Positions 1 to 64,000 of a DNA stretch of 64,000 nt are shown here, piece after piece (within the stretch, counting starts at the first letter, position 1; every line of letters begins with the position of its first letter). A model generated the notes under the pieces. The model did not search any database, was not told the DNA's origin, and was given only the letters and a program-made list of their open reading frames with translations. The translations under genes were made by a program, and so were the position numbers. Origin of the DNA: Verrucomicrobiota bacterium (lineage in GTDB: Bacteria > Verrucomicrobiota > Verrucomicrobiia > Verrucomicrobiales > DEV007); contig JAGWVU010000020.1 of NCBI GenBank assembly GCA_018970725.1, positions 1 to 64,000 on the forward strand, in the 5' to 3' direction.

Positions 1-1541
1 TCCTGGATCCGCGGCAGGACGTCTTCGAGGTATTCGACGGGATTGACTTCGTGGAGACGGCAGTTCTCGATGATCGTGTAAAGGATCGCCGACTGCTGCC
101 CTGCCTCGGGATGACCGATGAAAAGCCAGTTCTTTTTCCCGATCGCCGTGGGCCGGATCGCGTTCTCCACCCAGTTGTTGTCGATCTCCACTTCGCCGTT
201 TCCAGAGTCCGCGTATCGGACCAGGGCGTTCCAACGGCCCAGGGTGTATTCGATGGCCTTGCCCAGCGGGCTCGATGGCAAGATCGAGGCCCGGGCACGG
301 TCGGCGTCGAGGCGCGCTTTGATCGACGCGAGAATCGGCTGGCTCTTCTGAAGGCGCAGCGCGCTTCTGGCTTCAGCGCTCATCCGCGACTCCCTGGCCT
401 CGGTTTCCACCCGGTAGAGTTTTTGGATCTCCATCATATACCAGCCGGCGTCAGGGCCGTTGGCGTCGATGGACTCGTAGAACTTGCGCCGGGCATGGCT
501 CCAACAGGCAAAGAGGTTCAACCCCGGATTCTTCCGGCACAGCGTCATATAGGCGGAGTATCCATCGGTCTGCAGATTGCCCGAAAAATCGCCGAGCATC
601 TCCTCGGCCACGCGGTGCGAACGGCCGGGATCAAACCAGAAAAGCACGCCGTGCCCGGGTCGCTTGATCACCCAGAAGAAGCTCTTCTTCGTCTTGCCTT
701 TGGTGTCCGGATCCATGAGCCGGATCGTGGTTTCATCCATCTGCAGGTAGCCTCCCTGTCGCAGTTCGTAGAGCAAGGCTTCATAGAGCTCCTGGAGATG
801 CGGTCGAGTGCGCTTCATCCAATGGCACATCGTCTGCCGCTCCAAGACGACACCATAACGGCGTCTGAAAATCTGCTCGGTCCGGTAAAACGGAATGTGA
901 TCGCAATATTTGGAGACGATCAAGTGGACCAACAAACTGCACGCCGCGATCGCTCCGGGAATTATCCGGTAGGCGGGCGGCATCTCGGCGGTGACGACGG
1001 GTTCCGGACAGAGCTCTGCTCCCGCACCGGGTGAGGCGGCACGGACCTCGCGGCGTATGATGACTCGAACAAAGTGACCGGCAACCCACTTGATTTTGAT
1101 GCTCTGTTCCCAACGCACGAACTTGCGCTCGGCGCCGGTGACCGGGCAAATGCGCTGCCCCTCGGGGACGAGGATCTCGATCATCTCCTCGCGCATCGCT
1201 TCCGGGAAGAACGTGCGCTTGCCCCGGGGCTTTAGCTTCGTCTTCTCCTTGTCCTTGTCCTGGTCCTTGCCGGCAGGAGCGGCATCCGCCTTCTCCGGAC
1301 TGGAAGCGGCCGCCGTCTCCTCGGCGATAACGGATTGGACGGCTTCGGCAAAGAGTTGCAGCTGGTCGGGATGGGTCTTCTCGCTGCTGGGCCCGAATTG
1401 TTTGTCAAGCAATTGACGCAGCTTCCACTCCAACTGCTGACGCAAGGCGCGTTCCTTCGCCAGCTCCTCTTTGAGAGCCTCGTTTTCTAGGAGCAATTGC
1501 TCGGCTGTCAGTGGCGTTTCGATGCCTTTATCATAATGCAA
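1..1541 (-). CDS. tnpC: IS66-family transposase TnpC, C-terminus cut by the window edge
   Basis: This is the DDE transposase that carries out IS66 transposition. Translation is open from a TTG at 1541-1539, directly after an in-frame TAA, to position 1, giving about 513 residues, close to the full family length. The N-terminus is a coiled-coil-like Glu/Lys/Leu stretch, followed by a lysine-rich linker. The DDE core shows QMDETTIRL, then LQTDGYSAY, and finally DNNWVENAIRP with the catalytic Glu, followed by GKKNWLFIGHPEAG. Only the last few residues should be missing. It lies 21 bp downstream of tnpB. I saw no internal stop, so it appears intact. Confidence 0.9.
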   Translation of the reverse strand, partial: MHYDKGIETPLTAEQLLLENEALKEELAKERALRQQLEWKLRQLLDKQFGPSSEKTHPDQLQLFAEAVQSVIAEETAAASSPEKADAAPAGKDQDKDKEKTKLKPRGKRTFFPEAMREEMIEILVPEGQRICPVTGAERKFVRWEQSIKIKWVAGHFVRVIIRREVRAASPGAGAELCPEPVVTAEMPPAYRIIPGAIAACSLLVHLIVSKYCDHIPFYRTEQIFRRRYGVVLERQTMCHWMKRTRPHLQELYEALLYELRQGGYLQMDETTIRLMDPDTKGKTKKSFFWVIKRPGHGVLFWFDPGRSHRVAEEMLGDFSGNLQTDGYSAYMTLCRKNPGLNLFACWSHARRKFYESIDANGPDAGWYMMEIQKLYRVETEARESRMSAEARSALRLQKSQPILASIKARLDADRARASILPSSPLGKAIEYTLGRWNALVRYADSGNGEVEIDNNWVENAIRPTAIGKKNWLFIGHPEAGQQSAILYTIIENCRLHEVNPVEYLEDVLPRIQ

Positions 1542-1562
1542 TTATCCTGCCACGCCACTCAA

Positions 1563-1928
1563 TTATGCAGCTTTGTTTCCATTGGTGCGATGCCAGCGCT
1601 TCATCTTCGTGCCCCGGGGATCAATCCCGCCCAAGAGCATGGCCAATTGCTCTTGGGCCAGTGATGAATGCGTGCCGTCTTCCGCGGGCCAATCCCAGCT
1701 GAACGCTCCTTTCTCCAATCGCTTGGCGCAGACCCAGAGTCCTGAACCATCCCAAAAGAGAAGTTTGATGCGGTTGCGGGAGCGATTGCAAAAGACAAAA
1801 ACATGACCGCTCGCCGGATCTTGTCCCAACTGCCGGGCCACGATGCCATACAAGCCGTTGAAGCTCTTGCGCATATCGGTGGGTCCGGTCACGATGAAGA
1901 CCCGCGTCGCCGCGCCCAGGGGGATCAT
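1563..1928 (-). CDS. tnpB: IS66-family accessory protein TnpB (Orf2)
   Basis: The 121-residue product matches the IS66 Orf2 size and motifs: MIPLGAATRVFIVTGPTDMR at the start, then KSFNGLYGIV, GHVFVFCNRSRNRIKLLFWD and WVCAKRLEKG. The protein is needed for IS66 transposition, but its biochemical role is not settled. I chose the ATG at 1928 because the family begins there. This ATG overlaps the TGA of the upstream tnpA remnant (ATGA), a typical translational coupling. An upstream in-frame extension to 2054 exists but does not look like coding sequence. Confidence 0.9.
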   Translation of the reverse strand: MIPLGAATRVFIVTGPTDMRKSFNGLYGIVARQLGQDPASGHVFVFCNRSRNRIKLLFWDGSGLWVCAKRLEKGAFSWDWPAEDGTHSSLAQEQLAMLLGGIDPRGTKMKRWHRTNGNKAA

Positions 1929-2097
1929 ATCGGTTTGGCTGCGGCGGCCGTCAGTTCGACGAGGATCCGGGCAATCTGCGAGCACGGGCAATGCACACAA
2001 ACTGGACCGAGCGGTGAGTTCAGTTCGATTCGCGCCGTGGCGGATGCCGGCCACCCTGGCTTGGAAGCCGGGGGTGAATAGATGCTCCCCTTCAGAC
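1925..2097 (-). pseudogene. Remnant of IS66 tnpA (Orf1), N-terminus missing
   Basis: Between the element end and tnpB one minus frame reads SATARIELNSPLGPVCVHCP and then QIARILVELTAAAAKPI before a TGA that overlaps the tnpB ATG. This resembles the C-terminal tail of IS66 TnpA proteins, a short beta segment followed by an 'xxIARLLxEL' helix. A normal TnpA is about 100-130 residues with an N-terminal helix-turn-helix. Here only about 50 codons fit between the terminal repeat and tnpB, and I see no start codon. It could instead be a short coupling leader. The assignment rests on position and weak similarity. Confidence 0.4.
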
Positions 2098-2105
2098 GCT
2101 TACGG

Positions 2106-3329
2106 TCAATCCAACCAGTCCCATGCCGGAACAACCCTGATGGCATGGCCATTTTCCGTGAGTGCGTCGGCCTGATCCAGCGTCAGCACAAGCAACTCTC
2201 GCGGGTTCCCGCCCGCAGCACCGGGGAGCGTGGCAGCGGCGAGGAGGCCGCGCAGTTCGCGGGTGCGATTTTCCGGCGTGAGGCGGGCACAGCATTGGAT
2301 GGCGAGCTTGGGCGTAATGAAATCGCACTCCCATTCGTGCGGCGCGGCGGCGTAGGCCGGGACTTCGCCGCCGCGCCGCAAGGCGAGCAGGACGGCGTTT
2401 TCCAGCTTGCGCCCGAGGTCGGGCGTGGGGTTCGGGCTGTTGGCGGCGGCAAGGCCGGTGTCCACGGCGTAGTATTTTGGCGGGCTGACGATGCGCTGCC
2501 GGTGCGAGGTGCTGAACCGCGGCACGGAGAGGAGCAGCCACGCATCCTGCAAATACTCGATAAGCCGTCCGGTCTGCGCGACGGCAGGCAGACCGAGGCC
2601 CTTGGTGATTGCCTGGAGGGAGAGCGGCTGCCCGGGGTGTGCGAGCAGGTGCAGCGCGAGCGTCATCAGCGGACGCACGGCACGAAGGGCGTGGCGGGAG
2701 ACGATATCGCGCTGGACGATATCGCGCAGCAACTCGCGCAGGAGCACGGGCGCCAGCTCCGGACCGGCCTGGAGCGCACCGGGGAATCCGCCCCGGCGCA
2801 GGAAATCCCCGAGCGATTCCGCGCCCGGCGTCGCGCCGGTGAAGGCGAGGAATTCACGGTAGGAGAAGGGATAGACCTCGTGCGAGAGGTGCCGCCCGGT
2901 GAGCTTGGTGCCCAGTTCGCGACCGAGCAGCGAGGCATTCGATCCGGTGACGCACACGCGTCGGCCCGCATCGAGCAACGCGCGCACAAGCCGCTGCCAC
3001 TCGGGCACCTCCTGCACTTCATCCAGATAGACCGCCACGCCGGGATGGTGTTCGTCGAAAACAGAGAGCACCGTGGTAAAATCCTCCGGCCCCAAACCGT
3101 AGAGCCGCGTATCCTCGCACTGCAGCGCGACCGCCGTGCCGCCTTCATGCTGCCGGATCTGTTGCTGAAGCGTGCTCTTCCCGCATCTCCGGACCCCGGT
3201 GAGGATAAGCACATGGGAAGCAACGCCACCCGGCCAGCCGGGCCGCCGGAGCCGGGTAATTTCGTGCGCTGGAGTCGGCGCAGGCGGTGAACTGGCGAGG
3301 GCGGAGACAAGTGTTTCTCGTAATAGCAT
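2106..3329 (-). CDS. AAA_14 / DUF4143 family ATPase
   Basis: This 407-residue protein belongs to the AAA_14-DUF4143 ATPases, widespread and often horizontally transferred, of unknown cellular role. The Walker A motif is GVRRCGKS (about residues 45-52), Walker B is VAVYLDE (98-104), and a sensor-like VCVTGSNASLL follows. The C-terminal DUF4143 half has the typical KYYAVDTGLA and a restriction-endonuclease-like segment ending in WECDFI. The ATG at 3329 begins MLLRETLV; a longer frame to 3476 runs into repeat-like DNA and was not used. The native C-terminus is retained although an IS66 element ends 2 bp after the stop codon. Confidence 0.85.
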   Translation of the reverse strand: MLLRETLVSALASSPPAPTPAHEITRLRRPGWPGGVASHVLILTGVRRCGKSTLQQQIRQHEGGTAVALQCEDTRLYGLGPEDFTTVLSVFDEHHPGVAVYLDEVQEVPEWQRLVRALLDAGRRVCVTGSNASLLGRELGTKLTGRHLSHEVYPFSYREFLAFTGATPGAESLGDFLRRGGFPGALQAGPELAPVLLRELLRDIVQRDIVSRHALRAVRPLMTLALHLLAHPGQPLSLQAITKGLGLPAVAQTGRLIEYLQDAWLLLSVPRFSTSHRQRIVSPPKYYAVDTGLAAANSPNPTPDLGRKLENAVLLALRRGGEVPAYAAAPHEWECDFITPKLAIQCCARLTPENRTRELRGLLAAATLPGAAGGNPRELLVLTLDQADALTENGHAIRVVPAWDWLD

Positions 3330-3777
3330 ACCGGTGTTCTTTACAAGATACACGGCATTCAAGTCCTGGGCAACCCGAACCGGGCGAGAGCTTGAGTCCA
3401 GAAAGGATCCACGGAACCACGGAACACCCTGCATCCACGGAACCGCAGCGGAAGGGTGATTGAAAAGGCCGGTCACCCTTTGGGTGAAGACGGTGTAAGA
3501 TCATCCCGCTTTACGGCGCACTTCTCTTGCGGCGCGGTGGCTGGTGGGGGGAGGGTTGTTTTGCAGGCGGGACGCCCGCAGGACCTCACAGCCGGGACGG
3601 CTGTGTCCCGGCTCTGGGAAGAGAGCCCTGGAAAGGAACCTGGGACCCACGGAACCCAATGCATCCACAGACATGAGCCGATCCCCTTCCCTTTCGGTGT
3701 GTTCCGTGGATTCCGCGGGTGGTCATTCCCGTTTTTCGGTTGAGAAATGCGGGCCGGCTTTTTGCGCTTCCGCCAGG
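3330..3777. other. Gene-free stretch between the ATPase and the DUF58 operon
   Basis: No convincing coding sequence lies in these 448 bp. The stretch holds short degenerate copies of a 'cacggaacc/tgcatccac' unit (about 3406-3443 and 3645-3672), an inverse-oriented 'tgttccgtggattccgcg' near 3699-3716, and two small hairpins near 3567-3605. Motifs of this sort look like dispersed intergenic repeats. It separates two minus-strand transcription units and would hold the ATPase promoter and the DUF58 operon's 3' end, but I could not place a promoter or a T-tailed terminator. Confidence 0.6.
3567..3605. repeat. Tandem pair of small hairpins, possible dispersed intergenic repeat
   Basis: GCGGG-ACG-CCCGC (3567-3579) is followed seven bases later by CACAGCCG-GGA-CGGCTGTG (3587-3605). 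The second has an 8-bp perfect stem and a 3-base loop. No T-tract follows on either strand, so a Rho-independent terminator is unlikely. The twin-hairpin layout and the nearby 'ccacggaacc' units suggest a dispersed repeat, but only one copy is visible here. Confidence 0.45.
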
Positions 3778-4725
3778 TCACCGGGAAGGCCGGCGGGAAG
3801 GCGGTTTGGCTTTGCCCCGCCGGCGACGGCGGATCAGGAATTCCCAGAGGGCCTCTTCCAAGGGGCGGTCGGTGGTGAGGGTCACCCACTCGATTCCGTT
3901 CTCCAAGGCCGCCTGGCGAATCTCTTTTTCATGCGCGGCGAATCGTGTCCGGTAGCGTTCCCCGGCTTGCGCCGGATCGACGAACAGTTCGCGCCCGCTC
4001 TCCAGATCGAGAAAATGGCCGGACCGCTCGAAGGCAAAGCTGACTTCCACCGGATCCAAGACGCGGAAAAGGACCACGTCGTGGCCTGCGGAACGCAGGG
4101 ACCGCAAACCGGACACGACGCCGCCGGAGGGGACGAGAAAATCCGAAACCACCACCACGAGGCCCCGTTTCCGGCACAAGAACGGGATGCGGCGCAGCAT
4201 CGCCTCCAGACCGGTCCCGGTCCCGGTCCCCGCGGCTTCCCGTTGCAGCAGGGTCATGAACCGGCGCAAATGCCCCGGGCGGGAGCGGGGCGGCAACTGC
4301 TCCGCGATCCGTTCATGAAACGTGGTCAATCCAATTGCGTCGCCTTGGCCGGAAAGGAAGTAACCGAGGCTCGCCGCCAGCGTGTGCGCGTAATCCACCT
4401 TGCGCACCGGACCGGAGGCAAAGGTCATGGAGCGGCTCTGGTCGACGAAGAAATAAGCCCGCAAGCTGGTCTCATCCTCATACTTCTTGATGAAGTGGCG
4501 GTCGCTCCGCGCCAAAACCTTCCAATCGAGATAACGCGGATCGTCCCCCTGGGTGTATTGCCGGTATTCGCTGAACTCGACCGAAAAGCCGTGGAAAGGG
4601 CTGCGGTGGAGCCCCCGCCACAATCCCTCGACCACCGCCCGCGCCCGCAACTCGAGGGACCGGATCCGCATCAGGGCGGCCGGATCGAGAAACCGCGTGG
4701 CGCCGGATCCCGTTGAAGCGTTCAC
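3778..4725 (-). CDS. DUF58 domain protein (MoxR partner)
   Basis: The 315-residue protein is a DUF58 member, a von Willebrand A-like family encoded next to MoxR ATPases and implicated in envelope or complex assembly. The hallmark FSEYRQYTQGDDPRYLDWKV lies near residues 51-70, followed by FFVDQSRSM, which fits the metal-site DxSxS motif. VVVVSDFL marks the second half of the fold. No membrane segment is evident, unlike many DUF58 proteins. Translation starts at GTG (4725), and the GTGA overlaps the MoxR stop codon by 4 bp, so the two are translationally coupled. It is the last gene of the operon. Confidence 0.9.
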   Translation of the reverse strand: MNASTGSGATRFLDPAALMRIRSLELRARAVVEGLWRGLHRSPFHGFSVEFSEYRQYTQGDDPRYLDWKVLARSDRHFIKKYEDETSLRAYFFVDQSRSMTFASGPVRKVDYAHTLAASLGYFLSGQGDAIGLTTFHERIAEQLPPRSRPGHLRRFMTLLQREAAGTGTGTGLEAMLRRIPFLCRKRGLVVVVSDFLVPSGGVVSGLRSLRSAGHDVVLFRVLDPVEVSFAFERSGHFLDLESGRELFVDPAQAGERYRTRFAAHEKEIRQAALENGIEWVTLTTDRPLEEALWEFLIRRRRRGKAKPPSRRPSR

Positions 4726-5708
4726 GATGCGAGGAGATGATCAATCACCCGGGAAACCGTGACGCCCTCGGCCTCCGCGCGGAAGTTGACGAGGATGCGG
4801 TGCCGCAGCACCGGCAAGGCCAGGGCCCGGACATCCTCCACGATGACATGGGCCCGCCCTTCCAACAGCGCCCGGGCTTTCCCGGCGAGGATCAGGTTTT
4901 GCGCGGCCCGGGTTCCGGCCCCCCACTCCACCCACTCGTTGACATAGGAGGAGGTTCCTTCCCGGTTCGGGCGCGAGGCCGCCACCAAACGGACCGCGAA
5001 ACGGGCCACCTCCTCGGAAACCGGGACACGCCGCACCACCCGGTGGAAATTGAGCACATCGGTCCCGTTGAAGAGACGGCGCGGGGATTCCCCGGGCAGA
5101 CCGGTGGTTTTGCGCACCACCGCCACCTCCTCGTCCTCGCTCAGGTAGTCGATGTTCACGTTGAACATGAACCGGTCGAGCTGGGCCTCGGGCAGGGGAT
5201 AAGTCCCTTCCATCTCGATCGGATTCTGCGTGGCGAGGACAAAGAACGGCTCCTCCAGACGGAGCGAGCGACCGGCCACCGAGACCTGATGTTCCTGCAT
5301 CGCCTCCAGCAACGCGCTCTGGGTCTTGGGGGGCGTGCGGTTGATCTCATCCGCCAGGATCAGGTTGGCGAAAATCGGTCCCCGCTGGAACTCCATCGAA
5401 CGGCCGCCGTCCGGGGATTCGCGCAGGATTTCGGTCCCGGTGATGTCCGAGGGCATGAGGTCCGGGGTGAACTGGATCCGGTGGAACGAGAGATCGAAAA
5501 CGTCCGCCAAGGTCCGGATGAGCAAGGTTTTGGCCAGACCGGGCGCACCGGTGAGGAGACAATGGCCGCCGCTCAAGAGCGCGATCAGAAGCTGGCCGAT
5601 GACCTCTTTCTGCCCCACCACCACTTTGGCCAGTTCGGTCTCGATCTGATCCCTGGCCCGGCCGAGGCGCTCGGCGGTCTCCTTTTCCAGTGCGTAGTCC
5701 ATATCCAT
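4722..5708 (-). CDS. MoxR-family AAA+ ATPase
   Basis: This 328-residue AAA_3 ATPase has Walker A GAPGLAKT (about 54-61), Walker B LILADEINR (116-123) and the MoxR signature VLATQNPIEMEGTYPLPEAQ with the sensor Asn. The C-terminal lid carries the usual 'ALPVLRHRILVNF' segment. MoxR proteins act as chaperone-like ATPases for partner proteins with vWA or DUF58 domains. It sits 7 bp after the DUF4159 gene and overlaps the DUF58 gene by 4 bp, which supports a joint complex. A second ATG lies 6 bp further in. Confidence 0.95.
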   Translation of the reverse strand: MDMDYALEKETAERLGRARDQIETELAKVVVGQKEVIGQLLIALLSGGHCLLTGAPGLAKTLLIRTLADVFDLSFHRIQFTPDLMPSDITGTEILRESPDGGRSMEFQRGPIFANLILADEINRTPPKTQSALLEAMQEHQVSVAGRSLRLEEPFFVLATQNPIEMEGTYPLPEAQLDRFMFNVNIDYLSEDEEVAVVRKTTGLPGESPRRLFNGTDVLNFHRVVRRVPVSEEVARFAVRLVAASRPNREGTSSYVNEWVEWGAGTRAAQNLILAGKARALLEGRAHVIVEDVRALALPVLRHRILVNFRAEAEGVTVSRVIDHLLAS

Positions 5709-5715
5709 CGGAGCG

Positions 5716-6540
5716 TCAGTGGGTGAGGGCGTAAAACACGATGTTGATGCCCATCGGAAATGATTTCTTCTCGGAAAACTCGCGGAAATACCATTCGTTC
5801 TCCCCTTCCCGCTCCCAGCCGTCGCCGAGATCGGTGTTGTGGCAGATGATCATCATCATCCGGCCGTCGTCATCAAAAACCCCGCGGAAATGGGGCGTCT
5901 CGGCCCCCGCCTTGTACCATTCGTAGGTCACGCCCAGCCCGGAATCCCGCGCCTCCAGGGCGGTGCCGATGGCCGGAATCTGCGGCTTTTCCTTGAGGTC
6001 GAACACGCAGTGGAAAATCTCGTGGGAAAGCGGCAATTCCTCCGGCTCGCGATCCGGAAAGATCATCTTGAAGGCGCGGTGAAAGCCTTCCCACTCCTCG
6101 TCCCCCCAAAAGTCATCCACCATGAGGAAGCCTCCGTTGAGGAGGTAATCCCGCAGCACCGCGGCCTGTTCCTCCGTGAGGTCGATGTGCCCCGGCTCCA
6201 CCAGGTAGAGAAAGGGATAAGGCTTGAGCTGCTCCGACTCGAGGTCCACCACCACCGGATCCGGGTGCACCCGCAACGAGGTCAACTGCTGGAGCCGCCA
6301 CGAGAAATTCAACTCCGCCTCCGGGTAATCCGTCTGCCATTTTCCGAACCGCCGCCCCGCCCGCTCGCTCCAGGAATCGTAACGGATCCGGGCGAAGCGG
6401 AAGCTGTCGTGCGGCAGTTCTTTGCTTCCTTCCCAATCGGGAAAATCACCGAACCCGCGCAGATGCATCCGCGGATTGTCCCGTTCCCCGGCAGGGAGGA
6501 GGCCCGCCGTCAGCAAACAGAGCAGCAGGACGCGGATCAT
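5716..6540 (-). CDS. DUF4159 domain protein, exported
   Basis: The 274-residue protein has a signal peptide (MIRVLLLCLLTAGLLPAG) followed by a DUF4159 domain with FARIRYDSW, LVEPGHIDLTEEQAAVLRDY and the typical GGFLMVDDFWG, a glutamine-amidotransferase-like fold. DUF4159 proteins recur with MoxR, DUF58 and Bat-type genes in bacteria with complex envelopes; the function is unknown. The ATG overlaps the stop codon of the upstream TPR gene (ATGA, 6537-6540) and the MoxR gene follows 7 bp later. The signal peptide points to a periplasmic or membrane-facing role. Confidence 0.88.
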   Translation of the reverse strand: MIRVLLLCLLTAGLLPAGERDNPRMHLRGFGDFPDWEGSKELPHDSFRFARIRYDSWSERAGRRFGKWQTDYPEAELNFSWRLQQLTSLRVHPDPVVVDLESEQLKPYPFLYLVEPGHIDLTEEQAAVLRDYLLNGGFLMVDDFWGDEEWEGFHRAFKMIFPDREPEELPLSHEIFHCVFDLKEKPQIPAIGTALEARDSGLGVTYEWYKAGAETPHFRGVFDDDGRMMMIICHNTDLGDGWEREGENEWYFREFSEKKSFPMGINIVFYALTH

Positions 6541-9101
6541 GACGAGGGTTTCCGGGTTTGCAGTTCCACCAACAGGCGATGCGCCTCCAGATCCCGGGGC
6601 GCTTCCAGCAAGGCCTCGAGCACGTGGCGCTTTGCTTGTTCCGCATCACCCGGGGCCAGCAACCGGCCCAACCGGTAATGCACCTCGGCCGCGTTGTCCG
6701 GCTTGAGCAGGAGGAGTTTGCGGAACGCTTGCACCGCCCCGTCCGTTTCCCCGGCCGCCTCGGCGCCCCGTCCCAGCGCATAGTGCGCCGGCTGGAGGAA
6801 CGGGTTGATCGCCAATTGCCGCCCCGCCGCCTCGCGCGCCCCCGCCCAATTTCCCGTTTTCCGGTCCAACTCGATCAGGCGCAGACAGGCCTCGGAAGCC
6901 GCCGCGCTCCGCCTCGTCCAAGCCCGCAAGGCATTCGCCTCCGCCGCCTCGTCCCCCTTCCCCCGCGCCGCCCGGGCCGCCAACTCGTAGCCATTGTCCG
7001 CTCCGGTGTAGCCGGGAAACAAGGCGATTTGCACTTCCGCCGACCGCGCCGCTTCCTCCCATCGCGATTCCCCGAGCAGCTTCAGGGTGTGCGCCTGGCG
7101 GACCGGGTAATTGCGGGGATAGGCCGACACCGGATCGGCGGTCTCCGCCAACTCGTCGGGCGCGGTCCAATCCACTCCGTCGCCAAAGGCTTCGGCCAAA
7201 CCCCGGGCATGGGCCTGGAACTTCTTCTCGAGCGATTCGATCGGTTCGAAAACGGCGGCGAGCGACTCGTTGATCCCGTCGCCGTTCGCGAGGGTTTGCA
7301 GCAACTTCCGGAACCGTTCCTGACCGTAGGTGGCGACGAGGAAATCGACGACGAGGGAGGACTGGTAATAGGCGAACATAAGGTCCCCCGGCTTCTCCGC
7401 GGCCCGGAAAGCGCCGCTCAGTTGCGCGATCGGCGTCAAACCGTCGGCCCGGAGAATCCGCTCCCGCCATTCCGTGGTCATGGTCTGTCCCCAGTTCGGA
7501 TCGCGCAACCGTTCCTCGTGGACCGAAATCCCCTCGCTCAACCAGCGCGGCATCCGGTTCCGGGTGGCGGTCAGGGTGACCACGTGGCAAAATTCATGCC
7601 AGAGCGTGGCTTCCCAATTGGTATTGCCACTGGCGTGCGAACCCGGGCTGTTCACGGTGATCACGGTGCCAAAGCAGACCCCGAGGTATCCGGCCCCGCC
7701 CAATTCACCGAAGGTCCGGATCGCGAAATCCTGCTGTTCCGCGAAAATCTCGACCAGGGTCGGCCCGGCCAGAGCCACCGCGTATTTGTCCAAAAACCGA
7801 ACCCTTGCCTCCTCGAGGATCGCCTCGACCCGGTCCCCGTAAATCCGCATCTCGTCCGGGCGCATCCGCAAGGTGAAATGCGGGGTCCGCCTCGTTTCGT
7901 AGGCCGCCAACTGGTTTTTCAGTTTCAGGTAGTTGAACGCGAGCACGTTGTAGGGATCCGCCCGGGCCACCTCCGCCGAAAGTTCCCATGCCTCTTCCTC
8001 CTCCCCCACGTGCAGCAGATCCGTTGCCAATTGCACGCGCGCCGCCTGATAGCCGGGATCCCAAGCCAACGCTTTCCTCTGTTCCGCCGCCCCTTCCGTG
8101 AATCGATAGTGCCGGGACAACCCGCGCCCCACCACGTGCGGCACCTCCGGATTGCGCGCCCGCGCCGCCAACGCCGTTTCCTCCGCCTGCCGGGCCAGGT
8201 CCGGGTCGTTGTCCCGCAGGATCGCGATCAGGGATCGCATCGCCCACGCCACCGGATGGGAAGCGTTCACGGCCAGCACCCGCTCCAGCAACGGCTCCGC
8301 TTCCGCGTAGCGCTCGGTGTCGAGCAACTGTTCCGCCTGCAACAAAAGCGCCCCGGCATGGGAGGGATTGACTTCCAGCGCCCGTTGCGCGTTGGCCACC
8401 GCCTCCTCCCGGTCGCCCGGCCAAAAGGCCCGCGCCAAACCGAATCGTAAATCCGGGTCCCGCGGCGCCAAATCCAACCCGCCCCGGAATTCCCGGGCCG
8501 CCCGGGCGAAGTCGGATTTGGCGAGGGCCAGCTCGCCCGCGGCCAGAAACGGTTCGGGGGACTTTGGATCCTTGGCCTTGGCGGCTCCGAGGAATTGCTT
8601 GAGCACCCGCTCCGGGTCCGCGCCCATGGCGGCCGCAATCCGGCCCAAGGCGACCAACTCCTCCGCGGACCGGTCCTTTAGGGATACGCCCCGGGCCCGT
8701 TCGTCGGCCAGCCGGAGGATGGCCCGGGCCTGATCGGGTTCCCCCATCGCCAGATGAAGCCGGTGGGCCTCCGCCAGAAAAACCACCTCGTGGCCATACA
8801 ACTTCACCAGGCCGGGCAAATCCTCGCGGATCAGTTCCCCCCGGCCCAGGGCTTCCAAGCCGCGCAACCGCAGGATCTGCCATTTCCAAGGGGCCGCCGA
8901 ACGGGTCAAGGCCTGACCCGCCGCCTCCACGATCATGTCGTAATGTCCCTCCGCCAGCACCATGGTGAGCCGCGGGAGGTAATGCTCGTCGAATTGGCGC
9001 CGCGACTCCCCGTTGTCCTCGAAATGCTGGGCCTGGACCGCCAGCGCGAGCGCCAGAGCCAGACAAGCCATGAAACCGAGAAAACGGATCCGGAAGGGCA
9101 T
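6537..9101 (-). CDS. Exported TPR protein with peptidase-MA-like (gluzincin) domain
   Basis: The 854-residue protein opens with a hydrophobic signal (MPFRIRFLGFMACLALALAL). TPR-like helical repeats fill about residues 100-390 and again from 700 to the end. Between them is a zinc-peptidase core: WHEFCHVV (HExxH, about 502-506) followed by RWLSEGISVHEE, whose Glu fits the third ligand of the peptidase MA family. The ATG at 9101 gives a proper signal peptide; a TTG 30 bp upstream adds unlikely residues. It is the first gene of the MoxR operon and overlaps the DUF4159 gene by 4 bp. I infer periplasmic proteolysis or scaffolding linked to the MoxR system. Confidence 0.85.
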   Translation of the reverse strand: MPFRIRFLGFMACLALALALAVQAQHFEDNGESRRQFDEHYLPRLTMVLAEGHYDMIVEAAGQALTRSAAPWKWQILRLRGLEALGRGELIREDLPGLVKLYGHEVVFLAEAHRLHLAMGEPDQARAILRLADERARGVSLKDRSAEELVALGRIAAAMGADPERVLKQFLGAAKAKDPKSPEPFLAAGELALAKSDFARAAREFRGGLDLAPRDPDLRFGLARAFWPGDREEAVANAQRALEVNPSHAGALLLQAEQLLDTERYAEAEPLLERVLAVNASHPVAWAMRSLIAILRDNDPDLARQAEETALAARARNPEVPHVVGRGLSRHYRFTEGAAEQRKALAWDPGYQAARVQLATDLLHVGEEEEAWELSAEVARADPYNVLAFNYLKLKNQLAAYETRRTPHFTLRMRPDEMRIYGDRVEAILEEARVRFLDKYAVALAGPTLVEIFAEQQDFAIRTFGELGGAGYLGVCFGTVITVNSPGSHASGNTNWEATLWHEFCHVVTLTATRNRMPRWLSEGISVHEERLRDPNWGQTMTTEWRERILRADGLTPIAQLSGAFRAAEKPGDLMFAYYQSSLVVDFLVATYGQERFRKLLQTLANGDGINESLAAVFEPIESLEKKFQAHARGLAEAFGDGVDWTAPDELAETADPVSAYPRNYPVRQAHTLKLLGESRWEEAARSAEVQIALFPGYTGADNGYELAARAARGKGDEAAEANALRAWTRRSAAASEACLRLIELDRKTGNWAGAREAAGRQLAINPFLQPAHYALGRGAEAAGETDGAVQAFRKLLLLKPDNAAEVHYRLGRLLAPGDAEQAKRHVLEALLEAPRDLEAHRLLVELQTRKPSS

Positions 9102-9300
9102 CGGAGGGAAACATGGCGAATCCGGACGCAAAAGTCAGCAGAAAACGCCCTTGATTTCTCCGCGTCCCAAGGCAACCTAGCGATCCCGTTTTCCGCCACC
9201 TGAAAAACCAACCGCGAAGGGGTCCCTCCCGGGGCCAAACGGAACGAGGCGGAACTTCGCAAACCCATCGGTCCCTTGATTCAAAGGGCCACTCAAAGAC

Positions 9301-9984
9301 ATGTCCCAAGAACTTCTCGTCGAACTCGTCGAAGCCGGCGTTCACTTCGGTCACCAAAGCCGCAAGTGGAATCCCAAGATGAAGCCCTTCATCCTTGAGG
9401 AGCGCAGCAGCATCCACATCATCAACCTGGAGGCCACCGTCGGCCAGATCGATCGCGCGGCCGACTACCTCGCCGATCTCTTCGAAGGCGGCAAGCGCCT
9501 CCTCTTCGTCGGCTGCAAACGCCAGGCCCAGGAAGCGGTGCGCGAGGCCGCGGAAGCCTGCGACCAGTTCTTCGTCAACCATCGCTGGCTCGGCGGCACC
9601 CTGACCAACCTGGAAACGATCCGGAAGAGCGTCAAGCGCCTCGACTACCTCGAGGGCATTGAGAAGTCCCCCGAGTTCAAGAAAATGAGCAAGAAGGAAC
9701 TCGCCGCCCTCGGCCGCGAACGCGCCAAATTGCAGAAGAACCTCAACGGCATCCGGAAGATGGAGCGTTACCCGGACGCCCTCGTGATCGTGGACTCCGC
9801 CCGCGAAACCATCGCGGTCGCTGAAGCCCGCCGCCTCGGCATCCCGATCGTGGCCATTGTCGACAGCAACGGTGACCCCGATCTCATCGATTTTCCGATC
9901 GCCGCCAACGATGACGCCATCCGCTCGATCCGCCTGATCCTGCAGCGCCTCATCGCCCCCATCCTCAACATCAAGGGCCGCTGA
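9301..9984 (+). CDS. rpsB: 30S ribosomal protein S2
   Basis: This 227-residue S2 protein has the conserved GVHFGHQSRKWNPKMKPFI near the N-terminus, then FVNHRWLGGTLTN and the C-terminal IPIVAIVDSNGDPDLIDFPI. S2 is assembled late on the 30S head and is needed for S1 binding. The gene starts at ATG 9301 and is followed 38 bp later by tsf, the classic rpsB-tsf order. The 199 bp upstream form a divergent promoter region with the TPR operon; I could not place a convincing promoter or an S2 leader structure there. Confidence 0.98.
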   Translation: MSQELLVELVEAGVHFGHQSRKWNPKMKPFILEERSSIHIINLEATVGQIDRAADYLADLFEGGKRLLFVGCKRQAQEAVREAAEACDQFFVNHRWLGGTLTNLETIRKSVKRLDYLEGIEKSPEFKKMSKKELAALGRERAKLQKNLNGIRKMERYPDALVIVDSARETIAVAEARRLGIPIVAIVDSNGDPDLIDFPIAANDDAIRSIRLILQRLIAPILNIKGR

Positions 9985-10022
9985 TCCGGCCCCCGACCCG
10001 TAAATCGCAACCTCCAAGCGCC

Positions 10023-10730
10023 ATGCCCGCCTCCAAGAAAACCGCCGCAAAAAAAGCCGCCGCGCCCAAGAAGGAAACCGCATCGTCTCCCGCTCCGGCT
10101 CCAGCCCCCGCCCCCGCCGCCCCCAAAGCTGCCGAACCGGGAATCAGCGCTGCTCAAGTGAAGGAACTCCGGGACAAGACCGGAGCTCCCATGATGACCT
10201 GCAAAACCATTCTCACCGAGGTGGGTGGTGACATGGAGAAAGCCATCACGGAGCTGCGCAAGCGCGACGCCAAAGTGGCCGAGAAGAAGGCGGGTCGTGA
10301 GGCCAAGGAAGGCGTCGTGGCCTCCTACATCCACTTGGAAGGCCGCATCGGTGTCCTCATGGAGGTGAACTGTGAGACCGACTTCGTCGCCAAGAACAAC
10401 CAGTTCCGCGACTTCGTCCGCGAACTCACGCTGCACATCGCCGCCGCCTCGCCGCTTTATGTCCGCCGCGAGGATGTTCCCGCCGCCCTGATCGAGAAGG
10501 AATCGGAGATCTTCGCCGAGCAAATGAAGGGCAAGCCCGCCGCCGCCATGGCGAAAATCCTCGAGGGCAAGCTCAACAAGTTCTACAGCACCGTCTGTTT
10601 GCTGGAGCAGGGATTCATCAAGGATCCGGACCAGACGATCGAACAACTCCTCAAGAAAAAGATCGCCGAGCTCGGGGAAAACCTCGTCATCCGCCGCTTC
10701 ACCCGCTACGCCCTCGGCGAAGAGGCGTGA
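10023..10730 (+). CDS. tsf: Elongation factor Ts with a low-complexity N-terminal extension
   Basis: EF-Ts exchanges GDP for GTP on EF-Tu. The 235-residue product has the N-terminal UBA-like domain (ISAAQVKELRDKTGAPMMTC from residue 41) and the EF-Tu-contacting TDFVAKN at 119-125. The core is short, with one main dimerisation-type domain. Unusually, about 40 residues rich in Lys, Ala and Pro (PASKKTAAKKAAAPKK, then alternating Ala-Pro) precede the domain. No other ATG in frame lies nearer the normal start, so the extension seems real. A strong terminator follows. Confidence 0.96.
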   Translation: MPASKKTAAKKAAAPKKETASSPAPAPAPAPAAPKAAEPGISAAQVKELRDKTGAPMMTCKTILTEVGGDMEKAITELRKRDAKVAEKKAGREAKEGVVASYIHLEGRIGVLMEVNCETDFVAKNNQFRDFVRELTLHIAAASPLYVRREDVPAALIEKESEIFAEQMKGKPAAAMAKILEGKLNKFYSTVCLLEQGFIKDPDQTIEQLLKKKIAELGENLVIRRFTRYALGEEA

Positions 10731-10786
10731 ACCTGGCCCGCACCGATTTCTTCGACCGGACGTCCGGTTGGTGAGAGCACACACCC

Positions 10787-10819
10787 GGCACGGCGACACC
10801 TGTTCGCCGTGCCTTTTTT
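10787..10819 (+). terminator. Rho-independent terminator of rpsB-tsf
   Basis: A perfect 10-bp stem, GGCACGGCGA (10787-10796) pairing with TCGCCGTGCC (10804-10813), encloses a 7-base loop and is followed by six T. It lies 57 bp after the tsf stop codon. A short palindrome ACCGGACGTCCGGT sits just upstream (10755-10768). Confidence 0.92.
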
Positions 10820-10821
10820 CT

Positions 10822-10830
10822 TGCTACAAT
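10822..10830 (+). promoter_or_regulatory. Possible extended -10 promoter of the serine hydrolase gene
   Basis: TGC followed by TACAAT (10825-10830) fits an extended -10 element, 29 bp before the ATG at 10859 and just after the tsf terminator. No good -35 is visible at the expected distance, which extended -10 promoters can tolerate. AAGGGG at 10840-10845 may be the ribosome binding site. Confidence 0.35.
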
Positions 10831-10858
10831 TCTTTGCACAAGGGGCCCGGTTGCTGAG

Positions 10859-12058
10859 ATGATCACGGACATGCCCCGTCTTCGTCTCCTCACTTCCCTC
10901 TTCGCCCTCACCATGGCGGCCGTTGCCACCGGTTCAAGTCAGGATCTGCGGAGCCTCATCCGCGACACCGTGGCCCAACCGCTTGCGGAGGAGAAACTGG
11001 TCGGCGCGGTCACGTTGGTGGCCCGGGATGGAGCCGTCCTCGACCTTCAGGCGCACGGATGGGCGGACCGGGAAGCTCAGCGCCCGATGACGCCGGACAC
11101 GATCTTCCGGATCCACTCCTGCACCAAGGGGATCACCTCCGCCGCCGTGCTCATGCTGCACGAAGAAGGCAAGTTCCAGTTCGAAGATCCCGTGAGCCGA
11201 TGGCTGCCGGAATTCGCCGGGATCCGAACGGCGGCCGGGCCCGCCGGGAGACCGGTCACGGTCGGTCATCTGCTCACCCACACCTCCGGACTGACCTATG
11301 ATCACCGGGCCGCTCTGGACGCGGGGAACAGCGCGGCCGTCGCCGCCGCCATCGCCGCAACGCCACTCGCCTTCGATCCGGGCTCGGGCTGGGCCTACGG
11401 GGTTTCCATCGACGTGCTCGGACGGTTGGTCGAGATCTGGTCGGGTCGGAGCTTTGAGAGCTTTTTGAGCGACCGCATCTTCGGCCCCTTGGGAATGGTC
11501 GACACCGCCTTCCACGTGCCGAAGGAAAAGCGGGACCGGCTGGCCACGCTCTACCGGGATGACAAGGGAACTTCCGGCAAGCTCGTCGCGAGTGACGCGG
11601 CGGGGCTGAACGAAAAGCCGGTCCCAGCGCAAACTCCGGAATTTTGCATGCCGGGAGGCGGTCTTTACTCGACGGCCCGGGACTACCACCGGTTTCTCCA
11701 GATGATCCAGAACGGCGGGGAGTTCCAAGGAAAGCGGCTCCTCCAGACCCGGACGGTGAGCCTGATGCAGAGCAACCAGGTGCCCGGCGGCATCGGCTGG
11801 ATCCGTTTCGGCCGGGAAATCCGGGATGGCTTCGGTTTTGGTTATGGCTTCAATGCGGTTTGCCAACCGAGCCAGTGGGATCCGGATGCCCGGGTGGGCG
11901 AGAGCGGCTGGGGCGGGGCGGCGAGTTGCCATTACTGGATGCATCCGGATCATCGGCTGATCGTCATCACCCTCGAGCAGACCATGCCTTACCGCTGGAC
12001 GCTGGAACGGGCGCTGAAGGGCAGGATCTACGAACATTTCGCCGTGCCTTCCCCCTGA
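10859..12058 (+). CDS. Serine hydrolase, class C beta-lactamase / AmpC-like fold, exported
   Basis: The 399-residue protein has a signal peptide (MPRLRLLTSLFALTMAAVA) and a beta-lactamase-family fold. The catalytic SxxK is SCTK (about 87-90) in RIHSCTKGITSAAVL. GHLLTHTSGL and WAYGVSIDVLG occupy the positions of the usual motifs; a Tyr is present but not a canonical YxN. The C-terminal WGGAASCHYWMHP matches the H/K-x-G region of esterase-type members. It is probably a periplasmic esterase or peptidase of unknown substrate. A second ATG at 10871 is an equally possible start. The PAS-AraC gene follows 8 bp downstream. Confidence 0.85.
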   Translation: MITDMPRLRLLTSLFALTMAAVATGSSQDLRSLIRDTVAQPLAEEKLVGAVTLVARDGAVLDLQAHGWADREAQRPMTPDTIFRIHSCTKGITSAAVLMLHEEGKFQFEDPVSRWLPEFAGIRTAAGPAGRPVTVGHLLTHTSGLTYDHRAALDAGNSAAVAAAIAATPLAFDPGSGWAYGVSIDVLGRLVEIWSGRSFESFLSDRIFGPLGMVDTAFHVPKEKRDRLATLYRDDKGTSGKLVASDAAGLNEKPVPAQTPEFCMPGGGLYSTARDYHRFLQMIQNGGEFQGKRLLQTRTVSLMQSNQVPGGIGWIRFGREIRDGFGFGYGFNAVCQPSQWDPDARVGESGWGGAASCHYWMHPDHRLIVITLEQTMPYRWTLERALKGRIYEHFAVPSP

Positions 12059-12066
12059 ATCCGCCG

Positions 12067-12804
12067 ATGGATCCTGCCTTGCGAAAAAGCCGGTTTCTGG
12101 CGGAGATCGCTCCCGATTCCCACTTCGACCGACTCTTCGATTGCCTCCCCGGGGTCGCTTTTTTCGCCAAAAACCGGGATTTCCAGCTCGTGGCGGCAAA
12201 CCGCGCTTTTTGGGAGCGGCTCGGCATGAAGTCGGAAACGGAACTGATTGGCAAAACGGATTTCCAGCTCTTCCCGGACCAACTGGCGCGCAATTTCCGG
12301 CGCGATGATGAGGAAGTGATCGCCACCGGCCGGCCCAAGCTGAAAATCGTCGAGCTGTTCTTCAACCCGCAGGGCCTCCCGGACTGGTATTTCACCCACA
12401 AGTTCCCGGTTTGGAACCGGGCCGGAGAAATCTCGGGGGTCATGGGTTTGGTCCAAAGCTACGCGGGGCGCAACGCGGCCATGACGCCCTACCTCCAACT
12501 CGATCGTGCCGTGTCGCACCTCCGGGATCATTTCCGGGAACCGATCACCGTGAGCGGCTTGGCCAAACTGGCGGGGATGTCGGTGCGCCAGTTCAACCGC
12601 CGCTTTCAGGAGGTCTTTCACACCAACCCGAGGACGTTTCTCATCAAGACCCGGATTCAGGCCGCCTGCGCCAGCCTGCGCAATTCGGATCTCACGATCA
12701 GCGAGATCGCGATCGAATATGGTTTTTACGATCAAAGCTCCTTCACCCAACACTTCCGGCGGCACATGGGGGTGACGCCCCTGCAATTCCGCAAGCAGGT
12801 CTGA
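12067..12804 (+). CDS. PAS-domain AraC-family transcriptional regulator
   Basis: The 245-residue protein combines an N-terminal PAS domain (about 20-125: CLPGVAFFAKNRDFQLVAAN, GKTDFQLFP, FTHKFPVWNRAGEISGVMG) with a C-terminal AraC double helix-turn-helix (about 145-245: ITVSGLAKLAGMSVRQFNRR and ISEIAIEYGFYDQSSFTQHF). PAS plus AraC is a familiar one-component sensor layout. The ligand is unknown. It starts 8 bp after the serine hydrolase gene and is probably co-transcribed with it, so it may regulate that gene or report on its product. Confidence 0.9.
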   Translation: MDPALRKSRFLAEIAPDSHFDRLFDCLPGVAFFAKNRDFQLVAANRAFWERLGMKSETELIGKTDFQLFPDQLARNFRRDDEEVIATGRPKLKIVELFFNPQGLPDWYFTHKFPVWNRAGEISGVMGLVQSYAGRNAAMTPYLQLDRAVSHLRDHFREPITVSGLAKLAGMSVRQFNRRFQEVFHTNPRTFLIKTRIQAACASLRNSDLTISEIAIEYGFYDQSSFTQHFRRHMGVTPLQFRKQV

Positions 12805-12834
12805 GAGCGGTTTCGCATTGGGCATGATTCGGCG

Positions 12835-13482
12835 TTGACTCCGTGCCGCGCACGTCCTCAGTTGGCCGGTCCCGTGTTCACTCATACCCGCAAACGAGTT
12901 CTCGCCCTGATCGGAGCCGCCGTCCTGCTCCCTGTCCTCGCCTGGTGGGGGCTCTACCGGCTCGATCTGGCCCCCCCGCCCGGCCAGCCGCTGATCCCGC
13001 CGTTCAATCTTTCGGACCGGCTCGACCGCCTCCAAATTACCGAGCGGGACGGGGAACCGGTGGTCGTGTTCCCCCGGGAGGGCGAAGATGCGGTTTACGA
13101 AGGCGGCCAATTCCTGCGCGAAATCAAGCGGCGCCAACAAGCCAAACAAGGCTGGGGCGGCCTCTTCGCGGTGCTGGACATCACCAGCTGGACCGGTCTC
13201 TTCTGGGTCACCTTCGGCCTCATCGGCCAATGCCTCTTCGCCGCCCGGATGCTGGTCCAATGGATCGCCTCGGAAAAAGCCAGGGCTTCGGTCATCCCCG
13301 TTGAGTTCTGGTGGCTGAGCCTCGTCGGCTCCACGATGATTGTGATCTATTTCGTCTGGCGGGTGGAGCTCGTCGGGATCCTCGGCCAAGCGACCGGCTG
13401 GTTCGTCTACGTGCGCAACCTCTGGTTCATCCACACGGCCGGAGAAGCGCCCAAACCGAAGCCGGACTCTACTGCAGACTAG
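12835..13482 (+). CDS. LAB-N (lipid A biosynthesis N-terminal) domain membrane protein
   Basis: The C-terminal half is a LAB-N domain with three hydrophobic segments and the signature GQCLFAARMLVQWIASEKA, SVIPVEFWWLSLVGS and GWFVYVRNLWFI. LAB-N proteins are small inner-membrane proteins often linked to lipid A synthesis genes. Here an N-terminal membrane segment (RKRVLALIGAAVLLPVLAWW) and about 60 periplasmic-type residues precede it. The start is uncertain: TTG at 12835 gives 215 residues and GTG at 12874 gives 202. The 3' end overlaps the convergent folC gene by 14 bp. No lipid A gene is adjacent. Confidence 0.85.
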   Translation: MTPCRARPQLAGPVFTHTRKRVLALIGAAVLLPVLAWWGLYRLDLAPPPGQPLIPPFNLSDRLDRLQITERDGEPVVVFPREGEDAVYEGGQFLREIKRRQQAKQGWGGLFAVLDITSWTGLFWVTFGLIGQCLFAARMLVQWIASEKARASVIPVEFWWLSLVGSTMIVIYFVWRVELVGILGQATGWFVYVRNLWFIHTAGEAPKPKPDSTAD

Positions 13483-14689
13483 CCTCGAAGGCCGCGCCGC
13501 CTTCCCCGAGGCACTCCAAGGCCTTCCCGGCCAGATAGAGCGATCCCGCGATCAGTATCAGCCCTCTCTGCTCCCGGGCCAAAGCTTCGGCCAATTCCTC
13601 GATCACCTCGTCGTCCGGTCCCATCCCCAACTCCGCTCCCAGCTCCGCCCCGGCCCGGCCCCGTTGCGTCGGAACCGAGGTGAAGATGACCCGGCTGGCC
13701 AAAGGCCGCAGGATCGCAAACATGCCGCCCGCGTCCTTGTCGCCCACGGCGCCGAAGATCAAAACCGGCCTCCGGTCCCCGAACTCTTCCTGCCATGTCC
13801 GGGCCAAAACCCCGGCGGCCGCCGGATTGTGGGCCCCGTCCACCACCACCGTCCGGTTCGCGCCGGGAAACCGCTGGAACCGCGCCGGCCATCGGGTTTG
13901 GCGCAGGCCTTGCCGGACCACCGCTTCGTCCAGATCCGGCCGCAAAATCCGCAGGGCCGCCACCGCGAGCGCGGCGTTCCAACGCTGATGGGCCCCGCGC
14001 AACCCCAGCTCCCAATCCGGAGCAAGCGGTTCCTCCACCACCGTCAACGGGCTCCCCTGGATCCCAGCCTGCTTCCGGATCACTTCCATGGCCTCCGCCG
14101 GAAGGTTGGCGGGCACCACCGCCGGAATTCCGGGCTTGAAGATTCCCGCCTTCTCCGCCGCGATGGCGCCCAAGGTGTCGCCCAACCATTTCTGGTGATC
14201 CAAACCGATCGAGGTGATGATCGAGATATCCGATGAGACGGCGTTGGTGGCATCGAGCCGACCTCCCATCCCCGTCTCCAGAACGAGATCGAGAATGCCC
14301 TCATCCAACAAAATCCGGAGCGCCAGGGCCGTGGTCAGCTCGAAGAAGGTCGGGTGCGGATCCCAATCCTCGACCAGATCCTTCAACCGGCTGATGCCGT
14401 GCGCCAGCCGATCGGGATCAACCGGTGCAAAGCCGATCCGGATCCGTTCGGCGAAGTGGACCAAGTGAGGCGAGGTGAAGAGACCGGTGGGGCGACCCGC
14501 GACGCGCAGGGCCGATTCAAGAAAAGCGCACACTGAGCCCTTGCCGTTGGTGCCGGCCACGTGCCAGACGGTGAGGCTGGAGGTGTCGATCCGCAGGGCG
14601 TCGAGGAGCCGGAAGGTGCCCTCAAGCCCCAATTTGATTCCGATGGGCTGGGTCCCATACAGCCAGGCCAAAGCCTCGCGCGGATTCAT
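13469..14689 (-). CDS. folC: Bifunctional folylpolyglutamate / dihydrofolate synthase
   Basis: FolC adds glutamate to dihydropteroate and to folates in an ATP-dependent Mur-ligase-type reaction. The 406-residue protein shows the P-loop WHVAGTNGKGSVCAF, the SPHLVHFAERIRI motif, LETGMGGRLDATN, and VVVDGAHNPAAA in the C-terminal domain. It starts 1 bp after the accD stop codon, an arrangement also known from other bacteria. The last codons overlap the convergent LAB-N gene by 14 bp. Confidence 0.95.
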   Translation of the reverse strand: MNPREALAWLYGTQPIGIKLGLEGTFRLLDALRIDTSSLTVWHVAGTNGKGSVCAFLESALRVAGRPTGLFTSPHLVHFAERIRIGFAPVDPDRLAHGISRLKDLVEDWDPHPTFFELTTALALRILLDEGILDLVLETGMGGRLDATNAVSSDISIITSIGLDHQKWLGDTLGAIAAEKAGIFKPGIPAVVPANLPAEAMEVIRKQAGIQGSPLTVVEEPLAPDWELGLRGAHQRWNAALAVAALRILRPDLDEAVVRQGLRQTRWPARFQRFPGANRTVVVDGAHNPAAAGVLARTWQEEFGDRRPVLIFGAVGDKDAGGMFAILRPLASRVIFTSVPTQRGRAGAELGAELGMGPDDEVIEELAEALAREQRGLILIAGSLYLAGKALECLGEGGAAFEASLQ

Positions 14690-14690
14690 C

Positions 14691-15551
14691 TCATCTCTGG
14701 CGGCCTTGACCCGTCGGGGCGGGGGAGAGGTAATCGAGGATCTCGGACAAGCGGTTGCGGATGTCCTTGCGCTCCACGATCATATCGACCAGACCGTGGT
14801 CCATCATGAACTCGGCGGTCTGGAACCCGGTGGGCAGATTCTGATGGGTCGTCTCCTTGATGACCCGGGGACCGGCGAAGCCGATCATGCACTTCGGTTC
14901 GGCCATGATGATGTCCCCGAGGGTGGCGAAACTGGCGGTGACCCCGCCGGTGGTGGGATGGGTCAGGACGGAGATGTAAGGCAACCGGGCCGCGTGGTGG
15001 CGCGCCAGGGCGGCGCTGGTCTTGCCCATTTGCATCAGGCTGAGAATGCCCTCGTGCATCCGCGCCCCGCCGGACGCGCTGAAGAGGATCACCGGCTTGC
15101 GCTCCTTGGTGGCGATCTCAATGGCCCGGGTGATCTTCTCTCCCACGACGGAGCCCATGCTGGCGCCGAGGAAACGAAAATCCATGGCTCCGACCAGCAC
15201 CGGATGACCGGAAATGGAGGCCCGGCCGGTGACCATCGCGTCCTTCAGCCCGGTGCGCTGTTGATAGGTCTTGACCTTCTCACCATAATCCAAAAAGCCG
15301 AGCGGATCGGTGGTCTCCAGCTTGACATCGATTTCCTGGAAGGACCCCTGATCCGCGACCGATTTGATCCTCTCCTCGGCGGTCAGGGTGAAATGGTGAA
15401 GGCACTTGTGACAGACCTTGAGGTTCTCATCCAACTCCAATTGATGAAGCATGGCACCGCAGCTCGGGCAGTTAATCCACAGCCCCTCGGGCATGTCTTT
15501 CTTCTTGCCGCCGCCGAAAACCTTCAGGGATGGTTTCTTGAAAATTCCCAT
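14691..15551 (-). CDS. accD: Acetyl-CoA carboxylase carboxyltransferase subunit beta
   Basis: AccD with AccA transfers carboxyl groups from biotin to acetyl-CoA in the first step of fatty acid synthesis. The 286-residue protein has the N-terminal zinc ribbon (CPSCG ... CHKC) and the crotonase-type core with GEKITRAIEIATKERKPVIL, FSASGGARMHEGILSLMQM and PTTGGVTASFATLGDI. It lies 49 bp downstream of the ComF-like gene and directly before folC. accA is not in the window. Confidence 0.97.
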   Translation of the reverse strand: MGIFKKPSLKVFGGGKKKDMPEGLWINCPSCGAMLHQLELDENLKVCHKCLHHFTLTAEERIKSVADQGSFQEIDVKLETTDPLGFLDYGEKVKTYQQRTGLKDAMVTGRASISGHPVLVGAMDFRFLGASMGSVVGEKITRAIEIATKERKPVILFSASGGARMHEGILSLMQMGKTSAALARHHAARLPYISVLTHPTTGGVTASFATLGDIIMAEPKCMIGFAGPRVIKETTHQNLPTGFQTAEFMMDHGLVDMIVERKDIRNRLSEILDYLSPAPTGQGRQR

Positions 15552-15600
15552 GAGGATAAATTGTTGGTTCGTTGACCACCCGCGACGACGCTTCCCGCAC

Positions 15601-16395
15601 TCAACCCAAGGGGGGCGTTCCAGCCCTCGCCACCGTGATGACGGCCACCATGGATGCTTTTCCTTGGGCTTTCAACACCTTTGCACACTCATGGGTCGTC
15701 GCACCGGTGGTGAAGACATCGTCCACCAGCAGAATCCTCTTCCCTTCGATCCGCTCCAGAACCTCCGGCTGGCGGACCAGGACGAACGCATCCTTCAGAT
15801 TCTCCAGCCGCGATTCCTGATCCAGGCTCGCCTGAGCCGTGGTCGCGCGGACCCGGCGCAGCGCCGGCAAACGGGGCAACCCCGTCTCCGCGGAGACGAC
15901 ACGGCAGAGTTCGTCGGATTGATTGAACTGGCGCTCCCGTTCCCGGCGCGGGTGCAGGGGCACCGGAACCAGAATCCAATCCCGGTGACGCTCCACCCTC
16001 CGGTCCTCCCAGTTGCGCAGGAGCAATTGCCCGAGCAACCGGCTCAGGGCGATCTCCCGGCCATATTTCAGGCGGTGGATCAATTCCCTCACCAGTTCGT
16101 GGGCATGGTAACCGCTCCGCGCAAAGTCGAAGGCCAGGGCCCTGCCCCGGCAGTTCCAACAACTCATGGGCCCCTGCGCCAGACCGTGGAACTTCTCCCC
16201 GCAGATTTCGCAAAACGGGGCCTCCAACGGATGCAACCGGAACCGGCACGGTTCACAGAGCGCCGGAAAGGCCTCCGCCGACAACGGATCGCCACACCCC
16301 GGACAGAGCCGGGGGTAGAGAAGGTCGGCCAAACGGCCGCCCGCTTCCCGCCACCAGCCCCCCGGGCCGGGCTCACGATTTTCCGGACGATGCAT
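15601..16395 (-). CDS. ComF-family amidophosphoribosyltransferase-like protein
   Basis: The 264-residue protein has two N-terminal Cys pairs of a zinc ribbon (LCPGCG, LCEPC) plus further CEIC and CWNC pairs, then a phosphoribosyltransferase domain with the PRPP loop ILLVDDVFTTGATTHEC. ComF proteins assist DNA uptake in naturally competent bacteria, but many are found without a known competence system. Its ATG lies inside the 3' end of the CPBP gene (23-bp overlap), and accD follows 49 bp later, so it is probably part of a CPBP-comF-accD-folC transcript. Confidence 0.9.
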   Translation of the reverse strand: MHRPENREPGPGGWWREAGGRLADLLYPRLCPGCGDPLSAEAFPALCEPCRFRLHPLEAPFCEICGEKFHGLAQGPMSCWNCRGRALAFDFARSGYHAHELVRELIHRLKYGREIALSRLLGQLLLRNWEDRRVERHRDWILVPVPLHPRRERERQFNQSDELCRVVSAETGLPRLPALRRVRATTAQASLDQESRLENLKDAFVLVRQPEVLERIEGKRILLVDDVFTTGATTHECAKVLKAQGKASMVAVITVARAGTPPLG

Positions 16396-17335
16396 CGCGC
16401 TCCCCGAAAGTCAGCCAGGCCCAGACGGCCACTCCCGTGATGGCCACCACGGCCACCGCCGCCAACCCGCTCTTCAAATCCTTGCCGATCCACGGCAACG
16501 TCTCCTCCAAACCCCGCGCCCGCCGCGTCATGGCCCCGAAAAGCTTGATGCCGAAGACCCAGCCTCCGTGCAGACCGATCGCCATCCAGAGCGAACGCGT
16601 CCGCAGCCGGGTGTAACCCAGGATCCACCCCACCAGGAAGAGCGTGGTGAACTCCGCCACCATGAATTCCGGCCGCGTGAATTGATGGAAAATCCGCCCC
16701 AACAACCAGAAACCACTCGTCCACGTCACCGGATCCGGCATCGCCAGTTCCTCGGGCGGCTTCAAAAAATGCACCGCCGCAAAAAAGACCGCCACAAAGA
16801 GCATCGCCGCGTTCCGCCCGGCCGTCCGCAAGGCCAGTCCCAACAGGCACCCACGAAAAAAGAACTCCTCGAGCAAACCGACCGCCAACCCGGAAAACAA
16901 CGCCCCCGCCACCGCCTCCACCAGCGGCCTGGCCTTGGGGTTGGGCACAAACACCCCGCCCGCCATCAGCCCCCATCCGAGGAGGAAGAAACCTCCGGCC
17001 GCGAGGAAAAACCCACCGGCCAGATGCCACCCGCGGCGCCCGTTCGCCTCCAACCGGAGAAAGTCCCGGGGATGCCCGCCCAACCACCGGATCACCGGAC
17101 CCAACCCGGCCAAGGCCGCCAGCATCATGGCCCGGTTGAAATACCGCGCCAAATCCGCCCGCCCCAACTCGTCGTGCAAATCCAACCCGAGGACGCGATG
17201 CCCCGCCAGTGCCCCGGAATCATGGATCGCGACACCGATCCGGTAAAACAGAGGGGTCAGCACCGCCCCCAGCAAAAGGGTGACCGCCGTGTAAACGGTG
17301 ATTTTCAGAGCGTCGCCGCGCAGGATTCCTTCCAT
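16373..17335 (-). CDS. CPBP-family intramembrane protease-like protein
   Basis: The 320-residue protein has about eight membrane segments and the CPBP/Abi motifs: VGLLEEFFFRGCLLG (EExxxR), VFFAAVHFLKP (FxxxH) and MAIGLHGGWVFG (HxxxN/W-like). CPBP proteases include Rce1-type CAAX proteases and bacteriocin self-immunity proteins; the substrate here is unknown. The ATG at 17335 begins MEGILRGDALKITVYTAVTL, directly before the first membrane helix; the longer frame to 17422 was not used. It is divergent from the 17415 gene, with only 79 bp between them. Confidence 0.87.
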   Translation of the reverse strand: MEGILRGDALKITVYTAVTLLLGAVLTPLFYRIGVAIHDSGALAGHRVLGLDLHDELGRADLARYFNRAMMLAALAGLGPVIRWLGGHPRDFLRLEANGRRGWHLAGGFFLAAGGFFLLGWGLMAGGVFVPNPKARPLVEAVAGALFSGLAVGLLEEFFFRGCLLGLALRTAGRNAAMLFVAVFFAAVHFLKPPEELAMPDPVTWTSGFWLLGRIFHQFTRPEFMVAEFTTLFLVGWILGYTRLRTRSLWMAIGLHGGWVFGIKLFGAMTRRARGLEETLPWIGKDLKSGLAAVAVVAITGVAVWAWLTFGERDASSGKS

Positions 17336-17414
17336 GATCGAGATTGTTTGATCCTCCCCGAGGCCCGGCCTAGATTCAAGCCATCCTCTCGCAAAACATC
17401 TCGCTCCCACCGAT

Positions 17415-17690
17415 TTGACCACCCACGAATGGAAGGAATCCGAAGACGATGGCTCCGTCGTTTTCTACCGCGCCAATCATCACGCGGGCCGTTGGAGCCT
17501 TTACCGCCGTCCCAAGGATCAACCCGGCTGGATCCCGCTGGATCCTCCGGCGGCCTTGGAACTGCGCCTCCTGCTCGATGTCCTGCAACGCAAATACCAA
17601 CGCCGCAAGGTTCCCCACGCCCACGTCCTCCAGGTCGAAAAATGGCTCGAAGACACCGAATCCGGCAACGGCGAGAATTCCGCTGGATGA
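17415..17690 (+). CDS. Small conserved hypothetical protein
   Basis: The 91-residue protein is basic and rich in Trp and Arg: VVFYRANHHAGRWSLYRRPK, then LDPPAALELRLLLDVLQRKYQRRKVP. I know similar short proteins only as unnamed PVC-group hypotheticals. There is no signal peptide or membrane segment. Translation would begin at TTG 17415; no in-frame ATG is available near the start. It is 33 bp before the zinc-ribbon gene and probably shares its transcript. Confidence 0.65.
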   Translation: MTTHEWKESEDDGSVVFYRANHHAGRWSLYRRPKDQPGWIPLDPPAALELRLLLDVLQRKYQRRKVPHAHVLQVEKWLEDTESGNGENSAG

Positions 17691-17723
17691 GGAACCGATC
17701 TCCGGGCAGAATCCCATCGTCCG

Positions 17724-18317
17724 ATGTCCATCGTCAAAGTCTACTGCGGCCAGTGCGGCCAACGCGTCTCCGGGGATGAGTCCTTCTACGGAACCGTCCA
17801 TCGCTGCCCCATCTGTTCCGCCTCGATCCGGTTCCCGGACGCCCCGCCGGCTCCCCCAGCCGTTCCGGTGCCCCCTCCTCCTCCGGCCCCGCCCGAGGTC
17901 TCGTCCCTGCCGCGGGCGGTCGCAGACCCCGAACCGGCGCCCAACCCTCCACCGACTCCCGCCCCCGCCGAAATGCCCCGGACGCCGCCTGCCCCGGCTG
18001 CCAGTCCGGAGCCCGGGCCCGACCCGAAACCGCCAAGCCCGGCTCCACCGGCCGAACGCGACCAGATGCCACTCTACGTGCTCGGGGCCGGCATCGCCTC
18101 GCTCATCCCTTGCCTTGGCATCATGGCCGCACCCGTCGCCATCGTCCTCGGTCACCTCACCCTCCTGCGGATGGACGAGGAGCTGCCCCCGGCGGAACGC
18201 AACAAACTCCTTCTCGGCACCTGCCTCGGCTATGTCTCCCTCCTTTTCCTCCTGATCTTTGCCGTGGTTTGGAAATTCAAGGGACCCGCCATCAGCGCCG
18301 CGTTTTCCGGTGATTGA
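17724..18317 (+). CDS. Zinc-ribbon, proline-rich, DUF4190-like membrane protein
   Basis: The 197-residue protein begins with a zinc ribbon (VYCGQCGQRV and HRCPICSASI). A long Pro/Ala-rich linker spans about residues 40-112, followed by a DUF4190-like pair of membrane helices (YVLGAGIASLIPCLGIMAAP, and LGYVSLLFLLIFAVVW) with the typical GHLTLLRM between them. Proteins of this layout are common and uncharacterised. The stop codon region (18314-18317) is close to the rlmN start, which suggests an operon. Confidence 0.8.
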   Translation: MSIVKVYCGQCGQRVSGDESFYGTVHRCPICSASIRFPDAPPAPPAVPVPPPPPAPPEVSSLPRAVADPEPAPNPPPTPAPAEMPRTPPAPAASPEPGPDPKPPSPAPPAERDQMPLYVLGAGIASLIPCLGIMAAPVAIVLGHLTLLRMDEELPPAERNKLLLGTCLGYVSLLFLLIFAVVWKFKGPAISAAFSGD

Positions 18318-18361
18318 TGGCGGACGCTTGCAAGCGACCTGATCCACCGCCAAATTGCCCC

Positions 18362-19444
18362 ATGGTGTCGGCCAAACCCGTCCTCACCGGTTTCCAACCG
18401 GCTGATTTGGAGACGCTCCTCGCGGAATGGGGCGAGCCCAAGTTCCGCGCCCGGCAAATCCTCGAATGGGTCTACCGCAAACGGTGCCGGGATTTCGAGG
18501 AGATGACCAATCTGGGCCGTCCGCTCCGGGAACGGCTGGCTTCCCACTTCGATCTGCGCGCCCTCGCCCTCGCCCGCCATCAGGGATCCGCGGATACCAC
18601 CCGCAAACTCCTCTTCCGCCTGCGGGACGGACGCTTCGTCGAGTCCGTCGTGATCCCCGCCAACCCGGCCCTCTACGGCGGGCGCGCCGACCGCCGCACC
18701 ATCTGCGTCTCCAGCCAGGTCGGTTGCGCCTATGACTGCAAGTTCTGCGCCTCCGGCCTGGCCGGCTTCACCCGCAATCTCACCCCGGATGAAATCGTCG
18801 GTCAGGTGCTCGAGGCCGAAAGCCTCGACGCGGAACGGATCGACAACATCGTCTTCATGGGCATGGGCGAACCCCTGGCGAACCTGCGCAACCTCCTCTC
18901 CGCCATCCAGATCCTCAATGCGGAGTGGGGCGTCGGGATCGGAGCCCGGCACATGACCATCTCCACGAGCGGTCTCGCCCCCCAAATCGAGCGACTGGCC
19001 GAACAACCTCTGCAGGTGCGGCTCGCCATCAGCCTGCACGGGGCCACCGACGAGGTGCGCGACCGCATCATGCCCGTGAACCGAAAATATCCGCTGGCCC
19101 GGTTGTTCGACGCCCTCCGCCATTATCAGGAGATCAAAAAACAGAAGGTCACGTTCGAGTATATCCTCATCGAGGACGTGAACGATGCCTTGGACCAGGC
19201 CTCCATCCTCGCCAACCGGGCCCGTTCCCTCAACGCCAAGGTCAATCTCATCCCCTACAACAACGTCGAGGGTCTCCCTTGGAAACGGCCGTCCGAGGAG
19301 CGTCAGGAACAATTCCTCAAGCTCCTCCGCGCCGCCGGCGTCCAGGCCACCCTGCGCCGCGAAAAAGGCCATGACATCGATGCCGCCTGCGGCCAACTCC
19401 GCCTCAAGGAAGAGCGCGGCGGACTCATTGCCGAAGCCGTGTAA
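18362..19444 (+). CDS. rlmN: Dual-specificity RNA methyltransferase RlmN
   Basis: RlmN is a radical-SAM enzyme that methylates C2 of A2503 in 23S rRNA and of A37 in some tRNAs. The 360-residue product has the CxxxCxxC cluster site GCAYDCKFCA (Cys 122, 126, 129), FMGMGEPLAN, ISLHGATDEVRD and the catalytic C-terminal Cys in GHDIDAACGQL. I prefer the ATG at 18362, which places the N-terminal FQPADLETLL helix correctly; an ATG at 18317 would add 15 residues and overlap the previous gene. Confidence 0.96.
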   Translation: MVSAKPVLTGFQPADLETLLAEWGEPKFRARQILEWVYRKRCRDFEEMTNLGRPLRERLASHFDLRALALARHQGSADTTRKLLFRLRDGRFVESVVIPANPALYGGRADRRTICVSSQVGCAYDCKFCASGLAGFTRNLTPDEIVGQVLEAESLDAERIDNIVFMGMGEPLANLRNLLSAIQILNAEWGVGIGARHMTISTSGLAPQIERLAEQPLQVRLAISLHGATDEVRDRIMPVNRKYPLARLFDALRHYQEIKKQKVTFEYILIEDVNDALDQASILANRARSLNAKVNLIPYNNVEGLPWKRPSEERQEQFLKLLRAAGVQATLRREKGHDIDAACGQLRLKEERGGLIAEAV

Positions 19445-19456
19445 CCTCCCCAAGCC

Positions 19457-19984
19457 ATGCGCCCCCTTCATCCCCTTCCCCTCCTTGCCACCGCGGTCAC
19501 CCTCCTCTCCGGTTGTTCGGGGGTCGATCCCGTCCCCTCCGACCCGCCTCCCGTTCCCTTGACCCCGGTCGAAGCCGCTTCCGCCTCGCCCGCCCCGGTC
19601 CCCTCCACCCCGGCCCTGCCCAAACCGAGCCTCTCCAAACTCACCAACCGGGAACGACCCAAACTCGAATTCTTCGGCGCCACCATCTACGCGGACACCA
19701 TCCAGGGACTCGAAGCCACCGGCCATGTGTTCATCGACGGCACCCATCTGCACCGCATCCAACGCGCCTTCCCCATTGCCGTTTACGCTGATCACGCCAC
19801 TCTCGACCCCGCCAAAGGCGAAGCCACCATCTCCGGCTGGCCCATCGTGCAAACGGATGGCGCCTACCTTCAGGGCCAATCCTCCGGGACCGTCATCCTC
19901 CTGAGCCGGGACAAACTCTCCCGGATCGAGGGACCGGCGCGCTACGTCCTTGGCGACAAGGGCCAAGCCCTCTTCGCGCCCTGA
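19457..19984 (+). CDS. Lipoprotein with LptA/OstA-like domain
   Basis: The 175-residue protein has a lipoprotein signal (LLATAVTLLSGC, lipobox Cys near 19), a Pro/Ala-rich linker and then a beta-rich domain: ATIYADTIQGLEATGHVFI, YADHATLDPAKGEATISGWP and VILLSRDKLSRIEGPARYVL. The repeating 'YAD..L.....GN/SG.P' pattern resembles the OstA/LptA jelly roll that handles lipopolysaccharide. This is a weak match by eye. It follows rlmN by 12 bp and is probably in the same transcript. A hairpin terminator lies 59 bp downstream. Confidence 0.65.
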   Translation: MRPLHPLPLLATAVTLLSGCSGVDPVPSDPPPVPLTPVEAASASPAPVPSTPALPKPSLSKLTNRERPKLEFFGATIYADTIQGLEATGHVFIDGTHLHRIQRAFPIAVYADHATLDPAKGEATISGWPIVQTDGAYLQGQSSGTVILLSRDKLSRIEGPARYVLGDKGQALFAP

Positions 19985-20043
19985 CCTCCCGCTCAAGGGA
20001 CACCAGACCGCCCGGCGCCATCGGGCGAATTCGCGGACTCCCG

Positions 20044-20064
20044 GGCCGGTTTCCCCGGCCTTTT
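20044..20064 (+). terminator. Short terminator after the rlmN-lipoprotein unit
   Basis: GGCCGG (20044-20049) pairs with CCGGCC (20055-20060) across a 5-base loop and is followed by four T. It is modest in strength but sits where the upstream unit should end and just before a new promoter. Confidence 0.55.
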
Positions 20065-20071
20065 CGGCAGA

Positions 20072-20100
20072 TTGCCGCTTGCTTTATTATTAAATATATT
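20072..20100 (+). promoter_or_regulatory. Predicted sigma70-type promoter of the metzincin gene
   Basis: TTGCCG (20072-20077) and TATATT (20095-20100) are separated by 17 bp, in a markedly AT-rich island (about 20078-20120) within otherwise GC-rich DNA. The start codon lies 33 bp beyond the -10 element. Confidence 0.55.
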
Positions 20101-20132
20101 CAATTTTATGACAATTTTAGAAAGGGCTCATC

Positions 20133-22064
20133 TTGCGCACATTTCTCGCCTCCCTTCTCCTCTTTCCGGTCATCACCGCTTCCGCCCAAATCAACCATGA
20201 GGGCCTGCGGTTCCCGGAGCAGTCGCTTTCCAGAAACGCTTCCGGTGCCGCCATCCCCGCCGCTCTCGGGACCCGGCTGCCCCACGTCGCCGCCTGGTAT
20301 CACCGGACCGCGCCCGAACTCCACGCCCTCTGCTGCCGTGACGCATCGCTCAAAGCGGATTTGAAAGGGCGCCTCCACTATGCCTGCCCCGGTCACCCGG
20401 CGCCGTCCGCACCGGCATCCGCTCCCCCCGTGGCGCTCGTCGCACAGGCTTCCGCTACCTTTCTGCTGCACAGCCTGCCCGGTGCCAAACGCGTCATTTA
20501 CCTGGATTTCGACGGCCACACGACCACCGCTACGAACTGGAATGCCCAGAGACCGTCCATCGTGACCCCGCCCTATTCGCTCGATGCCAACACGGGGAAC
20601 TTCAGCGAGGCCGAGCTGACGAACATCCAGACCGTCTGGCAAATCATCGCCGAGGATTTCAAGCCGTTCAGCGTGGATGTCACCACCCAGGACCCCGGGC
20701 TGGAAGCGATCCGCAAGACGAGTTCCTCGGACGCCTTCTTCGGCATCCGGGTCTGCATCGGCGGGGACAGCCTGACTTGGTATAAAGCCGAGGTGGGCGG
20801 CATTGCCTTTCTCAACACCTTCGGATCCAACATCGACACCCCGGCCTTTGTCTTCCCGGCCCAGCTGGGAGGGATTGCCAAATACGTCGCCGATGCGGCC
20901 AGTCATGAGATCGGCCATACCTTGGGCTTGAACCACGATGGTGCCGGGACTACCGAATACTACGAGGGCCACGGGGATTGGGCTCCCATCATGGGCGTGG
21001 GTTACGAAAAGAGCGTCGTCCAGTGGAGCAAGGGGGAATACACTTCCGCCACCAATCGTCAGGACGATCTCGCGATCATCGCCAAACTGTGTCCGATCCG
21101 CGCCGACCTCCGCGGGGACGACATCCTCCGCGCCTCGTCCCTGACCGGAACCTCATTCACTGCCAGCGGAGTGATCGAGACCCGCGCGGACGCCGACCTC
21201 TTCCGTTTCGTTGCGGGGGCCGGAACCACCTCTTTCGTGGTGACCCCGTCATCCACATCGCCGAATCTCAACGCCGAGTTGACGCTCTACAACGGAGTCG
21301 GGGATCTCGTGAACTCGTTCACCAACCCTGACATGGGGGCCATCCTCAATGCGAATCTGCCCCAGGGAACCTACTACCTCGCCGTCGATGGCATCGGGAC
21401 CGGTTCCCCCGCCTCCGGATTCAACGACTACGGAAGTCTCGGCGAATACGCCCTGACCGGCTCCGTCCCGGCCCCGACCACCCAAGTGCCGCTGGCCGTC
21501 GCGGATCTGTCGGGCCCGCTCACCGGTCTGCCACCGCTCGAGGTGAGTTTCTCCAGCGCGGGCAGCTCCGACCCGGACGGAACCATCAGTTCGTATGACT
21601 GGGAGTTCGGCAACGGTTCGGGTTCAAACGCCGCCAACCCGGTCTTCACGTATTCGACTCCCGGGACTTACACCGCTTCCCTGGTGGTCACGGACGATGC
21701 CGGAGTCTCCTCCGTGCCTGTCACCGTGAAGGTGGTGGTGCTGAACCACCCGAGGGCCATCGTGGGCCAGATCGCCCTGACGAGGACTCGTTCGCTCAAA
21801 GGGCTCCAAGCCTTCGCCGACGTAACGGTCCGGGATCTCAACGGAAACCTCAGGCCCGGAGCGACGGTGAGCGTCCGGTGGTCCGGACTCACCAACGCCA
21901 CCCAGACCGTCGTGACCAATACTTCCGGAGTCGCCCGGTTCACCTCCCCGACCTCGAGCAAACAAGGGATTTTCACCCTCACGGTGACTAACGTGGTCTG
22001 TGCCGGATTCCCTTACCTTCCGGCCCGCAACATAGAATCGACGGAATCGATCAGCTCGCGCTGA
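20133..22064 (+). CDS. Secreted metzincin-type zinc metalloprotease with PPC-like and PKD domains
   Basis: The 643-residue protein has a signal peptide (MRTFLASLLLFPVITASAQ), a propeptide-like stretch with a CC pair near 67-68, and a catalytic core with HEIGHTLGLNH (zinc ligands His 258, 262, 268; catalytic Glu 259) and a downstream IMG that fits the Met-turn. A PPC-like beta domain (about 335-450), a PKD domain (about 455-550: SSDPDGTISSYDWEFGNGSG) and an Ig-like C-terminal domain follow. The start is TTG at 20133, backed by GAAAGGG 7 bp upstream; no in-frame ATG exists there. It probably degrades extracellular protein. Confidence 0.87.
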   Translation: MRTFLASLLLFPVITASAQINHEGLRFPEQSLSRNASGAAIPAALGTRLPHVAAWYHRTAPELHALCCRDASLKADLKGRLHYACPGHPAPSAPASAPPVALVAQASATFLLHSLPGAKRVIYLDFDGHTTTATNWNAQRPSIVTPPYSLDANTGNFSEAELTNIQTVWQIIAEDFKPFSVDVTTQDPGLEAIRKTSSSDAFFGIRVCIGGDSLTWYKAEVGGIAFLNTFGSNIDTPAFVFPAQLGGIAKYVADAASHEIGHTLGLNHDGAGTTEYYEGHGDWAPIMGVGYEKSVVQWSKGEYTSATNRQDDLAIIAKLCPIRADLRGDDILRASSLTGTSFTASGVIETRADADLFRFVAGAGTTSFVVTPSSTSPNLNAELTLYNGVGDLVNSFTNPDMGAILNANLPQGTYYLAVDGIGTGSPASGFNDYGSLGEYALTGSVPAPTTQVPLAVADLSGPLTGLPPLEVSFSSAGSSDPDGTISSYDWEFGNGSGSNAANPVFTYSTPGTYTASLVVTDDAGVSSVPVTVKVVVLNHPRAIVGQIALTRTRSLKGLQAFADVTVRDLNGNLRPGATVSVRWSGLTNATQTVVTNTSGVARFTSPTSSKQGIFTLTVTNVVCAGFPYLPARNIESTESISSR

Positions 22065-22070
22065 GCCGGA

Positions 22071-22703
22071 TCACAGGTTTGTCGTCACTTTATCCAGCTC
22101 GGCCCGGGAGAACGGTTTATCCCGGGGACCATGCTTCTGGCGTGCGGCCTTGATCTGGTCCACAGTCACTGGCGGGGCCGAATTCCCGAAGTTCGAGCGG
22201 ATGTAGGTCAAGACCCCGGCAATTTGCTCGTCCGTGAACTGCGCTTTCCAAGAGATCATCTGCCCGAGGTAAGGGCCCGGGTATTGGATCCCGTTGAGCA
22301 CGATCATCGCGAGCCGCTCCGAAGGCCCGTTGACGTAGGCAGACCCCGCCAGATTGGGCGCCATGTTGGCCACCACCGCCTTGCCCTGCGGCCCGTGACA
22401 GGCGGAACACCCGATGTAAACTTCGGCTCCGGCTTTGAGCAAAGCCGCCACCGCGGGATCCGGTTGCGCCGGAGCGGCCGGGGCCTTCTCCGCCACCGGA
22501 GCTTGGGACGCCGGGGCCGCTGCAGTGGGCGCGGCTGGTGTCGCCGGAGCGGCCGCCACGGGTTGGTCCGGCGGCACCAGAAGGGCCCCCAACAGGTTCA
22601 CGCCGAACATTCCCAGGATCACCAGGAGGATCGCGGTGGTGATCAAGGCCAATCCCAAGCCCAGCTTGGCGGGCCACGTTGCTTTACCGTCGTGCGAAGA
22701 CAT
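22071..22703 (-). CDS. Membrane-anchored c-type cytochrome
   Basis: The 210-residue protein has one N-terminal membrane helix (LGLGLALITTAILLVILGMF), a long Ala/Pro linker and a cytochrome c domain with the heme site GCSACHG. APNLAGSAYV and the later QMISW region could supply the axial Met. Such anchored monohaem cytochromes carry electrons to terminal oxidases. The ATG at 22703 starts MSSHDGKATW; the longer frame upstream is not convincing. It is convergent with the metzincin gene, with 6 bp between the stop codons. Confidence 0.88.
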   Translation of the reverse strand: MSSHDGKATWPAKLGLGLALITTAILLVILGMFGVNLLGALLVPPDQPVAAAPATPAAPTAAAPASQAPVAEKAPAAPAQPDPAVAALLKAGAEVYIGCSACHGPQGKAVVANMAPNLAGSAYVNGPSERLAMIVLNGIQYPGPYLGQMISWKAQFTDEQIAGVLTYIRSNFGNSAPPVTVDQIKAARQKHGPRDKPFSRAELDKVTTNL

Positions 22704-22858
22704 GTCCGATTTTTCCCTTTTGCTTACGCCCCCGACGGAAGCATGGGCGCATCCGATGTCAAGGAACGGTGACCTCGGACCCGTTGGCGGCCTCTCCCGG
22801 CGGGGTGTCCGACACAAGATCCTTGTCAACCTACGTCAACTGACCCATTCTCTGGAGC

Positions 22859-23347
22859 ATGGAGTCGCACGAGGTCATGAAGGAAGCCCTGAATCGGACG
22901 AGCCCGAAAGCCGTGGCCGCGGACCTGCAGGTCTCACTCTCCTTGGTCTACAAATGGGCGCAACCTTGCACCGACCTCGGTTCCGGGAGCCGCAACCCGC
23001 TGGACCGGGTCCGGCGCATCATGGAATTGACCGCTGAACCCAAGATCATCGAATGGCTTTGCCAGCAGGCGGGCGGGCACTTCGTTCCCAACCCCGAGCC
23101 GAGCGGCCAACCCGCCTTTGAGATTGAGACCGGCACGAATGCGATCGTCAACCAGTTCGCCCAATTGCTCGGCGTGATCACCCATGCCGCCGCGGACCGC
23201 TCGATCGGGGCGGACGAGTCCGAACGGATCCGGGAAGTTTGGGATCACCTGAAATCCGTCACCGAAGGCTTCGTCCGGTGTTGCGAAGAAGGGGACTTCG
23301 AGCAGGCTTCCACCCTCGCCCGCAACGCCCGAACGCTGGGCCGTTGA
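22859..23347 (+). CDS. CII-like helix-turn-helix protein
   Basis: The 162-residue protein begins with a helix-turn-helix-like segment, ALNRTSPKAVAADLQVSLSL followed by VYKWAQ, which resembles phage CII-type regulators. The rest is helical (IVNQFAQLLGVITHAAADRS, then IREVWDHLKSVTEGFVRCCEEGDF). No phage gene is nearby, so this is probably a domesticated regulator; PVC genomes carry similar stand-alone proteins. It is divergent from the cytochrome gene (155 bp apart) and 23 bp before the sulfatase. Confidence 0.6.
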   Translation: MESHEVMKEALNRTSPKAVAADLQVSLSLVYKWAQPCTDLGSGSRNPLDRVRRIMELTAEPKIIEWLCQQAGGHFVPNPEPSGQPAFEIETGTNAIVNQFAQLLGVITHAAADRSIGADESERIREVWDHLKSVTEGFVRCCEEGDFEQASTLARNARTLGR

Positions 23348-23370
23348 ACCTAACCCCTGATTGCATCGCC

Positions 23371-24966
23371 ATGACCCCCCTTCGCCCATCGCGGGTTTTT
23401 CTCGCGCTCCTCTGCTTCCTGACTGCGCCCGCCTTGGCCGCCCCACGGCCCAACATCCTGTTCATCTTCTCGGACGATCATGCGCAGAATGCCATTTCCG
23501 CCTACGGCTCCAAGGTCAACACCACGCCGAACCTCGATCGCCTCGCCTCCTCGGGAGCCCGCTTCCTGAACTCCTTCGTCACCAATTCCATCTGCACACC
23601 GAGCCGGGCCACCCTCCTCACGGGCCAATATTCCCACCTCAACGGAGTGCCCGTGTTCAATCGGTTCGACGGCTCCCGCGATCATGCGGCCAAACACCTC
23701 CAAGCCGCCGGATACCACACCGGAGTCATTGGGAAATGGCATCTCGGGAGTGATCCCACCGGATTCGACCGCTGGATCATCCTGCCCGGGCAGGGCAACT
23801 ATCAGGACCCGGCCTTCCTCGTGCCGGGCGGCAAACTGACCCTCAAGGGCCATTGCACGCCCCTCACCACCGATCTCGGCCTAGAATTCCTCCGGACCCG
23901 GCCCAAGGAAAAGCCCTTTTTCCTGATGCTCCACCACAAGGCGCCCCACCGCGAATGGCAACCGGATCCCGAAAGCGCCGCGCTCTTCGCAAACCGGGTC
24001 TTCCCGGAGCCTGACACGCTCTTCGACACCTACGCCACCCGTCCCGCCGCCCTGCCGGAAAACGAACAGACGGTGGCCCGGGACCTGACCCGCAAAGACC
24101 TCAAGCTCGTGCCCCCGGCCAGCGTCGAAGGCCCTGCCAAAGCCCAATGGCTCCGGGAAAAACCGACCGAAGTCGAGGTGGATGGCAAAACACTGACCGG
24201 CCGGGAACTGGTCCAATGGAAATACCAACGCTACCTGCGCGACTACCTCGCCTGCGTCCACGGGGTCGATACCAGCGTGGGCCAAATCCTCGACTTCCTC
24301 CAAACCGAAGGCCTCGCGGAGAACACCATCGTGATCTACTCCGCGGACAACGGCTGGTATCTCGGTGAACTCGGACTCTACGACAAACGATTCATGTATG
24401 AACCCGGCTTGCGCGTGCCCCTGCTGGCGAGCGGTCCGGGAATCAAGGGAGGGATCACGCCGCAGGCCTTTGTCGCCAACATCGATCTCGCGCCCACCTT
24501 CCTCGACCTCGCCGGACTTCCCATCCCCACCTCCATGCAAGGCCGCAGCCTCGCGCCCCTCTTGCGCGGCGAATCCCCGCCGGACTGGCGCCGGAGCGTC
24601 TACTATCGTTATTACCACAGTCCGGGGCATCACAACACCGCCGCCCACTACGGAGTCCGCACCGCCACGCACAAACTCATCCATTACTGGCAGAAGAACG
24701 CTTACGAACTCTTCGATCTCACCAAGGACCCCACCGAACAACACAACCTCCTCTTCGACCCCGCCGAAGCCGGTTCTCCCGCCGTGGCCGCCCTTTTCAC
24801 TTCCCTGAAAAGCGAAACCGCACGACTCCAGGCCGAGTTCATGGACGACGGCCGGTTCGCCGATCCCGCCACCTGGCCGGAGGGAGGTGTCGATGGCGGT
24901 TTCGAGAGCCGCACTCCGCTCGGGACGAAAACCGTGTCCGAGGCCGTGGCCGCCTCCGCGCCCTGA
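23371..24966 (+). CDS. Secreted arylsulfatase-type sulfatase
   Basis: The 531-residue protein has a signal peptide (VFLALLCFLTAPALAA) and a sulfatase fold. The formylglycine motif is CTPSRATLLTG (Cys 75), a Cys-type site that needs an activating enzyme not seen in this window. FIFSDDHAQN supplies metal ligands, IGKWHLG and MLHHKAPHREW follow, and YSADNGWYLGELGLYDK marks the second metal site. Many marine and soil Verrucomicrobiota use such enzymes to desulfate polysaccharides. The substrate cannot be told from sequence. Confidence 0.92.
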   Translation: MTPLRPSRVFLALLCFLTAPALAAPRPNILFIFSDDHAQNAISAYGSKVNTTPNLDRLASSGARFLNSFVTNSICTPSRATLLTGQYSHLNGVPVFNRFDGSRDHAAKHLQAAGYHTGVIGKWHLGSDPTGFDRWIILPGQGNYQDPAFLVPGGKLTLKGHCTPLTTDLGLEFLRTRPKEKPFFLMLHHKAPHREWQPDPESAALFANRVFPEPDTLFDTYATRPAALPENEQTVARDLTRKDLKLVPPASVEGPAKAQWLREKPTEVEVDGKTLTGRELVQWKYQRYLRDYLACVHGVDTSVGQILDFLQTEGLAENTIVIYSADNGWYLGELGLYDKRFMYEPGLRVPLLASGPGIKGGITPQAFVANIDLAPTFLDLAGLPIPTSMQGRSLAPLLRGESPPDWRRSVYYRYYHSPGHHNTAAHYGVRTATHKLIHYWQKNAYELFDLTKDPTEQHNLLFDPAEAGSPAVAALFTSLKSETARLQAEFMDDGRFADPATWPEGGVDGGFESRTPLGTKTVSEAVAASAP

Positions 24967-25028
24967 AGGCGCCGCATTTCCCAGATCCAGCGATATTCTC
25001 TGCTGCATCCCGGGAATTTGCGGATAAC

Positions 25029-26384
25029 ATGCACCCCATGTCCTCCGCAGGTGCAGACCCCGCATTGAATCCCGGCAGCCCCGTGACCGCCGAGACCCCG
25101 CCGGACTGGCGGTCGCTCTGGGCCATGCTGCTGCTCCAGGCGCAAACGGTTTTCAACACCAAGGTTGCCCAATTCACCCTGATTGGGCTGGCCGGTGTCC
25201 TCGCCGCGAACCTTTTGGAGGCGGACCCATCGGTCGCCGGGAGCCGGCGCTACACCACGCTGAAGAACGCGGAACAAGTCCTCTTTGCCATTTCTTCAGC
25301 CACCTTTCTTCTCATCGCCCCCCTCAGCGGTTGGGTCGCGGACCGGTTTTCCAAACGCTCGGTCCTCCTCGGCTGCCTCTGGACCCAAGCCATCGCTCTC
25401 GCCTGGATCGCCTCCTGCCTCTGCCTCCGCCAATTCTGGTTGGGGGTCGCCGGTTTCTGCCTCATCGAAGTCCAGGCCACCCTCGCCAACCCCGCCAAAT
25501 TCGGCATCTGCAAGGAACTCGTCGGCAGCAGCGCTCTGGGCCGCGCCGTGAGCCTCTTGCAAATGCTGATCGTCGTTTCCATCATCGCCGGCACCGTCGC
25601 CGGAGGCCAGGCCTTCGCCATCCTCAACCCGAAGGAGGGAGATTGGCAGGCGGCCATCCAGATCGTCTCCGTCCTCCTCGCCGCCACCGTGGTCCAGTTC
25701 GTCCTCGGCTTCCTCGTCCGGCGCACGCCCGTCCAGTCACGGGAACCGTTCCACCCCGGCCTCCTCTGCTGCCACTTCGAACGCGTCGCCGAGGTTCTCG
25801 GCCACCAGACGTTGCGCCATCCCGCCCTCGGCGCCGCTTACTTTTCCTTCGCCGCCCAAGTCACCTCTCTCGGCCTGATCCTCGTCGGCAAGGAAGTTTA
25901 CCCTCTGCCCGGGGAAGCCACCGCCAAGTCGGCCATCCTCGTCGGCCTCGTCGGCATCGGCAACGCCGTCGGCAGTCTCGTCGTCGCCCTGATCTGCCGG
26001 AAACGCATCGTCCTCGGCACCGTGGCCGTCGGCGGACTCGGCATGGCCGGCGGTCTGGCCGCCCTCGCGTTTCTCGACCTCGCCGCTTCCCCTCCGCCGC
26101 TCTACTTCGGCTCGGTCGGAGCCATCGGATTTTTCGCGGCCCTGTTCCTTGTTCCCCTCTATTCCTTCATTCAGGAAAAGGCCGAACCGGAACGCCGGGG
26201 CCGGATCACTTCCACCGTCAACATCATGAACTCCATGTCCGGCCTGGCCGGAATCGGATTTGTCGCCACCCTCGGTCTCCTCCGGCTGGATTCCGACGCC
26301 ATCTTCCTGATCCTCGGCACCATGACCCTCGTGAGCAGTTTCGCCATCATGGCCCTCCTGCGCCCCCTCTCCTCATCCTCATGA
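25029..26384 (+). CDS. MFS transporter, LplT-like (lysophospholipid transporter)
   Basis: The 451-residue protein has about 12 membrane segments. The MFS loop motif reads SGWVADRFSKRSVL, and GKEVYPLP and RRGRITSTVNIMNSMSGLAG recall LplT/Aas-type flippases, including the 'ARxxA..N' end. LplT moves lysophospholipids across the inner membrane for re-acylation by Aas. The following gene begins at the overlapping ATGA (26381-26384) and encodes a PlsC-type acyltransferase, which strongly supports this assignment. A second ATG lies 9 bp in. Confidence 0.88.
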   Translation: MHPMSSAGADPALNPGSPVTAETPPDWRSLWAMLLLQAQTVFNTKVAQFTLIGLAGVLAANLLEADPSVAGSRRYTTLKNAEQVLFAISSATFLLIAPLSGWVADRFSKRSVLLGCLWTQAIALAWIASCLCLRQFWLGVAGFCLIEVQATLANPAKFGICKELVGSSALGRAVSLLQMLIVVSIIAGTVAGGQAFAILNPKEGDWQAAIQIVSVLLAATVVQFVLGFLVRRTPVQSREPFHPGLLCCHFERVAEVLGHQTLRHPALGAAYFSFAAQVTSLGLILVGKEVYPLPGEATAKSAILVGLVGIGNAVGSLVVALICRKRIVLGTVAVGGLGMAGGLAALAFLDLAASPPPLYFGSVGAIGFFAALFLVPLYSFIQEKAEPERRGRITSTVNIMNSMSGLAGIGFVATLGLLRLDSDAIFLILGTMTLVSSFAIMALLRPLSSSS

Positions 26385-28222
26385 ACGGCAAATCCCTGGC
26401 CCGCGTTCTCGCCCGCGCCTTCGTCGCCGGCGTGGTCCGGCTGATTTACCGGGTCCGCGCTCTCAACACCGCGAACGTCCCGGCGGAAGGCGGCGTCCTC
26501 ATGGTGAGCAACCACGTGACCTATGTGGATGCCTTCATGATCAGCCTCGCCTGCCCGCGCCCCGTCCGGTTCGTGATCATCGATCACTTCCTCAAGGTCA
26601 AGGTCTTCGCCTGGTTTCTCCGCCTCTTCGATGCCGTGCCCATTTCCCCGACCCGGGCCAAGGAAGCGATCCGCACCGCCGCCGATGCCGTCAAGGAAGG
26701 GTCCGTGGTCTGCATTTTCCCGGAGGGCCAGCTGACGCGCACCGGTATGCTGACGGAGTTGAAGAAAGGCTTCGAACTCATCGCCAGACTTGCCGAATGC
26801 CCCGTCCTGCCGGTCTACATGGACTCCCTCTGGGGTTCCATCTTCTCCTTTGAACGCTTCCGCTATTTCAACAAAAAGCCCAAGCAGTTCCCCTACCCGG
26901 TGACCGTCAATTTCGGACCGGTGATCCCGATGGAAAACGTGGCCGGTGATTCCGTGCGGGCCGCCATCCTCGATCTCTCGGTGGATGCCTTGGCCGCGCG
27001 CGACAACTTCCGGCACTCCCTCGGCTCCTCCCTCCTCCGCTCCCTGCGCCGTGGCGGCTCCAAGGATCAATTCGTCGACCTGGGGCGCCAGGTCCGCGCC
27101 TTCAGCGCCCGCCAGCTCGGCACCCTCGCCTTCGCCCTCGCGAGACTCTGGCGGGACCACTGGCCCGAGGAAGGCTCGCGGCGCGTCGGCCTGTTGCTGC
27201 CGACCGGCACCATGTCCACCCTGTTCCACGCGGCCATCGTGCTGGCGGGCCGGGTTCCGGTTTGCCTGCCGCTCCGCCTTTTGGAAATGCCTCCGGCGGA
27301 ACGCGATGCCCTGCTGGCCGGTCTGGGCATCACCCGGATCGTCTCCTCGAGACCGCTCTTTTCCCGCAACGAGTTCCCGCGGGATGGCGTCGATTTCCGG
27401 GAAGCCCTGGCCCGGATCGACCCGGCGCGCCAACTCGGGGCCAGAGTCCTTTTCCGGGCCCTTCCGGTCCGCACACTCGAGGCCATGCTGCAACTCGGAG
27501 GCGGGGATCTTGAGTCCGAGGCGGCGGCCTATCTGACCGACAGCTTTCATCTGGTGAGCCGGAGTCACCGGGGGATCATCGCCACCGTGGAACAGATCGA
27601 CAGCGCCCTGGTCGTCCTTCCGAAGGACAAAATCCTTGTGCAGTCCCCCTTCCACACGCCGGCGGCCCAGGTCTTCGGACTCTGGCATCCGTTGCTCGAG
27701 GGAAGCCGCGCCCTTTACCGGACCCCGGCCGCGATGAACGTGGAACTTCCCCTCGTCCTCCGGGATCAGTCCCCCGGGCTCGTCCTCATCGATCCGGCCA
27801 TGCAACTGGAACTGGCCCGGCTCCAACCCCTGCCCCCGTCCAACGTCCGGGTCTGGCTCGATTTCAGTGAATCGGCCCTGGCCCCGGAAATCGCCGCACA
27901 ACTCGGCGAGGAAGGCGGAGCCTACTGCCACGGGTTGGCTCCGGAACCGCTCGGCCTCATCGTCTCCATGAACACGAACGACCCGAACGCGATGATCCCG
28001 CAGCATCAACCGCAGTTCGGAAACCGCCGGGGCTCCCTCGGCAAGATCCTGCCGGGATTCTCCCCCCGTCTCGTGATCTCGGGAGAGGCCACCTCGCTCT
28101 TCGGCCAGGGAGCCCTCGAGATCCGTGGCGGCCCGCTGTCCCCCGGCTGGCACCCCGCCGGCTTGTCCGGTAGCTTTGACCGCGAGGGCTTCTTCAACCC
28201 CGCCCCCCGTCCGGACGCCTGA
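26381..28222 (+). CDS. Aas-like fusion: PlsC acyltransferase plus degenerate acyl-ACP synthetase domain
   Basis: The 613-residue protein has an active-looking PlsC domain (about 1-205): NHVTYVD (HxxxxD, His45/Asp50) and FPEGQLTRTG. Residues about 230-600 follow the layout of the adenylating acyl-ACP synthetase of Aas, including LLLPTGTMSTLFHAAIVLAG and the GKILPGFSPRLV block. However, the P-loop (normally TSGSxGxPKG) reads AYLTDSFHLVSRSHRG (383-398), and the C-terminal subdomain with the catalytic Lys is absent. Adenylation is therefore unlikely. I infer lysophospholipid or 1-acylglycerol-3-phosphate acylation, with the tail as regulator or acyl-ACP binder. It overlaps the MFS gene by 4 bp. 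Confidence 0.85.
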   Translation: MNGKSLARVLARAFVAGVVRLIYRVRALNTANVPAEGGVLMVSNHVTYVDAFMISLACPRPVRFVIIDHFLKVKVFAWFLRLFDAVPISPTRAKEAIRTAADAVKEGSVVCIFPEGQLTRTGMLTELKKGFELIARLAECPVLPVYMDSLWGSIFSFERFRYFNKKPKQFPYPVTVNFGPVIPMENVAGDSVRAAILDLSVDALAARDNFRHSLGSSLLRSLRRGGSKDQFVDLGRQVRAFSARQLGTLAFALARLWRDHWPEEGSRRVGLLLPTGTMSTLFHAAIVLAGRVPVCLPLRLLEMPPAERDALLAGLGITRIVSSRPLFSRNEFPRDGVDFREALARIDPARQLGARVLFRALPVRTLEAMLQLGGGDLESEAAAYLTDSFHLVSRSHRGIIATVEQIDSALVVLPKDKILVQSPFHTPAAQVFGLWHPLLEGSRALYRTPAAMNVELPLVLRDQSPGLVLIDPAMQLELARLQPLPPSNVRVWLDFSESALAPEIAAQLGEEGGAYCHGLAPEPLGLIVSMNTNDPNAMIPQHQPQFGNRRGSLGKILPGFSPRLVISGEATSLFGQGALEIRGGPLSPGWHPAGLSGSFDREGFFNPAPRPDA

Positions 28223-28230
28223 AACGGCTC

Positions 28231-28416
28231 TCAGTCTTCCAAGCTCCGGCCCTCCGCCCAAACCTCGCCGTCTTCATCCTCCCGGAACGAGATGATGAGC
28301 GGACGGCAGCAGACTTCGCAGTCGTAATCCACCTCGGCCGGCAGTTCCCCGTAACCCGGCAAGCAGACCTCGAACATTTCGAAACAACTCGGACAAGTAA
28401 CCTCTCCGAACTCCAT
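28231..28416 (-). CDS. CPXCG-motif cysteine-rich mini-protein
   Basis: This 61-residue protein has CPSC near the N-terminus and CEVC-CRP in the middle, the pattern of the CPXCG zinc-ribbon family, followed by an acidic tail (REDEDGEVWAEG). The function is unknown; such proteins often sit next to translation or RNA genes. It is convergent with the acyltransferase gene (8 bp) and divergent from the methyltransferase gene (23 bp). Confidence 0.8.
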   Translation of the reverse strand: MEFGEVTCPSCFEMFEVCLPGYGELPAEVDYDCEVCCRPLIISFREDEDGEVWAEGRSLED

Positions 28417-28439
28417 GACGGCACCCTCACCGGGAATCC

Positions 28440-29711
28440 ATGGACAATCAAGTTTTCATCAACCCTGCCTCCATGCCCCGCCCTCCGAAACGATTCCTCG
28501 CCGAACCCTTCGCCTATCACCAGCAGATCGAGGTCCGCATCGACAACCTCACCAACCTCGGCCTCGGGGTTGGCAGGGTGGATGGATGGGTCGTCATGAT
28601 CCCGTTTGCCTTGCCCGGGGAACGGGTCCGCGCGAGCGTCTACCACAATCACAAAAACTACAGCGAGGCGGACCTCGTCGAAGTCCTTGAGCCCTCCCCG
28701 GACCGGATCGCCCCGCGTTGCCCCCTGTTCGCCACCTGCGGCGGTTGCCAATACCAGAACCTCGCCTACGAACGGCAGCTCGAATGGAAACGCGAGCAGG
28801 TCGCCTCCCTGCTGCAACGCCTCGCCGGCATCCAGGACGCCACCGTGGATCCCGTGATCCCCTCCCCGCTCCGTTACGGATACCGTTCCAAAATCACCCC
28901 CCATTTCCAGCAACCGCGCGACGGCCGGATCGGCCCCATCGGCTTCCTTCAGGCCGGGCAACGTTTCAAGTTGGTCGATGTCCCGCAATGCCCCATCGCC
29001 TCCGAACCGCTCAACCGCGCCCTCACCAACATCCGTGCCGAGGTCCACGCCAAAACCGAAACCTTCCGGCGCGGGGCCACCCTGCTGCTCCGGGAATCCC
29101 TGGGAGGGGAGGTCCTCACCGGTTCCGAGGAAATCTGTGAACAAGAGGTCGGCCCCATCCGCTTCCGCTTTCCCGCCGGCGGCTTCTTCCAAACCAACCC
29201 CTCCATCCTCCCCGCCTTTGTCGATCACGTCCGCTCCGAGGCCGTCCGCTCCGGAGCGCGTTTCCTCGTGGACGCCTACTGCGGCAGCGGTCTCTTCGCC
29301 CTCTGCTGCGCCAGCGGTTTCGAACGGGTCGCCGGGATCGAGGTCAACGAGGGCTCCCTCCTCCGGGCCCGGGAAAACGCCGCCGCCAACCACATCCACC
29401 ACGCCTCCTTCCTCGTCGGCAGCGCCGAGGCCATCTTCGCCCAAATCGATTTCCCGCCGGCCGCCACCGCCGTCGTCATCGATCCCCCGCGCAAGGGTTG
29501 CAGCCCGGAATTCCTCGAACAACTCTTCGCCTTCGGCCCGGGATCCGTGGTCTACGTCTCCTGTGATCCCGCCACCCAGATGCGCGACCTCGCCGCCTTC
29601 CGGGAACACGGTTACACCCTGACCCGGGTACAACCCTTCGATCTCTTTCCCCAGACCAGACACCTCGAGTGCGTCGTCACCCTGGTCAAGGCGGGCGCGG
29701 CCCATCCCTGA
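28440..29711 (+). CDS. TrmA/RumA-family RNA m5U methyltransferase
   Basis: The 423-residue protein methylates uridine C5 in rRNA or tRNA with SAM. A TRAM domain (about 28-85) is followed by an iron-sulfur site (CPLFATCGGCQY with a later CPIA), a Rossmann core (VDAYCGSGLFAL), DPPRKG and the catalytic Cys in VYVSCDPAT. The four-Cys cluster suggests the RlmD/RlmC type rather than TrmA. Alternative ATG at 28473. It is followed 68 bp later by the LamG gene. Confidence 0.92.
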   Translation: MDNQVFINPASMPRPPKRFLAEPFAYHQQIEVRIDNLTNLGLGVGRVDGWVVMIPFALPGERVRASVYHNHKNYSEADLVEVLEPSPDRIAPRCPLFATCGGCQYQNLAYERQLEWKREQVASLLQRLAGIQDATVDPVIPSPLRYGYRSKITPHFQQPRDGRIGPIGFLQAGQRFKLVDVPQCPIASEPLNRALTNIRAEVHAKTETFRRGATLLLRESLGGEVLTGSEEICEQEVGPIRFRFPAGGFFQTNPSILPAFVDHVRSEAVRSGARFLVDAYCGSGLFALCCASGFERVAGIEVNEGSLLRARENAAANHIHHASFLVGSAEAIFAQIDFPPAATAVVIDPPRKGCSPEFLEQLFAFGPGSVVYVSCDPATQMRDLAAFREHGYTLTRVQPFDLFPQTRHLECVVTLVKAGAAHP

Positions 29712-29779
29712 ACCCGCCCCGGTCCTCTTTCATCTTGCATTGCCACGGTCCGGACAGGAGCATCACGAACTGCGCTTCC

Positions 29780-32755
29780 ATGCTCCCGATCCGTATCATT
29801 CTCTGCCTCATTCTCCTTCCCGCGCCGGTCCGGGGGCAGGCTGCCCGGTCCCCGTTGGCTTCCTGCATGCCACGGGCGGCCGATCACACCCTGATGTTCT
29901 GGGAGGATGGCTTTCCCGGGCATACGCCTTCCGCCCCCTGGCACCGCGTCATCCGCACCGGACACTACGCCATGGTGCTGGACACCGACACCCTGCGGAT
30001 CCCGCACCTCGGCCCCCTCGGGCCCGGCGGCGGTTACCTCGCGTCCGCCCTCGAGCCGGATCCGGCCTGGAAATCGCTCCCCGGCACGGACCTCGATCTC
30101 CGGATCACGGCGGAGGGCAAGACCTGGCGTTGCGTTTCCGGCGGGCCATGGACCCGGTTCGCCGGTCCCCGGATCGTCGAGTCCGGCCGCTTCCTGCAAC
30201 GCGGTGATGTCACCGGCCTGCGCTTCCGGTCGGACGATGGCGCGGAACTCAACACCGAGGCCCGCCTCGAGACCGTGGCCTGGCCGGACCGGCTCGGCTT
30301 GATCCTCGCGGCGCGCCCGGGCCTCCGGCCGATTCCTCCGGGAGAACCCTGCTTCGGCCACGAGGGCGGCGGCTTCGGTCTGGACGGGACCAACCACTTC
30401 GAAGTGCCTCACGCGCCGGAATGGGACCGGGAAACCTTCACCCTGGAACTCCAGGTCTATGTTCCCACGGACTTCCAGCCCCCGGCGAAAACCTTTCCCT
30501 GGCTGGTCTGCAAAAACCGCCATGAAGAGGCGGAGGGAAACTACGGGATCGTCCTCCTCAACGGCAAAGCACAGGGACGTCTCAACATCGGCGGCGGCAG
30601 GGAGAACGCCTTCACCGCGGATGCCGCCACCCCGCTCCGGACCGAGGCCTGGAATCATCTCGCCATCAGTTATGATGGCCGTGTTTTCCGGTTATACCAA
30701 AACGGCGCGCTTGCCGCGGAACGATCCATCGGCCGCCCGCGCGTCCCCGGCCGCGCCGGACTCTCCTTCGGCCGCCGTCAGGACAACTTCGGGGACGGTT
30801 ATCATTTCCGCGGCGTGATCGACGACATCCGCCTCCATGACCACGCCCTGACCGCGGAGGAATGGAAGGCCCCGGCCCGCCCGGTGCCCTTGCGCGAGTT
30901 CCGCTTTTCCCCGTCCGGGCAGGCCAGCCCCGTGCAACCCCGGGAAGTTTGGCGGGATGTCAGGCTGCACCTCGGCCTTCCCGCGCTCTCCCTCACTTCC
31001 GAAACCTCCGCTTCGGGCCCGTCCTGGGCCGAGACGGGACTCTGTTTCGACCCCGCCACCTCCCGGCCTGACACCACCCCGGTCAGGGTCGAGGCTTCCG
31101 GCCATCCGGTCGATCACGACGCCCGCCGCGCCTGGCACCGCATCCAACTGGATGGGGTCGTTCCCACCGGCAAGGAAAACGATGCCATCGAGCGGGTCCG
31201 TCTTCTCCTGACCAATCCCTCACCCGGGCCACAAACGGCCAGGCTGCTTTTTGAAAAGAGCGCGAGCGGGTTCAAGCACCGCTTCGGCGCACCGGTCACC
31301 GGGATCTCCGCGATCCTGCGGACCCCTGACGGCTATCCCTCCGGGATCCCGGTGCAACTCAGCAAAAACTGGCACAACCGCCCGGAAGGGGGCGTCCATT
31401 CGGGACAATGGTTCCACGGGTTTTCCCAGGTCCGCCTGCCCCCGTCATCGGACCTCGAATTGGAACTCGTCATCGTCTACGGTCATTGGGGAGGCCTGCC
31501 CGCCGCCTCACACGCCCAGCTCTGTCTCATCGGTTGGGGCAGCAACCAGCTTTGGGACCAGAGCGCCTTGGGTGCGTGGGGGGAAAGCATCTGTTATGAA
31601 CCTGACCAAGTGCAAGCTGCCTGCAGCATTCTCGACGTCCGGCCTGTCATGGTCTCCGGCATGTCGAAAAACAGCCGCTGGAGCTGGACCCACAACGTGG
31701 GCGGGGGCGATTTTTTCCGGTTCTTCGATCCCCCGGGCACCCGCGTCTTCCCCTCCGCCATGCGAACCGCTTACCTCCGTCAGGGGCCCTGCCTCACCGA
31801 AGTCACCTATGCCGGGCGGACCGGCCCCGGTCTGCGTCATCACGCCACCGCAAGCCTTGCCCGCACCCATGACCTCGTGCGCGCCACCTATCACCTCCGC
31901 CTCGATGCGAGCCGGGCCGTGCCCTTCTCCCGCCTCGTCCTCTTTCAAGTGGGAGCGGACTCTTACCTTTACACCGCGGAACGCAAGTTCGCCCTCGGAA
32001 ACGAAACCGGGCTGCTCCGGGAATGGGACGCCGCTTGGGTCGGGAACGGCCACCCCGGCGCTCCGGTGGAAGCCACGGGAGACACCCCCTGGATTTCCCT
32101 CCACCAAGGCACACGGCGGAACGGGACGCCCCCCGAAGGAGCTTGGGCCAACCGCGGTCTCGTGATCCGCCAGTGGAAGGCCCGTCTCGGCGGCCGGACC
32201 GCGTCTCCCTGGATCGCCGAACACGAATCCAAGGCCCACGGCACGCCCGGTTCCACCATCGATCTCCTCCCTCCACCCGGCCTGAACCGTCTTGAACCCG
32301 GGGATTTCGTGGACGCCACCCTCGAATTTCTCGTCGTCCCCCAAAACGCCGCGGACTACTTTGGGCCCGACCCCGCCCTGCGCGCGGCGCTCGCCAAAGA
32401 CGGCAACACCTGGCGGCTCATCCAACGCGAGGCCTCGGACAATCACCGGATGGTCACCGTCACCGAGGGCACCGAAGAGCATCGTTACCCCGACATCCGC
32501 ATCGCGACCGATCACGACCGGGCCCGGTTCACCGTCACCGGGGGCCTCGGTTACGTCCCGGTCACCTTCTCCGGACTGTCGTCTCCTTCTGCCCACCGCC
32601 TCAGCGTCGATGGCATCACAATCGACCAATCCGTCCACGGCCGGGACTTCTGGCAGTGCGACCATGATCCCGCCTCCAACACCTGGAGCCTCTCCTACAA
32701 TCTCCCCTTCCCCCCGGGCCGAACCCACGACGTCCAGCTTTCACCCGCCCCATGA
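29780..32755 (+). CDS. Large secreted LamG-domain protein
   Basis: The 991-residue protein has a signal peptide ([20 protein letters not shown]) and a LamG/concanavalin-like domain at about 195-370: [39 protein letters not shown] and [20 protein letters not shown]. The remaining 600 residues are beta-rich and unrecognised; they have the size and aromatic content of a polysaccharide-processing or carbohydrate-binding region. I would not name an enzyme. Its TGA overlaps the glpK ATG (ATGA, 32752-32755), so both are translated from one message. Confidence 0.8.
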
Positions 32756-34236
32756 AGCATCTCCTCGCCCTCGACCAAGGGACCACCAGTTCCCGCGCCA
32801 TCGTTTTCGACGAAAACGGCACCCCCGTTTCCACGGCCCAACGCGAGCACCGCCAATTCTACCCCGCCGCCGGTTGGGTCGAACACGATCCGGCGGAAAT
32901 TTGGCGGAACCAACTCTCCGTGGCGGAAGAGGCTCTGGCGGGGGCCCGGCTCTCCGCCCGGGACATCAGCGGACTGGGCATCACCAACCAACGCGAGACC
33001 ACCATCGTCTGGGACCGGCGCACCGGGCGGCCCCTCTGCCCGGCCATCGTCTGGCAAGACCGGCGCACCGCGGATCATTGCGCTTCCCTGCGGGACGCGG
33101 GGCACGGCCCTCTCTTCACCCGGCGCACCGGGCTGCGGCTCGATCCCTATTTCAGCGGCACCAAAATCGCCTGGATCCTGGACAACATCCCGGAAGCCCG
33201 GGATCGCGCCGCCGGGGGCGGATTGCTTTTCGGCACGGTGGATTCCTGGTTGATCTGGAATCTGACCGGCGGCGCGGTCCACGCCACGGATGTCAGCAAC
33301 GCCTCCCGCACCCTGCTGCTCAACCTGCACACCAGTGGCTGGGACCCGGACTGCCTCGCCGCCCTCGGGATTCCCGGAAGCATGTTACCCAAGGTGGTGG
33401 ATAGCAGCGGCATCCTCGCGGAAGTGTCCGCCCCGGGCCCGTTGCAGGGCATTCCCATCGCGGGCATCGCCGGAGATCAGCAAGCCGCGCTTTTCGGCCA
33501 GGCCTGTTTCGAACCCGGCATGGCCAAGAACACTTACGGGACCGGCTGTTTCCTGCTCCTCCACACCGGCCGGGTCCCGGTCATCTCCCTGAACAACCTC
33601 CTGACCACCATCGCCTGGCGCATCGACGGACAAACGGAGTATGCCTTGGAAGGTTCCGTGTTCATGGGCGGAGCGGTGGTTCAATGGCTCCGCGACGAAT
33701 TGCGCATCATCCACAGCGCTCCGGAGTGCGATGACCTTGCCGCCTCGGTGGCAGACGCCGGCGGTCTCTATCTGGTCCCGGCTTTCGCCGGTCTCGGGGC
33801 TCCGCATTGGGACCCCGGAGCCCGCGGCCTCGCCTTCGGCATCACGCGCGGAACCAACCGGGCCCACTTCTGCCGCGCCGCCCTCGAAAGCATCGCCCTG
33901 CAATGTGACGACCTCATCGATTGCATGAGCAAGGACGCCGGCATCCCGCTCAAGGAATTGCGGGTGGACGGCGGCGCCGCCCGCAGCGATCTCCTCATGC
34001 AAATCCAGAGCGACCTTCTCGGGATCCCCGTGGTCCGGCCCCGCTCGTTGGAAATCACCGCGCTCGGAGCCGCCTGCCTCGCGGGCCTCGCCACCGGGGT
34101 GTGGCGGGACCGCAGCGCCATCGCCCGGATCGGCGGGGTCACCACCCGTTTTTGCCCCAGACCCCAGGCCACCTCCGCCTGGCGCGACGATTTTCGCGCC
34201 GGATGGCAACGGGCCGTCGCCCGGTCCCTGTCCTGA
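32752..34236 (+). CDS. glpK: Glycerol kinase
   Basis: GlpK phosphorylates glycerol to sn-glycerol 3-phosphate with ATP. The 494-residue FGGY-family protein has [54 protein letters not shown] and YGTGCFLL, all standard for glycerol kinase rather than a general sugar kinase. No glpF or glpD lies nearby. It is translationally coupled to the preceding LamG gene, an odd pairing, and the PSCyt gene follows 73 bp later. Confidence 0.95.
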
Positions 34237-34309
34237 CCCGGTTTTCCCTTCGGAAACCCGACTCCCTTGAAAGCCGCGCGCCCGGAGCAAGGTGGAAGTC
34301 TTTGGAGCC

Positions 34310-37096
34310 ATGCCCGTCCTCCAGTCCCTTCTCCCCTTCCTCTTGATCATCGGCACCGCCACCGCAGCGCCGAACGAAACGGGCATCGCCTTTTTCGAGA
34401 CCAAGATCCGTCCTTTGCTCGCCGGGCATTGCCTCGAATGCCACAGCACCGCCGGGAAAACGCGGGGAGGATTGAATCTCGACTCCCGCCAGGGCTGGGT
34501 CACCGGCGGGGATTCCGGTCCGGCCGTCATCCCGGGAGATCCCGACGCCAGCCTGCTGATCAAAGCGGTCCGGTATCACGATCTCACCCTGCAGATGCCC
34601 GAGGACGGCAAACTGCCGGAAGCGGAGATCACGGCCTTGGAGACCTGGGTCCGCCTCGGAGCCCCGGATCCCCGCACCACCACCGTTTCCGCCAAAAAGC
34701 AGACCGGCCTGAGCCTCGATGAAGGACGCAAGTTCTGGTCTTACGCCCCGCTCCGCCCCCCCGCCGCCCGCCCCGTCCAGAATCAGGCCTGGCCTTGGAC
34801 GGAGCTCGACCACCTGCTTCTCGGGGCCGCCGAAAAAGCCGGTTTCCTTCCGGCCCCGGATGCTCCGCCGGAAACCCTCGCCCGCCGCCTCCACCTCAAT
34901 CTCACCGGCCTGCCCCCGTCCCCAACAGAAATCGACCGGTTCGTCGCGGCCGCCCGTGAAGACCGCAAGACGGCCATCGCCACCTTGGTGGACGAACTCC
35001 TCGCCAGCCGTCACTTTGGTGAGCATTGGGCGCGGCTCTGGCTCGACATGGCCCGCTTCGCGGAGTCGAGCGGCGGGGGCCGCACCCTGCTTTTCAAAGA
35101 CGCCTGGCGCTACCGGGACTATGTCATCGAGTCGCTCAACGCCGACCGCCCCCTCGACCAATTCATCCGGGAACAAATCGCCGGGGACCTGCTCCCCGCG
35201 GCCGATCCCGCAGCGAGGCGCCGCCAAACCGTGGCCACCGCTTTCCTCGCCCTCGGTCCCACCAACTACGAGGAGCAGGACAAACAACAACTGCGGTTCG
35301 ATATCATCGATGAACAACTCGATACCATCGGCCGGGCCCTTCTCGGACAAACGCTCGGCTGTGCCCGGTGCCATGACCACAAATTCGATCCCATCCCGCA
35401 ACGCGACTACTACGCCCTCGCCGGGATTCTCGCCTCCACCCGGACTCTGTTCAATTACACCGACAACGTGGCCCGGTGGATTGACACCCCGCTTCCCTTG
35501 GACGGTCCCGCGGAGGCCGCGCTCCAGGCGCACCAGACCAAGGTCGAGGAACTCAAGCACCGGCTCCAAACCGCCAAGGCCGCACTCACCAAACGCACCC
35601 GACCCGTCTCCGTCGGCTCGCTCGCCGGGATCGTGATCGATGACCCGGAGGCGAAAGTCGTCGGCAACTGGCAGCACTCCACCTTTTCCCGCGGATACAT
35701 CGGCTCCGGTTATCTCCACGACGGCAACGAAGGCAAGGGAACCAAGACGATCACCTTCACCCCGTCGTTCCCCCAAATGGGCCGGTATGAGGCCCGGCTC
35801 GCCTATAACCACGCCGAGACCCGGGCCCGCCGGGTCCGGGTCACCGTCCTCCACGCCGACGGCGAGGAGACGGTCTTCGTCGACCAAACGGTGCCCCCGC
35901 CGATCGACGGCCGGTTCGTCTCCCTCGGCACCTACCGGTTCGAGAAGGACGGGGCCGGGTTCATCCTCATCGGCAACGCGGAAACCGATGGCGTCGTGAC
36001 CGTCGACGCCCTGCAACTCCTCCCGGAAGACGGTGCGGCACCTGCCCCGGAAAGCAATGCCGCCGACGCCTTGGTCCGCGCGCTGGAGGCCGAACTCAAG
36101 CAACTCGTGAAAACGGGACCGGTCCGGCCGGTCGCCATGTCCGTGCAGGATGCCCAGGATCCCTCCGGCACGCCGATCCGGATCCGCGGGATTGAAAAAA
36201 ACCGGGGGGAAACCATCCCGCGCGGTTTCCTCCAGGTCATCGACCATGGCCCGGCGAGGATTTCCGAAGCTGGAAGCGGGCGCCGTGAGCTGGCGGACTG
36301 GATCGCCGGCCGGGAGAATCCCCTCACCTCCCGCGTCCTGGTGAACCGCGTCTGGGCCCGTCTGTTTGGCTCCGGCATCGTCCCCACCGTGGATAATTTC
36401 GGCACCACCGGGGACAAGCCTTCGGACCCGGAACTGCTCGACCACCTTGCCCTCCGTTTTCTGGAGGATGGCTGGAGCCTCAAGCGGCTGGTCCGCGGGA
36501 TCGTGCTCTCCCGCGCCTGGCAAACCTCCGCCCAAGGCTCCACACCGCCCGAGTTCTTCGTCCGGGCGCAACGCCGTCGATTGGACGCCGAGCAGCTCCG
36601 CGATGCCATCCTCCTGACAGGCGGTCGCTTGCAGCTCGATTATCTCGGCCCGAACATTCAGGGAGCCGGCGGGATCGATGCCAACAACACCAGCGCCCAG
36701 AACGTCGAGTATGCCTATGTCTACGCGGATACCCGCCGCAGCGTCTACACCCCGGCCTTCCGCAACAACCGTCTGGAGATGTTCGCGGCGTTCGACTTCG
36801 CGGACATCAACGCCAGCATCGGCCGCCGTCATTCCAGCACCGTCGCTCCCCAAGCCCTCTTCCTGCTGAATCACCCCTTCGTCCTCGAACACGCCCGCGC
36901 CGCCGCGGAGTCCACCCGCGCCCTGGCCCCCCCGGAGCAACTCGATTCCGCCTTCCGCCGCACCCTGGGCCGACCGCCCCTGCCGCCGGAACGGGCCGCC
37001 TGTCAACGCTTCCTCGGCCCCTCCCCTTCCACGGAAGATTGGGCCCAGTTGCACCAGATGCTTTTCGCCAGCCTTGACTTCCGTTACGTGGATTGA
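34310..37096 (+). CDS. PSCyt1/DUF1549/DUF1553 protein with golvesin-like insert
   Basis: The 928-residue protein has a signal peptide (MPVLQSLLPFLLIIGTATAA) and an N-terminal PSCyt1 region with GHCLECHSTAG (Cys 41, 44, His 45). DUF1549 follows (about 160-365) with a second CxxCH in GCARCHDHKFDPIPQRDYY. A golvesin C-terminal-like beta domain occupies about 440-575 (VGNWQHSTFSRGYIGSGYLH). DUF1553 closes the protein (about 630-900). Such proteins are characteristic of Planctomycetes and Verrucomicrobia and are suspected to act in polysaccharide oxidation. ATG at 34310 with GGAG 5 bp upstream. The DUF1501 gene follows 18 bp later. Confidence 0.92.
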   Translation: MPVLQSLLPFLLIIGTATAAPNETGIAFFETKIRPLLAGHCLECHSTAGKTRGGLNLDSRQGWVTGGDSGPAVIPGDPDASLLIKAVRYHDLTLQMPEDGKLPEAEITALETWVRLGAPDPRTTTVSAKKQTGLSLDEGRKFWSYAPLRPPAARPVQNQAWPWTELDHLLLGAAEKAGFLPAPDAPPETLARRLHLNLTGLPPSPTEIDRFVAAAREDRKTAIATLVDELLASRHFGEHWARLWLDMARFAESSGGGRTLLFKDAWRYRDYVIESLNADRPLDQFIREQIAGDLLPAADPAARRRQTVATAFLALGPTNYEEQDKQQLRFDIIDEQLDTIGRALLGQTLGCARCHDHKFDPIPQRDYYALAGILASTRTLFNYTDNVARWIDTPLPLDGPAEAALQAHQTKVEELKHRLQTAKAALTKRTRPVSVGSLAGIVIDDPEAKVVGNWQHSTFSRGYIGSGYLHDGNEGKGTKTITFTPSFPQMGRYEARLAYNHAETRARRVRVTVLHADGEETVFVDQTVPPPIDGRFVSLGTYRFEKDGAGFILIGNAETDGVVTVDALQLLPEDGAAPAPESNAADALVRALEAELKQLVKTGPVRPVAMSVQDAQDPSGTPIRIRGIEKNRGETIPRGFLQVIDHGPARISEAGSGRRELADWIAGRENPLTSRVLVNRVWARLFGSGIVPTVDNFGTTGDKPSDPELLDHLALRFLEDGWSLKRLVRGIVLSRAWQTSAQGSTPPEFFVRAQRRRLDAEQLRDAILLTGGRLQLDYLGPNIQGAGGIDANNTSAQNVEYAYVYADTRRSVYTPAFRNNRLEMFAAFDFADINASIGRRHSSTVAPQALFLLNHPFVLEHARAAAESTRALAPPEQLDSAFRRTLGRPPLPPERAACQRFLGPSPSTEDWAQLHQMLFASLDFRYVD

Positions 37097-37114
37097 CGAC
37101 ACCCGCCCCCACCG

Positions 37115-38527
37115 ATGATGACCCATCCCAGCCGCCGTGACTCCCTCCGCACCCTCGCCTGCGGCTTCGGCTCCCTCGCCCTCCACGGCTTGGCCGCCCA
37201 AGCCCACGCCAAGTCCGGTCCTCCCGCGCCCCGGACTTCCCATCACCCCGCCCGAGCCAAGCGCATCATCTTCCTTTTCATGTCCGGCGGCGTCAGCCAT
37301 GTCGACTCGTTCGACCACAAGCCCCGCCTCACCCGGGAAAATGGCCAAATGCGCCAGTTCGGCGACTTGCGCAGCCTCGCCAAAACGGGCACCAGCCCGG
37401 AAATGCGCGTCATGAAACCGCTATGGGATTTCCGGCAGCATGGAGAGAGCGGTCTCTGGGCCTCCGATCTCTTCCCGGAAATGGCCAAACACGCCGATGA
37501 CCTCTGCGTCATCCGGTCCATGCATACCGAGGGCATCGCCCACGGCCCGGCCACCCTCTTCCTCCACACCGGCAGCACCAACTTCATCCGCCCTTCCATG
37601 GGCTCGTGGATCCATTACGGTCTGGGCAGCGAAAACGAGAATCTCCCGGGCTTCATCTCCCTCAGCCCCGCCCTCGGGAACGGCGGGCCGAGAAACTACG
37701 GCAACGCCTTCCTCCCCGCCGTCCACCAAGGCACCCCCATCGGCCGGGCCGGCATCCCGGCCCGGGAGTCGACCATCCGCAACCTCAAACCGCTCCGCCC
37801 CTCCGATCAGGCCCGGCGCCAGTTCGAACTGCTGCGCGAACTCAACCAAGCCCAAATCCAGACCAAACCGGGCGAGACCGAACTCGAGGCCGTCGCCGAA
37901 AGTTACGAACTGGCCTGGCGCATGCAAACCGCCGCCCCGGACGTCCTCGACCTCAGCGGCGAATCCCCCGCTACCCTCAGCCTCTACGGCATCGGCCAAG
38001 CGCCCACCGACAATTTCGGCCGCCAGTGCCTCCTCGCCCGCCGCCTCTGCGAAGCCGGCGTCCGCTTCATCCAGGTCAACTACGCCGACAACTCCAACAA
38101 CCCCGCCTGGGACCAGCACTCCAATCTCCCGAAACACGGAGACCACGCCAAGGCGGTCGACAAACCCGTCGCCGGGTTGCTCGAGGACCTCAAACAACGC
38201 GGCTTGCTCGACGATACCATCGTCTGGTGGGGCGGGGAATTCGGGCGCACCCCCTATGCCGAAAAAAATGGCACCGGGCGCGACCACAATCCCGCCGGCT
38301 TCACCATCTGGCTGGCCGGCGGTGGCTTCCAGCCCGGATTGGCCTACGGCGCGACCGACGACTACGGGCACCATGCCGTGGTCGACAAGGTCCACATGCA
38401 CGACCTCCACGCCACCCTCCTCCACGCCCTCGGTCTGGACCATGAACGCCTCACCTTCCGACACGCGGGGCGCGACTTCCGCCTGACGGATGTCTACGGC
38501 AAAGTGGTGCCGGATCTCTTCGCTTGA
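37115..38527 (+). CDS. DUF1501 protein, Tat-exported partner of the PSCyt protein
   Basis: The 470-residue protein has a twin-arginine-like signal (SRRDSLRTLACGFGSLALHG) and a sulfatase/alkaline-phosphatase-superfamily fold: IFLFMSGGVSHVDSFDHKP, WDQHSNLPKHGDHAKAVDKP, WGGEFGRTPY and GRDHNPAGFTIWLAGGG. DUF1501 genes almost always neighbour PSCyt/DUF1549 genes. The biochemical role is unknown. It starts 18 bp after the PSCyt gene at tandem ATG codons; the first is used. Confidence 0.92.
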   Translation: MMTHPSRRDSLRTLACGFGSLALHGLAAQAHAKSGPPAPRTSHHPARAKRIIFLFMSGGVSHVDSFDHKPRLTRENGQMRQFGDLRSLAKTGTSPEMRVMKPLWDFRQHGESGLWASDLFPEMAKHADDLCVIRSMHTEGIAHGPATLFLHTGSTNFIRPSMGSWIHYGLGSENENLPGFISLSPALGNGGPRNYGNAFLPAVHQGTPIGRAGIPARESTIRNLKPLRPSDQARRQFELLRELNQAQIQTKPGETELEAVAESYELAWRMQTAAPDVLDLSGESPATLSLYGIGQAPTDNFGRQCLLARRLCEAGVRFIQVNYADNSNNPAWDQHSNLPKHGDHAKAVDKPVAGLLEDLKQRGLLDDTIVWWGGEFGRTPYAEKNGTGRDHNPAGFTIWLAGGGFQPGLAYGATDDYGHHAVVDKVHMHDLHATLLHALGLDHERLTFRHAGRDFRLTDVYGKVVPDLFA

Positions 38528-38544
38528 GGCGGCCGGCCCTCCTC

Positions 38545-38573
38545 TTAAGTGTGATAATTTTAATATTTATGAT
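38545..38573 (+). promoter_or_regulatory. Predicted promoter in an AT-rich island
   Basis: TTAAGT (38545-38550) and TATGAT (38568-38573) lie 17 bp apart within an AT-rich stretch of about 35 bp. The -10 fits 5 of 6 consensus positions, the -35 only about half. It would give a leader of roughly 215 nt before the ATG at 38796. Confidence 0.45.
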
Positions 38574-38680
38574 TTTTGTTCTTGCGCTCCAGTTTTTCTG
38601 AAGCGATTGTCTTCTCAGCGGCGGATCTCATGGCCGCGAAGCTTTCCAGAAATTTCTCGTGTAGTGTGTGATCGTGTGTC

Positions 38681-38709
38681 CCGAAGGCCGGCCTGTCGCC
38701 GGCCTTCGG
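38681..38709. repeat. Perfect 12-bp stem hairpin in the leader of the YiiX-like gene
   Basis: CCGAAGGCCGGC (38681-38692) pairs exactly with GCCGGCCTTCGG (38698-38709) around a 5-base loop. No T-tract follows on either strand, so it is not a standard terminator. It lies 86 bp before the start codon and may be a leader structure or a dispersed repeat. Confidence 0.6.
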
Positions 38710-38795
38710 TGCGTCCGGGAGCCGCCCACCGGAAATCATTGACCAATCCACTGGAATCTAGGAAGGTGAGCCCGTCCTTTTCACCCTCCTCCACG

Positions 38796-40115
38796 ATGTC
38801 CCAAGATTCCCTCAAACGCCCCGCCGTGATCTACTCCGCCGCCGGAGTGGGCATCGCCGTGACCGCCTTTCTGCTGGGCCTGATGGTAGGCAAATATTCG
38901 GGCCCGGGATCGCCCCAGCTCCCCGAGGTCGATCCCAACCTATCGACGACCAAACTGCCCCCGGTCTGGCCCTTGCACTTCTGCAGCGTGAACGTGGAAC
39001 GCAACTACCCCACCGTTCAAGCGGTTCCCAACGCGGGGCACCTCAAGACGGTCGGCGGTTCCGTGGCCATCCTGCCGCACCCGGACAGCAACACGGCCCA
39101 GCTCCGCGTCATCCGGCTGCCGGCCTCGATGCACGCCAAACCGTCCGCCGCCCGGGCCCTTGCGGAGAGCGGTGCCATCCAGGATGGCGATGTCCTCGTG
39201 GTCTTCCGCAAGGAATGGTCCCGCGCCAACGCCTACGGCAATCTCCAGCTCGGCCAAGGTCACGCCGCGCTGGCCACCGTCTCCCTGGATGAGAAAGGCA
39301 AGATCGTCAAAACGGTGGAAAGCCCGTTGGATTACAGCAGCAACCTTGATCACCCGGGCCATTACGGAGGCCACAAGACCTTTCAAGTCATCCGCCCCAA
39401 CATGACCCCCAAACAGAAGGCGAACGTCGCCAAATGGGCCCGGCGCGTCCTTGAGAAGAACCAGGTCATGTTCCAGCCGGACTACGGAGCCCCCTACTTC
39501 GCCAGGGTCAAGGGCAAGGATGCCGCCTCCCTTTGCACCGATCTTGCGCTCCACACCCTTTACGGCGAGGGCGATCAGATCGGCACCTTCTGCTCCGAAC
39601 TGGTCTGGGCCCTGCTCGGCCTGCGCGACGTGGATCCGGATGATCTCCTCAAGGCCTATCCCAAAGGCGATGCCAAGGGCGGGCCCCGCCAGTATCTCGC
39701 CGGAAAAGTTCGCCCCATCTTCAACCCGCTCCCCGGTGCCTCCCGCAACCCGCTGGAAAATCCCGGCCTGATGCAGGGCCCGGATGTCGTCCTCCGCCGC
39801 ATCTTCCCGGACAACGCCAAACGCCACGACTTCCTCGTGAACATCGTCCTCGGACCCAAGAACGTGTCTCCGACGGAACTCGACGGCATCATGTCCACCG
39901 GACACCAGAAAACGGCGGTGGCCTTCCAACCCAAGATCGACCAGTTGCGCCAATGGTATGGCCAGCAGAACGAAAGCGCCGGCGCACTCCCCGCCGTCAA
40001 CGCTGGCATCAATCCGAATTACTCGCCCACCGCCTTCTCCGTCATCGCCAATTCCGATGCCAAGGGGCAGAACGGCAAACTGCTGTTCTACGTCGGCACG
40101 GTCACCTACGAGTGA
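38796..40115 (+). CDS. Membrane-anchored YiiX-like permuted papain-fold protein
   Basis: The 439-residue protein has an N-terminal membrane anchor (VIYSAAGVGIAVTAFLLGLM) and an outer domain with GQGHAALATV (candidate catalytic His) and TFCSELVW (candidate Cys). That His-before-Cys order and CSELV motif match the YiiX/YebB-like NlpC/P60 relatives, a circularly permuted papain fold with amidase or lipid-acyl activities. The domain is longer than usual. No partner is evident. ATG at 38796 is the only start next to a plausible anchor. Confidence 0.72.
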   Translation: MSQDSLKRPAVIYSAAGVGIAVTAFLLGLMVGKYSGPGSPQLPEVDPNLSTTKLPPVWPLHFCSVNVERNYPTVQAVPNAGHLKTVGGSVAILPHPDSNTAQLRVIRLPASMHAKPSAARALAESGAIQDGDVLVVFRKEWSRANAYGNLQLGQGHAALATVSLDEKGKIVKTVESPLDYSSNLDHPGHYGGHKTFQVIRPNMTPKQKANVAKWARRVLEKNQVMFQPDYGAPYFARVKGKDAASLCTDLALHTLYGEGDQIGTFCSELVWALLGLRDVDPDDLLKAYPKGDAKGGPRQYLAGKVRPIFNPLPGASRNPLENPGLMQGPDVVLRRIFPDNAKRHDFLVNIVLGPKNVSPTELDGIMSTGHQKTAVAFQPKIDQLRQWYGQQNESAGALPAVNAGINPNYSPTAFSVIANSDAKGQNGKLLFYVGTVTYE

Positions 40116-40128
40116 CCCGGACCGGGCG

Positions 40129-41058
40129 TCAGGAACGGATCCGTTCGATCCAGCTTTCAATCGCCCCGCGCCCGGGAATGGCGGCTTGCGCGCCGGGTTC
40201 AAGGGTGGCCAGAGCTCCGGCGGCGTTGGCGAAACACACCGCTTCCTCCAGATCCAGTCCTTCCGCCAGGGCCACGGAGAAGGCGCCCGCAAAGCTGTCC
40301 CCCGCGCCCACCGTATCCACGGGGACGACCACAGGCGGTCGTAGCGCGAGACGGACACCGCCCTCCGTATGCACCAAGGTGGCGGCCCGGCCCCGGGTGA
40401 TCACCAGGCTCGTCAGCCCCAGCGAACGCGCCAAATTGGCGGGCAGGGCTTCCAGATCCTCCGGGGAGCGCCCCAGCAACGCGGCCGCCTCGGTTTCATT
40501 CACGACGAGGTGATGACACCGGAGGCCACTCTCCGGGAAGCCACTGGTCCAGGGAGAGGGATTGAGCACCACCGTCTTTCCGGCCGCCATCGCCAGTTCG
40601 CTGGCGCGCCGCACCGCCGGCAGAGGGCACTCCAGCTGCATCAGGAGGACGTCCGCCCGCTCGATGGTTTCCCGGCATGCCTCCACCCAAGCCCCATCCA
40701 CCGCCTGGTTGGCGCCGCCCTCCACCACGATGGCGTTTTCTCCATGGTCATCCACAAAGATGACGGCGGATCCGGTGGGGAGGTCCGGCTCGATCCGCAC
40801 CGCCTCCAGCCCGATCCCCTCCGCTTCAAGGGCCTTCCGGTAACGGCCACCGGCTTCATCCGCACCCACGCAGCCGATCAGGTCCACCCGCGCACCGGCG
40901 CGGCGGGCGGCGACGGCTTGGTTGGCCCCTTTGCCTCCGAAACTCTCCATCACCCCCCGGCTGGCCAAGGTCTCCCCCGGGACCGGAATCCGCGGGACGC
41001 GATAGGTGCGGTCCACGTTCAAAGAGCCAAGGACCGCGATTCTGGACGGAGAATTCAT
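40129..41058 (-). CDS. rbsK: Ribokinase (PfkB family)
   Basis: The 309-residue protein phosphorylates ribose or a related sugar at C5. It shows VLGSLNVDRTYRVPRIPVPG, SFGGKGANQAVAARRAGARV, and the catalytic VDTVGAGDSFAGAF with the Asp base. It is the last gene of the rbsBACK operon and overlaps rbsC by 4 bp (ATGA). A promiscuous carbohydrate kinase of this family is possible, but the neighbourhood favours ribokinase. Confidence 0.92.
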   Translation of the reverse strand: MNSPSRIAVLGSLNVDRTYRVPRIPVPGETLASRGVMESFGGKGANQAVAARRAGARVDLIGCVGADEAGGRYRKALEAEGIGLEAVRIEPDLPTGSAVIFVDDHGENAIVVEGGANQAVDGAWVEACRETIERADVLLMQLECPLPAVRRASELAMAAGKTVVLNPSPWTSGFPESGLRCHHLVVNETEAAALLGRSPEDLEALPANLARSLGLTSLVITRGRAATLVHTEGGVRLALRPPVVVPVDTVGAGDSFAGAFSVALAEGLDLEEAVCFANAAGALATLEPGAQAAIPGRGAIESWIERIRS

Positions 41059-42041
41059 GGACGGGGTGGGGTTCGGCTGAAAAAACGGTTCTGCAACCTG
41101 GGCAGGAGGTTCATGCGCAGGGCGTCCAGGGAGACGGCGATGATGATGACCACACCCGTGATCATGTGCTTGGCGAACTCCCTCGCCCCGGTTTGCGCCA
41201 ACCCCGCATCCAAGGTCAGGATGATGAGCACGCCGATGAAGCTGTTGATCACGGAACCGCGCCCGCCCATCAGGCTGGTTCCGCCGATCACCACCGCGGC
41301 GATGGCGGACAGCTCCAGCCCGGCACCGGCGTCCGCATTCACCGCCCCCAGGCGGGCCGCGAAAAACACCGCCGCGACGCCGCTGAGGAGACCGGACAGG
41401 GTAAACACCACGATCTTTTTGCGGGCGGTGGCCACTCCCGCGAGTCGGACGGCGTTTTCATTCGTCCCGATGGCCACGAGATGGCGGCCCAACACCGTGT
41501 TCGTAAGCACGAACTGGGTCGCTCCCACCATCACCACCGCCACGGCGAAGGAGACCGGCACCCCGAGCACCGGTTGGATGAACGGCTCCAGCCGCAGCCC
41601 CACGGACACGGTCTCCGAGTCCGTCACCAGCATGGCCAGACCAAAGGCCATCTTCATCGTGCCCAGGGTGACGATGAAGGAGGGCACCCGCAGCAGCACG
41701 GAGACCGCCCCGTTGCACAAGCCGGCCAGACCACCGGCGGCCACACCCGCCAGGACGGCCGCGGCCAGCGGCCACTTCCAGTGGGCCAGCGCCACGCAGA
41801 GGACGGTCCCGGCCAAGGCCAGCACCGAACCCACGGATAGGTCGATCCCCGCGATGATGAGGACCAGCGTCATCCCACAAGCCATGATCGCCAGCGGAGG
41901 CACCTGCCCCGCGATCGTGCTCAAGGTTCTCGGCGTGAGAAAGTTCTCGCTCATCGCTCCGAACGCCAGCACCACGATCAGCCAGATGACAAACATCGGT
42001 GCGTAGTCGGCGGCAAGGCGTTTCCAGCGGTCCGGGCTCAT
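41055..42041 (-). CDS. rbsC: Sugar ABC transporter permease, RbsC family
   Basis: The 328-residue protein is a BPD_transp_2 permease with about 8-10 membrane segments and the family motifs GIDLSVGSVLALAG and GGTSLMGGRGSVINSFIGVLI. It forms the inner-membrane channel for the sugar delivered by RbsB. It overlaps rbsK by 4 bp and follows rbsA by 24 bp. Confidence 0.93.
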   Translation of the reverse strand: MSPDRWKRLAADYAPMFVIWLIVVLAFGAMSENFLTPRTLSTIAGQVPPLAIMACGMTLVLIIAGIDLSVGSVLALAGTVLCVALAHWKWPLAAAVLAGVAAGGLAGLCNGAVSVLLRVPSFIVTLGTMKMAFGLAMLVTDSETVSVGLRLEPFIQPVLGVPVSFAVAVVMVGATQFVLTNTVLGRHLVAIGTNENAVRLAGVATARKKIVVFTLSGLLSGVAAVFFAARLGAVNADAGAGLELSAIAAVVIGGTSLMGGRGSVINSFIGVLIILTLDAGLAQTGAREFAKHMITGVVIIIAVSLDALRMNLLPRLQNRFFSRTPPRP

Positions 42042-42065
42042 TCGATTCTCCTCATGCGTTCTCCC

Positions 42066-43592
42066 TCAGGCGGCTTCCGTTTCCCCCGCATATCCTGCAA
42101 ACGCAGCCTCCGTGATCCTCTCCGGTGTCCAGTTTTCCGGGCCGAACTCGCCGGTGACCCGGCCGTTGGACAGGACCACGATCCGGTGGCTGATGCGCAT
42201 CAACTCCGCCAAATCGCTCGAGACCACCACGAGGGTCTTGCCCTGACCGGCCAATTCATCGAGCAACCGGTAGATCGTCTCCTTCGCCGCGACGTCGATG
42301 CCCCGGGTGGGCTCATCGAAAAGGAACACCTCGCTACCCCGCAGCAGCCAGCGGGCAATGACGATCTTCTGCTGGTTGCCTCCGCTGAGTTCCCCCACGC
42401 TCTGCTCCAGGGAATCCCGCTTCACCGCCAGCCGGTCACACACGGCTGTGGCCGCCTCTTCCTCCCGGTGCCGCTGCCGGACTCCCCGACAGGCATGGCG
42501 CTCCAACGTGGCCAGCGTTGCGTTCAAGATCACCGGCTGCCGCAGCAGCAATCCGTCCTGCTGGCGATCCTCCGGGAGCAACGCCAGTCCCCTCCGGACC
42601 GCGGCCACCGGGGATTCCGGACGGAACGGCGCTCCTTCCGGCCCGAGCCGCACCTCCCCGGCATCGATCGGCTCTGCGCCAAAGAGAGCCCGGAGCGTCT
42701 CCGTCCGGCCTGAACCGATGAGCCCCGCGAGGCCGAGGATCTCCCCGCGCCGCGCCTCGAAACTCACTCCGCGCACCGCTTTGCCCGACCACAAGTCCCG
42801 CACGCTCAGGCCGATTGCCGCGTTTCCTCCGCTCGATCCCCGGGGTGGGCGGTCCGCCAGCTCGCTGCCCGCCATTTCCCGGACCAGCTGTCGGGTCTCC
42901 ACCTGCCCCACCCGGTGGGTGGCGGTGCGCCGGCCATCCCGCATCACCGTGACGGCATCCGCGATGCGCTCGATCTCGTCCATGCGATGGCTGATGTAGA
43001 TCAAGGCCACGCCATCGGCCCGGAGCCGCCGGATATTGTCGAAGAGCCGGTCGGTCTCCGGTCCGGTCAGAGCGGCCGTGGGCTCGTCCAGAATCAGCAC
43101 GGAGGAGCGTTGCGCCAGCGCGGCGGCGATCTCCACGAGTTGCCGCTGTCCCACCCCCAAAGTGCCGGCCGGTGCATCCGGGTCGATGCCTTCCAGCCCC
43201 ACCCGGCGCAGCGCCGCCCCGGCCCGCTCGCGCAACGTCGCCCGGGACACCACGCCCAGCCGATGAGGCAGCCGATCCAAAAACAAGTTTTCCGCCACGG
43301 TCAGCGTGGGGATGACGTTCAACTCCTGAAGCACCATCACCACGCCCGCTTCGGTGGCTTCTTGTTTGGTCCGCGGCCCATAAGGCCGCCCCTGCAAAAA
43401 CATTTCCCCTTCGTTGGCCGGGGTCAGGCCGGTGAGAACCTTCGCCAGTGTCGATTTCCCCGCTCCGTTGCTCCCCACCAACGCGTGCACCTCCCCGCGC
43501 CGCAATTCGAAGTCGAAATCCCGCAACACCGGCACGCCCGGTGTATAGGACTTCTTCAACCCCCGCACTTGGATGGCCAAGTCCACCGTCAT
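42066..43592 (-). CDS. rbsA: Sugar ABC transporter ATPase with two nucleotide-binding domains, RbsA family
   Basis: The 508-residue protein has two ABC modules. The first has Walker A GSNGAGKST and Walker B VLILDEPTAAL; its signature is TLGVGQRQL, a common RbsA deviation from LSGGQ. The second has a relaxed Walker A (GLIGSGRTE), a good signature LSGGNQQK and Walker B VFLFDEPTRGID. This asymmetry is normal in the ribose/galactose class. It overlaps rbsB by 4 bp. Confidence 0.94.
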   Translation of the reverse strand: MTVDLAIQVRGLKKSYTPGVPVLRDFDFELRRGEVHALVGSNGAGKSTLAKVLTGLTPANEGEMFLQGRPYGPRTKQEATEAGVVMVLQELNVIPTLTVAENLFLDRLPHRLGVVSRATLRERAGAALRRVGLEGIDPDAPAGTLGVGQRQLVEIAAALAQRSSVLILDEPTAALTGPETDRLFDNIRRLRADGVALIYISHRMDEIERIADAVTVMRDGRRTATHRVGQVETRQLVREMAGSELADRPPRGSSGGNAAIGLSVRDLWSGKAVRGVSFEARRGEILGLAGLIGSGRTETLRALFGAEPIDAGEVRLGPEGAPFRPESPVAAVRRGLALLPEDRQQDGLLLRQPVILNATLATLERHACRGVRQRHREEEAATAVCDRLAVKRDSLEQSVGELSGGNQQKIVIARWLLRGSEVFLFDEPTRGIDVAAKETIYRLLDELAGQGKTLVVVSSDLAELMRISHRIVVLSNGRVTGEFGPENWTPERITEAAFAGYAGETEAA

Positions 43593-44548
43593 TGTCCCCT
43601 GACGATCAAATCCACCGGCGTCTTCTCCACGGCTGCCGCTGTTTCCCCCCCCAAAATGCGCAACGCCGCTTCAATGCCATACACGGCCAACCGGTCCGCG
43701 TGCTGATCCGCCGTGGCCACCATGGCCCCGCTTTCGATCAAGGGTTGCACGGCCCCGATGTGGTCGAACCCGGCCACCAACACCTTCCCCTCCGCGCCGG
43801 CCGCCCGGACCGCCTGAACCGCGCCCAGTGCCATGGAATCGTTGGCGCAGAGCAGCGCTTTGACCCCGGGATGCTCGCTCAGGATCGCCGCCGCAACCGT
43901 GTTGGCCTTGGCCATTTCCCAACTGCCGGACTGGGAGCTGACGATCGTCAGGCCGGCCGCCTTCATCGCGTCCTCAAACCCGGCCCGGCGCTGCATGGCA
44001 TTGAAAGCCGTGGGCACACCTTCGATGATGGCCACCGGGTCACCCCGACCAAGCTTCGACGCCACCACCTCCCCCACCAGACGGGCGCCTTCACGATTGT
44101 CCGGCCCCACGAAAGGCAGGGTCAGGCCCACCTCCGCCAACCCCTTTGCGTCCAGCTGGTTGTCGATGTTCACCACCACCACGCCGGCATCGCGGGCCCG
44201 CTTCAGCGCCGGAATCAGCGCCTTGGAATCCGCCGGAGCGATGACGATGGCGTCCGCGCCCCGGGAGACCATTTGTTCCACCAGATTCACCTGCGCGGCC
44301 AGGTCGGTCTCATTGCGGATGCCGTTCACGATCAGCTCATAACTTTCCGGCCGCCTCGCGTGGTGCGCCTCCGCCCCGTCCGCCATCGTCTTGAAGAATT
44401 CGTTGGCCAACGACTTCATCACCAGGGCCACCACCGGTTTTTCCGCTTTCGCGGCGGGACCGGAGGGAGAACCTCCGCACGCGGCGAGGACAAAAGAGGC
44501 GGCGAGCCCGGCCGCACCGGGAATCCAGAGCTTCAGAGGAAACTGCAT
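43589..44548 (-). CDS. rbsB: Periplasmic sugar-binding lipoprotein, RbsB family
   Basis: The 319-residue protein has a lipobox signal (AAGLAASFVLAACGG) and the type I periplasmic-binding fold with VALVMKSLANEFFKTMADGA, ADAIVIAPADSKALIPALKR, VVVVNIDNQLD and a C-terminal GAVQPLIESGAMVATADQHA. It presents sugar to RbsAC. It is the promoter-proximal gene of the operon, divergent from the LacI regulator, with a palindromic operator between them. Confidence 0.92.
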   Translation of the reverse strand: MQFPLKLWIPGAAGLAASFVLAACGGSPSGPAAKAEKPVVALVMKSLANEFFKTMADGAEAHHARRPESYELIVNGIRNETDLAAQVNLVEQMVSRGADAIVIAPADSKALIPALKRARDAGVVVVNIDNQLDAKGLAEVGLTLPFVGPDNREGARLVGEVVASKLGRGDPVAIIEGVPTAFNAMQRRAGFEDAMKAAGLTIVSSQSGSWEMAKANTVAAAILSEHPGVKALLCANDSMALGAVQAVRAAGAEGKVLVAGFDHIGAVQPLIESGAMVATADQHADRLAVYGIEAALRILGGETAAAVEKTPVDLIVRGQ

Positions 44549-44577
44549 CGTTTTATCGGGAATTTCCGCCCCCTACC

Positions 44578-44599
44578 CTTGCGCAAACGATTGCGCAAG
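44578..44599. promoter_or_regulatory. LacI-family operator between rbsB and its regulator
   Basis: CTTGCGCAAAC followed by GATTGCGCAAG is a 22-bp inverted repeat with a CG centre and one mismatched base pair between the arms. The GCAAACG/ATTGC core has the shape of LacI/PurR-type operators. It lies 18 bp before the regulator's ATG and 30 bp from the rbsB start, so one site could control both promoters. Confidence 0.8.
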
Positions 44600-44616
44600 C
44601 ATATTTTTCCGCGCCG

Positions 44617-45687
44617 ATGAACATCAGCGAACTGGCCGCCCGCCTCCAGCTCTCCCCCTCCACCGTCTCCCGCGTCCTCAGCGGCTCCGCGGCCAAATAT
44701 CGCATCAGCCCCACCACGGCCAACCGCGTCCGCGAGGCGGCCGGTCGGTATGGCGTGGCCCCGGACCCGCTGGGAGCCAGCCTCCGGCGGGGAAAGCTCG
44801 GCATGGCCGGTTTCCTCGCCCCGGACATCACCAATCCCTTCTTCTCCGCCCTGGCCCGCTCCATCGAACTGGAACTGCGCCAGCACGGCATCACCGTGCA
44901 GCTTTGCGATTCCGCCGAAAACCCGATGACCGAACTGGAGTTGCTGGAGCAGATGCGGAGCCGCCGCCTCGACGGTCTGATCCTCGCCCCGGTGGGCCGC
45001 GCCTCCCCCGCGCTGACTCAGGCCATCCAATCCGCCGGGCTGCCGCTGCTGTTGATCGACCGCATCCTGCCCGGCTTGGACGTCCCCACCGTCAGTCTCG
45101 ACAACGCCGCTGCCGGGCGGCTTGCCGCCTCCCACCTCATTGCGACGGGTCACCGACGCATCGCCTGCCTGCGTGGTGACCACGAATCGCACACCGACCG
45201 CGAGCGGTTCCACGGAGTGGAGCGGACCCTTTTCGACGCGGACCTGCCGCTCAGGGCCGAATGGATCCAAGGCTCCGGCTATTCCCGGGAAGCGGGTTTG
45301 GAGGGCGCTCGGAAGCTTTTCCTGGCCCGTTCACGCCCGGACGCGGTCATCGCGCTCAGTGGCCAGGGCACCCTGGGCCTTCTGGAGGCGGCGCAAGAAG
45401 CCGGCCTGCGGATTCCCGATGACCTTTCCCTTGTGGCCTTTGACGAGCAACCTTGGTCCGCCTTCGTCGCGCCACCGCTCACCACCGTGGTCCAGCCCGT
45501 GGACGCGATGGCGAAACTGGCCGCGCGCACGCTCCTCCTACTCATGGAGGGACGGGCGGCGGAGCCGGACCAAGGCGTCTTCCCGGCCCGCTTGCATCAT
45601 CGGTCTTCCGTTATGCCGCGGCCGGCACCGGCATCGTGTGGCACAACTGACGTCTACGGAAATTCCGATGGCGCCCCGGGTATTTGA
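44617..45687 (+). CDS. LacI-family transcriptional regulator of the rbs locus
   Basis: The 356-residue protein has an N-terminal LacI helix-turn-helix (MNISELAARLQLSPSTVSRV, with the hinge helix near 50) and a sugar-binding core (GFLAPDITNPFFSALARSIE, RLDGLILAPV, SLVAFDEQPW). By location it is the likely repressor of rbsBACK and of itself. The C-terminal tail of about 25 residues goes beyond the normal family end. Its last 34 bp overlap the convergent frameshifted gene. Confidence 0.92.
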   Translation: MNISELAARLQLSPSTVSRVLSGSAAKYRISPTTANRVREAAGRYGVAPDPLGASLRRGKLGMAGFLAPDITNPFFSALARSIELELRQHGITVQLCDSAENPMTELELLEQMRSRRLDGLILAPVGRASPALTQAIQSAGLPLLLIDRILPGLDVPTVSLDNAAAGRLAASHLIATGHRRIACLRGDHESHTDRERFHGVERTLFDADLPLRAEWIQGSGYSREAGLEGARKLFLARSRPDAVIALSGQGTLGLLEAAQEAGLRIPDDLSLVAFDEQPWSAFVAPPLTTVVQPVDAMAKLAARTLLLLMEGRAAEPDQGVFPARLHHRSSVMPRPAPASCGTTDVYGNSDGAPGI

Positions 45688-46360
45688 AGCCAACCCTCCG
45701 GCCTCGTCTCAACAAGGATTTTTTGGATGGTTTGTCGTTCGCCCGGGGAAAGATGGGCAAATCCGGGACGCTGGTCTTCCCCCTTGAGGACACGGTCCAG
45801 TTGGATGGAGACCTCGAGCCGCAAGAGTTGGGGCAAGGCGGCAAACGTTTTCGAGTAAATCATGTAGCTGCACCGGTATTTGAAGAGCCGGTTGAGCAGT
45901 TGAAAGTCTTTCAGCGAGCGTCCGTCCCCGGAAGCATGGCGATTCGCCCGGAACGCCTCCTGAAAAGCAGCGCTCCCGTCCACGCCGTCATCCTCCAGGG
46001 TGTATTCTCCGCAGAAAAACAGGTGGCGGACCAGCTTTTCCGCTTGGCTGTGGATGACCCTGGCGGCGGAGCCTGTGGGGATGTCTGTGACCGGTTCCCC
46101 GAAGGCCCTCTGCAAATCGCGCTGGCGGGCCAGGGCGTCACGGCAGGATTGACCCGCTGCGGTGTGCTCGAGTCCAGGCAAACGGTTTTTTGCTGCAGCC
46201 GTTTCCAGAACAGTGCCACCGGGTCTTGGGAGGATTTCCAGGGTTCGTCGACGGGAGCTTCGTGAACCGGTTCCCCGGCGGTGGCCAAAGCCAGTCCCGC
46301 CATCACAGTGCAGAACCATCCGGCCCATCCTGCGAGCCCGCGCACCGTCCCTGCCATCAT
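45654..46360 (-). pseudogene. Conserved PVC exported protein, frameshifted at a homopolymer
   Basis: Two minus frames together make one protein. From ATG 46360 one frame gives a signal peptide (VRGLAGWAGWFCTVMAGLAL) and DPVALFWKRLQQK. The next frame then continues NRLPGLEHTAAGQSCRDALA, RQRDLQRAFGEP, SQAEKLVRHLFFCGEYTLED and CSYMIYSKTFAALPQLLRLE to 45654. The join falls at six A (46191-46186 on the minus strand); a seventh A would restore one frame of about 236 residues. The ending resembles uncharacterised PVC proteins with 'GRSLxDFxLxxRLFKYRCSYMIYS'. It is either a recent pseudogene, a sequencing error, or recoding. Confidence 0.65.
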
Positions 46361-46454
46361 CGCAACAATCTCGGCGCGAAAACCAAATCGGAAAGTCTCA
46401 TGCTGTCGGTGGCTTGGCGGATTTTGCCCGACCCCGGCCTGAAGCCGCGGAACC

Positions 46455-47240
46455 TCATTCCACTTGCAGGTGCAGGTGATCATCGTGCCGGGCCGCCTGC
46501 ATTTGCTGGAAACGGAGACGCGGATGAGAAATCTCGAGCCTTTCCTGCAGGTGAATCTCCAGCAGGATTTTCTCCGTCCCCGGCTGCTTGAGCAAGGTCT
46601 TCAGCAGGTCCCGCGTCCGCTTCTCATCGAGCTTCCGATCCCGGTTCACCCCTTGGAGGAACGGCATATCCCAGCGGAAAAGGGAGGGCTTCCCCTTGTA
46701 GGGGGCCGGTTCATCCGGTTTCGGGGGCTCGTAGACCCAATACCCCAGGGGCGAGGGCGAAAGGCTGTATTTGCCTCCGCTGTGGTAACAGAACGAGAGG
46801 TCGATTTTCCGGCCGTCGGCATGGGAAAGGTGGGGCAGCAGGGGAAACTTCGGTCCGTAGGGGAAGCCACCGTCCATGTAATGGATGTGGCTTCCGGGAT
46901 ATTTCTCCGCCATCTGCCGCGCCGTGGCGATGACCAGATCCCTGACCCGTGGCTTCACATAGTGGCGGTTCAACAGACAATAGAGCAGGGAACGCGGCGC
47001 CACCGGGGCCTCCGCCGAGGCGAAGAGCGGCATCGGCACCCGCCCGAAGAGGGCGGCCAACCCCGGAACCAGAAGCAGGGTGATCGCGACGTAGGCCGCG
47101 CCCGATGACACGAACGCGAGCCATCGCCGCGCCTCGTCCGCGAACAAACGGTAACGGCAGACATGCCAGCAGACCAGCAGGATCAGCCCACCCACCTGAC
47201 TCAAAACCGTCAACCCCACGAAGAGCAGGGTCCCCGCCAA
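46455..47240 (-). CDS. Membrane-anchored LAS-type (MepA-like) metallopeptidase
   Basis: The 261-residue protein has two N-terminal membrane segments (LLFVGLTVLSQVGGLILLVC and AYVAITLLLVPGLAALFG), then a soluble domain with HLSHADGRKIDLSF (H-x6-D, His 140, Asp 147) and HDDHLHLQV (HxH, His 255 and 257). This zinc-site pattern is that of LAS peptidases such as MepA and VanY, which cut peptidoglycan peptides. No ATG starts the frame: TTG at 47240 is the best codon, but about 24 in-frame codons upstream up to a stop (IKRDSIFPADSRLHKF) also look coding. Confidence 0.7.
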   Translation of the reverse strand: MAGTLLFVGLTVLSQVGGLILLVCWHVCRYRLFADEARRWLAFVSSGAAYVAITLLLVPGLAALFGRVPMPLFASAEAPVAPRSLLYCLLNRHYVKPRVRDLVIATARQMAEKYPGSHIHYMDGGFPYGPKFPLLPHLSHADGRKIDLSFCYHSGGKYSLSPSPLGYWVYEPPKPDEPAPYKGKPSLFRWDMPFLQGVNRDRKLDEKRTRDLLKTLLKQPGTEKILLEIHLQERLEISHPRLRFQQMQAARHDDHLHLQVE

Positions 47241-47396
47241 GAACTTGTGGAGACGCGAATCCGCCGGAAAAATGGAATCCCGTTTGATGTTTCCATCCTA
47301 GGCGCCGGACAACCCCAGCGTCAAGAAGAGACCGGCCCGGGCCTCCCGTGACGCGGCATTGACGTTCCCGCCTGGAACCGCTTACCATCCTTCCCC

Positions 47397-48365
47397 ATGA
47401 TCCGGCTTCCGTTTCAACCCGCCCTCGCCATCTCGCTCGCCCTGTGGCTCGCCGCCTCCCCGGGCCGGGCCCAAACTCCCGCCCCGCCGGCGGAACCGGC
47501 CCTCCCCCCGACACTGGCCAACGTCTCCTACGGTTCCGATCCCAGCCAGGTCATCGACTTCTACCGCGCCCCGGCCTCCTCGCCCACCCCGCTCGTTATT
47601 TTCATCCACGGCGGCGGTTGGGTCAGCGGCACCAAATCCATCATCCCGCACCTCCAAACCTTACTCGATGCCGGCATCTCCGTGGCTTCGGTCGAGTATC
47701 GCTTTCTCCAGAAGGCGATGGCCGCCGGCGTTCATCCGCCGGTCCGCTGGCCCCTGGGCGACGCCGCCCGGGCGGTGCAATTCATCCGCACCAAGGCCGG
47801 GGAATGGAACTTCGACAAAAAACGGATCGCCGCCTCGGGCGGTAGCGCCGGTGCCTGCAGCAGCCTCTGGCTGGCTTTTCACGACGACCTCGCGGTCCCC
47901 GGCAGCCCGGATCCGGTGAGCCGGGAATCGACCCGCCTCTTCACCGCCGCGGTCACCGGCGCACAAACCTCTTTGGACCCCGCGCAACTCCAGCGCTGGA
48001 CCCCGAACAGCCGCTACGGCGGGCACGCCTTCGGACTCTTCGATCCCGCGGATCTGAAAACCCGTGATACCCGGTTCGCCGAGTTTCTCGCCCGGCGCGA
48101 TGCCCTGCTCCCGGAAATCCGCCAATATTCTCCGATCGAACACGTCACCGCGGACGATCCGGCGGTTTATCTCCAGTATTCCGCGGCCCCGGCGATGGGG
48201 CAGGAACAGGCGGACCCCACCCACACGGCGAACTACGGCGTGGGTCTTCAGGAAGTTTGCCGCCGGGCCGGCACGGTTTGCCTCCTGCAATATCCCGGCG
48301 CGCAAGGAGTCGAAGACGCGGACGTCGCGGCCTACCTCATCCGCACGCTCAAAAGCGGACGGTGA
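47397..48365 (+). CDS. Secreted alpha/beta hydrolase (esterase/lipase type)
   Basis: The 322-residue protein has a signal peptide (LAISLALWLAASPGRAQ) and an alpha/beta hydrolase fold of the BD-FAE/HSL type. The oxyanion HGGGW is in VIFIHGGGWVSG, and the nucleophile elbow is ASGGSAGACSS with the catalytic Ser. A THTANYG segment near the C-terminus is typical of PVC members and may bear the catalytic His. Acetyl-xylan esterase or similar activity is plausible but not shown. Confidence 0.87.
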   Translation: MIRLPFQPALAISLALWLAASPGRAQTPAPPAEPALPPTLANVSYGSDPSQVIDFYRAPASSPTPLVIFIHGGGWVSGTKSIIPHLQTLLDAGISVASVEYRFLQKAMAAGVHPPVRWPLGDAARAVQFIRTKAGEWNFDKKRIAASGGSAGACSSLWLAFHDDLAVPGSPDPVSRESTRLFTAAVTGAQTSLDPAQLQRWTPNSRYGGHAFGLFDPADLKTRDTRFAEFLARRDALLPEIRQYSPIEHVTADDPAVYLQYSAAPAMGQEQADPTHTANYGVGLQEVCRRAGTVCLLQYPGAQGVEDADVAAYLIRTLKSGR

Positions 48366-48372
48366 TCCCCGT

Positions 48373-49035
48373 TCAGACCACGTCCTGCAACCCCAGCCGC
48401 TCGATCAACTCCCGGGGCGGCCCCGGGTAGGGACCGGCCACCGGCACGTTTCCCACGTAACCGAGCTGTTTCCACGTGGCTGGGTGCGTGTAATACCCGC
48501 CGAGGCACAGCTGACGGAAGCGTTTGAAAAAGCGGGCTCCGGTCAGGAGATCCGGGGCCGCGGTCGCTTCATCGCAGATCAAATCGGCCATGACCTTCCG
48601 CTCCGGGGTTTCGATTTCGTCGAACGGTCTCCCGAAACGGCGGAAACTTTCCGTGTTGAGCCACGCCAAGCCGCCGCGGACAACCTCGCCCGCCTCGCGG
48701 TTTTCCTCGTAGGGGGCGCTGCACCATTCATCGATGAATCCGGGAACCCCGACCTCACTCGCCGCGGGCCCGAGCTCGTCCTTGGGAAGAATCAGATCGG
48801 CCAGCGCTCCGGTCGTCCTCAGTTCCTCGGGCGTGAATTGTTTTTCCCACGGAAATACCGCGGACTTGGTGAAATCCGGATCATGGACCGGGTGCCGGCC
48901 CGGGAGCGCGGGGGGAGCGGGTTCGGTTTCGCCCGGAGCCCCGGCGGCCGGGGCCACGGAACCGGCTGCGGCGGTTCCCGCGAGCCATCTCATGGCCTCG
49001 CGACGCGACAGGAAACCTTGTTCGGGAGGGTTCAT
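48373..49035 (-). CDS. Tat-exported gluconate 2-dehydrogenase subunit 3-like protein
   Basis: The 220-residue protein has a twin-arginine signal (SRREAMRWLAGTAAAG) and the subunit-3 core: FTPEELRTTGALADLILPKD, VGVPGFIDEW and GGYYTHPATWKQLGY. Proteins of this family are the small subunit of FAD-dependent GMC sugar or polyol dehydrogenases and guide their export. The GMC gene lies two genes upstream in the same operon. Its ATG overlaps the membrane-protein stop codon by 4 bp (ATGA). Confidence 0.88.
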   Translation of the reverse strand: MNPPEQGFLSRREAMRWLAGTAAAGSVAPAAGAPGETEPAPPALPGRHPVHDPDFTKSAVFPWEKQFTPEELRTTGALADLILPKDELGPAASEVGVPGFIDEWCSAPYEENREAGEVVRGGLAWLNTESFRRFGRPFDEIETPERKVMADLICDEATAAPDLLTGARFFKRFRQLCLGGYYTHPATWKQLGYVGNVPVAGPYPGPPRELIERLGLQDVV

Positions 49036-49511
49036 TCGGGAATCAGGATGACTTCGCGCACCGCAGGCGGCTTGCTCCATTTCCAGGCGAGCGCAACGCG
49101 GTGCAGGCAGAGGAGGGCAAACAGAGTGCCCCAGAACGGCTGCCAAAGATAGGTCAAACCGAGCGCCAGGCTGGTCCAGAGAAACCAGCGTTCCCGGCAG
49201 GTGCCCCGGACGAAGGCGAAAATGATCAGGGCTCCACCAACCAGCAGCATGCCATTGGCGACCGCCAGAGGATGCCCGGCCGCGGCAAAGAGCAGGGACT
49301 CGAGCCTGGCGTCCCGGGCCTCGGGTTTGATCTGTTCGAGGGCGTGGGCGACCTGATGGAGCCCGAAAGCCTTGACCGGCAGGGCGAAGGCGGCGAGCAA
49401 GGTTCCCAATATGGCGAGCACCGGCACCAACGAGGGACGCGCCGGCTTGCGGGGACGGCTCCGCCGGAAGGTGCGCGGCCGTCGCCGGCCTCTGGATCCA
49501 GGGGAAATCAT
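49032..49511 (-). CDS. Small uncharacterised membrane protein in the GMC operon
   Basis: The 159-residue protein has a very basic N-terminus (RGRRRPRTFRRSRPRKPARP) and three or four hydrophobic segments (VPVLAILGTLLAAFALPV, NGMLLVGGALIIFAFV, WTSLALGLTYLWQPFWGTLF). I do not recognise the family. It lies 16 bp after the GMC gene and overlaps the subunit-3 gene, so it may anchor the dehydrogenase or pass electrons. It has no CxxCH motif. Confidence 0.7.
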   Translation of the reverse strand: MISPGSRGRRRPRTFRRSRPRKPARPSLVPVLAILGTLLAAFALPVKAFGLHQVAHALEQIKPEARDARLESLLFAAAGHPLAVANGMLLVGGALIIFAFVRGTCRERWFLWTSLALGLTYLWQPFWGTLFALLCLHRVALAWKWSKPPAVREVILIPE

Positions 49512-49527
49512 GGGAGGGCGCGGGGCA

Positions 49528-51306
49528 TCAGAGGGTCCCTGTTTTCATCTTTTCCATCAGCCACTCGGTTCCCCGCCACGCCAGCGCGAGGATCGTCAGC
49601 GTGGGGTTCTTATCAGGATTGCCCGGAAGCACCGCCCCGTCCATCAGGAACAAGTTCTTCACATCCCACGTCTGCCCATACGGGTTGGTGACACTATCCC
49701 CCGGCTTCGCCCCCATCCGGGCCGTACCCACTTCGTGAATGATCTCACCCGGCCGCTGGATGGCCTCGCGCCCGCTCCGGGGCGTCGCCTGACCTCCCAT
49801 CGCACTGAGCAGCGCGGCAAACGTCTTCTGCATGTGCTCCGCCTGCCGGATCTCATGATCACTCCACTTCCAGTGAAACCTCAGGACGGGGATGCCCCAC
49901 TGGTCCACCACGTGGGGATCCAACTCACAGTAACAGTCCGGGTTCGGAATCATCTCGCCCCGGCCGGAGAAGCTGAAGCTGGCTCCGTAATAACGCCGCG
50001 CCTCCTCCTTCAACCGGCTCCCGTAAACCCCCGGCGCCTTGGCATCCAGCATGCCGAAACTCCGCGTTGTGGGCATCTGGCGCCCGCCCCCCATCTCGAT
50101 GTGATAGCCGCGCGGAAACCCGAGTTTTTCGTGTTCCCGCACCAACCACCACGGCGTGTAAACGTGCAACCCGCCCGCCCCGTCCTCGTTGTAGGGCGGC
50201 AGATCTTCCAGCGCCGGGATGTGCGCGCCCAAACTCGTCCCCACGCTGTCCATCAGGTTCCGGCCCACTTGTCCCGAGGAATTCGCCAACCCCGCACGGT
50301 CCTTGGACTGCGAATTCAAAAGGATCCGCGACGTCTCGCACGCACTCGCCGCCAGGATCACCACCTTCGCCTTGACCACCCGGTCCCTTCGCGTCGGCTT
50401 GTCAATGTAGTGCACCCCGGCGGCCCGCCCGTCCTTCCCCATCACCACCTCCCGCACCATGGCGTCGGTGATGATGTCCAGGTTCCCCGTCGCCAACGCC
50501 GGCGGGATCAGAACCGTGGTGCTCTGGAAGTTGGCCCGGATCGAACAACCCCGGACACAATGCGTCGCCCAAAAACAGGGAGCCCTCAGGCTCATGTCCC
50601 GCGCCATGATCTCCCGCGCCCTCGCGTTCCCCGGAAACAGTTCCCCGGCCAGCCTCGCCCCATCCAGCGGCTGGCTCAGGACCGCCCGGTGCGCCGCCAC
50701 CACCGGCACCCCCAGTTTCTTGCCGGCTTTCCTCGCCATCAACTCGCCAATCCGCGGCTTCGGCGGCGGCAGCAACACGCCGGGCGAGGAGTCCGGCGCG
50801 TTTTCGATCCCGTTGTTCTCCCCGTAAACCCCGATCAGCTTTTCCACCCGGTCATACCACGGATGCATCTCCTCGTAGGTCATCGGCCAGTCGACCCCCA
50901 GCCCGTCCCGCGAAGCACAACGGAAGTCGTGCGGACCGAAACGCAGGCTGATCCGCCCCCAGTGATTGGTGCGCCCCCCCAGCATCCGGGCCCGCCACCA
51001 CCAGAACGCGCCCTCGCTGCCCGGCTTGTTCGTGTAGGGCTCACCCGCCACCTGCCAACCGCCCACCGTCGCGTCATAGTAACCGAAGAACCGATCCGGC
51101 GTCCGCTCCCCGCGCAAGGGAGCCTGCTCGGGGGTGTGGAACATCGGCGTCTCCACCGTGGGATCGTAATTCCGACCGGCCTCGATCATCAGCACCTTGG
51201 CCCCGTTGAGGGCCAGAATCAGCGCCGCCATCCCGCCGCCGGCTCCGGAACCGACGACGATGGCATCGTATTGGGTCTGCGTTTTGCGATCGGTAAGAAT
51301 CGGCAT
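49528..51306 (-). CDS. GMC-family FAD oxidoreductase (sugar/polyol dehydrogenase type)
   Basis: The 592-residue protein has the FAD-binding VVGSGAGGGMAALILALNGA near the N-terminus, RMLGGRTNHWGRISLRFG, the interior CVRGCSIRANFQST, ILAASACETSRILLNS and the C-terminal HEVGTARMG with NPTLTILAL. These match the gluconate 2-dehydrogenase alpha-like branch rather than choline oxidase. ATG at 51306 (MPILTDRK) is preferred over a longer frame. It has no signal peptide, so Tat export with the subunit-3 protein is the likely route. The PSCyt gene is 61 bp upstream. Confidence 0.9.
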   Translation of the reverse strand: MPILTDRKTQTQYDAIVVGSGAGGGMAALILALNGAKVLMIEAGRNYDPTVETPMFHTPEQAPLRGERTPDRFFGYYDATVGGWQVAGEPYTNKPGSEGAFWWWRARMLGGRTNHWGRISLRFGPHDFRCASRDGLGVDWPMTYEEMHPWYDRVEKLIGVYGENNGIENAPDSSPGVLLPPPKPRIGELMARKAGKKLGVPVVAAHRAVLSQPLDGARLAGELFPGNARAREIMARDMSLRAPCFWATHCVRGCSIRANFQSTTVLIPPALATGNLDIITDAMVREVVMGKDGRAAGVHYIDKPTRRDRVVKAKVVILAASACETSRILLNSQSKDRAGLANSSGQVGRNLMDSVGTSLGAHIPALEDLPPYNEDGAGGLHVYTPWWLVREHEKLGFPRGYHIEMGGGRQMPTTRSFGMLDAKAPGVYGSRLKEEARRYYGASFSFSGRGEMIPNPDCYCELDPHVVDQWGIPVLRFHWKWSDHEIRQAEHMQKTFAALLSAMGGQATPRSGREAIQRPGEIIHEVGTARMGAKPGDSVTNPYGQTWDVKNLFLMDGAVLPGNPDKNPTLTILALAWRGTEWLMEKMKTGTL

Positions 51307-51367
51307 GATCAGCTCAGAGTCTCGCCGGAATTCCCCTTCCGGCGCAAGTCGAAAGAACACCCGGACC

Positions 51368-54169
51368 TCAATCCAGATACATCAGCTCGTTCGCGTTGAG
51401 CAAGGCACGGCAGAGCGCCCGGAGACCGTGTTCCGAGACCAGCCGGCCCGCCGCCTCCCGTTCCGTCGCCGAGGGCTCGCGCTGGAAGGCGAGCCGATAG
51501 GCCGAGCCGACCGGATCCGCCCCGGCGACGCGCTCCGCCAAGGCCGCGGCCATGTCCCCCGTAAAGGAGTGATTCATCAGGGTCAGGGCCTGCAAAGGCG
51601 TGGTCGTGCTGGCCCGCTTCGGGGCCGCGAAGGCAATGTCCGGCAAATCAAAGTCATTGAGCACGTCGACCACGCTCGCCCTCGCGTTCTGGTGATAGAC
51701 GGCACGTCGATAGGTCTCCGGCCCATGGGCATCCAAAGGATAATAGCTGCTCACATTGTTCTGCATCACTTTGTATAACCGGAATCCGGGCCCTCCCATC
51801 GGCTCCAACCGCAGCTTCCCCGCCACACTCAACATCGTGTCCCGGATCTCCTCGGCGGCCAGGCGGCGCGGAGGAAAACGCCAGAGCAGGCGGGCGTCCT
51901 TGTCCACGCCGGCGCCATCCTCCCGATGATCCGCGCTCTGCCGGTAAACCCGGGACAAGAGAATCTCCCGATGCAACGCCTTCAACCTCCACCCATTGGC
52001 CAACAAGCGCCGCGCGAGGAAGTCGAGCAACTCCGGATGCGATGGCCGACCCCCGAGAAAGCCGAAGTCACCCGGGGTCTCCACGATGCCGGTGCCGAAG
52101 TGATACTGCCAAACCCGGTTGACGAGGACGCGCGCCGTCAGGGCATTCTCGGAGGAGGCGATCCAACGGGCCAGGGCGAGCCGGCGCTCCCCCTCCGGAG
52201 CCCGGGGATCCAGCGCATACGGCCTGATGCCCTGCTCCAACACGCTCAGACTGGCGGGAGCCACCACCGCAAGCGGCTTCATCGGATCACCTCCCTTGTG
52301 CACCTGGGTCGGCTCCGGGGGGTCCGCAAAATTCCCGGCCCAAACCATCGGCAAGGGAGGCACGCGATTCAACCGCCCCTGCCATTCGGCGATTTGCCGA
52401 TCCAGTTCCGCCAGTCTCAAGCTGTCTTCTTGAAGAATCACCCCGGGACGCACCCGCTCAATCCCGTGGGCCGGGGACCAAGGTTTCCGATCCTCCCCGG
52501 AGGCCACGCTCTTCCAACTCTTCCCATCCCGGGAAACCCGGACCTCATACTCACAGGGCGTGCCTCCCTGGGACTTGTCCTTCAGGTCCTTGCCCTTGAC
52601 GTTGCGAAAGACGATCCGGTCGATCACCTCCTCCTTCGCCAAAGTGATCGTGAGGACTGCCGGGGAACCGATGAACCATTGTTCCCCAGGCTCGCCATCG
52701 ATGCAGAATTGCGGGCCATAGGCGTCCGGAAAATCCTCCGCCACGGCACCTCGCGCGCCCTCCGCCTTCGCTCCAGCGGCGGCCAGCGCCACGTTCCGGT
52801 CCCCGCTCCAGACCTCGAATTCCGTGAGACGGCCCCCGCCTCTCAAGTCGGTCGCCGACTCAACCACGAACCGGACCTGCCGCGCCGCCACCGGCGCAAA
52901 ACGCTCCTCCGTCCCCACGGGATCGACCTTGGGCCTTGGAAAAACGCGCCGGGCCAGGACCTCGCGGGCGCGGCGTTCCAGCGCCCCGTTCAAAGCGTCC
53001 CGCTCCGCCGTCAGCTTGGCAATCCGCTCCCGCAAGGGCTTCGCGGCCGCCTCGTGGGACTGCCGCTGCTCTTTGGAGGCAAGGATCCGCCGGCCGTGCC
53101 GCACCCCCTCGAATGCCGCCCGGATCCGGTAGTAATCTTCCGTCGGGATCGGATCGAACTTGTGATTGTGGCAACGCGCACAGTTGATCGTCAGCCCTAG
53201 GAAAGCCCCGGACGTCGCCGTGATCATGTCGTCCAACGTCGCCGCACGGATGTTCTTCTGGGCCACCACGTCCTGGTTCCCCACATCGTCATACGGCCCC
53301 GCCACCAAAAACGAACTGCCGACCTCCACGTCCGGGTCGTCCTTGCCAATGACATCTCCGGCCAGATGCTCGATGATGAAACGGTCGAACGGTTTGTCCT
53401 CGTTGAAGGAGCGGATCACGTAGTCCCGGAAAGGCCAGAGATCATCGATGATGAAGTTCCGCTCGAATCCATTGCTTTCCCCGAACCGGACGACATCGAG
53501 CCAATGCCTTCCCCAATGCTCCCCATAGCGCGGGGAAGCGAGCAACCGGTCCACCAGCGCCGCCACCGCCCCGTCCCGGTCCGCTGCAAACGCCGCCACG
53601 AACGCCCCGGTCTCCGCCGCGGAGGGGGGCAGCCCGGTGAGATCATACGTCATCCGCCGGATCAAGGCGCGCGGATCCGCCGCCGGGTTCATCGCCAGCT
53701 TTTGCGCGGCCAGCTTTTCCTCAACGAACCCGTCGATCGATCCATGGGCGAACCCGCCGGCCAACGGTTGCAACGACCACCACGCCTTGTCCGCCCGTTT
53801 CGCCTCGATGACCGCCCCGTCGCGCGGGTCGGGCGCCCCCATCCGGATCCAGGTCACGAAATCCGCAATGACTGCTTCCGGTAGCTTCGGCTTGTTCGGC
53901 GGCATCTCCAAATCCGCCTCAAGATGACGCAGGGTCCTCACCAAAAGACTTTTCGCGGGATCACCGGGAACAATCACCGGTTCCCCGTGATCCCCGCCCT
54001 TCTCCCATCCCGCTTTGGAATCGAGATAGAGGTTTCCCTTGAGTTTTTTGGCCCCGGCGCTGTGACAGGCATAACAATGCTCCGCCAGGACGGGCCGGAT
54101 CTTCTCTTCAAAGAACGCGATGCCCGAAGGACCGGGGGTCGACGCCAGGATCAGGAGCAACGGGATCAT
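51368..54169 (-). CDS. PSCyt1/DUF1549/DUF1553 protein with discoidin-like insert
   Basis: The 933-residue protein has a short signal (MIPLLLILASTPG), PSCyt1 with HCYACHSAGAKK (Cys 32, 35, His 36), DUF1549 with a second CxxCH in NCARCHNHKFDPIPTEDYY, and DUF1553 at the C-terminus. The insert (about 415-535: RFAPVAARQVRFVVESATDL, TEFEVWSGDRNVALA, YEVRVSRDGKSWKSV) looks like an F5/8-type (discoidin) domain, unlike the golvesin-like insert of the other copy. Its ATG overlaps the DUF1501 stop codon by one base. Confidence 0.91.
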   Translation of the reverse strand: MIPLLLILASTPGPSGIAFFEEKIRPVLAEHCYACHSAGAKKLKGNLYLDSKAGWEKGGDHGEPVIVPGDPAKSLLVRTLRHLEADLEMPPNKPKLPEAVIADFVTWIRMGAPDPRDGAVIEAKRADKAWWSLQPLAGGFAHGSIDGFVEEKLAAQKLAMNPAADPRALIRRMTYDLTGLPPSAAETGAFVAAFAADRDGAVAALVDRLLASPRYGEHWGRHWLDVVRFGESNGFERNFIIDDLWPFRDYVIRSFNEDKPFDRFIIEHLAGDVIGKDDPDVEVGSSFLVAGPYDDVGNQDVVAQKNIRAATLDDMITATSGAFLGLTINCARCHNHKFDPIPTEDYYRIRAAFEGVRHGRRILASKEQRQSHEAAAKPLRERIAKLTAERDALNGALERRAREVLARRVFPRPKVDPVGTEERFAPVAARQVRFVVESATDLRGGGRLTEFEVWSGDRNVALAAAGAKAEGARGAVAEDFPDAYGPQFCIDGEPGEQWFIGSPAVLTITLAKEEVIDRIVFRNVKGKDLKDKSQGGTPCEYEVRVSRDGKSWKSVASGEDRKPWSPAHGIERVRPGVILQEDSLRLAELDRQIAEWQGRLNRVPPLPMVWAGNFADPPEPTQVHKGGDPMKPLAVVAPASLSVLEQGIRPYALDPRAPEGERRLALARWIASSENALTARVLVNRVWQYHFGTGIVETPGDFGFLGGRPSHPELLDFLARRLLANGWRLKALHREILLSRVYRQSADHREDGAGVDKDARLLWRFPPRRLAAEEIRDTMLSVAGKLRLEPMGGPGFRLYKVMQNNVSSYYPLDAHGPETYRRAVYHQNARASVVDVLNDFDLPDIAFAAPKRASTTTPLQALTLMNHSFTGDMAAALAERVAGADPVGSAYRLAFQREPSATEREAAGRLVSEHGLRALCRALLNANELMYLD

Positions 54170-55587
54170 CAGGTCAGGATGGGGTGCAGGGGATGCCCAT
54201 GGACATCCGTGAGACGCCGGTTGGCGCCGTTGTGATAGTAGGTCAGCTTCTCGTGATCCAACCCGAGCAGATGCAACACCGTGGCATGAAAATCATAGAC
54301 CGTGGCCACGTCCACCGCCGCCCTCCGGCCGAAGTCATCCGTGGCTCCGTGGCTCACCCCGCCCTTGACTCCGGCTCCCATCATCCACGTGGTGAAGGCA
54401 TCCGGATTGTGGTCACGGCCTGACGTTCCTTCCTGATGCGTCGGCATCCGCCCGAATTCGGTGCACCAAATCACCAGCACATCGCTCAACATGCCCCGTT
54501 GCTTCAGATCGGTGAGGAGCGCGGCCGTCGGTTGATCGAAGATCGGACCGTGCCGCTCGTAATCCGCCTTCAGCGTTTTGTGCGCGTCCCAATTGAGCAA
54601 GCCATCCACCGCGCTGGCCCTCGATGCACAATAAAGACTGACAAAGCGCACTCCCTGCTCCAAAAGCCGCCGCGCCAACAGACAATTTCGCGCGTAGGCC
54701 GCCTTGAGCTTGTTGCCGTCGTTCAGGCCGTAAAAATCGTGCATCCATCCCGGTTCCTTCGCCAGATCGCTCACTTCCGGCGCGGTCATCTGCATCCGCG
54801 CGGCCAGTTCGTAGGCCGCCATCCGCGCCCGCAATTCCTCGTTTCCGGGGCGCCGGCTCGCATGCTCTTCGTCGATCCTCTGGAGAAAACCGCGGGTGGC
54901 CCGTTCCTCGTCCTCGCCAATGCCCTCCGGCCGGCGCAGATTGCGCAACGGCTGCTGCGCCGACATCGTGATCCCTTGGAAGCGGGCCGGGAGAAAGCCG
55001 TTGCTCCAATTCGCCTTCCCGTTCGGCGGCTCCCCGCGGAGATCTTGGATCGCCACGTAAGTGGGCAGGTTCTCGTTCAGCGTGCCCAGTCCGTAACTGA
55101 CCCAGGCCCCGGCACTCGGAAAGCCATCCCGCGTGAAACAGGAATTCATGTTCACGCAGCCCGGGCCATGGGTGTTGGTCCGCGAGGTCATCGAGTGGAT
55201 GAACGCCATGTCGTCCACGTGACCGGCCATGTGGGGCAACAGGGTGGAGATCATCTTGCCGCTCTTCCCCGCCGGCGCGAAGGGCCAGGGCGACTTCATG
55301 AGATTCCCGTTTTTCCCTTGGAACGTCACCTCCGTCTGTCCACCCGGCAGCGGCGTGCCATGATACCTGTCCAACTGCGGCTTGTGATCCCAGAGATCAA
55401 TGTGCGATGCCGCGCCCGGGCAGAAAATCTGCAGGACCTGCTTCGCCTTGGGCGCAAAATGCGGTTGCAGCCCCCCGGCCGCGGACAGCTCACCCGCCAA
55501 CAACCGTGAAAGGGCCACCCCGGTCATTCCACTGCTCATGCGCCCGAGAAACTCGCGGCGGGTCGAATCGAGGGGAAGGAGGCTCAT
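54169..55587 (-). CDS. DUF1501 protein, first gene of the GMC operon
   Basis: The 472-residue protein has a Tat-type signal (STRREFLGRMSSGMTGVALS) and the DUF1501 landmarks QIFCPGAASHIDLWDHKP, WDAHKTLKADYERHG, WCTEFGRMPTHQEG and GRDHNPDAFTTWMMGAG. ATG at 55587 follows a GGAG ribosome site. The next gene begins at TGATG, so the two are coupled. The order (DUF1501 first) is the reverse of the pair at 34310-38527. Confidence 0.92.
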   Translation of the reverse strand: MSLLPLDSTRREFLGRMSSGMTGVALSRLLAGELSAAGGLQPHFAPKAKQVLQIFCPGAASHIDLWDHKPQLDRYHGTPLPGGQTEVTFQGKNGNLMKSPWPFAPAGKSGKMISTLLPHMAGHVDDMAFIHSMTSRTNTHGPGCVNMNSCFTRDGFPSAGAWVSYGLGTLNENLPTYVAIQDLRGEPPNGKANWSNGFLPARFQGITMSAQQPLRNLRRPEGIGEDEERATRGFLQRIDEEHASRRPGNEELRARMAAYELAARMQMTAPEVSDLAKEPGWMHDFYGLNDGNKLKAAYARNCLLARRLLEQGVRFVSLYCASRASAVDGLLNWDAHKTLKADYERHGPIFDQPTAALLTDLKQRGMLSDVLVIWCTEFGRMPTHQEGTSGRDHNPDAFTTWMMGAGVKGGVSHGATDDFGRRAAVDVATVYDFHATVLHLLGLDHEKLTYYHNGANRRLTDVHGHPLHPILT

Positions 55588-55777
55588 AAAGCTCCACACC
55601 GCTCCGGGCCCGCCCTCCTTTCACCCCCGCCCCGAATCCCGGGAAAATCCAAGCCCCGGGCCCCAGCCCGGCTATGGGGAGAGCGGAGAAGCGGAGCCAT
55701 TCCTGGCGTTTTTCCATTGAGTTCCGCAGCTGAAGGGCGTTAAAGAAGTTTCCGCGGGGCGTTCCGGAAGTCATCCC

Positions 55778-57397
55778 ATGAAAACCTTCCAATTCATCCT
55801 TCTTGCGTGGATCGCCGGAGCGCAGGGCCTTCGCGCCGATCCCATGATTTCCTCGTGGTTCACCCGGAACTCGGGGACCCATGCCCGCGTCATTCAGACG
55901 ACCAGCACCACCACCGGCACGCAGAACACGACGCCCGTGACGACCTGGCCCACGGCGGGCCTCCCCAACAACAACACAGGCGGGCTCGCCCAAACCGTTC
56001 CCGCCTACGCCGACGTCCTGCGCGTGCGCCACGACGCCGATTGGGTCTATGTGAACGCCAGCGGGCTCGCCTCCCACACCATGGGCCCCTTTCTCACCAA
56101 GCAGCCCGGAGCCTTGTTCGGCTTCTGGCCGGTGGCCCAGAACTACCTTGCCAAGCTGCCGCGCAACCCCGGGACGCCCCCGGTAAACAAGACGACCCAC
56201 GGCGGCGGTCTGATCGGGTTGATGGTCAACGGCGTGGGAATTTATGATCTGGGCGACGCGTTCGGGTTTGTCCAGACCGCTTCCTCTCCGGTGACGGGCA
56301 GCGACGCGATGGGCAACACCAACGCGACGCACCCTTGGTGGCGGGATGCCCTCTCGGTGGAAGTGGTGACGTTCGATCCCGGCTTTGCCCACCAACCCGG
56401 CATCAACGGCCAGTATCATTACCACGCGGAACCCAAGGCACTCAGATACCAATTGGGCGACAACATGCAGGCGATCTACGACGCGACCAATCACACCTAC
56501 AGCTACATCGAGGACACCTCCAACCTGCACCACTCCCCCATCCTCGGCTGGAGTTTTGACGGCTACCCCATCTATGGCCCCTACGGCTATTCCTCGCCCC
56601 TGAATTCCGCCAGCACGGTCACCCGCATGCGCAGCGGATTTGTCCTGCGGGACGGCGGCAACGGCACGACCAACCTCAGGTCGAACGGCCGCACCACGCT
56701 CCCGAAGTGGGCCGCCATCGCCGAAGGATTCGCGACGCCCGCCAACTACGCTTCCCAGACGTTGAGCAACGGGGACTATGTTCTTGCCTCCGCCACGCTC
56801 CACGGTCCGGCCACGACCTATACCACCACCGGCCCGCAGGGCGCGACCTACTCGCTCGGCCGCTACATCGGCGACTACGACTTTCTCGGCGACCGCGGCA
56901 AAAACCAGGGCACGGACTTCGACCTTGATGTCTACAACGGCCGCACCTGCGTGACCCCGGAGTTTCCGGGCGGCACCTACGCCTACTTCGTGAGCCTCGA
57001 CGCCACGGGCAATCCCGCCTTCCCCTACATGCTCGGCAAACAGTATTACGGCACCAAGACCGGCACCACCACCGGGGTGACCGTGCCCGCAACGGGCGTG
57101 ACCGAATCCTTCAACAGCACAACGGTCACGGAAACCTGGCTGGGCGATCCGGTGGTGACCTCTTCCAATGGCAATGTCACCCTGACTTGGAGCGCCCTCG
57201 AAGGAGGCACCTACAAGGTCGAGTCATCGGCGGATCTCTCCACCTGGAACACTTTGCAAAGCGCCGTTCCCGGCCCCAACAACACCGCCCTGCCGGCACC
57301 CGCCAGCGTGATCACCACGACCTCCTTCACGGACAGCGGAGCTGCGGTGCCCGAAACCAACCCGAGGCGGTTCTACCGGGTGAAACGCAACCCGTGA
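55778..57397 (+). CDS. Secreted YHYH-domain protein
   Basis: The 539-residue protein has a signal peptide (MKTFQFILLAWIAGAQGLRA) and a YHYH domain: THGGGLIGLMVNGVGIYDLG, GQYHYHAEPKALRY (YHYH at 213-216), HSPILGWSFDGYPIYGPYGY and DLDVYNGRTCVTPEFPGGTY. YHYH proteins are exported and uncharacterised; the clustered His suggest metal binding. A C-terminal WSALEGGTYKVESSADLSTW segment is a Verrucomicrobial tail repeat type. The MbnP-MbnH fusion gene follows 93 bp later on the same strand. Confidence 0.88.
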   Translation: MKTFQFILLAWIAGAQGLRADPMISSWFTRNSGTHARVIQTTSTTTGTQNTTPVTTWPTAGLPNNNTGGLAQTVPAYADVLRVRHDADWVYVNASGLASHTMGPFLTKQPGALFGFWPVAQNYLAKLPRNPGTPPVNKTTHGGGLIGLMVNGVGIYDLGDAFGFVQTASSPVTGSDAMGNTNATHPWWRDALSVEVVTFDPGFAHQPGINGQYHYHAEPKALRYQLGDNMQAIYDATNHTYSYIEDTSNLHHSPILGWSFDGYPIYGPYGYSSPLNSASTVTRMRSGFVLRDGGNGTTNLRSNGRTTLPKWAAIAEGFATPANYASQTLSNGDYVLASATLHGPATTYTTTGPQGATYSLGRYIGDYDFLGDRGKNQGTDFDLDVYNGRTCVTPEFPGGTYAYFVSLDATGNPAFPYMLGKQYYGTKTGTTTGVTVPATGVTESFNSTTVTETWLGDPVVTSSNGNVTLTWSALEGGTYKVESSADLSTWNTLQSAVPGPNNTALPAPASVITTTSFTDSGAAVPETNPRRFYRVKRNP

Positions 57398-57490
57398 CCA
57401 TGGGCCGCCACTCACGCGGAGGAGGAATCCCACGGTTTGATCGGGTTTCGCGTTTCGGTCGGACGCGATAGGATCGACCCATCCGGTTCC

Positions 57491-59245
57491 ATGAACATCA
57501 AAATCCGCCAGCTCCCCCGCCTTGCCGCGATGTCGAGCGCACTGCTGCTCATGGCGGGCCATGCCGTTCCCGGAGCCACGCTTGAGGTCGTGGTCCGGCA
57601 TTCGTTCAACGGCGCACCCCTGCTGCTGGATTCCCTGCGTTATCGGAACGCCGCCGGCGAAACGCTGTCGGTCACCCGCTTGAGCTATCTCCTGAGCGGC
57701 TTTGCGGTGGAACGCGAAGATGGGACCTGGTTGGAGATTCCGGACCAATACGCCTGGATGGATGCGGCCCGGGGTCGCACGCACGCGCGCCTGCCCGGGA
57801 TTCCGGGGGCAAACTACCGGGCCCTGCGGTTCCACATCGGCCCGGATCCCGCCGGCAACGCCGCCGATCCCGCCCGGTTCGCGGCGGATCATCCCCTCAA
57901 CGCCAACCTCAATGGCCTGCACTGGGGTTGGCAGGGCGGCTACATTTTCCTCGCCCTCGAGGGCCGTTATGCGACGGACCCCACGGACCTGAAGGGCTAC
58001 GCGCACCATCTGGCCCGGGATCCCAACCGCACCCGCGTCTCGCTCGCCGCGCCCCTCGATCTGACCCAAGATGCCACCGCGTGGCTGGACTTCGATTTAG
58101 GCACACTCGGCAACGCGCCACGGCCCGTCTCCTTCGGGAGAGACGGTGCCGCGACCCATTCGCGCGGGGGGGATCCCGTTGCCGCCGCATTGGTCGCGAA
58201 TCTTCCGGGCTCCTTCCGGGTGATGCAAGTGGTCTCCACCATCCCGGCACTGAGCCGGCCCTCACCGCTCAAGCCGATCGACCTCCCGGAAACCTACACT
58301 CCGTATCGCTTCACGATGAGCGGATCCTTTCCCCTGCCCGACCTGCCACGCGACAACCCGTTGATCGAGGAAAGGATCGCCCTCGGCAAGGTGCTCTTCC
58401 ACGAAACCTCCCTTTCGCGGGACGGGATGCTCTCCTGCGCCTCCTGCCACCTCGAAACCCACGCGATGGCAGATCCCCGCCGTTACAGCATCGGCGTCCG
58501 CGGTCAGACCGGCACACGCAACGCCATGCCGCTGTTCAACCTCGCGTGGAAGAACAGCTTCTTTTGGGACGGCCGCGCCACGTCGCTCCGCAGCCAGGCC
58601 CTGATGCCGATTCAGGATCACACGGAGATGGATGAAACCCTCGAACGGGTCACGACCCGTCTGGCGGCGACCCGGGACTATCCCCGGCTCTTCACCGCCG
58701 CTTTCGGTTCCAGCGATATCACGGCGGCCCGTCTCGGCCTTGCGCTGGAGCAATATCTCCTCACGCTCACTTCCTATCAATCCCGCTTCGACCGCGCCCT
58801 GAAGGGGGAGAAGATCCTCGACGAAGCGGAGAGACGGGGGTTCGAACTCTTCATGACGGAGTATGATCCGCGCACCGGTCAGCGCGGAGCCGATTGCTTC
58901 CATTGCCACGGAGGCCCGCTGTTCACCGACCACCGGTTTCATAACAACGGCCTGGCCCCGGACGATGCCGACCCGGGTCGGTTCCGCGTCACCGGCAACG
59001 AAGCGGACCGCCACAAGTTTGCCAGCCCCAGCCTGCGAAACGTCTCACGCACCGCGCCCTACATGCACGACGGACGCTTCGCCACGCTGGAGGAAGTCAT
59101 CGCCCACTACAGCGGCGGCGTGCATCGCAGCCCGACACTGGATCCGAATCTGGCGAAGCACCCCGCGGGTGGCCTGCAACTCGGCATCGAGGATCAACGG
59201 GCGCTGGTCGCCTTTCTCAAAACGCTGGCGGAAGATGAGCCCTGA
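57491..59245 (+). CDS. MbnP-like copper-binding domain fused to MbnH/MauG-like di-heme cytochrome peroxidase
   Basis: The 584-residue protein has a signal peptide (about 1-29), an MbnP-like beta domain (30-245) with VTRLSYLLSGFAV, YRALRFHIGPDPAGN and LNGLHWGWQGGYIFLALEG (Trp 145 and 147), and a C-terminal di-heme peroxidase domain (270-580). Heme sites are CASCH (316-320) and CFHCH (469-473), with NLAWKNSFFWDGRA and RTAPYMHDGRF as family landmarks. In methanotrophs MbnH is known to oxidise a Trp of the separate protein MbnP, forming a copper site. Here both are one chain in the periplasm. Start ATG 57491. No methanobactin genes are near. Confidence 0.85.
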   Translation: MNIKIRQLPRLAAMSSALLLMAGHAVPGATLEVVVRHSFNGAPLLLDSLRYRNAAGETLSVTRLSYLLSGFAVEREDGTWLEIPDQYAWMDAARGRTHARLPGIPGANYRALRFHIGPDPAGNAADPARFAADHPLNANLNGLHWGWQGGYIFLALEGRYATDPTDLKGYAHHLARDPNRTRVSLAAPLDLTQDATAWLDFDLGTLGNAPRPVSFGRDGAATHSRGGDPVAAALVANLPGSFRVMQVVSTIPALSRPSPLKPIDLPETYTPYRFTMSGSFPLPDLPRDNPLIEERIALGKVLFHETSLSRDGMLSCASCHLETHAMADPRRYSIGVRGQTGTRNAMPLFNLAWKNSFFWDGRATSLRSQALMPIQDHTEMDETLERVTTRLAATRDYPRLFTAAFGSSDITAARLGLALEQYLLTLTSYQSRFDRALKGEKILDEAERRGFELFMTEYDPRTGQRGADCFHCHGGPLFTDHRFHNNGLAPDDADPGRFRVTGNEADRHKFASPSLRNVSRTAPYMHDGRFATLEEVIAHYSGGVHRSPTLDPNLAKHPAGGLQLGIEDQRALVAFLKTLAEDEP

Positions 59246-59255
59246 AGGGCGGCTT

Positions 59256-60185
59256 TCAGGCCGTCGTCCCGGGGGCGGCGCTTTCGACCGGCTGCAACCG
59301 GCCTTGGCCGAGCCAATGGACCATCAAATCCCGGAAGGCGGTGACGGCCGGATCGTTTCCCTCCTCCGCCCAAACCATGACCAGCGGGACGCTGCGCTCC
59401 GGTTCCAAAGGGAGCGAACGGACCGACAGAGAATGCGGGATGACACTGGCCGGAACGACCCCGATGCCGGCCCCGGCCTCCACGTATTGCAACACCGTGC
59501 CGATGACGCTGGGGGTGTGGGCGATCCTGGGATGGAACCCGGCTTCCTCACAAGCCGCCAAAATGGTGTCATGAGAGCCCGCGCCCTCGCGCCGGGCCAA
59601 CAGAATCACCGGGTGGCCCGCCAAATCGCGCCATGCCAGGGTCTTCCGGCCCGCAAACGCATGCCCGGAGGCCACCAAGGCGGCAAACGGTTCCTCCCAG
59701 AGAGTCAACGATTTCAATCCCAGTGAATCCGCGGCCAGCACCGGCCGGGTCAGGCCGATGGAGAGCCGCCCTTTGGAAACCATCTCCGCCACCCGCTCCG
59801 GGGTGCGCTCCTCGAGCACGACCGTGACTCTGGGGTGCTTTTCCCGGTAAACTTTGAGCAACGGGCCGAGAAACCCCCGGGTCGGCGGTCCAATGTAGCC
59901 GAGCCGCAGCTCCCCCTCCTCCCCGACGGCCGTGCGCCGCACCCGCCGCACCATCTCGTCGATCCGCTCGAATACGAGCGCCGTATCCCGCAGCAGGACG
60001 GTTCCGGCCGGGGTGAGGCGGATGGAGCGGCCCCCGCGATCAAAAAGCCGGGCCCCGAGTTCCGACTCCATCTCCTGAACCGCCCGGCTCAAGGCTGGTT
60101 GGGCAATGGAGAGACGCCGCGCGGCCTTGGAATAGCTCAACTCCTCGGCGACGGCCTGAAAATAACGCAAGTGACGCAGCTCCAT
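59256..60185 (-). CDS. LysR-family transcriptional regulator
   Basis: The 309-residue protein has the N-terminal winged helix (MELRHLRYFQAVAEELSYSK, AARRLSIAQPALSRAVQEME) and a substrate-binding core with LRLGYIGPPTRGFL and VEAGAGIGVVP. The effector is unknown; this subtype is near the BenM/CatM/CbbR type. It is convergent with the MbnP-MbnH gene (10 bp between) and divergent from the SLOG-2TM-like gene (180 bp). A dyad with T-N11-A lies immediately upstream of its start codon. Confidence 0.93.
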   Translation of the reverse strand: MELRHLRYFQAVAEELSYSKAARRLSIAQPALSRAVQEMESELGARLFDRGGRSIRLTPAGTVLLRDTALVFERIDEMVRRVRRTAVGEEGELRLGYIGPPTRGFLGPLLKVYREKHPRVTVVLEERTPERVAEMVSKGRLSIGLTRPVLAADSLGLKSLTLWEEPFAALVASGHAFAGRKTLAWRDLAGHPVILLARREGAGSHDTILAACEEAGFHPRIAHTPSVIGTVLQYVEAGAGIGVVPASVIPHSLSVRSLPLEPERSVPLVMVWAEEGNDPAVTAFRDLMVHWLGQGRLQPVESAAPGTTA

Positions 60186-60186
60186 C

Positions 60187-60203
60187 GATGCCTCTACGGC
60201 ATC
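60187..60203. promoter_or_regulatory. Candidate LysR operator at the regulator's start codon
   Basis: GATGCC-TCTAC-GGCATC is a perfect 6-bp dyad with a 5-base spacer and contains the T-N11-A pattern (T 60189, A 60201) of LysR sites. It begins one base upstream of the LysR start codon, which suggests autoregulation and possible control of the divergent gene. Confidence 0.55.
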
Positions 60204-60365
60204 AGGACTATCGTTTGCATTCGCGCCCGTTACAAGCCGGATCGCGAAATCCGGTTTTTTCCCGCCACGAAGGCGTTGGAGAAAGGCCCAGTCATCCTGA
60301 AGGTTGCGCCCGGGGCCTCCGTCGAATATGAGCTGAGCTCACCCTCTCCATCCCCCGCGACCTCC

Positions 60366-61922
60366 GTGGAATCCCTTCTCGCCTCCCCGCGATCCATCCT
60401 CCCCCGCCCGGCCGGGCCGGGGCCCCGACCGCCTGAAATCCCCGTGCTGCCCGAGCGAATTCCGCTGGTGGCCGGGCTCTGGATTGAACCGGGGTCGGAC
60501 CCGGGTCACGCCGCGCATCTCGAGCCGGTCGCCACGCTTCTGGAGCATTTGCAACGCGAGTTCCCGGCCACCCCATGGCGGCTCCTCGTTCCGCCGAGAA
60601 TCGCCGAGGCCAACTGGCTCCGGCAACTGGCCGGCAAAGCTGGTTGCCCGGTCAGCCTCACCACCGAGATCGATCCCGAGGCGCCCCCGGTGGAAACCTT
60701 GGTCCGGCACAGCCACGCCGTCCTTTGCCTGGCCCCCGGACCGGGCCACCACGAAGATATCGTGCACCTCCTCAAGTGGAAACGGGAGGGAAAGCTCCGG
60801 GACTCGGAACCGGTCTTCGGCGGTCCGGTGGAATTTTGGGATCTGTCCCGCGGAAGCCGGGCGCGGCGCCAGCGCTTGGAGCCCACCTTGGCCCGGAAGG
60901 AGTTCGCCCGGTTCTCCCGAAACGTGCGCGCCTTCAACCTGCGGGCCCGCCATTTGGCCCCGCGGCTTGAAGAAGCGGTGGCGCAACGCAAGGAGGAACT
61001 CCAGCCGGAAAACGCGCGGCTCCCCCTGACCCGGGGGCAGGAGGCCGCGCTGGAACGGCACGCGCTGAACGCAGCCATCGCCTCCCGATTCCTTCCCATG
61101 GCCCGCGCGGCACAGATCGCCTGGTCGTTGGGCGCACCGCTCTGCGCGGTCCTGCTGGTGGCCGCCGCCCAAACCGGCGGGGAATGGCACCGGATGCTTC
61201 TGGGGGCAGGGCTCGGCCTGCTCGCGCTGACGGCGCTGGCGCGGTTTCTCGACCGCCGCTGGCTCCATCTGGCCCATCACCACGCGGCCCTCGGTGAAGC
61301 GATGCAGCTGCATCTGGTGCGGGGAATCGCCGGTCTCCCCGGGCTCCGCGCCGGGGAAGTTCCTCACCCGCCCGGAGCGGCTCCATGGTTCCGGATTGCC
61401 CTGGATCATTGGCTTGCGGGTCTGGCGCAGACCGAGCCGCAAGCGAAGTGCGTTCCGGAACGCCACCGGCACCTTGGCCAAACCTGGCTGCGCGCGGAGG
61501 GCGGGCGCTTCCAACTCCACGCCGCCGAAGCCCGGCAGACCGCCCGGTGCCTCCGCAAGTTCACCTTGGCAGGCTGGACCGTCACCGCAGTCACCGCGAC
61601 CGGACTGCTGGCCGCCGCCGTGCGTGGCGAGAGCGGACCGCCCGGATGGATTCTGGCGGCGGTCACGGGGCTGGGGTTCGGGATCGCGAGCCTTTCCGGG
61701 CAGCGGGCGGCGCTTCTCCGTTTGGAAAGCCAGCAGGCGGAACGGGACGCCCGCGCCATGAACGAGGCGTCGGAACGACTCCTGGGAGCCGACCATGCGG
61801 CCGACACCGCCGTTTCCGCGCGCTTCATCCAATCCCTCACGACGGAAGCCTTGACCGCCCGAGCGGAACGGAGCCACCATGAACTGAACCGCGGATTCAG
61901 TCCTCCTCCCGAGTTCCGTTGA
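60366..61922 (+). CDS. SLOG-like domain fused to 2TM effector-like membrane modules
   Basis: The 518-residue protein has an N-terminal Rossmann-type region (about 30-165: RIPLVAGLWIEPGSDPGHAA, WRLLVPPRIAEANWLRQLAG, HAVLCLAPGPGHHEDIVHLL) resembling the nucleotide-sensing SLOG/TRPM-type domain. Four membrane helices follow (about 244-267, 277-293, 398-419, 427-446), with RRWLHLAHHHAALGEAMQLH between the pairs, as in SLATT-type 2TM effectors. The family is linked to conflict systems, but this copy stands alone between LysR and proC and lacks the usual GHR-type motif. Start GTG 60366 is the only plausible in-frame codon before the domain; the frame is open further upstream. Confidence 0.55.
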   Translation: MESLLASPRSILPRPAGPGPRPPEIPVLPERIPLVAGLWIEPGSDPGHAAHLEPVATLLEHLQREFPATPWRLLVPPRIAEANWLRQLAGKAGCPVSLTTEIDPEAPPVETLVRHSHAVLCLAPGPGHHEDIVHLLKWKREGKLRDSEPVFGGPVEFWDLSRGSRARRQRLEPTLARKEFARFSRNVRAFNLRARHLAPRLEEAVAQRKEELQPENARLPLTRGQEAALERHALNAAIASRFLPMARAAQIAWSLGAPLCAVLLVAAAQTGGEWHRMLLGAGLGLLALTALARFLDRRWLHLAHHHAALGEAMQLHLVRGIAGLPGLRAGEVPHPPGAAPWFRIALDHWLAGLAQTEPQAKCVPERHRHLGQTWLRAEGGRFQLHAAEARQTARCLRKFTLAGWTVTAVTATGLLAAAVRGESGPPGWILAAVTGLGFGIASLSGQRAALLRLESQQAERDARAMNEASERLLGADHAADTAVSARFIQSLTTEALTARAERSHHELNRGFSPPPEFR

Positions 61923-61954
61923 CGGCCCTGCCACGTGGCGGGAGAATCCGGATC

Positions 61955-62755
61955 ATGAAACTAGGATTCATCGGTGCCGGAAAGATGGGAAGCGCGCTGT
62001 TGGGCGGCGCGTTGCACACCGCCTTCTGCCGCCCGGAAGAAGTGTTTGTCCACGATGTCCACGCCCCCTCCGTGGAGGCGGCCCTGACCCGCTGGCCCGG
62101 GATTCGAGGGGCCGCGTCGAACGGGGAGATCTTCGCCGCGTGCGATCTCGTCCTGCTCTGCGTCAAGCCCCAGGAGGTGCGGACCACCCTCGAAGCGGCG
62201 GCCCCGGGAGCGGAGAACCGCCTCCTCGTGTCCATCGCGGCGGGCATCGCGCTGGAGCAACTGGAAACCTGGTCGGCAAACCGGCACCGGGTGGTGCGGG
62301 TGATGCCGAACACCCCCGCCCTGGTGGGTGAAGGCGCCGGAGCCTTCGCGCTCGGTTCCCGGGCCACGGAAGCCGATGCGCAAACGGTGACCGCGCTGTT
62401 CGGAGGGATCGGCATGATCGCCCGGGTGAAAGAGGGCCAGCTGGATGCCGTGACCGGGCTGAGCGGCAGTGGTCCCGCCTACGTCTACACCGTGATCGAG
62501 GCCTTGGCGGACGGCGGGGTCCGCGAGGGACTTCCTCGCGCTCTGGCCCTGCAACTGGCGGCCCGGACAGTGGCCGGAGCGGCCGCCATGGTCCTGCAAA
62601 CCGGACAACACCCCGCCTCCCTGCGCGACGAGGTCGCCAGCCCGGGCGGAACGACCATCGCCGGCTTGGCCAAACTTGAGGAAAAAGGCCTGCGCTCCGC
62701 GCTGATCGAAGCCGTCCATGCGGCAACCCAACGATCCAAGGAATTGAGCGCGTAG
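61955..62755 (+). CDS. proC: Pyrroline-5-carboxylate reductase
   Basis: ProC reduces pyrroline-5-carboxylate to proline with NAD(P)H. The 266-residue protein has the dinucleotide fold KLGFIGAGKMGSALLGG, CVKPQEV, RVMPNTPALVGEGAGAF, GLSGSGPAYVYTVIEALADG and SPGGTTIAGLAKLEEKGLR. ATG 61955 is right for the family; an upstream in-frame extension was rejected. It is 32 bp after the SLOG-2TM-like gene. Confidence 0.96.
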   Translation: MKLGFIGAGKMGSALLGGALHTAFCRPEEVFVHDVHAPSVEAALTRWPGIRGAASNGEIFAACDLVLLCVKPQEVRTTLEAAAPGAENRLLVSIAAGIALEQLETWSANRHRVVRVMPNTPALVGEGAGAFALGSRATEADAQTVTALFGGIGMIARVKEGQLDAVTGLSGSGPAYVYTVIEALADGGVREGLPRALALQLAARTVAGAAAMVLQTGQHPASLRDEVASPGGTTIAGLAKLEEKGLRSALIEAVHAATQRSKELSA

Positions 62756-62810
62756 AATCCGTTCGATTTTCCAGCACTTGCGGTTACTCTTCGCCACTTT
62801 ACGCTCTCCC

Positions 62811-64000
62811 ATGACGCCCGACTCGATTCGCCAAGCTTACCGTGATGCTGGTCAGGACCAGGTCTTCGCTTTTTTCGATGACCTCACGCCCGCTTCCCGG
62901 GAAAAACTGCTGCGTCAGGCGGCCGCCATCGATCTGACGGAAATCGATCACTTGGTCAAGACGTTGGTCCGCGGCGGCAACGCTTCCCCCATCGACGTCA
63001 CGGCCATCGAGCCCGCGCACTACATTCCCCTGCCGCGGTCCGGGGGAGACCCAGCCCGTTGGGCGGCCGCCAAGGCTGCCGGTGAAGAAGCGCTCCGGGC
63101 CGGCCGGGTGGCCGCGTTCACCGTCGCCGGCGGGCAAGGGACCCGCCTCGGGTTCGACGGCCCGAAAGGCACCTTTCCGGTGACGCCGATCACGGGGAAA
63201 ACGCTGTTCCAGGTGTTCGCCGAAAAAATCCTCGCCGCCTCCCGCCGTCATGCCCGCCCGATCCCCTGGTTCATCATGACCTCGGACATCAATCACGAAG
63301 CGACGGTCTCGTTCTTCGAAGCGCACCGCTTCTTCGGCATCGAGCCCGGGCTGATCCAGTTCTTCTCCCAAGGCCTCATGCCGGCCGTGGACTTCGACGG
63401 GAAAATCCTGCTGGCCGCGCCCGACGAAATCGCCCTCAGCCCCGATGGCCATGGCGGCTCGCTCCGCGCCTTGGTCCGCAACGGTTGCACCGGGAAAATG
63501 GCTTCGATGGGCATCGATATCGTCAGCTACTTCCAAGTGGACAACCCGCTCGTCCACTGCATCGATCCCGCGTTCATCGGTTTCCACCTTCTGGCCGACT
63601 CGGAGCTGACCAGCAAAACCTGCCTCAAGGCCTACGCCGCGGAGAAGGTGGGCGTCTTCGTGGAACGGGATGGGAGAGCCGAGGTCCTCGAATACAGCGA
63701 CCTCCCCGCCGACCTCGCTGAGGCGACGGATGCCGACGGCCGTCTTCGTTTCCGCGCGGGCAGCATTGCCATCCACATCTTTTCCCGCGGGCTCGTGGAA
63801 CGAATGGGCGCGGCGCTGGACCCCGCGCTCCGCCTGCCCTTCCACCTCGCCAAAAAGAAGGTGCCTACGGTCGATGCCGCAGGCCAGCCGATCGAACCCT
63901 CCGAGCCGAACGGCATCAAATTCGAAATGTTCGTGTTCGATGCCCTTCCGTTTGCCAAGGAGCCGGTGATCGTGGAAACCGCGCGCGAAGACGAATTCAG
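62811..64000 (+). CDS. UDP-sugar / UTP-glucose-1-phosphate uridylyltransferase-type protein, 3' end outside the window
   Basis: The frame is open from ATG 62811 to the window end (396 codons visible). An N-terminal helical part is followed by the pyrophosphorylase signature VAGGQGTRLGFDGPKGTFPV (about residues 104-123), then FIMTSDINHEATVSFFE, GGSLRALVRNG and YFQVDNPLVHCIDP, matching UAP1/UGP-type enzymes that make UDP-GlcNAc, UDP-glucose or similar from UTP and a sugar 1-phosphate. Which substrate is used cannot be told. It lies 55 bp after proC. Confidence 0.9.
   Translation, partial: MTPDSIRQAYRDAGQDQVFAFFDDLTPASREKLLRQAAAIDLTEIDHLVKTLVRGGNASPIDVTAIEPAHYIPLPRSGGDPARWAAAKAAGEEALRAGRVAAFTVAGGQGTRLGFDGPKGTFPVTPITGKTLFQVFAEKILAASRRHARPIPWFIMTSDINHEATVSFFEAHRFFGIEPGLIQFFSQGLMPAVDFDGKILLAAPDEIALSPDGHGGSLRALVRNGCTGKMASMGIDIVSYFQVDNPLVHCIDPAFIGFHLLADSELTSKTCLKAYAAEKVGVFVERDGRAEVLEYSDLPADLAEATDADGRLRFRAGSIAIHIFSRGLVERMGAALDPALRLPFHLAKKKVPTVDAAGQPIEPSEPNGIKFEMFVFDALPFAKEPVIVETAREDEF

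Follow-up and report, generated by a model that had tools for sequence, protein, structure and literature searches.

Aas of Escherichia coli (b2836) is a bifunctional 2-acyl-GPE acyltransferase and acyl-ACP synthetase in which a PlsC domain is followed by an adenylation domain, and its gene adjoins that of the transporter LplT (b2835). A published study of this pair (PMC11416262) describes LplT as binding the transferase domain of Aas only, draws the two steps as separate in its scheme, and reports that Aas self-associates in a two-hybrid assay. In other proteins the LplT, PlsC and AMP-binding domains are fused (families PRK08633 and PRK06814; intact loci L135 and L144), and both active sites are kept.

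The 64,000-nucleotide stretch of Verrucomicrobiota DNA analysed here (the window; contig JAGWVU010000020.1) carries a gene, called copy A, that is like E. coli Aas in its adjoining transporter, in the order of its PlsC and adenylation domains, and in its PlsC motifs (Table 1). It differs in that the P-loop, the A5 and A7 motifs and the C-terminal lobe are missing from its adenylation domain, the LplT gene lies before rather than after it, and the synthetase resides in a second gene whose own PlsC domain is dead (copy B). The ATG of copy A overlaps the stop of the transporter ORF. Judging by eye from motifs, we take ORF 23239-24966, before the LplT gene, to be sulfatase-like, ORF 28440-29711, after copy A, to be TrmA/RlmD-like methyltransferase, and ORF 32752-34236, further on, to be glycerol-kinase-like.

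Table 1. Positions in the window of copy A, its transporter neighbour and their features
Feature	Position	Strand	Details
LplT-like MFS transporter	25029..26384	+	451 aa; PF07690 E 5.5e-31
Copy A: LplT-linked PlsC acyltransferase with degenerate adenylation domain	26381..28222	+	613 aa
PlsC acyltransferase domain, intact	26456..26821	+	copy A residues 26-147; PF01553 E 5.7e-26
HX4D catalytic motif H45-D50 (HVTYVD)	26513..26530	+	invariant in alignment A1; H and D in 63/63 copies
PEG motif P114-G116	26720..26728	+	alignment A1; E and G in 63/63 copies
Adenylation-domain remnant, residues 206-613	26996..28219	+	predicted ANL N-subdomain fold; lacks P-loop, A5, A7 and C-terminal lobe
Site of lost P-loop	27527..27574	+	AYLTDSFHLVSRSHRG in place of TSGSSGxPKG of intact homologues
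GKILPG block (GRLLPG in most relatives)	28040..28057	+	best-preserved block of the remnant

Copy A has the linked LplT transporter that is one defining feature of bifunctional Aas. Specifically, the upstream ORF matches the transporter part of PRK08633 with an E-value of 5.3e-49 (NCBIfam) and is LplT-like with an E-value of 4.8e-18 to PRK11195, a score below the cut-off of that family. The PlsC domain scores 91.3 bits against PF01553, for which the gathering score is 23 (Pfam), and the HX4D and EG motifs that define PlsC/AGPAT proteins are intact, reading NHVTYVD and FPEGQ. The match to AMP-binding (PF00501) is sub-threshold, at 22.2 bits against 29.9 (Pfam), and spans residues 392-565 and profile positions 180-356 of 384, such that it starts past the position of the P-loop. 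The best NCBIfam match, over residues 6-566, is to PRK08633, the fused LplT-PlsC-AMP family, and its E-value of 1.4e-84 indicates a resemblance to Aas far beyond chance, though the score is far under the cut-off (284.6 versus 1221 bits). Scores for PRK06814 and PRK08043 (100.3 and 86 bits) are also below their cut-offs (1349 and 886).

The original prediction for this gene, made from its letters alone, held that the PlsC part keeps HxxxxD and EGQ and that the adenylation half lacks its P-loop and C-terminal subdomain. Both claims are borne out, the first by the motifs and domain match given above and the second by an alignment that also contains E. coli Aas and six intact homologues, and the flanking blocks named at that time are present in the alignment. 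The P-loop block of copy A reads AYLTD--SFHLVS, A5 (GYGxTE) has become HGLAPEP and A7 (TGD) has become PAGLS. The chain terminates at the A8 hinge, so A10 and the C-terminal lobe (AMP-binding_C) are absent, whereas E. coli Aas extends to the end of the profile. Hence the P-loop and the A5, A7 and A10 catalytic residues of a bifunctional Aas are all lacking, and the synthetase domain, as read from its motifs, is a catalytically empty N-subdomain. Copy A is not an Aas by these defining features; it is an Aas-derived, LplT-coupled acyltransferase whose activity is predicted. What persists most faithfully in the remnant is the GKILPG/GRLLPG block, in which G554 and L557 are invariant and P558 and G559 almost so (alignment A1), and a block of this type survives even in the far shorter remnants of loci L042, L047 and L176.

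An AlphaFold model of copy A, built from 20 natural sequences, has a mean pLDDT of 85.8 and a pTM of 0.88. Residues ~204-613 of the model superimpose on ANL enzymes with VIA-align Z scores of 34-36 (maximum 36.3) and rmsd values of 2.7-3.3 over 358-385 residues, and the matches include isolated N-domain structures of FACL13 and PqsA. Foldseek, applied to the same model, agrees (ANL match, E 9e-18). The remnant is thus predicted to fold as an ANL N-subdomain, and sharing a fold does not establish function. It resembles the N-subdomains of FACL13, PqsA and VinN in this predicted fold, and differs from them in lacking the P-loop, the catalytic residues and the partner C-domain.

A search of the genomes of 57 relatives returned a match in every one, and copy A was found in 46, in some of them cut by a contig end. 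Five of the other 11 have a full-length gene instead, and six (G004, G006, G007, G013, G031 and G034) have neither. Readable copy A genes number 63, with 42 from this set and 21 from named loci; contig-cut fragments in G003, G009, G024, G025 and G039 and at the named locus L137, and duplicate entries of one gene, were excluded. The PlsC residues H, D, E and G are retained throughout (42/42 and 21/21), the adenylation set K, E, D and K is complete in none (0/63), and the frame is open in every copy read. One genome, G020, has two copy A genes (one is L056, G020:C95:65609-66460), each with an intact PlsC and a dead adenylation domain. All 113 genomes of the order that are at least 90% complete match alignment A1, as counted by search match, and in five of these (G006, G034, G211, G218 and G254) the match is no stronger than that of copy B (E 1e-37 to 1e-53).

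In three same-genus genomes PlsC has Nei-Gojobori dN/dS values of 0.046-0.064, and the remnant has values of 0.12-0.14; bootstrap upper limits for the whole remnant are below 0.2, and dS reaches 1.3, which makes the values rough. Motif loss, C-terminal truncation and a remnant that erodes fast (29% mean identity across 23 genomes, with 50% for PlsC) and is far shorter or absent in some families might be taken as signs of a decaying pseudogene. Such decay is highly improbable given the open frames, the PlsC residues kept in all 63 copies, the low ratios in both the remnant and PlsC (0.05-0.06) and the confident predicted fold, and it was rejected on the basis of dN/dS and of the lesion state that all copies share. 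The original prediction had proposed looking for a clade-wide loss and for constraint in dN/dS, and both were found; it had also reasoned that a full P-loop and C-terminal lobe in the same gene of close relatives would mark copy A as decaying, and the full-length genes that do occur in 7/57 relatives group elsewhere.

The extent of the remnant varies among families. Genomes of f1 and f3 retain the whole N-subdomain. In f2 and f4 genomes its first half is also gone, leaving ~200 residues with the GRLLPG...GF block at their end. In three f6 genomes and one of f4 (G054) nothing follows PlsC, which stands alone behind LplT. All three forward frames past the stop codon were read at L044, L053, L054 and L055 and contain no GRLLPG-like block, and a frameshift or a missed C-lobe was rejected for the genomes that end after PlsC. 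This graded erosion speaks against the remnant being indispensable. It also bears on the proposal in the original prediction that copy A is a pseudoenzyme kept under selection, perhaps as a sensor. Selection is upheld by the 63 concordant copies, the dN/dS values and the folded model. A remnant that senses acyl-ACP or lysolipid and regulates PlsC would accord with its predicted fold and purifying selection, but this role is unsupported and seems improbable, as no conserved pocket set is apparent, the most conserved residues are structural glycines and prolines, those of GRLLPG among them, and four genomes with LplT-PlsC have lost the remnant altogether.

The missing synthetase activity has a candidate source elsewhere in the genome. 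A search for AMP-binding proteins in the genome of the window (G000) identified copy B, a 731-aa ORF on contig C105 in which the adenylation motifs are intact (TSGSSGEPKG, YGLTE, TGD and SGK) and the PlsC motifs are broken (NILSFED and VPGP instead of NHxxxxD and FPEG). Homologues occur in 57/57 relatives, although G013, G029 and G034 are represented by contig-cut fragments only. Among 70 readable copy B genes, none has a complete PlsC set (the His is retained in three and the Glu in one), and 67 have a complete adenylation set; two of the exceptions are contig-cut and the third is L301. These counts exclude fragments L121, L293, L297, L298 and L299, duplicate entries, and L120, which is a genuine Aas. 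At L096 PF01553 still scores 23.7 bits against its cut-off of 23, which indicates that the broken half is indeed a PlsC domain; in five other copies scanned the match is below the cut-off or absent. Constraint mirrors that on copy A, with mean identities across 23 genomes of 34% for PlsC and 63% for the synthetase, and dN/dS values of 0.15-0.33 for the PlsC-like half and 0.053-0.076 for the synthetase. A second gene with the opposite lesion offers a simpler account of the loss in copy A, namely that another gene holds the synthetase function. Small-genome members of f2/g19 have 3-4 copy B-like genes each, and in one of these paralogues, L301 (G036:C18:12212-14407), catalytic residues are gone from the PlsC and the adenylation half alike.

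Outside the order, Aas genes are intact. Both halves are complete at 44/44 outgroup loci, a selection from 58 non-dead named loci. The remaining 14, read separately, include 13 with all four PlsC residues and one (L195) in which D41 is replaced by N; in none of the 14 is an adenylation residue substituted, with five of them incompletely readable. Loci of the same class from the copy B search gave a similar division, with PlsC and adenylation domains intact in all aligned loci from outside the order, and PlsC intact in none from inside it. At a limit of E 1e-40, 16 of 20 out-of-order genomes of this class have a single match, and the remaining four have a second one that is a partial frame or not of Aas length.

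Some genomes within the order carry a fully intact extra gene alongside a copy B that is still broken. Full-length LplT-PlsC-adenylation genes are present in 7/57 relatives (L035-L041, from same-family genomes), with PlsC motifs in 7/7 and an intact synthetase in 6/7. Their architecture and PlsC motifs are like those of copy A, and their tree placement differs: they fall among sequences from Nitrospirota, Sulfopaludibacter and Phycisphaerales, away from copy A. This grouping makes a separate acquisition probable, and it leaves the idea that these genes represent the ancestral state of copy A unsupported. The exception among the seven, L039 (G016:C317:2077-3933), has an altered P-loop (SNGSTGEPKG), an altered A5 (YSCPE) and a stop at A8; it is possibly a case of the same adenylation loss repeating independently in another lineage, as seen on one metagenome-assembled contig. 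Finally, L120 (G050:C66:6291-7658) is a third Aas of its genome that appears intact in both halves by motif, has E. coli-like motifs, and forms an isolated long branch in both the PlsC and the adenylation trees.

Phylogenetic analysis places the two copies apart. A quick PlsC tree requires one change of label for copy A, with a group support of only 53, and an adenylation tree recovers copy B as one group with a support of 99. In a more careful tree that covers both halves, copy A falls within a 100/99 group with the fused intact genes L135 and L144 and with genes titled as Opitutae, and copy B falls in a 99/95 group with L138, L143, L147 and L154, which are stand-alone Aas of the Chthoniobacterales type. 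Forcing copies A and B into a joint clade costs 48.8 log units (p-AU 0.0003), and a recent duplication within the order was rejected by this test, with the caution that the long branches of both degenerate halves weaken deep placements of the two copies. The transporter of copy A likewise groups with those of L135, L144, L136, L145 and L150 (support 98), apart from L036, L038 and L040. Of the named copy A loci, 20/22 have an LplT-like gene no more than 3 kb away, as do L135, L136, L144, L145, L150, L196, L199 and L201; no other named locus has one (some loci have short flanks). As judged from these trees, copies A and B stem from two different intact Aas lineages.

We consider it probable that two Aas lineages met and lost reciprocal halves, splitting lysophospholipid repair between two genes and leaving copy A as an LplT-coupled acyltransferase with a pseudo-synthetase domain. 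In this model, copy A would descend from a bifunctional LplT-linked Aas that served as both lysophospholipid acyltransferase and acyl-ACP synthetase, and the two lineages would have come together in the ancestor of the order Verrucomicrobiales. With both genes in one genome, each half would have been redundant, and each gene would have dropped the half retained by the other. LplT would flip lysophospholipid inward, and at the membrane the PlsC domain of copy A would re-acylate it, using acyl-ACP (or acyl-CoA) produced elsewhere. This donor would arise in trans, with copy B activating free fatty acid, bulk fatty-acid synthesis providing it, or both. What is left of the synthetase in copy A would stay as a folded scaffold, eroding at family-dependent rates. 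Given that LplT binds the transferase domain alone in E. coli, as that study describes, loss of the synthetase need not break the link to the transporter; together with the separate steps in that scheme, this makes an LplT-bound transferase that uses acyl-ACP from solution plausible.

The hand-off of donor from copy B to copy A is an inferred step of this model. Copy A could instead be fed by acyl-ACP made de novo, with copy B serving another purpose such as recycling of exogenous fatty acids, in which case the mirror lesions would be independent and there would be no division of labour. Copies A and B are unlinked in the genome of the window, and scanning of ten frames neighbouring copy B detected no lipid family, so that a lipid operon around copy B was rejected. 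An acyl-ACP pool would also be expected from the PlsY and PlsX families present in this genome, and the f6 genomes and G054 have PlsC alone behind LplT. However, copy B, the synthetase most closely related to Aas, is present in all 57 relatives, the loss in copy A occurs where copy B retains the missing half, and a single intact Aas is the usual state in outgroup genomes. We therefore regard independent lesions as possible but the less likely course. Less likely again is an obligate hetero-complex of copies A and B, each subunit with one live and one dead half, in which the dead halves dock and acyl-ACP is channelled from copy B to the PlsC domain of LplT-bound copy A. Self-association of E. 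coli Aas, as reported in the same study, would provide an ancestor for such a complex.

The reciprocal split of a bifunctional enzyme is the novel aspect of this system, and no description of this split of Aas was found in the open-access literature searched. Beyond the preferred model of divided lysophospholipid repair, the two genes look like a clear-cut bacterial example of reciprocal loss, in which opposite halves of two genes from different Aas lineages are dead across an order. They also present a natural graded series of adenylation-domain loss, from the full domain through the N-subdomain only and a short remnant to none, and they allow a test of whether lysophospholipid repair requires the activation and the transfer of acyl groups to be on one chain. 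For these bacteria, which by contig titles include Akkermansiaceae, an annotation of copy A or copy B as ‘bifunctional Aas’ would assign the wrong activity.

Follow-up and report, generated by a model that had tools for sequence, protein, structure and literature searches.

An exported MbnP-MbnH fusion protein of Verrucomicrobiota: a candidate self-maturing copper protein linked to secreted YHYH or galactose-oxidase-type neighbours

Organization of the locus

The window analysed in this work is a stretch of 64,000 nucleotides from a Verrucomicrobiota bacterium, and all positions are counted from its first letter. The gene at 57491-59245 on the forward strand encodes one exported chain of 584 amino acid residues that carries both an MbnP domain and an MbnH domain. 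The frame is uninterrupted from ATG to TGA, with no stop codon in the linker, and the fusion is real: its two halves match the Pfam families PF20243 and PF03150, and its structural model matches the MbnP structure 7l6g and the MbnH structure 6e1c. An in-frame TTG is located upstream at 57437 and would give an alternative product of 602 residues, so the exact start codon is unproven.

The chain begins with an export signal of approximately residues 1-28 (57491-57574), consisting of a basic N-terminus and a hydrophobic stretch that forms a helix at residues 8-23 in the model; the position of its cleavage is a prediction. It is followed by the MbnP domain (residues 30-247, 57578-58231), a Pro-rich linker of approximately residues 248-281 (58232-58333) with low pLDDT at residues 252-258, and the di-haem MbnH/MauG-like domain (residues 282-582, 58334-59236). 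The AlphaFold2 model was built from 23 fusions and has a mean pLDDT of 80 and a pTM of 0.73. An earlier note, made from the letters alone, had described a single exported 584-residue chain with these two domains. The open frame and the Pfam and fold matches bear this out, and the motifs named there are present: HWGWQGGY at residues 144-151, with W145 and W147 numbered as in the note, CASCH at 316-320 and CFHCH at 469-473. The loss of a stop codon in the linker through a sequencing error is excluded, because the same single-chain layout recurs in dozens of genomes.

A scan of the whole genome found this fusion as its sole MbnP gene. A profile search of the genome for mbnB (TIGR04159) gave no match, in agreement with the earlier proposal that the fusion occurs without methanobactin genes.

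The gene of a secreted YHYH-domain protein of 539 residues, the likely partner of the fusion in view of a conserved linkage, is located at 55778-57397 on the same strand, 93 bp upstream of the fusion. It matches PF14240 with 113.7 bits (cut-off 25, E 1.4e-32), and no terminator-like site was found on the forward strand between the two genes. Upstream of the YHYH gene, the section 51368-55599 of the reverse strand encodes a DUF1553/DUF1549 cytochrome protein and a DUF1501 protein.

The MbnP domain

The N-terminal half is recognised by the MbnP profile, as the reading in the earlier note demanded: PF20243 covers residues 30-206 with 94.9 bits against a cut-off of 27 (E 7.2e-27). The MbnP equivalog model TIGR04052, which is built around a WxW motif and four Cys residues, gives only 25.2 bits and stays under its cut-off of 140. 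The canonical MbnP is a "four-Cys" protein, while the MbnP half of the fusion has no Cys at all, the first Cys of the chain being residue 316. Comparison of model residues 27-247 with MbnP 7l6g by VIA-align gave a Z of 18.4 with 207 residues aligned at 3.1 Å; the remaining rows restricted to this half have Z of at most 5.3. The sequence search found no usable solved relative of the MbnP half.

The conservation of individual residues was counted in an alignment of 45 fused and 55 separate MbnP sequences. The motif H144-W145-G146-W147 (57920-57931) contains W145, the first Trp of WxW, which is present in all 45 fusions and in 50 of the 55 separate proteins. W147 is less constant (43/45 and 40/55, respectively), with Pro or Val in its place; the fusions of loci L057 (genome G320) and L071 have WxP and keep the first Trp. 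In L088 and other flavobacterial MbnP-like proteins the motif is W-x-V, where the first Trp is also retained. Since W145 is invariant and W147 variable, W145 is likely to be the kynurenine precursor in the fusion. Of the two targets suggested in the earlier note, W145 is therefore retained, while W147 is weakened by its replacement in relatives. In the MbnP of Methylosinus trichosporium OB3b, the first Trp of WxW is said to have been found by Manesis et al. in 2021 to become kynurenine, and the conservation of W145 fits this pattern.

The copper ligands of the fusion may be looked for among its His residues. H173 (58007-58009) is His in 45/45 fused and 53/55 separate sequences and is a probable copper ligand. 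H144, adjacent to the target Trp, is His in 44 of the 45 fusions; H134 (57890-57892) is near-invariant (43/45), and H223 of a THS motif (58157-58159) is invariant (45/45). These four conserved residues are the candidates for a site of kynurenine and two His of the kind present in MopE/CorA. At position 143, two residues ahead of the target Trp, 41/45 fusions have Leu, while 29 of the 55 separate MbnP proteins have Met. If this Met is a ligand in OB3b MbnP, the copper site of the fusion differs from it and would be more His-rich, perhaps nearer to that of MopE.

The di-haem domain

The C-terminal half was likewise confirmed by profile. PF03150 (CCP_MauG) covers residues 294-441 with 180 bits (cut-off 25.6, E 4.8e-53), and among the NCBIfam models TIGR04039 ("MbnH family di-heme enzyme") scores best, with 214 bits, under its cut-off of 363. 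Both halves thus pass the Pfam cut-offs and miss the NCBIfam equivalog cut-offs, which places them in the broad families on a divergent branch. Model residues 271-584 align with MbnH 6e1c with a Z of 30.2 over 300 residues at 2.2 Å (VIA-align).

The haem-binding motif CASCH is encoded at 58436-58450, and both its Cys residues and its His are invariant in 23 aligned fusions. The second motif, CFHCH (58895-58909), is also invariant in these sequences, as is Y540 (59108-59110). Its counterpart is a Tyr both in 6e1c (phmmer) and in MauG (alignment with MauG/MbnH). By alignment Y540 is at the axial-ligand position of the MauG/MbnH Tyr, and it is a putative ligand. W359, Q369 and E379 are invariant in the 23 fusions together with Y540 and both CXXCH motifs, and all line up with 6e1c and with MauG/MbnH. 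The MauG/MbnH-type set of residues is present in the haem half of the window's protein.

Distribution and origin of the fusion

PF20243 was found in 22 of 388 Verrucomicrobiota genomes, with 27 match rows, and 24 of these rows belong to frames that continue from one domain into the other. The remaining rows come from genomes G121 (one row) and G108 (two rows). In G121 (locus L058) transposase-like sequence follows a short MbnP frame, and in G108 (L059) a fusion is broken by frame changes; both are probably decayed MbnPH loci. Additional loci were obtained by scanning genome contigs with peptide patterns of the haem domain, a scan not steered by neighbour genes, and the fused examples with a recorded lineage belong to Verrucomicrobiota. 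In all, 48 distinct fused loci were found, and the loci come mostly from MAGs. The count of genomes proposed in the earlier note thus makes the MbnP-MbnH fusion the rule among MbnP-bearing Verrucomicrobiota and not a one-off.

The situation differs in other phyla. PF20243 is present in 67 of 247 Bacteroidota genomes, and no fusion was found among their approximately 90 MbnP frames. In Sumerlaeota it is present in 3 of 40 genomes, with mbnP and mbnH as separate, adjacent genes. Three candidates were rejected. An apparent triple fusion MbnP-MbnH-YHYH in L078 arises because the assembly joins two genes through a stretch of N. A supposed fused MbnP in Bacteroidota genome G622 (a 517-aa frame) has non-homologous upstream sequence and a separate MbnH. 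The "Phycisphaerales" MAG L099 was discarded as a Planctomycete case, since the phylum sample obtained for its genome was identical to that of a Bacteroidota genome. Triplets of one MbnP gene followed by two MbnH-like genes occur in L091, L097-L104, L107, L112, L118 and L135, mostly in Bacteroidota.

In the tree of each half, two state changes account for the fused rows, and 0 of 500 shuffles gave a number as low. A topology that unites every fused row in a single clade is not rejected by the AU test (p 0.46), and one split Sumerlaeota pair is placed among the fused rows with weak support. The two state changes and the AU value indicate that a single origin of the fusion is possible, although not proven.

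Secreted neighbours of the fusion

The gene context was absent from the earlier note. The neighbours were surveyed with simple longest-frame gene calls and with profiles built for this analysis. A YHYH gene was found within 4 kb in 26 of the 48 fused loci, and in two of the loci surveyed (L035:6261-9551 and L057:9304-12444) the YHYH domain is fused to a sulfatase (PF00884) upstream of the MbnPH fusion. At the level of whole genomes, PF14240 is present in 22/22 of those with PF20243 and in 48/388 overall (hypergeometric 6e-23, a value that ignores kinship and is to be read only as "strong"). In all three MbnP-bearing Sumerlaeota genomes the YHYH gene is directly upstream, in the order YHYH-mbnP-mbnH. 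The Bacteroidota pairs have neither YHYH nor galactose oxidase in the flanks read, and there phylum and fusion are confounded. The Sumerlaeota loci, being unfused yet YHYH-linked, break this confounding in part and indicate that YHYH is linked with MbnPH as such and not with the fusion.

In another 11 of the 48 loci, different from the 26 with YHYH, the fusion gene is followed at 108-252 bp, on the same strand, by the gene of a giant galactose-oxidase protein. Its N-terminal part matches galactose oxidase 9g8h with E 6.7e-81, and the five residues of the copper/radical site (Cys, Tyr, Tyr-His, His) are retained in 11/11 giants. The conservation of these residues makes the giant a copper enzyme by sequence, and its galactose-oxidase domain a putative copper radical oxidase. 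The giants (L040:11089-18000 and those of L044, L050, L053-L056, L072-L074 and L079) consist of the galactose-oxidase domain, PA14/lectin/CBM/Ig-like modules and a C-terminal MauG-like module with two CXXCH motifs, all in one chain. In the ten long giants the two motifs are approximately 125-130 residues apart, and a partial match to MauG was obtained in those scanned.

One or the other partner is therefore linked in 37 of the 48 fused loci, a count that ignores shared ancestry. Neither is found in the remaining 11, four of which have less than 1 kb of upstream sequence and at least six ample flanks. The two contexts are split between subfamilies, YHYH occurring in that of the window and galactose oxidase in its sister subfamily. 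This split needs one change on the tree of the haem domain and four on the MbnP tree, and the galactose-oxidase context may be traceable to one event.

Other genes recur near the fusions. A pair of a histidine kinase and an OmpR-type response regulator (clusters c1/c2) is located beside them in 12 loci (L037:3403-5717 and 11 others) and could be a copper-responsive two-component system; no such pair is found beside the fusion gene of the window. A DUF7133/HEAT protein is encoded near some fusions (L048:10450-14652 and L052:11006-14179), with a C-terminal cupredoxin-like domain in L048.

The YHYH proteins of the fused loci have four invariant His residues, H205, H214, H216 and H252, and several invariant Asp and Tyr residues. 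The only published suggestion on YHYH in the literature searched is that of a survey of jumbo phages, which predicted a Zn2+ site of a His triad and Asp and a hydrolase role (PMC7824862). The parallel with the linked galactose oxidase suggests that YHYH may bind copper and not Zn2+. Its model has a pLDDT of 75, and with this model no convincing fold match was obtained for the core: Foldseek gave no match below E 0.36, and the VIA-align rows are mostly Fn3-like, with Z up to 7.6, and span only residues ~449-539. The sequence search gave no usable solved relative, and no YHYH match was found on plasmids.

Proposed function

The location of the fusion beside YHYH or a copper oxidase suggests a supply of copper to these neighbours. 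On balance we favour the proposal of a self-maturing copper protein, exported as a single chain, whose client is the secreted oxidase or YHYH protein encoded beside it. According to its motifs, the fusion would be exported and its haems attached by the c-type machinery. The di-haem domain would then activate H2O2, or O2 plus electrons, in the manner of MauG/MbnH, and oxidise W145 to kynurenine in the same or a sister molecule, by analogy with OB3b MbnPH and MopE/CorA. This would complete a site for Cu(I) in the MbnP domain, to which H173 and probably H144 would contribute as ligands. Once loaded, the domain could finally donate copper to the secreted neighbour, a step suggested by the gene linkage; the client would be the YHYH protein in the subfamily of the window and, in its sister subfamily, the copper radical oxidase of galactose-oxidase type. 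The invariance of W145 together with the haem residues is as expected of a substrate and its enzyme.

A wider proposal can be put forward only tentatively. YHYH may constitute an unrecognised class of secreted copper enzymes. MbnPH, as one chain in Verrucomicrobiota and as two in Sumerlaeota, would be the builder of their copper site, or its donor, dedicated to this task; it would make its own kynurenine in cis and hand copper on to YHYH or a galactose-oxidase-type enzyme.

It is also conceivable, but unlikely, that the haem domain acts on the YHYH or galactose-oxidase partner, for example by an oxidative crosslink. The MbnP domain would then be a docking or copper-donating module, and self-modification of W145 secondary or absent. 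The linkage of a partner in 37/48 loci is consistent with this, MauG-type enzymes do work on partner proteins, and galactose oxidase requires an oxidative Cys-Tyr crosslink. However, galactose oxidase makes this crosslink itself with copper and O2, the linked giants have two CXXCH motifs of their own, and the conservation of W145 along with the haem residues is what a substrate and its enzyme would show.

We consider it improbable that the protein removes H2O2 as a di-haem cytochrome c peroxidase, with the MbnP-fold domain as a mere adaptor and neither kynurenine nor copper. PF03150 spans both peroxidases and MauG, and peroxidases account for many of the fold-search rows, with Z 25-27; the nearest structure and the best NCBIfam match are nevertheless MbnH, a Tyr is found at the MauG/MbnH position, and WxW has its first Trp conserved throughout. 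Least probable is a role in copper sequestration or sensing, in which a self-made Cu(I) site would buffer extracytoplasmic copper in connection with the two-component systems of several loci, with no delivery to neighbours: the 12 loci with a kinase/regulator pair and the copper-repressible surface proteins CorA and MopE (PMC3912023) are in its favour, but the constant companions of the fusion are secreted enzymes or enzyme-like proteins and not copper exporters, and the window's gene has no adjoining kinase pair.

The main value of the preferred reading, a self-maturing copper protein that serves its neighbour, is a testable client hypothesis for MbnP/MbnH pairs outside methanobactin producers, with the copper enzyme of galactose-oxidase type or the YHYH protein beside a clade-wide fusion as the client. 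As enzyme and substrate come as one chain, the test system is an easy one. It also places the uncharacterised YHYH family in a testable copper context. The occurrence of such pairs away from methanobactin genes is not new (PMC3621798), and MbnPH-like genes have been found in copper operons (PMC9426467). The fusion and its links with YHYH and galactose oxidase are not mentioned in the open-access literature searched.

Comparison with known systems

It is useful to compare the fusion with the OB3b MbnPH pair (7l6g, 6e1c). Both systems have the two folds, the WxW target motif, export, a di-haem enzyme with the same Tyr, and a conserved His equivalent to H173. The OB3b system consists of two proteins, while the fusion is one chain and occurs outside any methanobactin cluster. 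It also differs in having Leu instead of Met at the second position ahead of the target Trp, in the His next to that Trp, in the absence of Cys from its MbnP half, and in scoring under both equivalog cut-offs.

The separate pairs of Bacteroidota and Sumerlaeota are the closest relatives in sequence and share the order mbnP then mbnH. Those of Sumerlaeota also share the upstream YHYH gene, although their genes are separate; those of Bacteroidota are separate and have neither neighbour within the flanks read.

PMC3912023 and PMC3423442 describe for MopE/SACCP and CorA/CorB a Trp-derived kynurenine in the copper site and a MauG-like di-haem protein alongside, and in PMC3423442 the MopE site is given as two His and kynurenine. 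The MopE and CorA sequences have no marked similarity to MbnP (PMC3621798), and these systems differ from the fusion in consisting of separate proteins of methanotrophs, which are secreted or located at the surface and are repressible by copper. MauG, acting on methylamine dehydrogenase, is likewise a di-haem enzyme that oxidises Trp of a protein substrate; there, however, the Trp belongs to a separate protein, and TTQ is formed instead of kynurenine.
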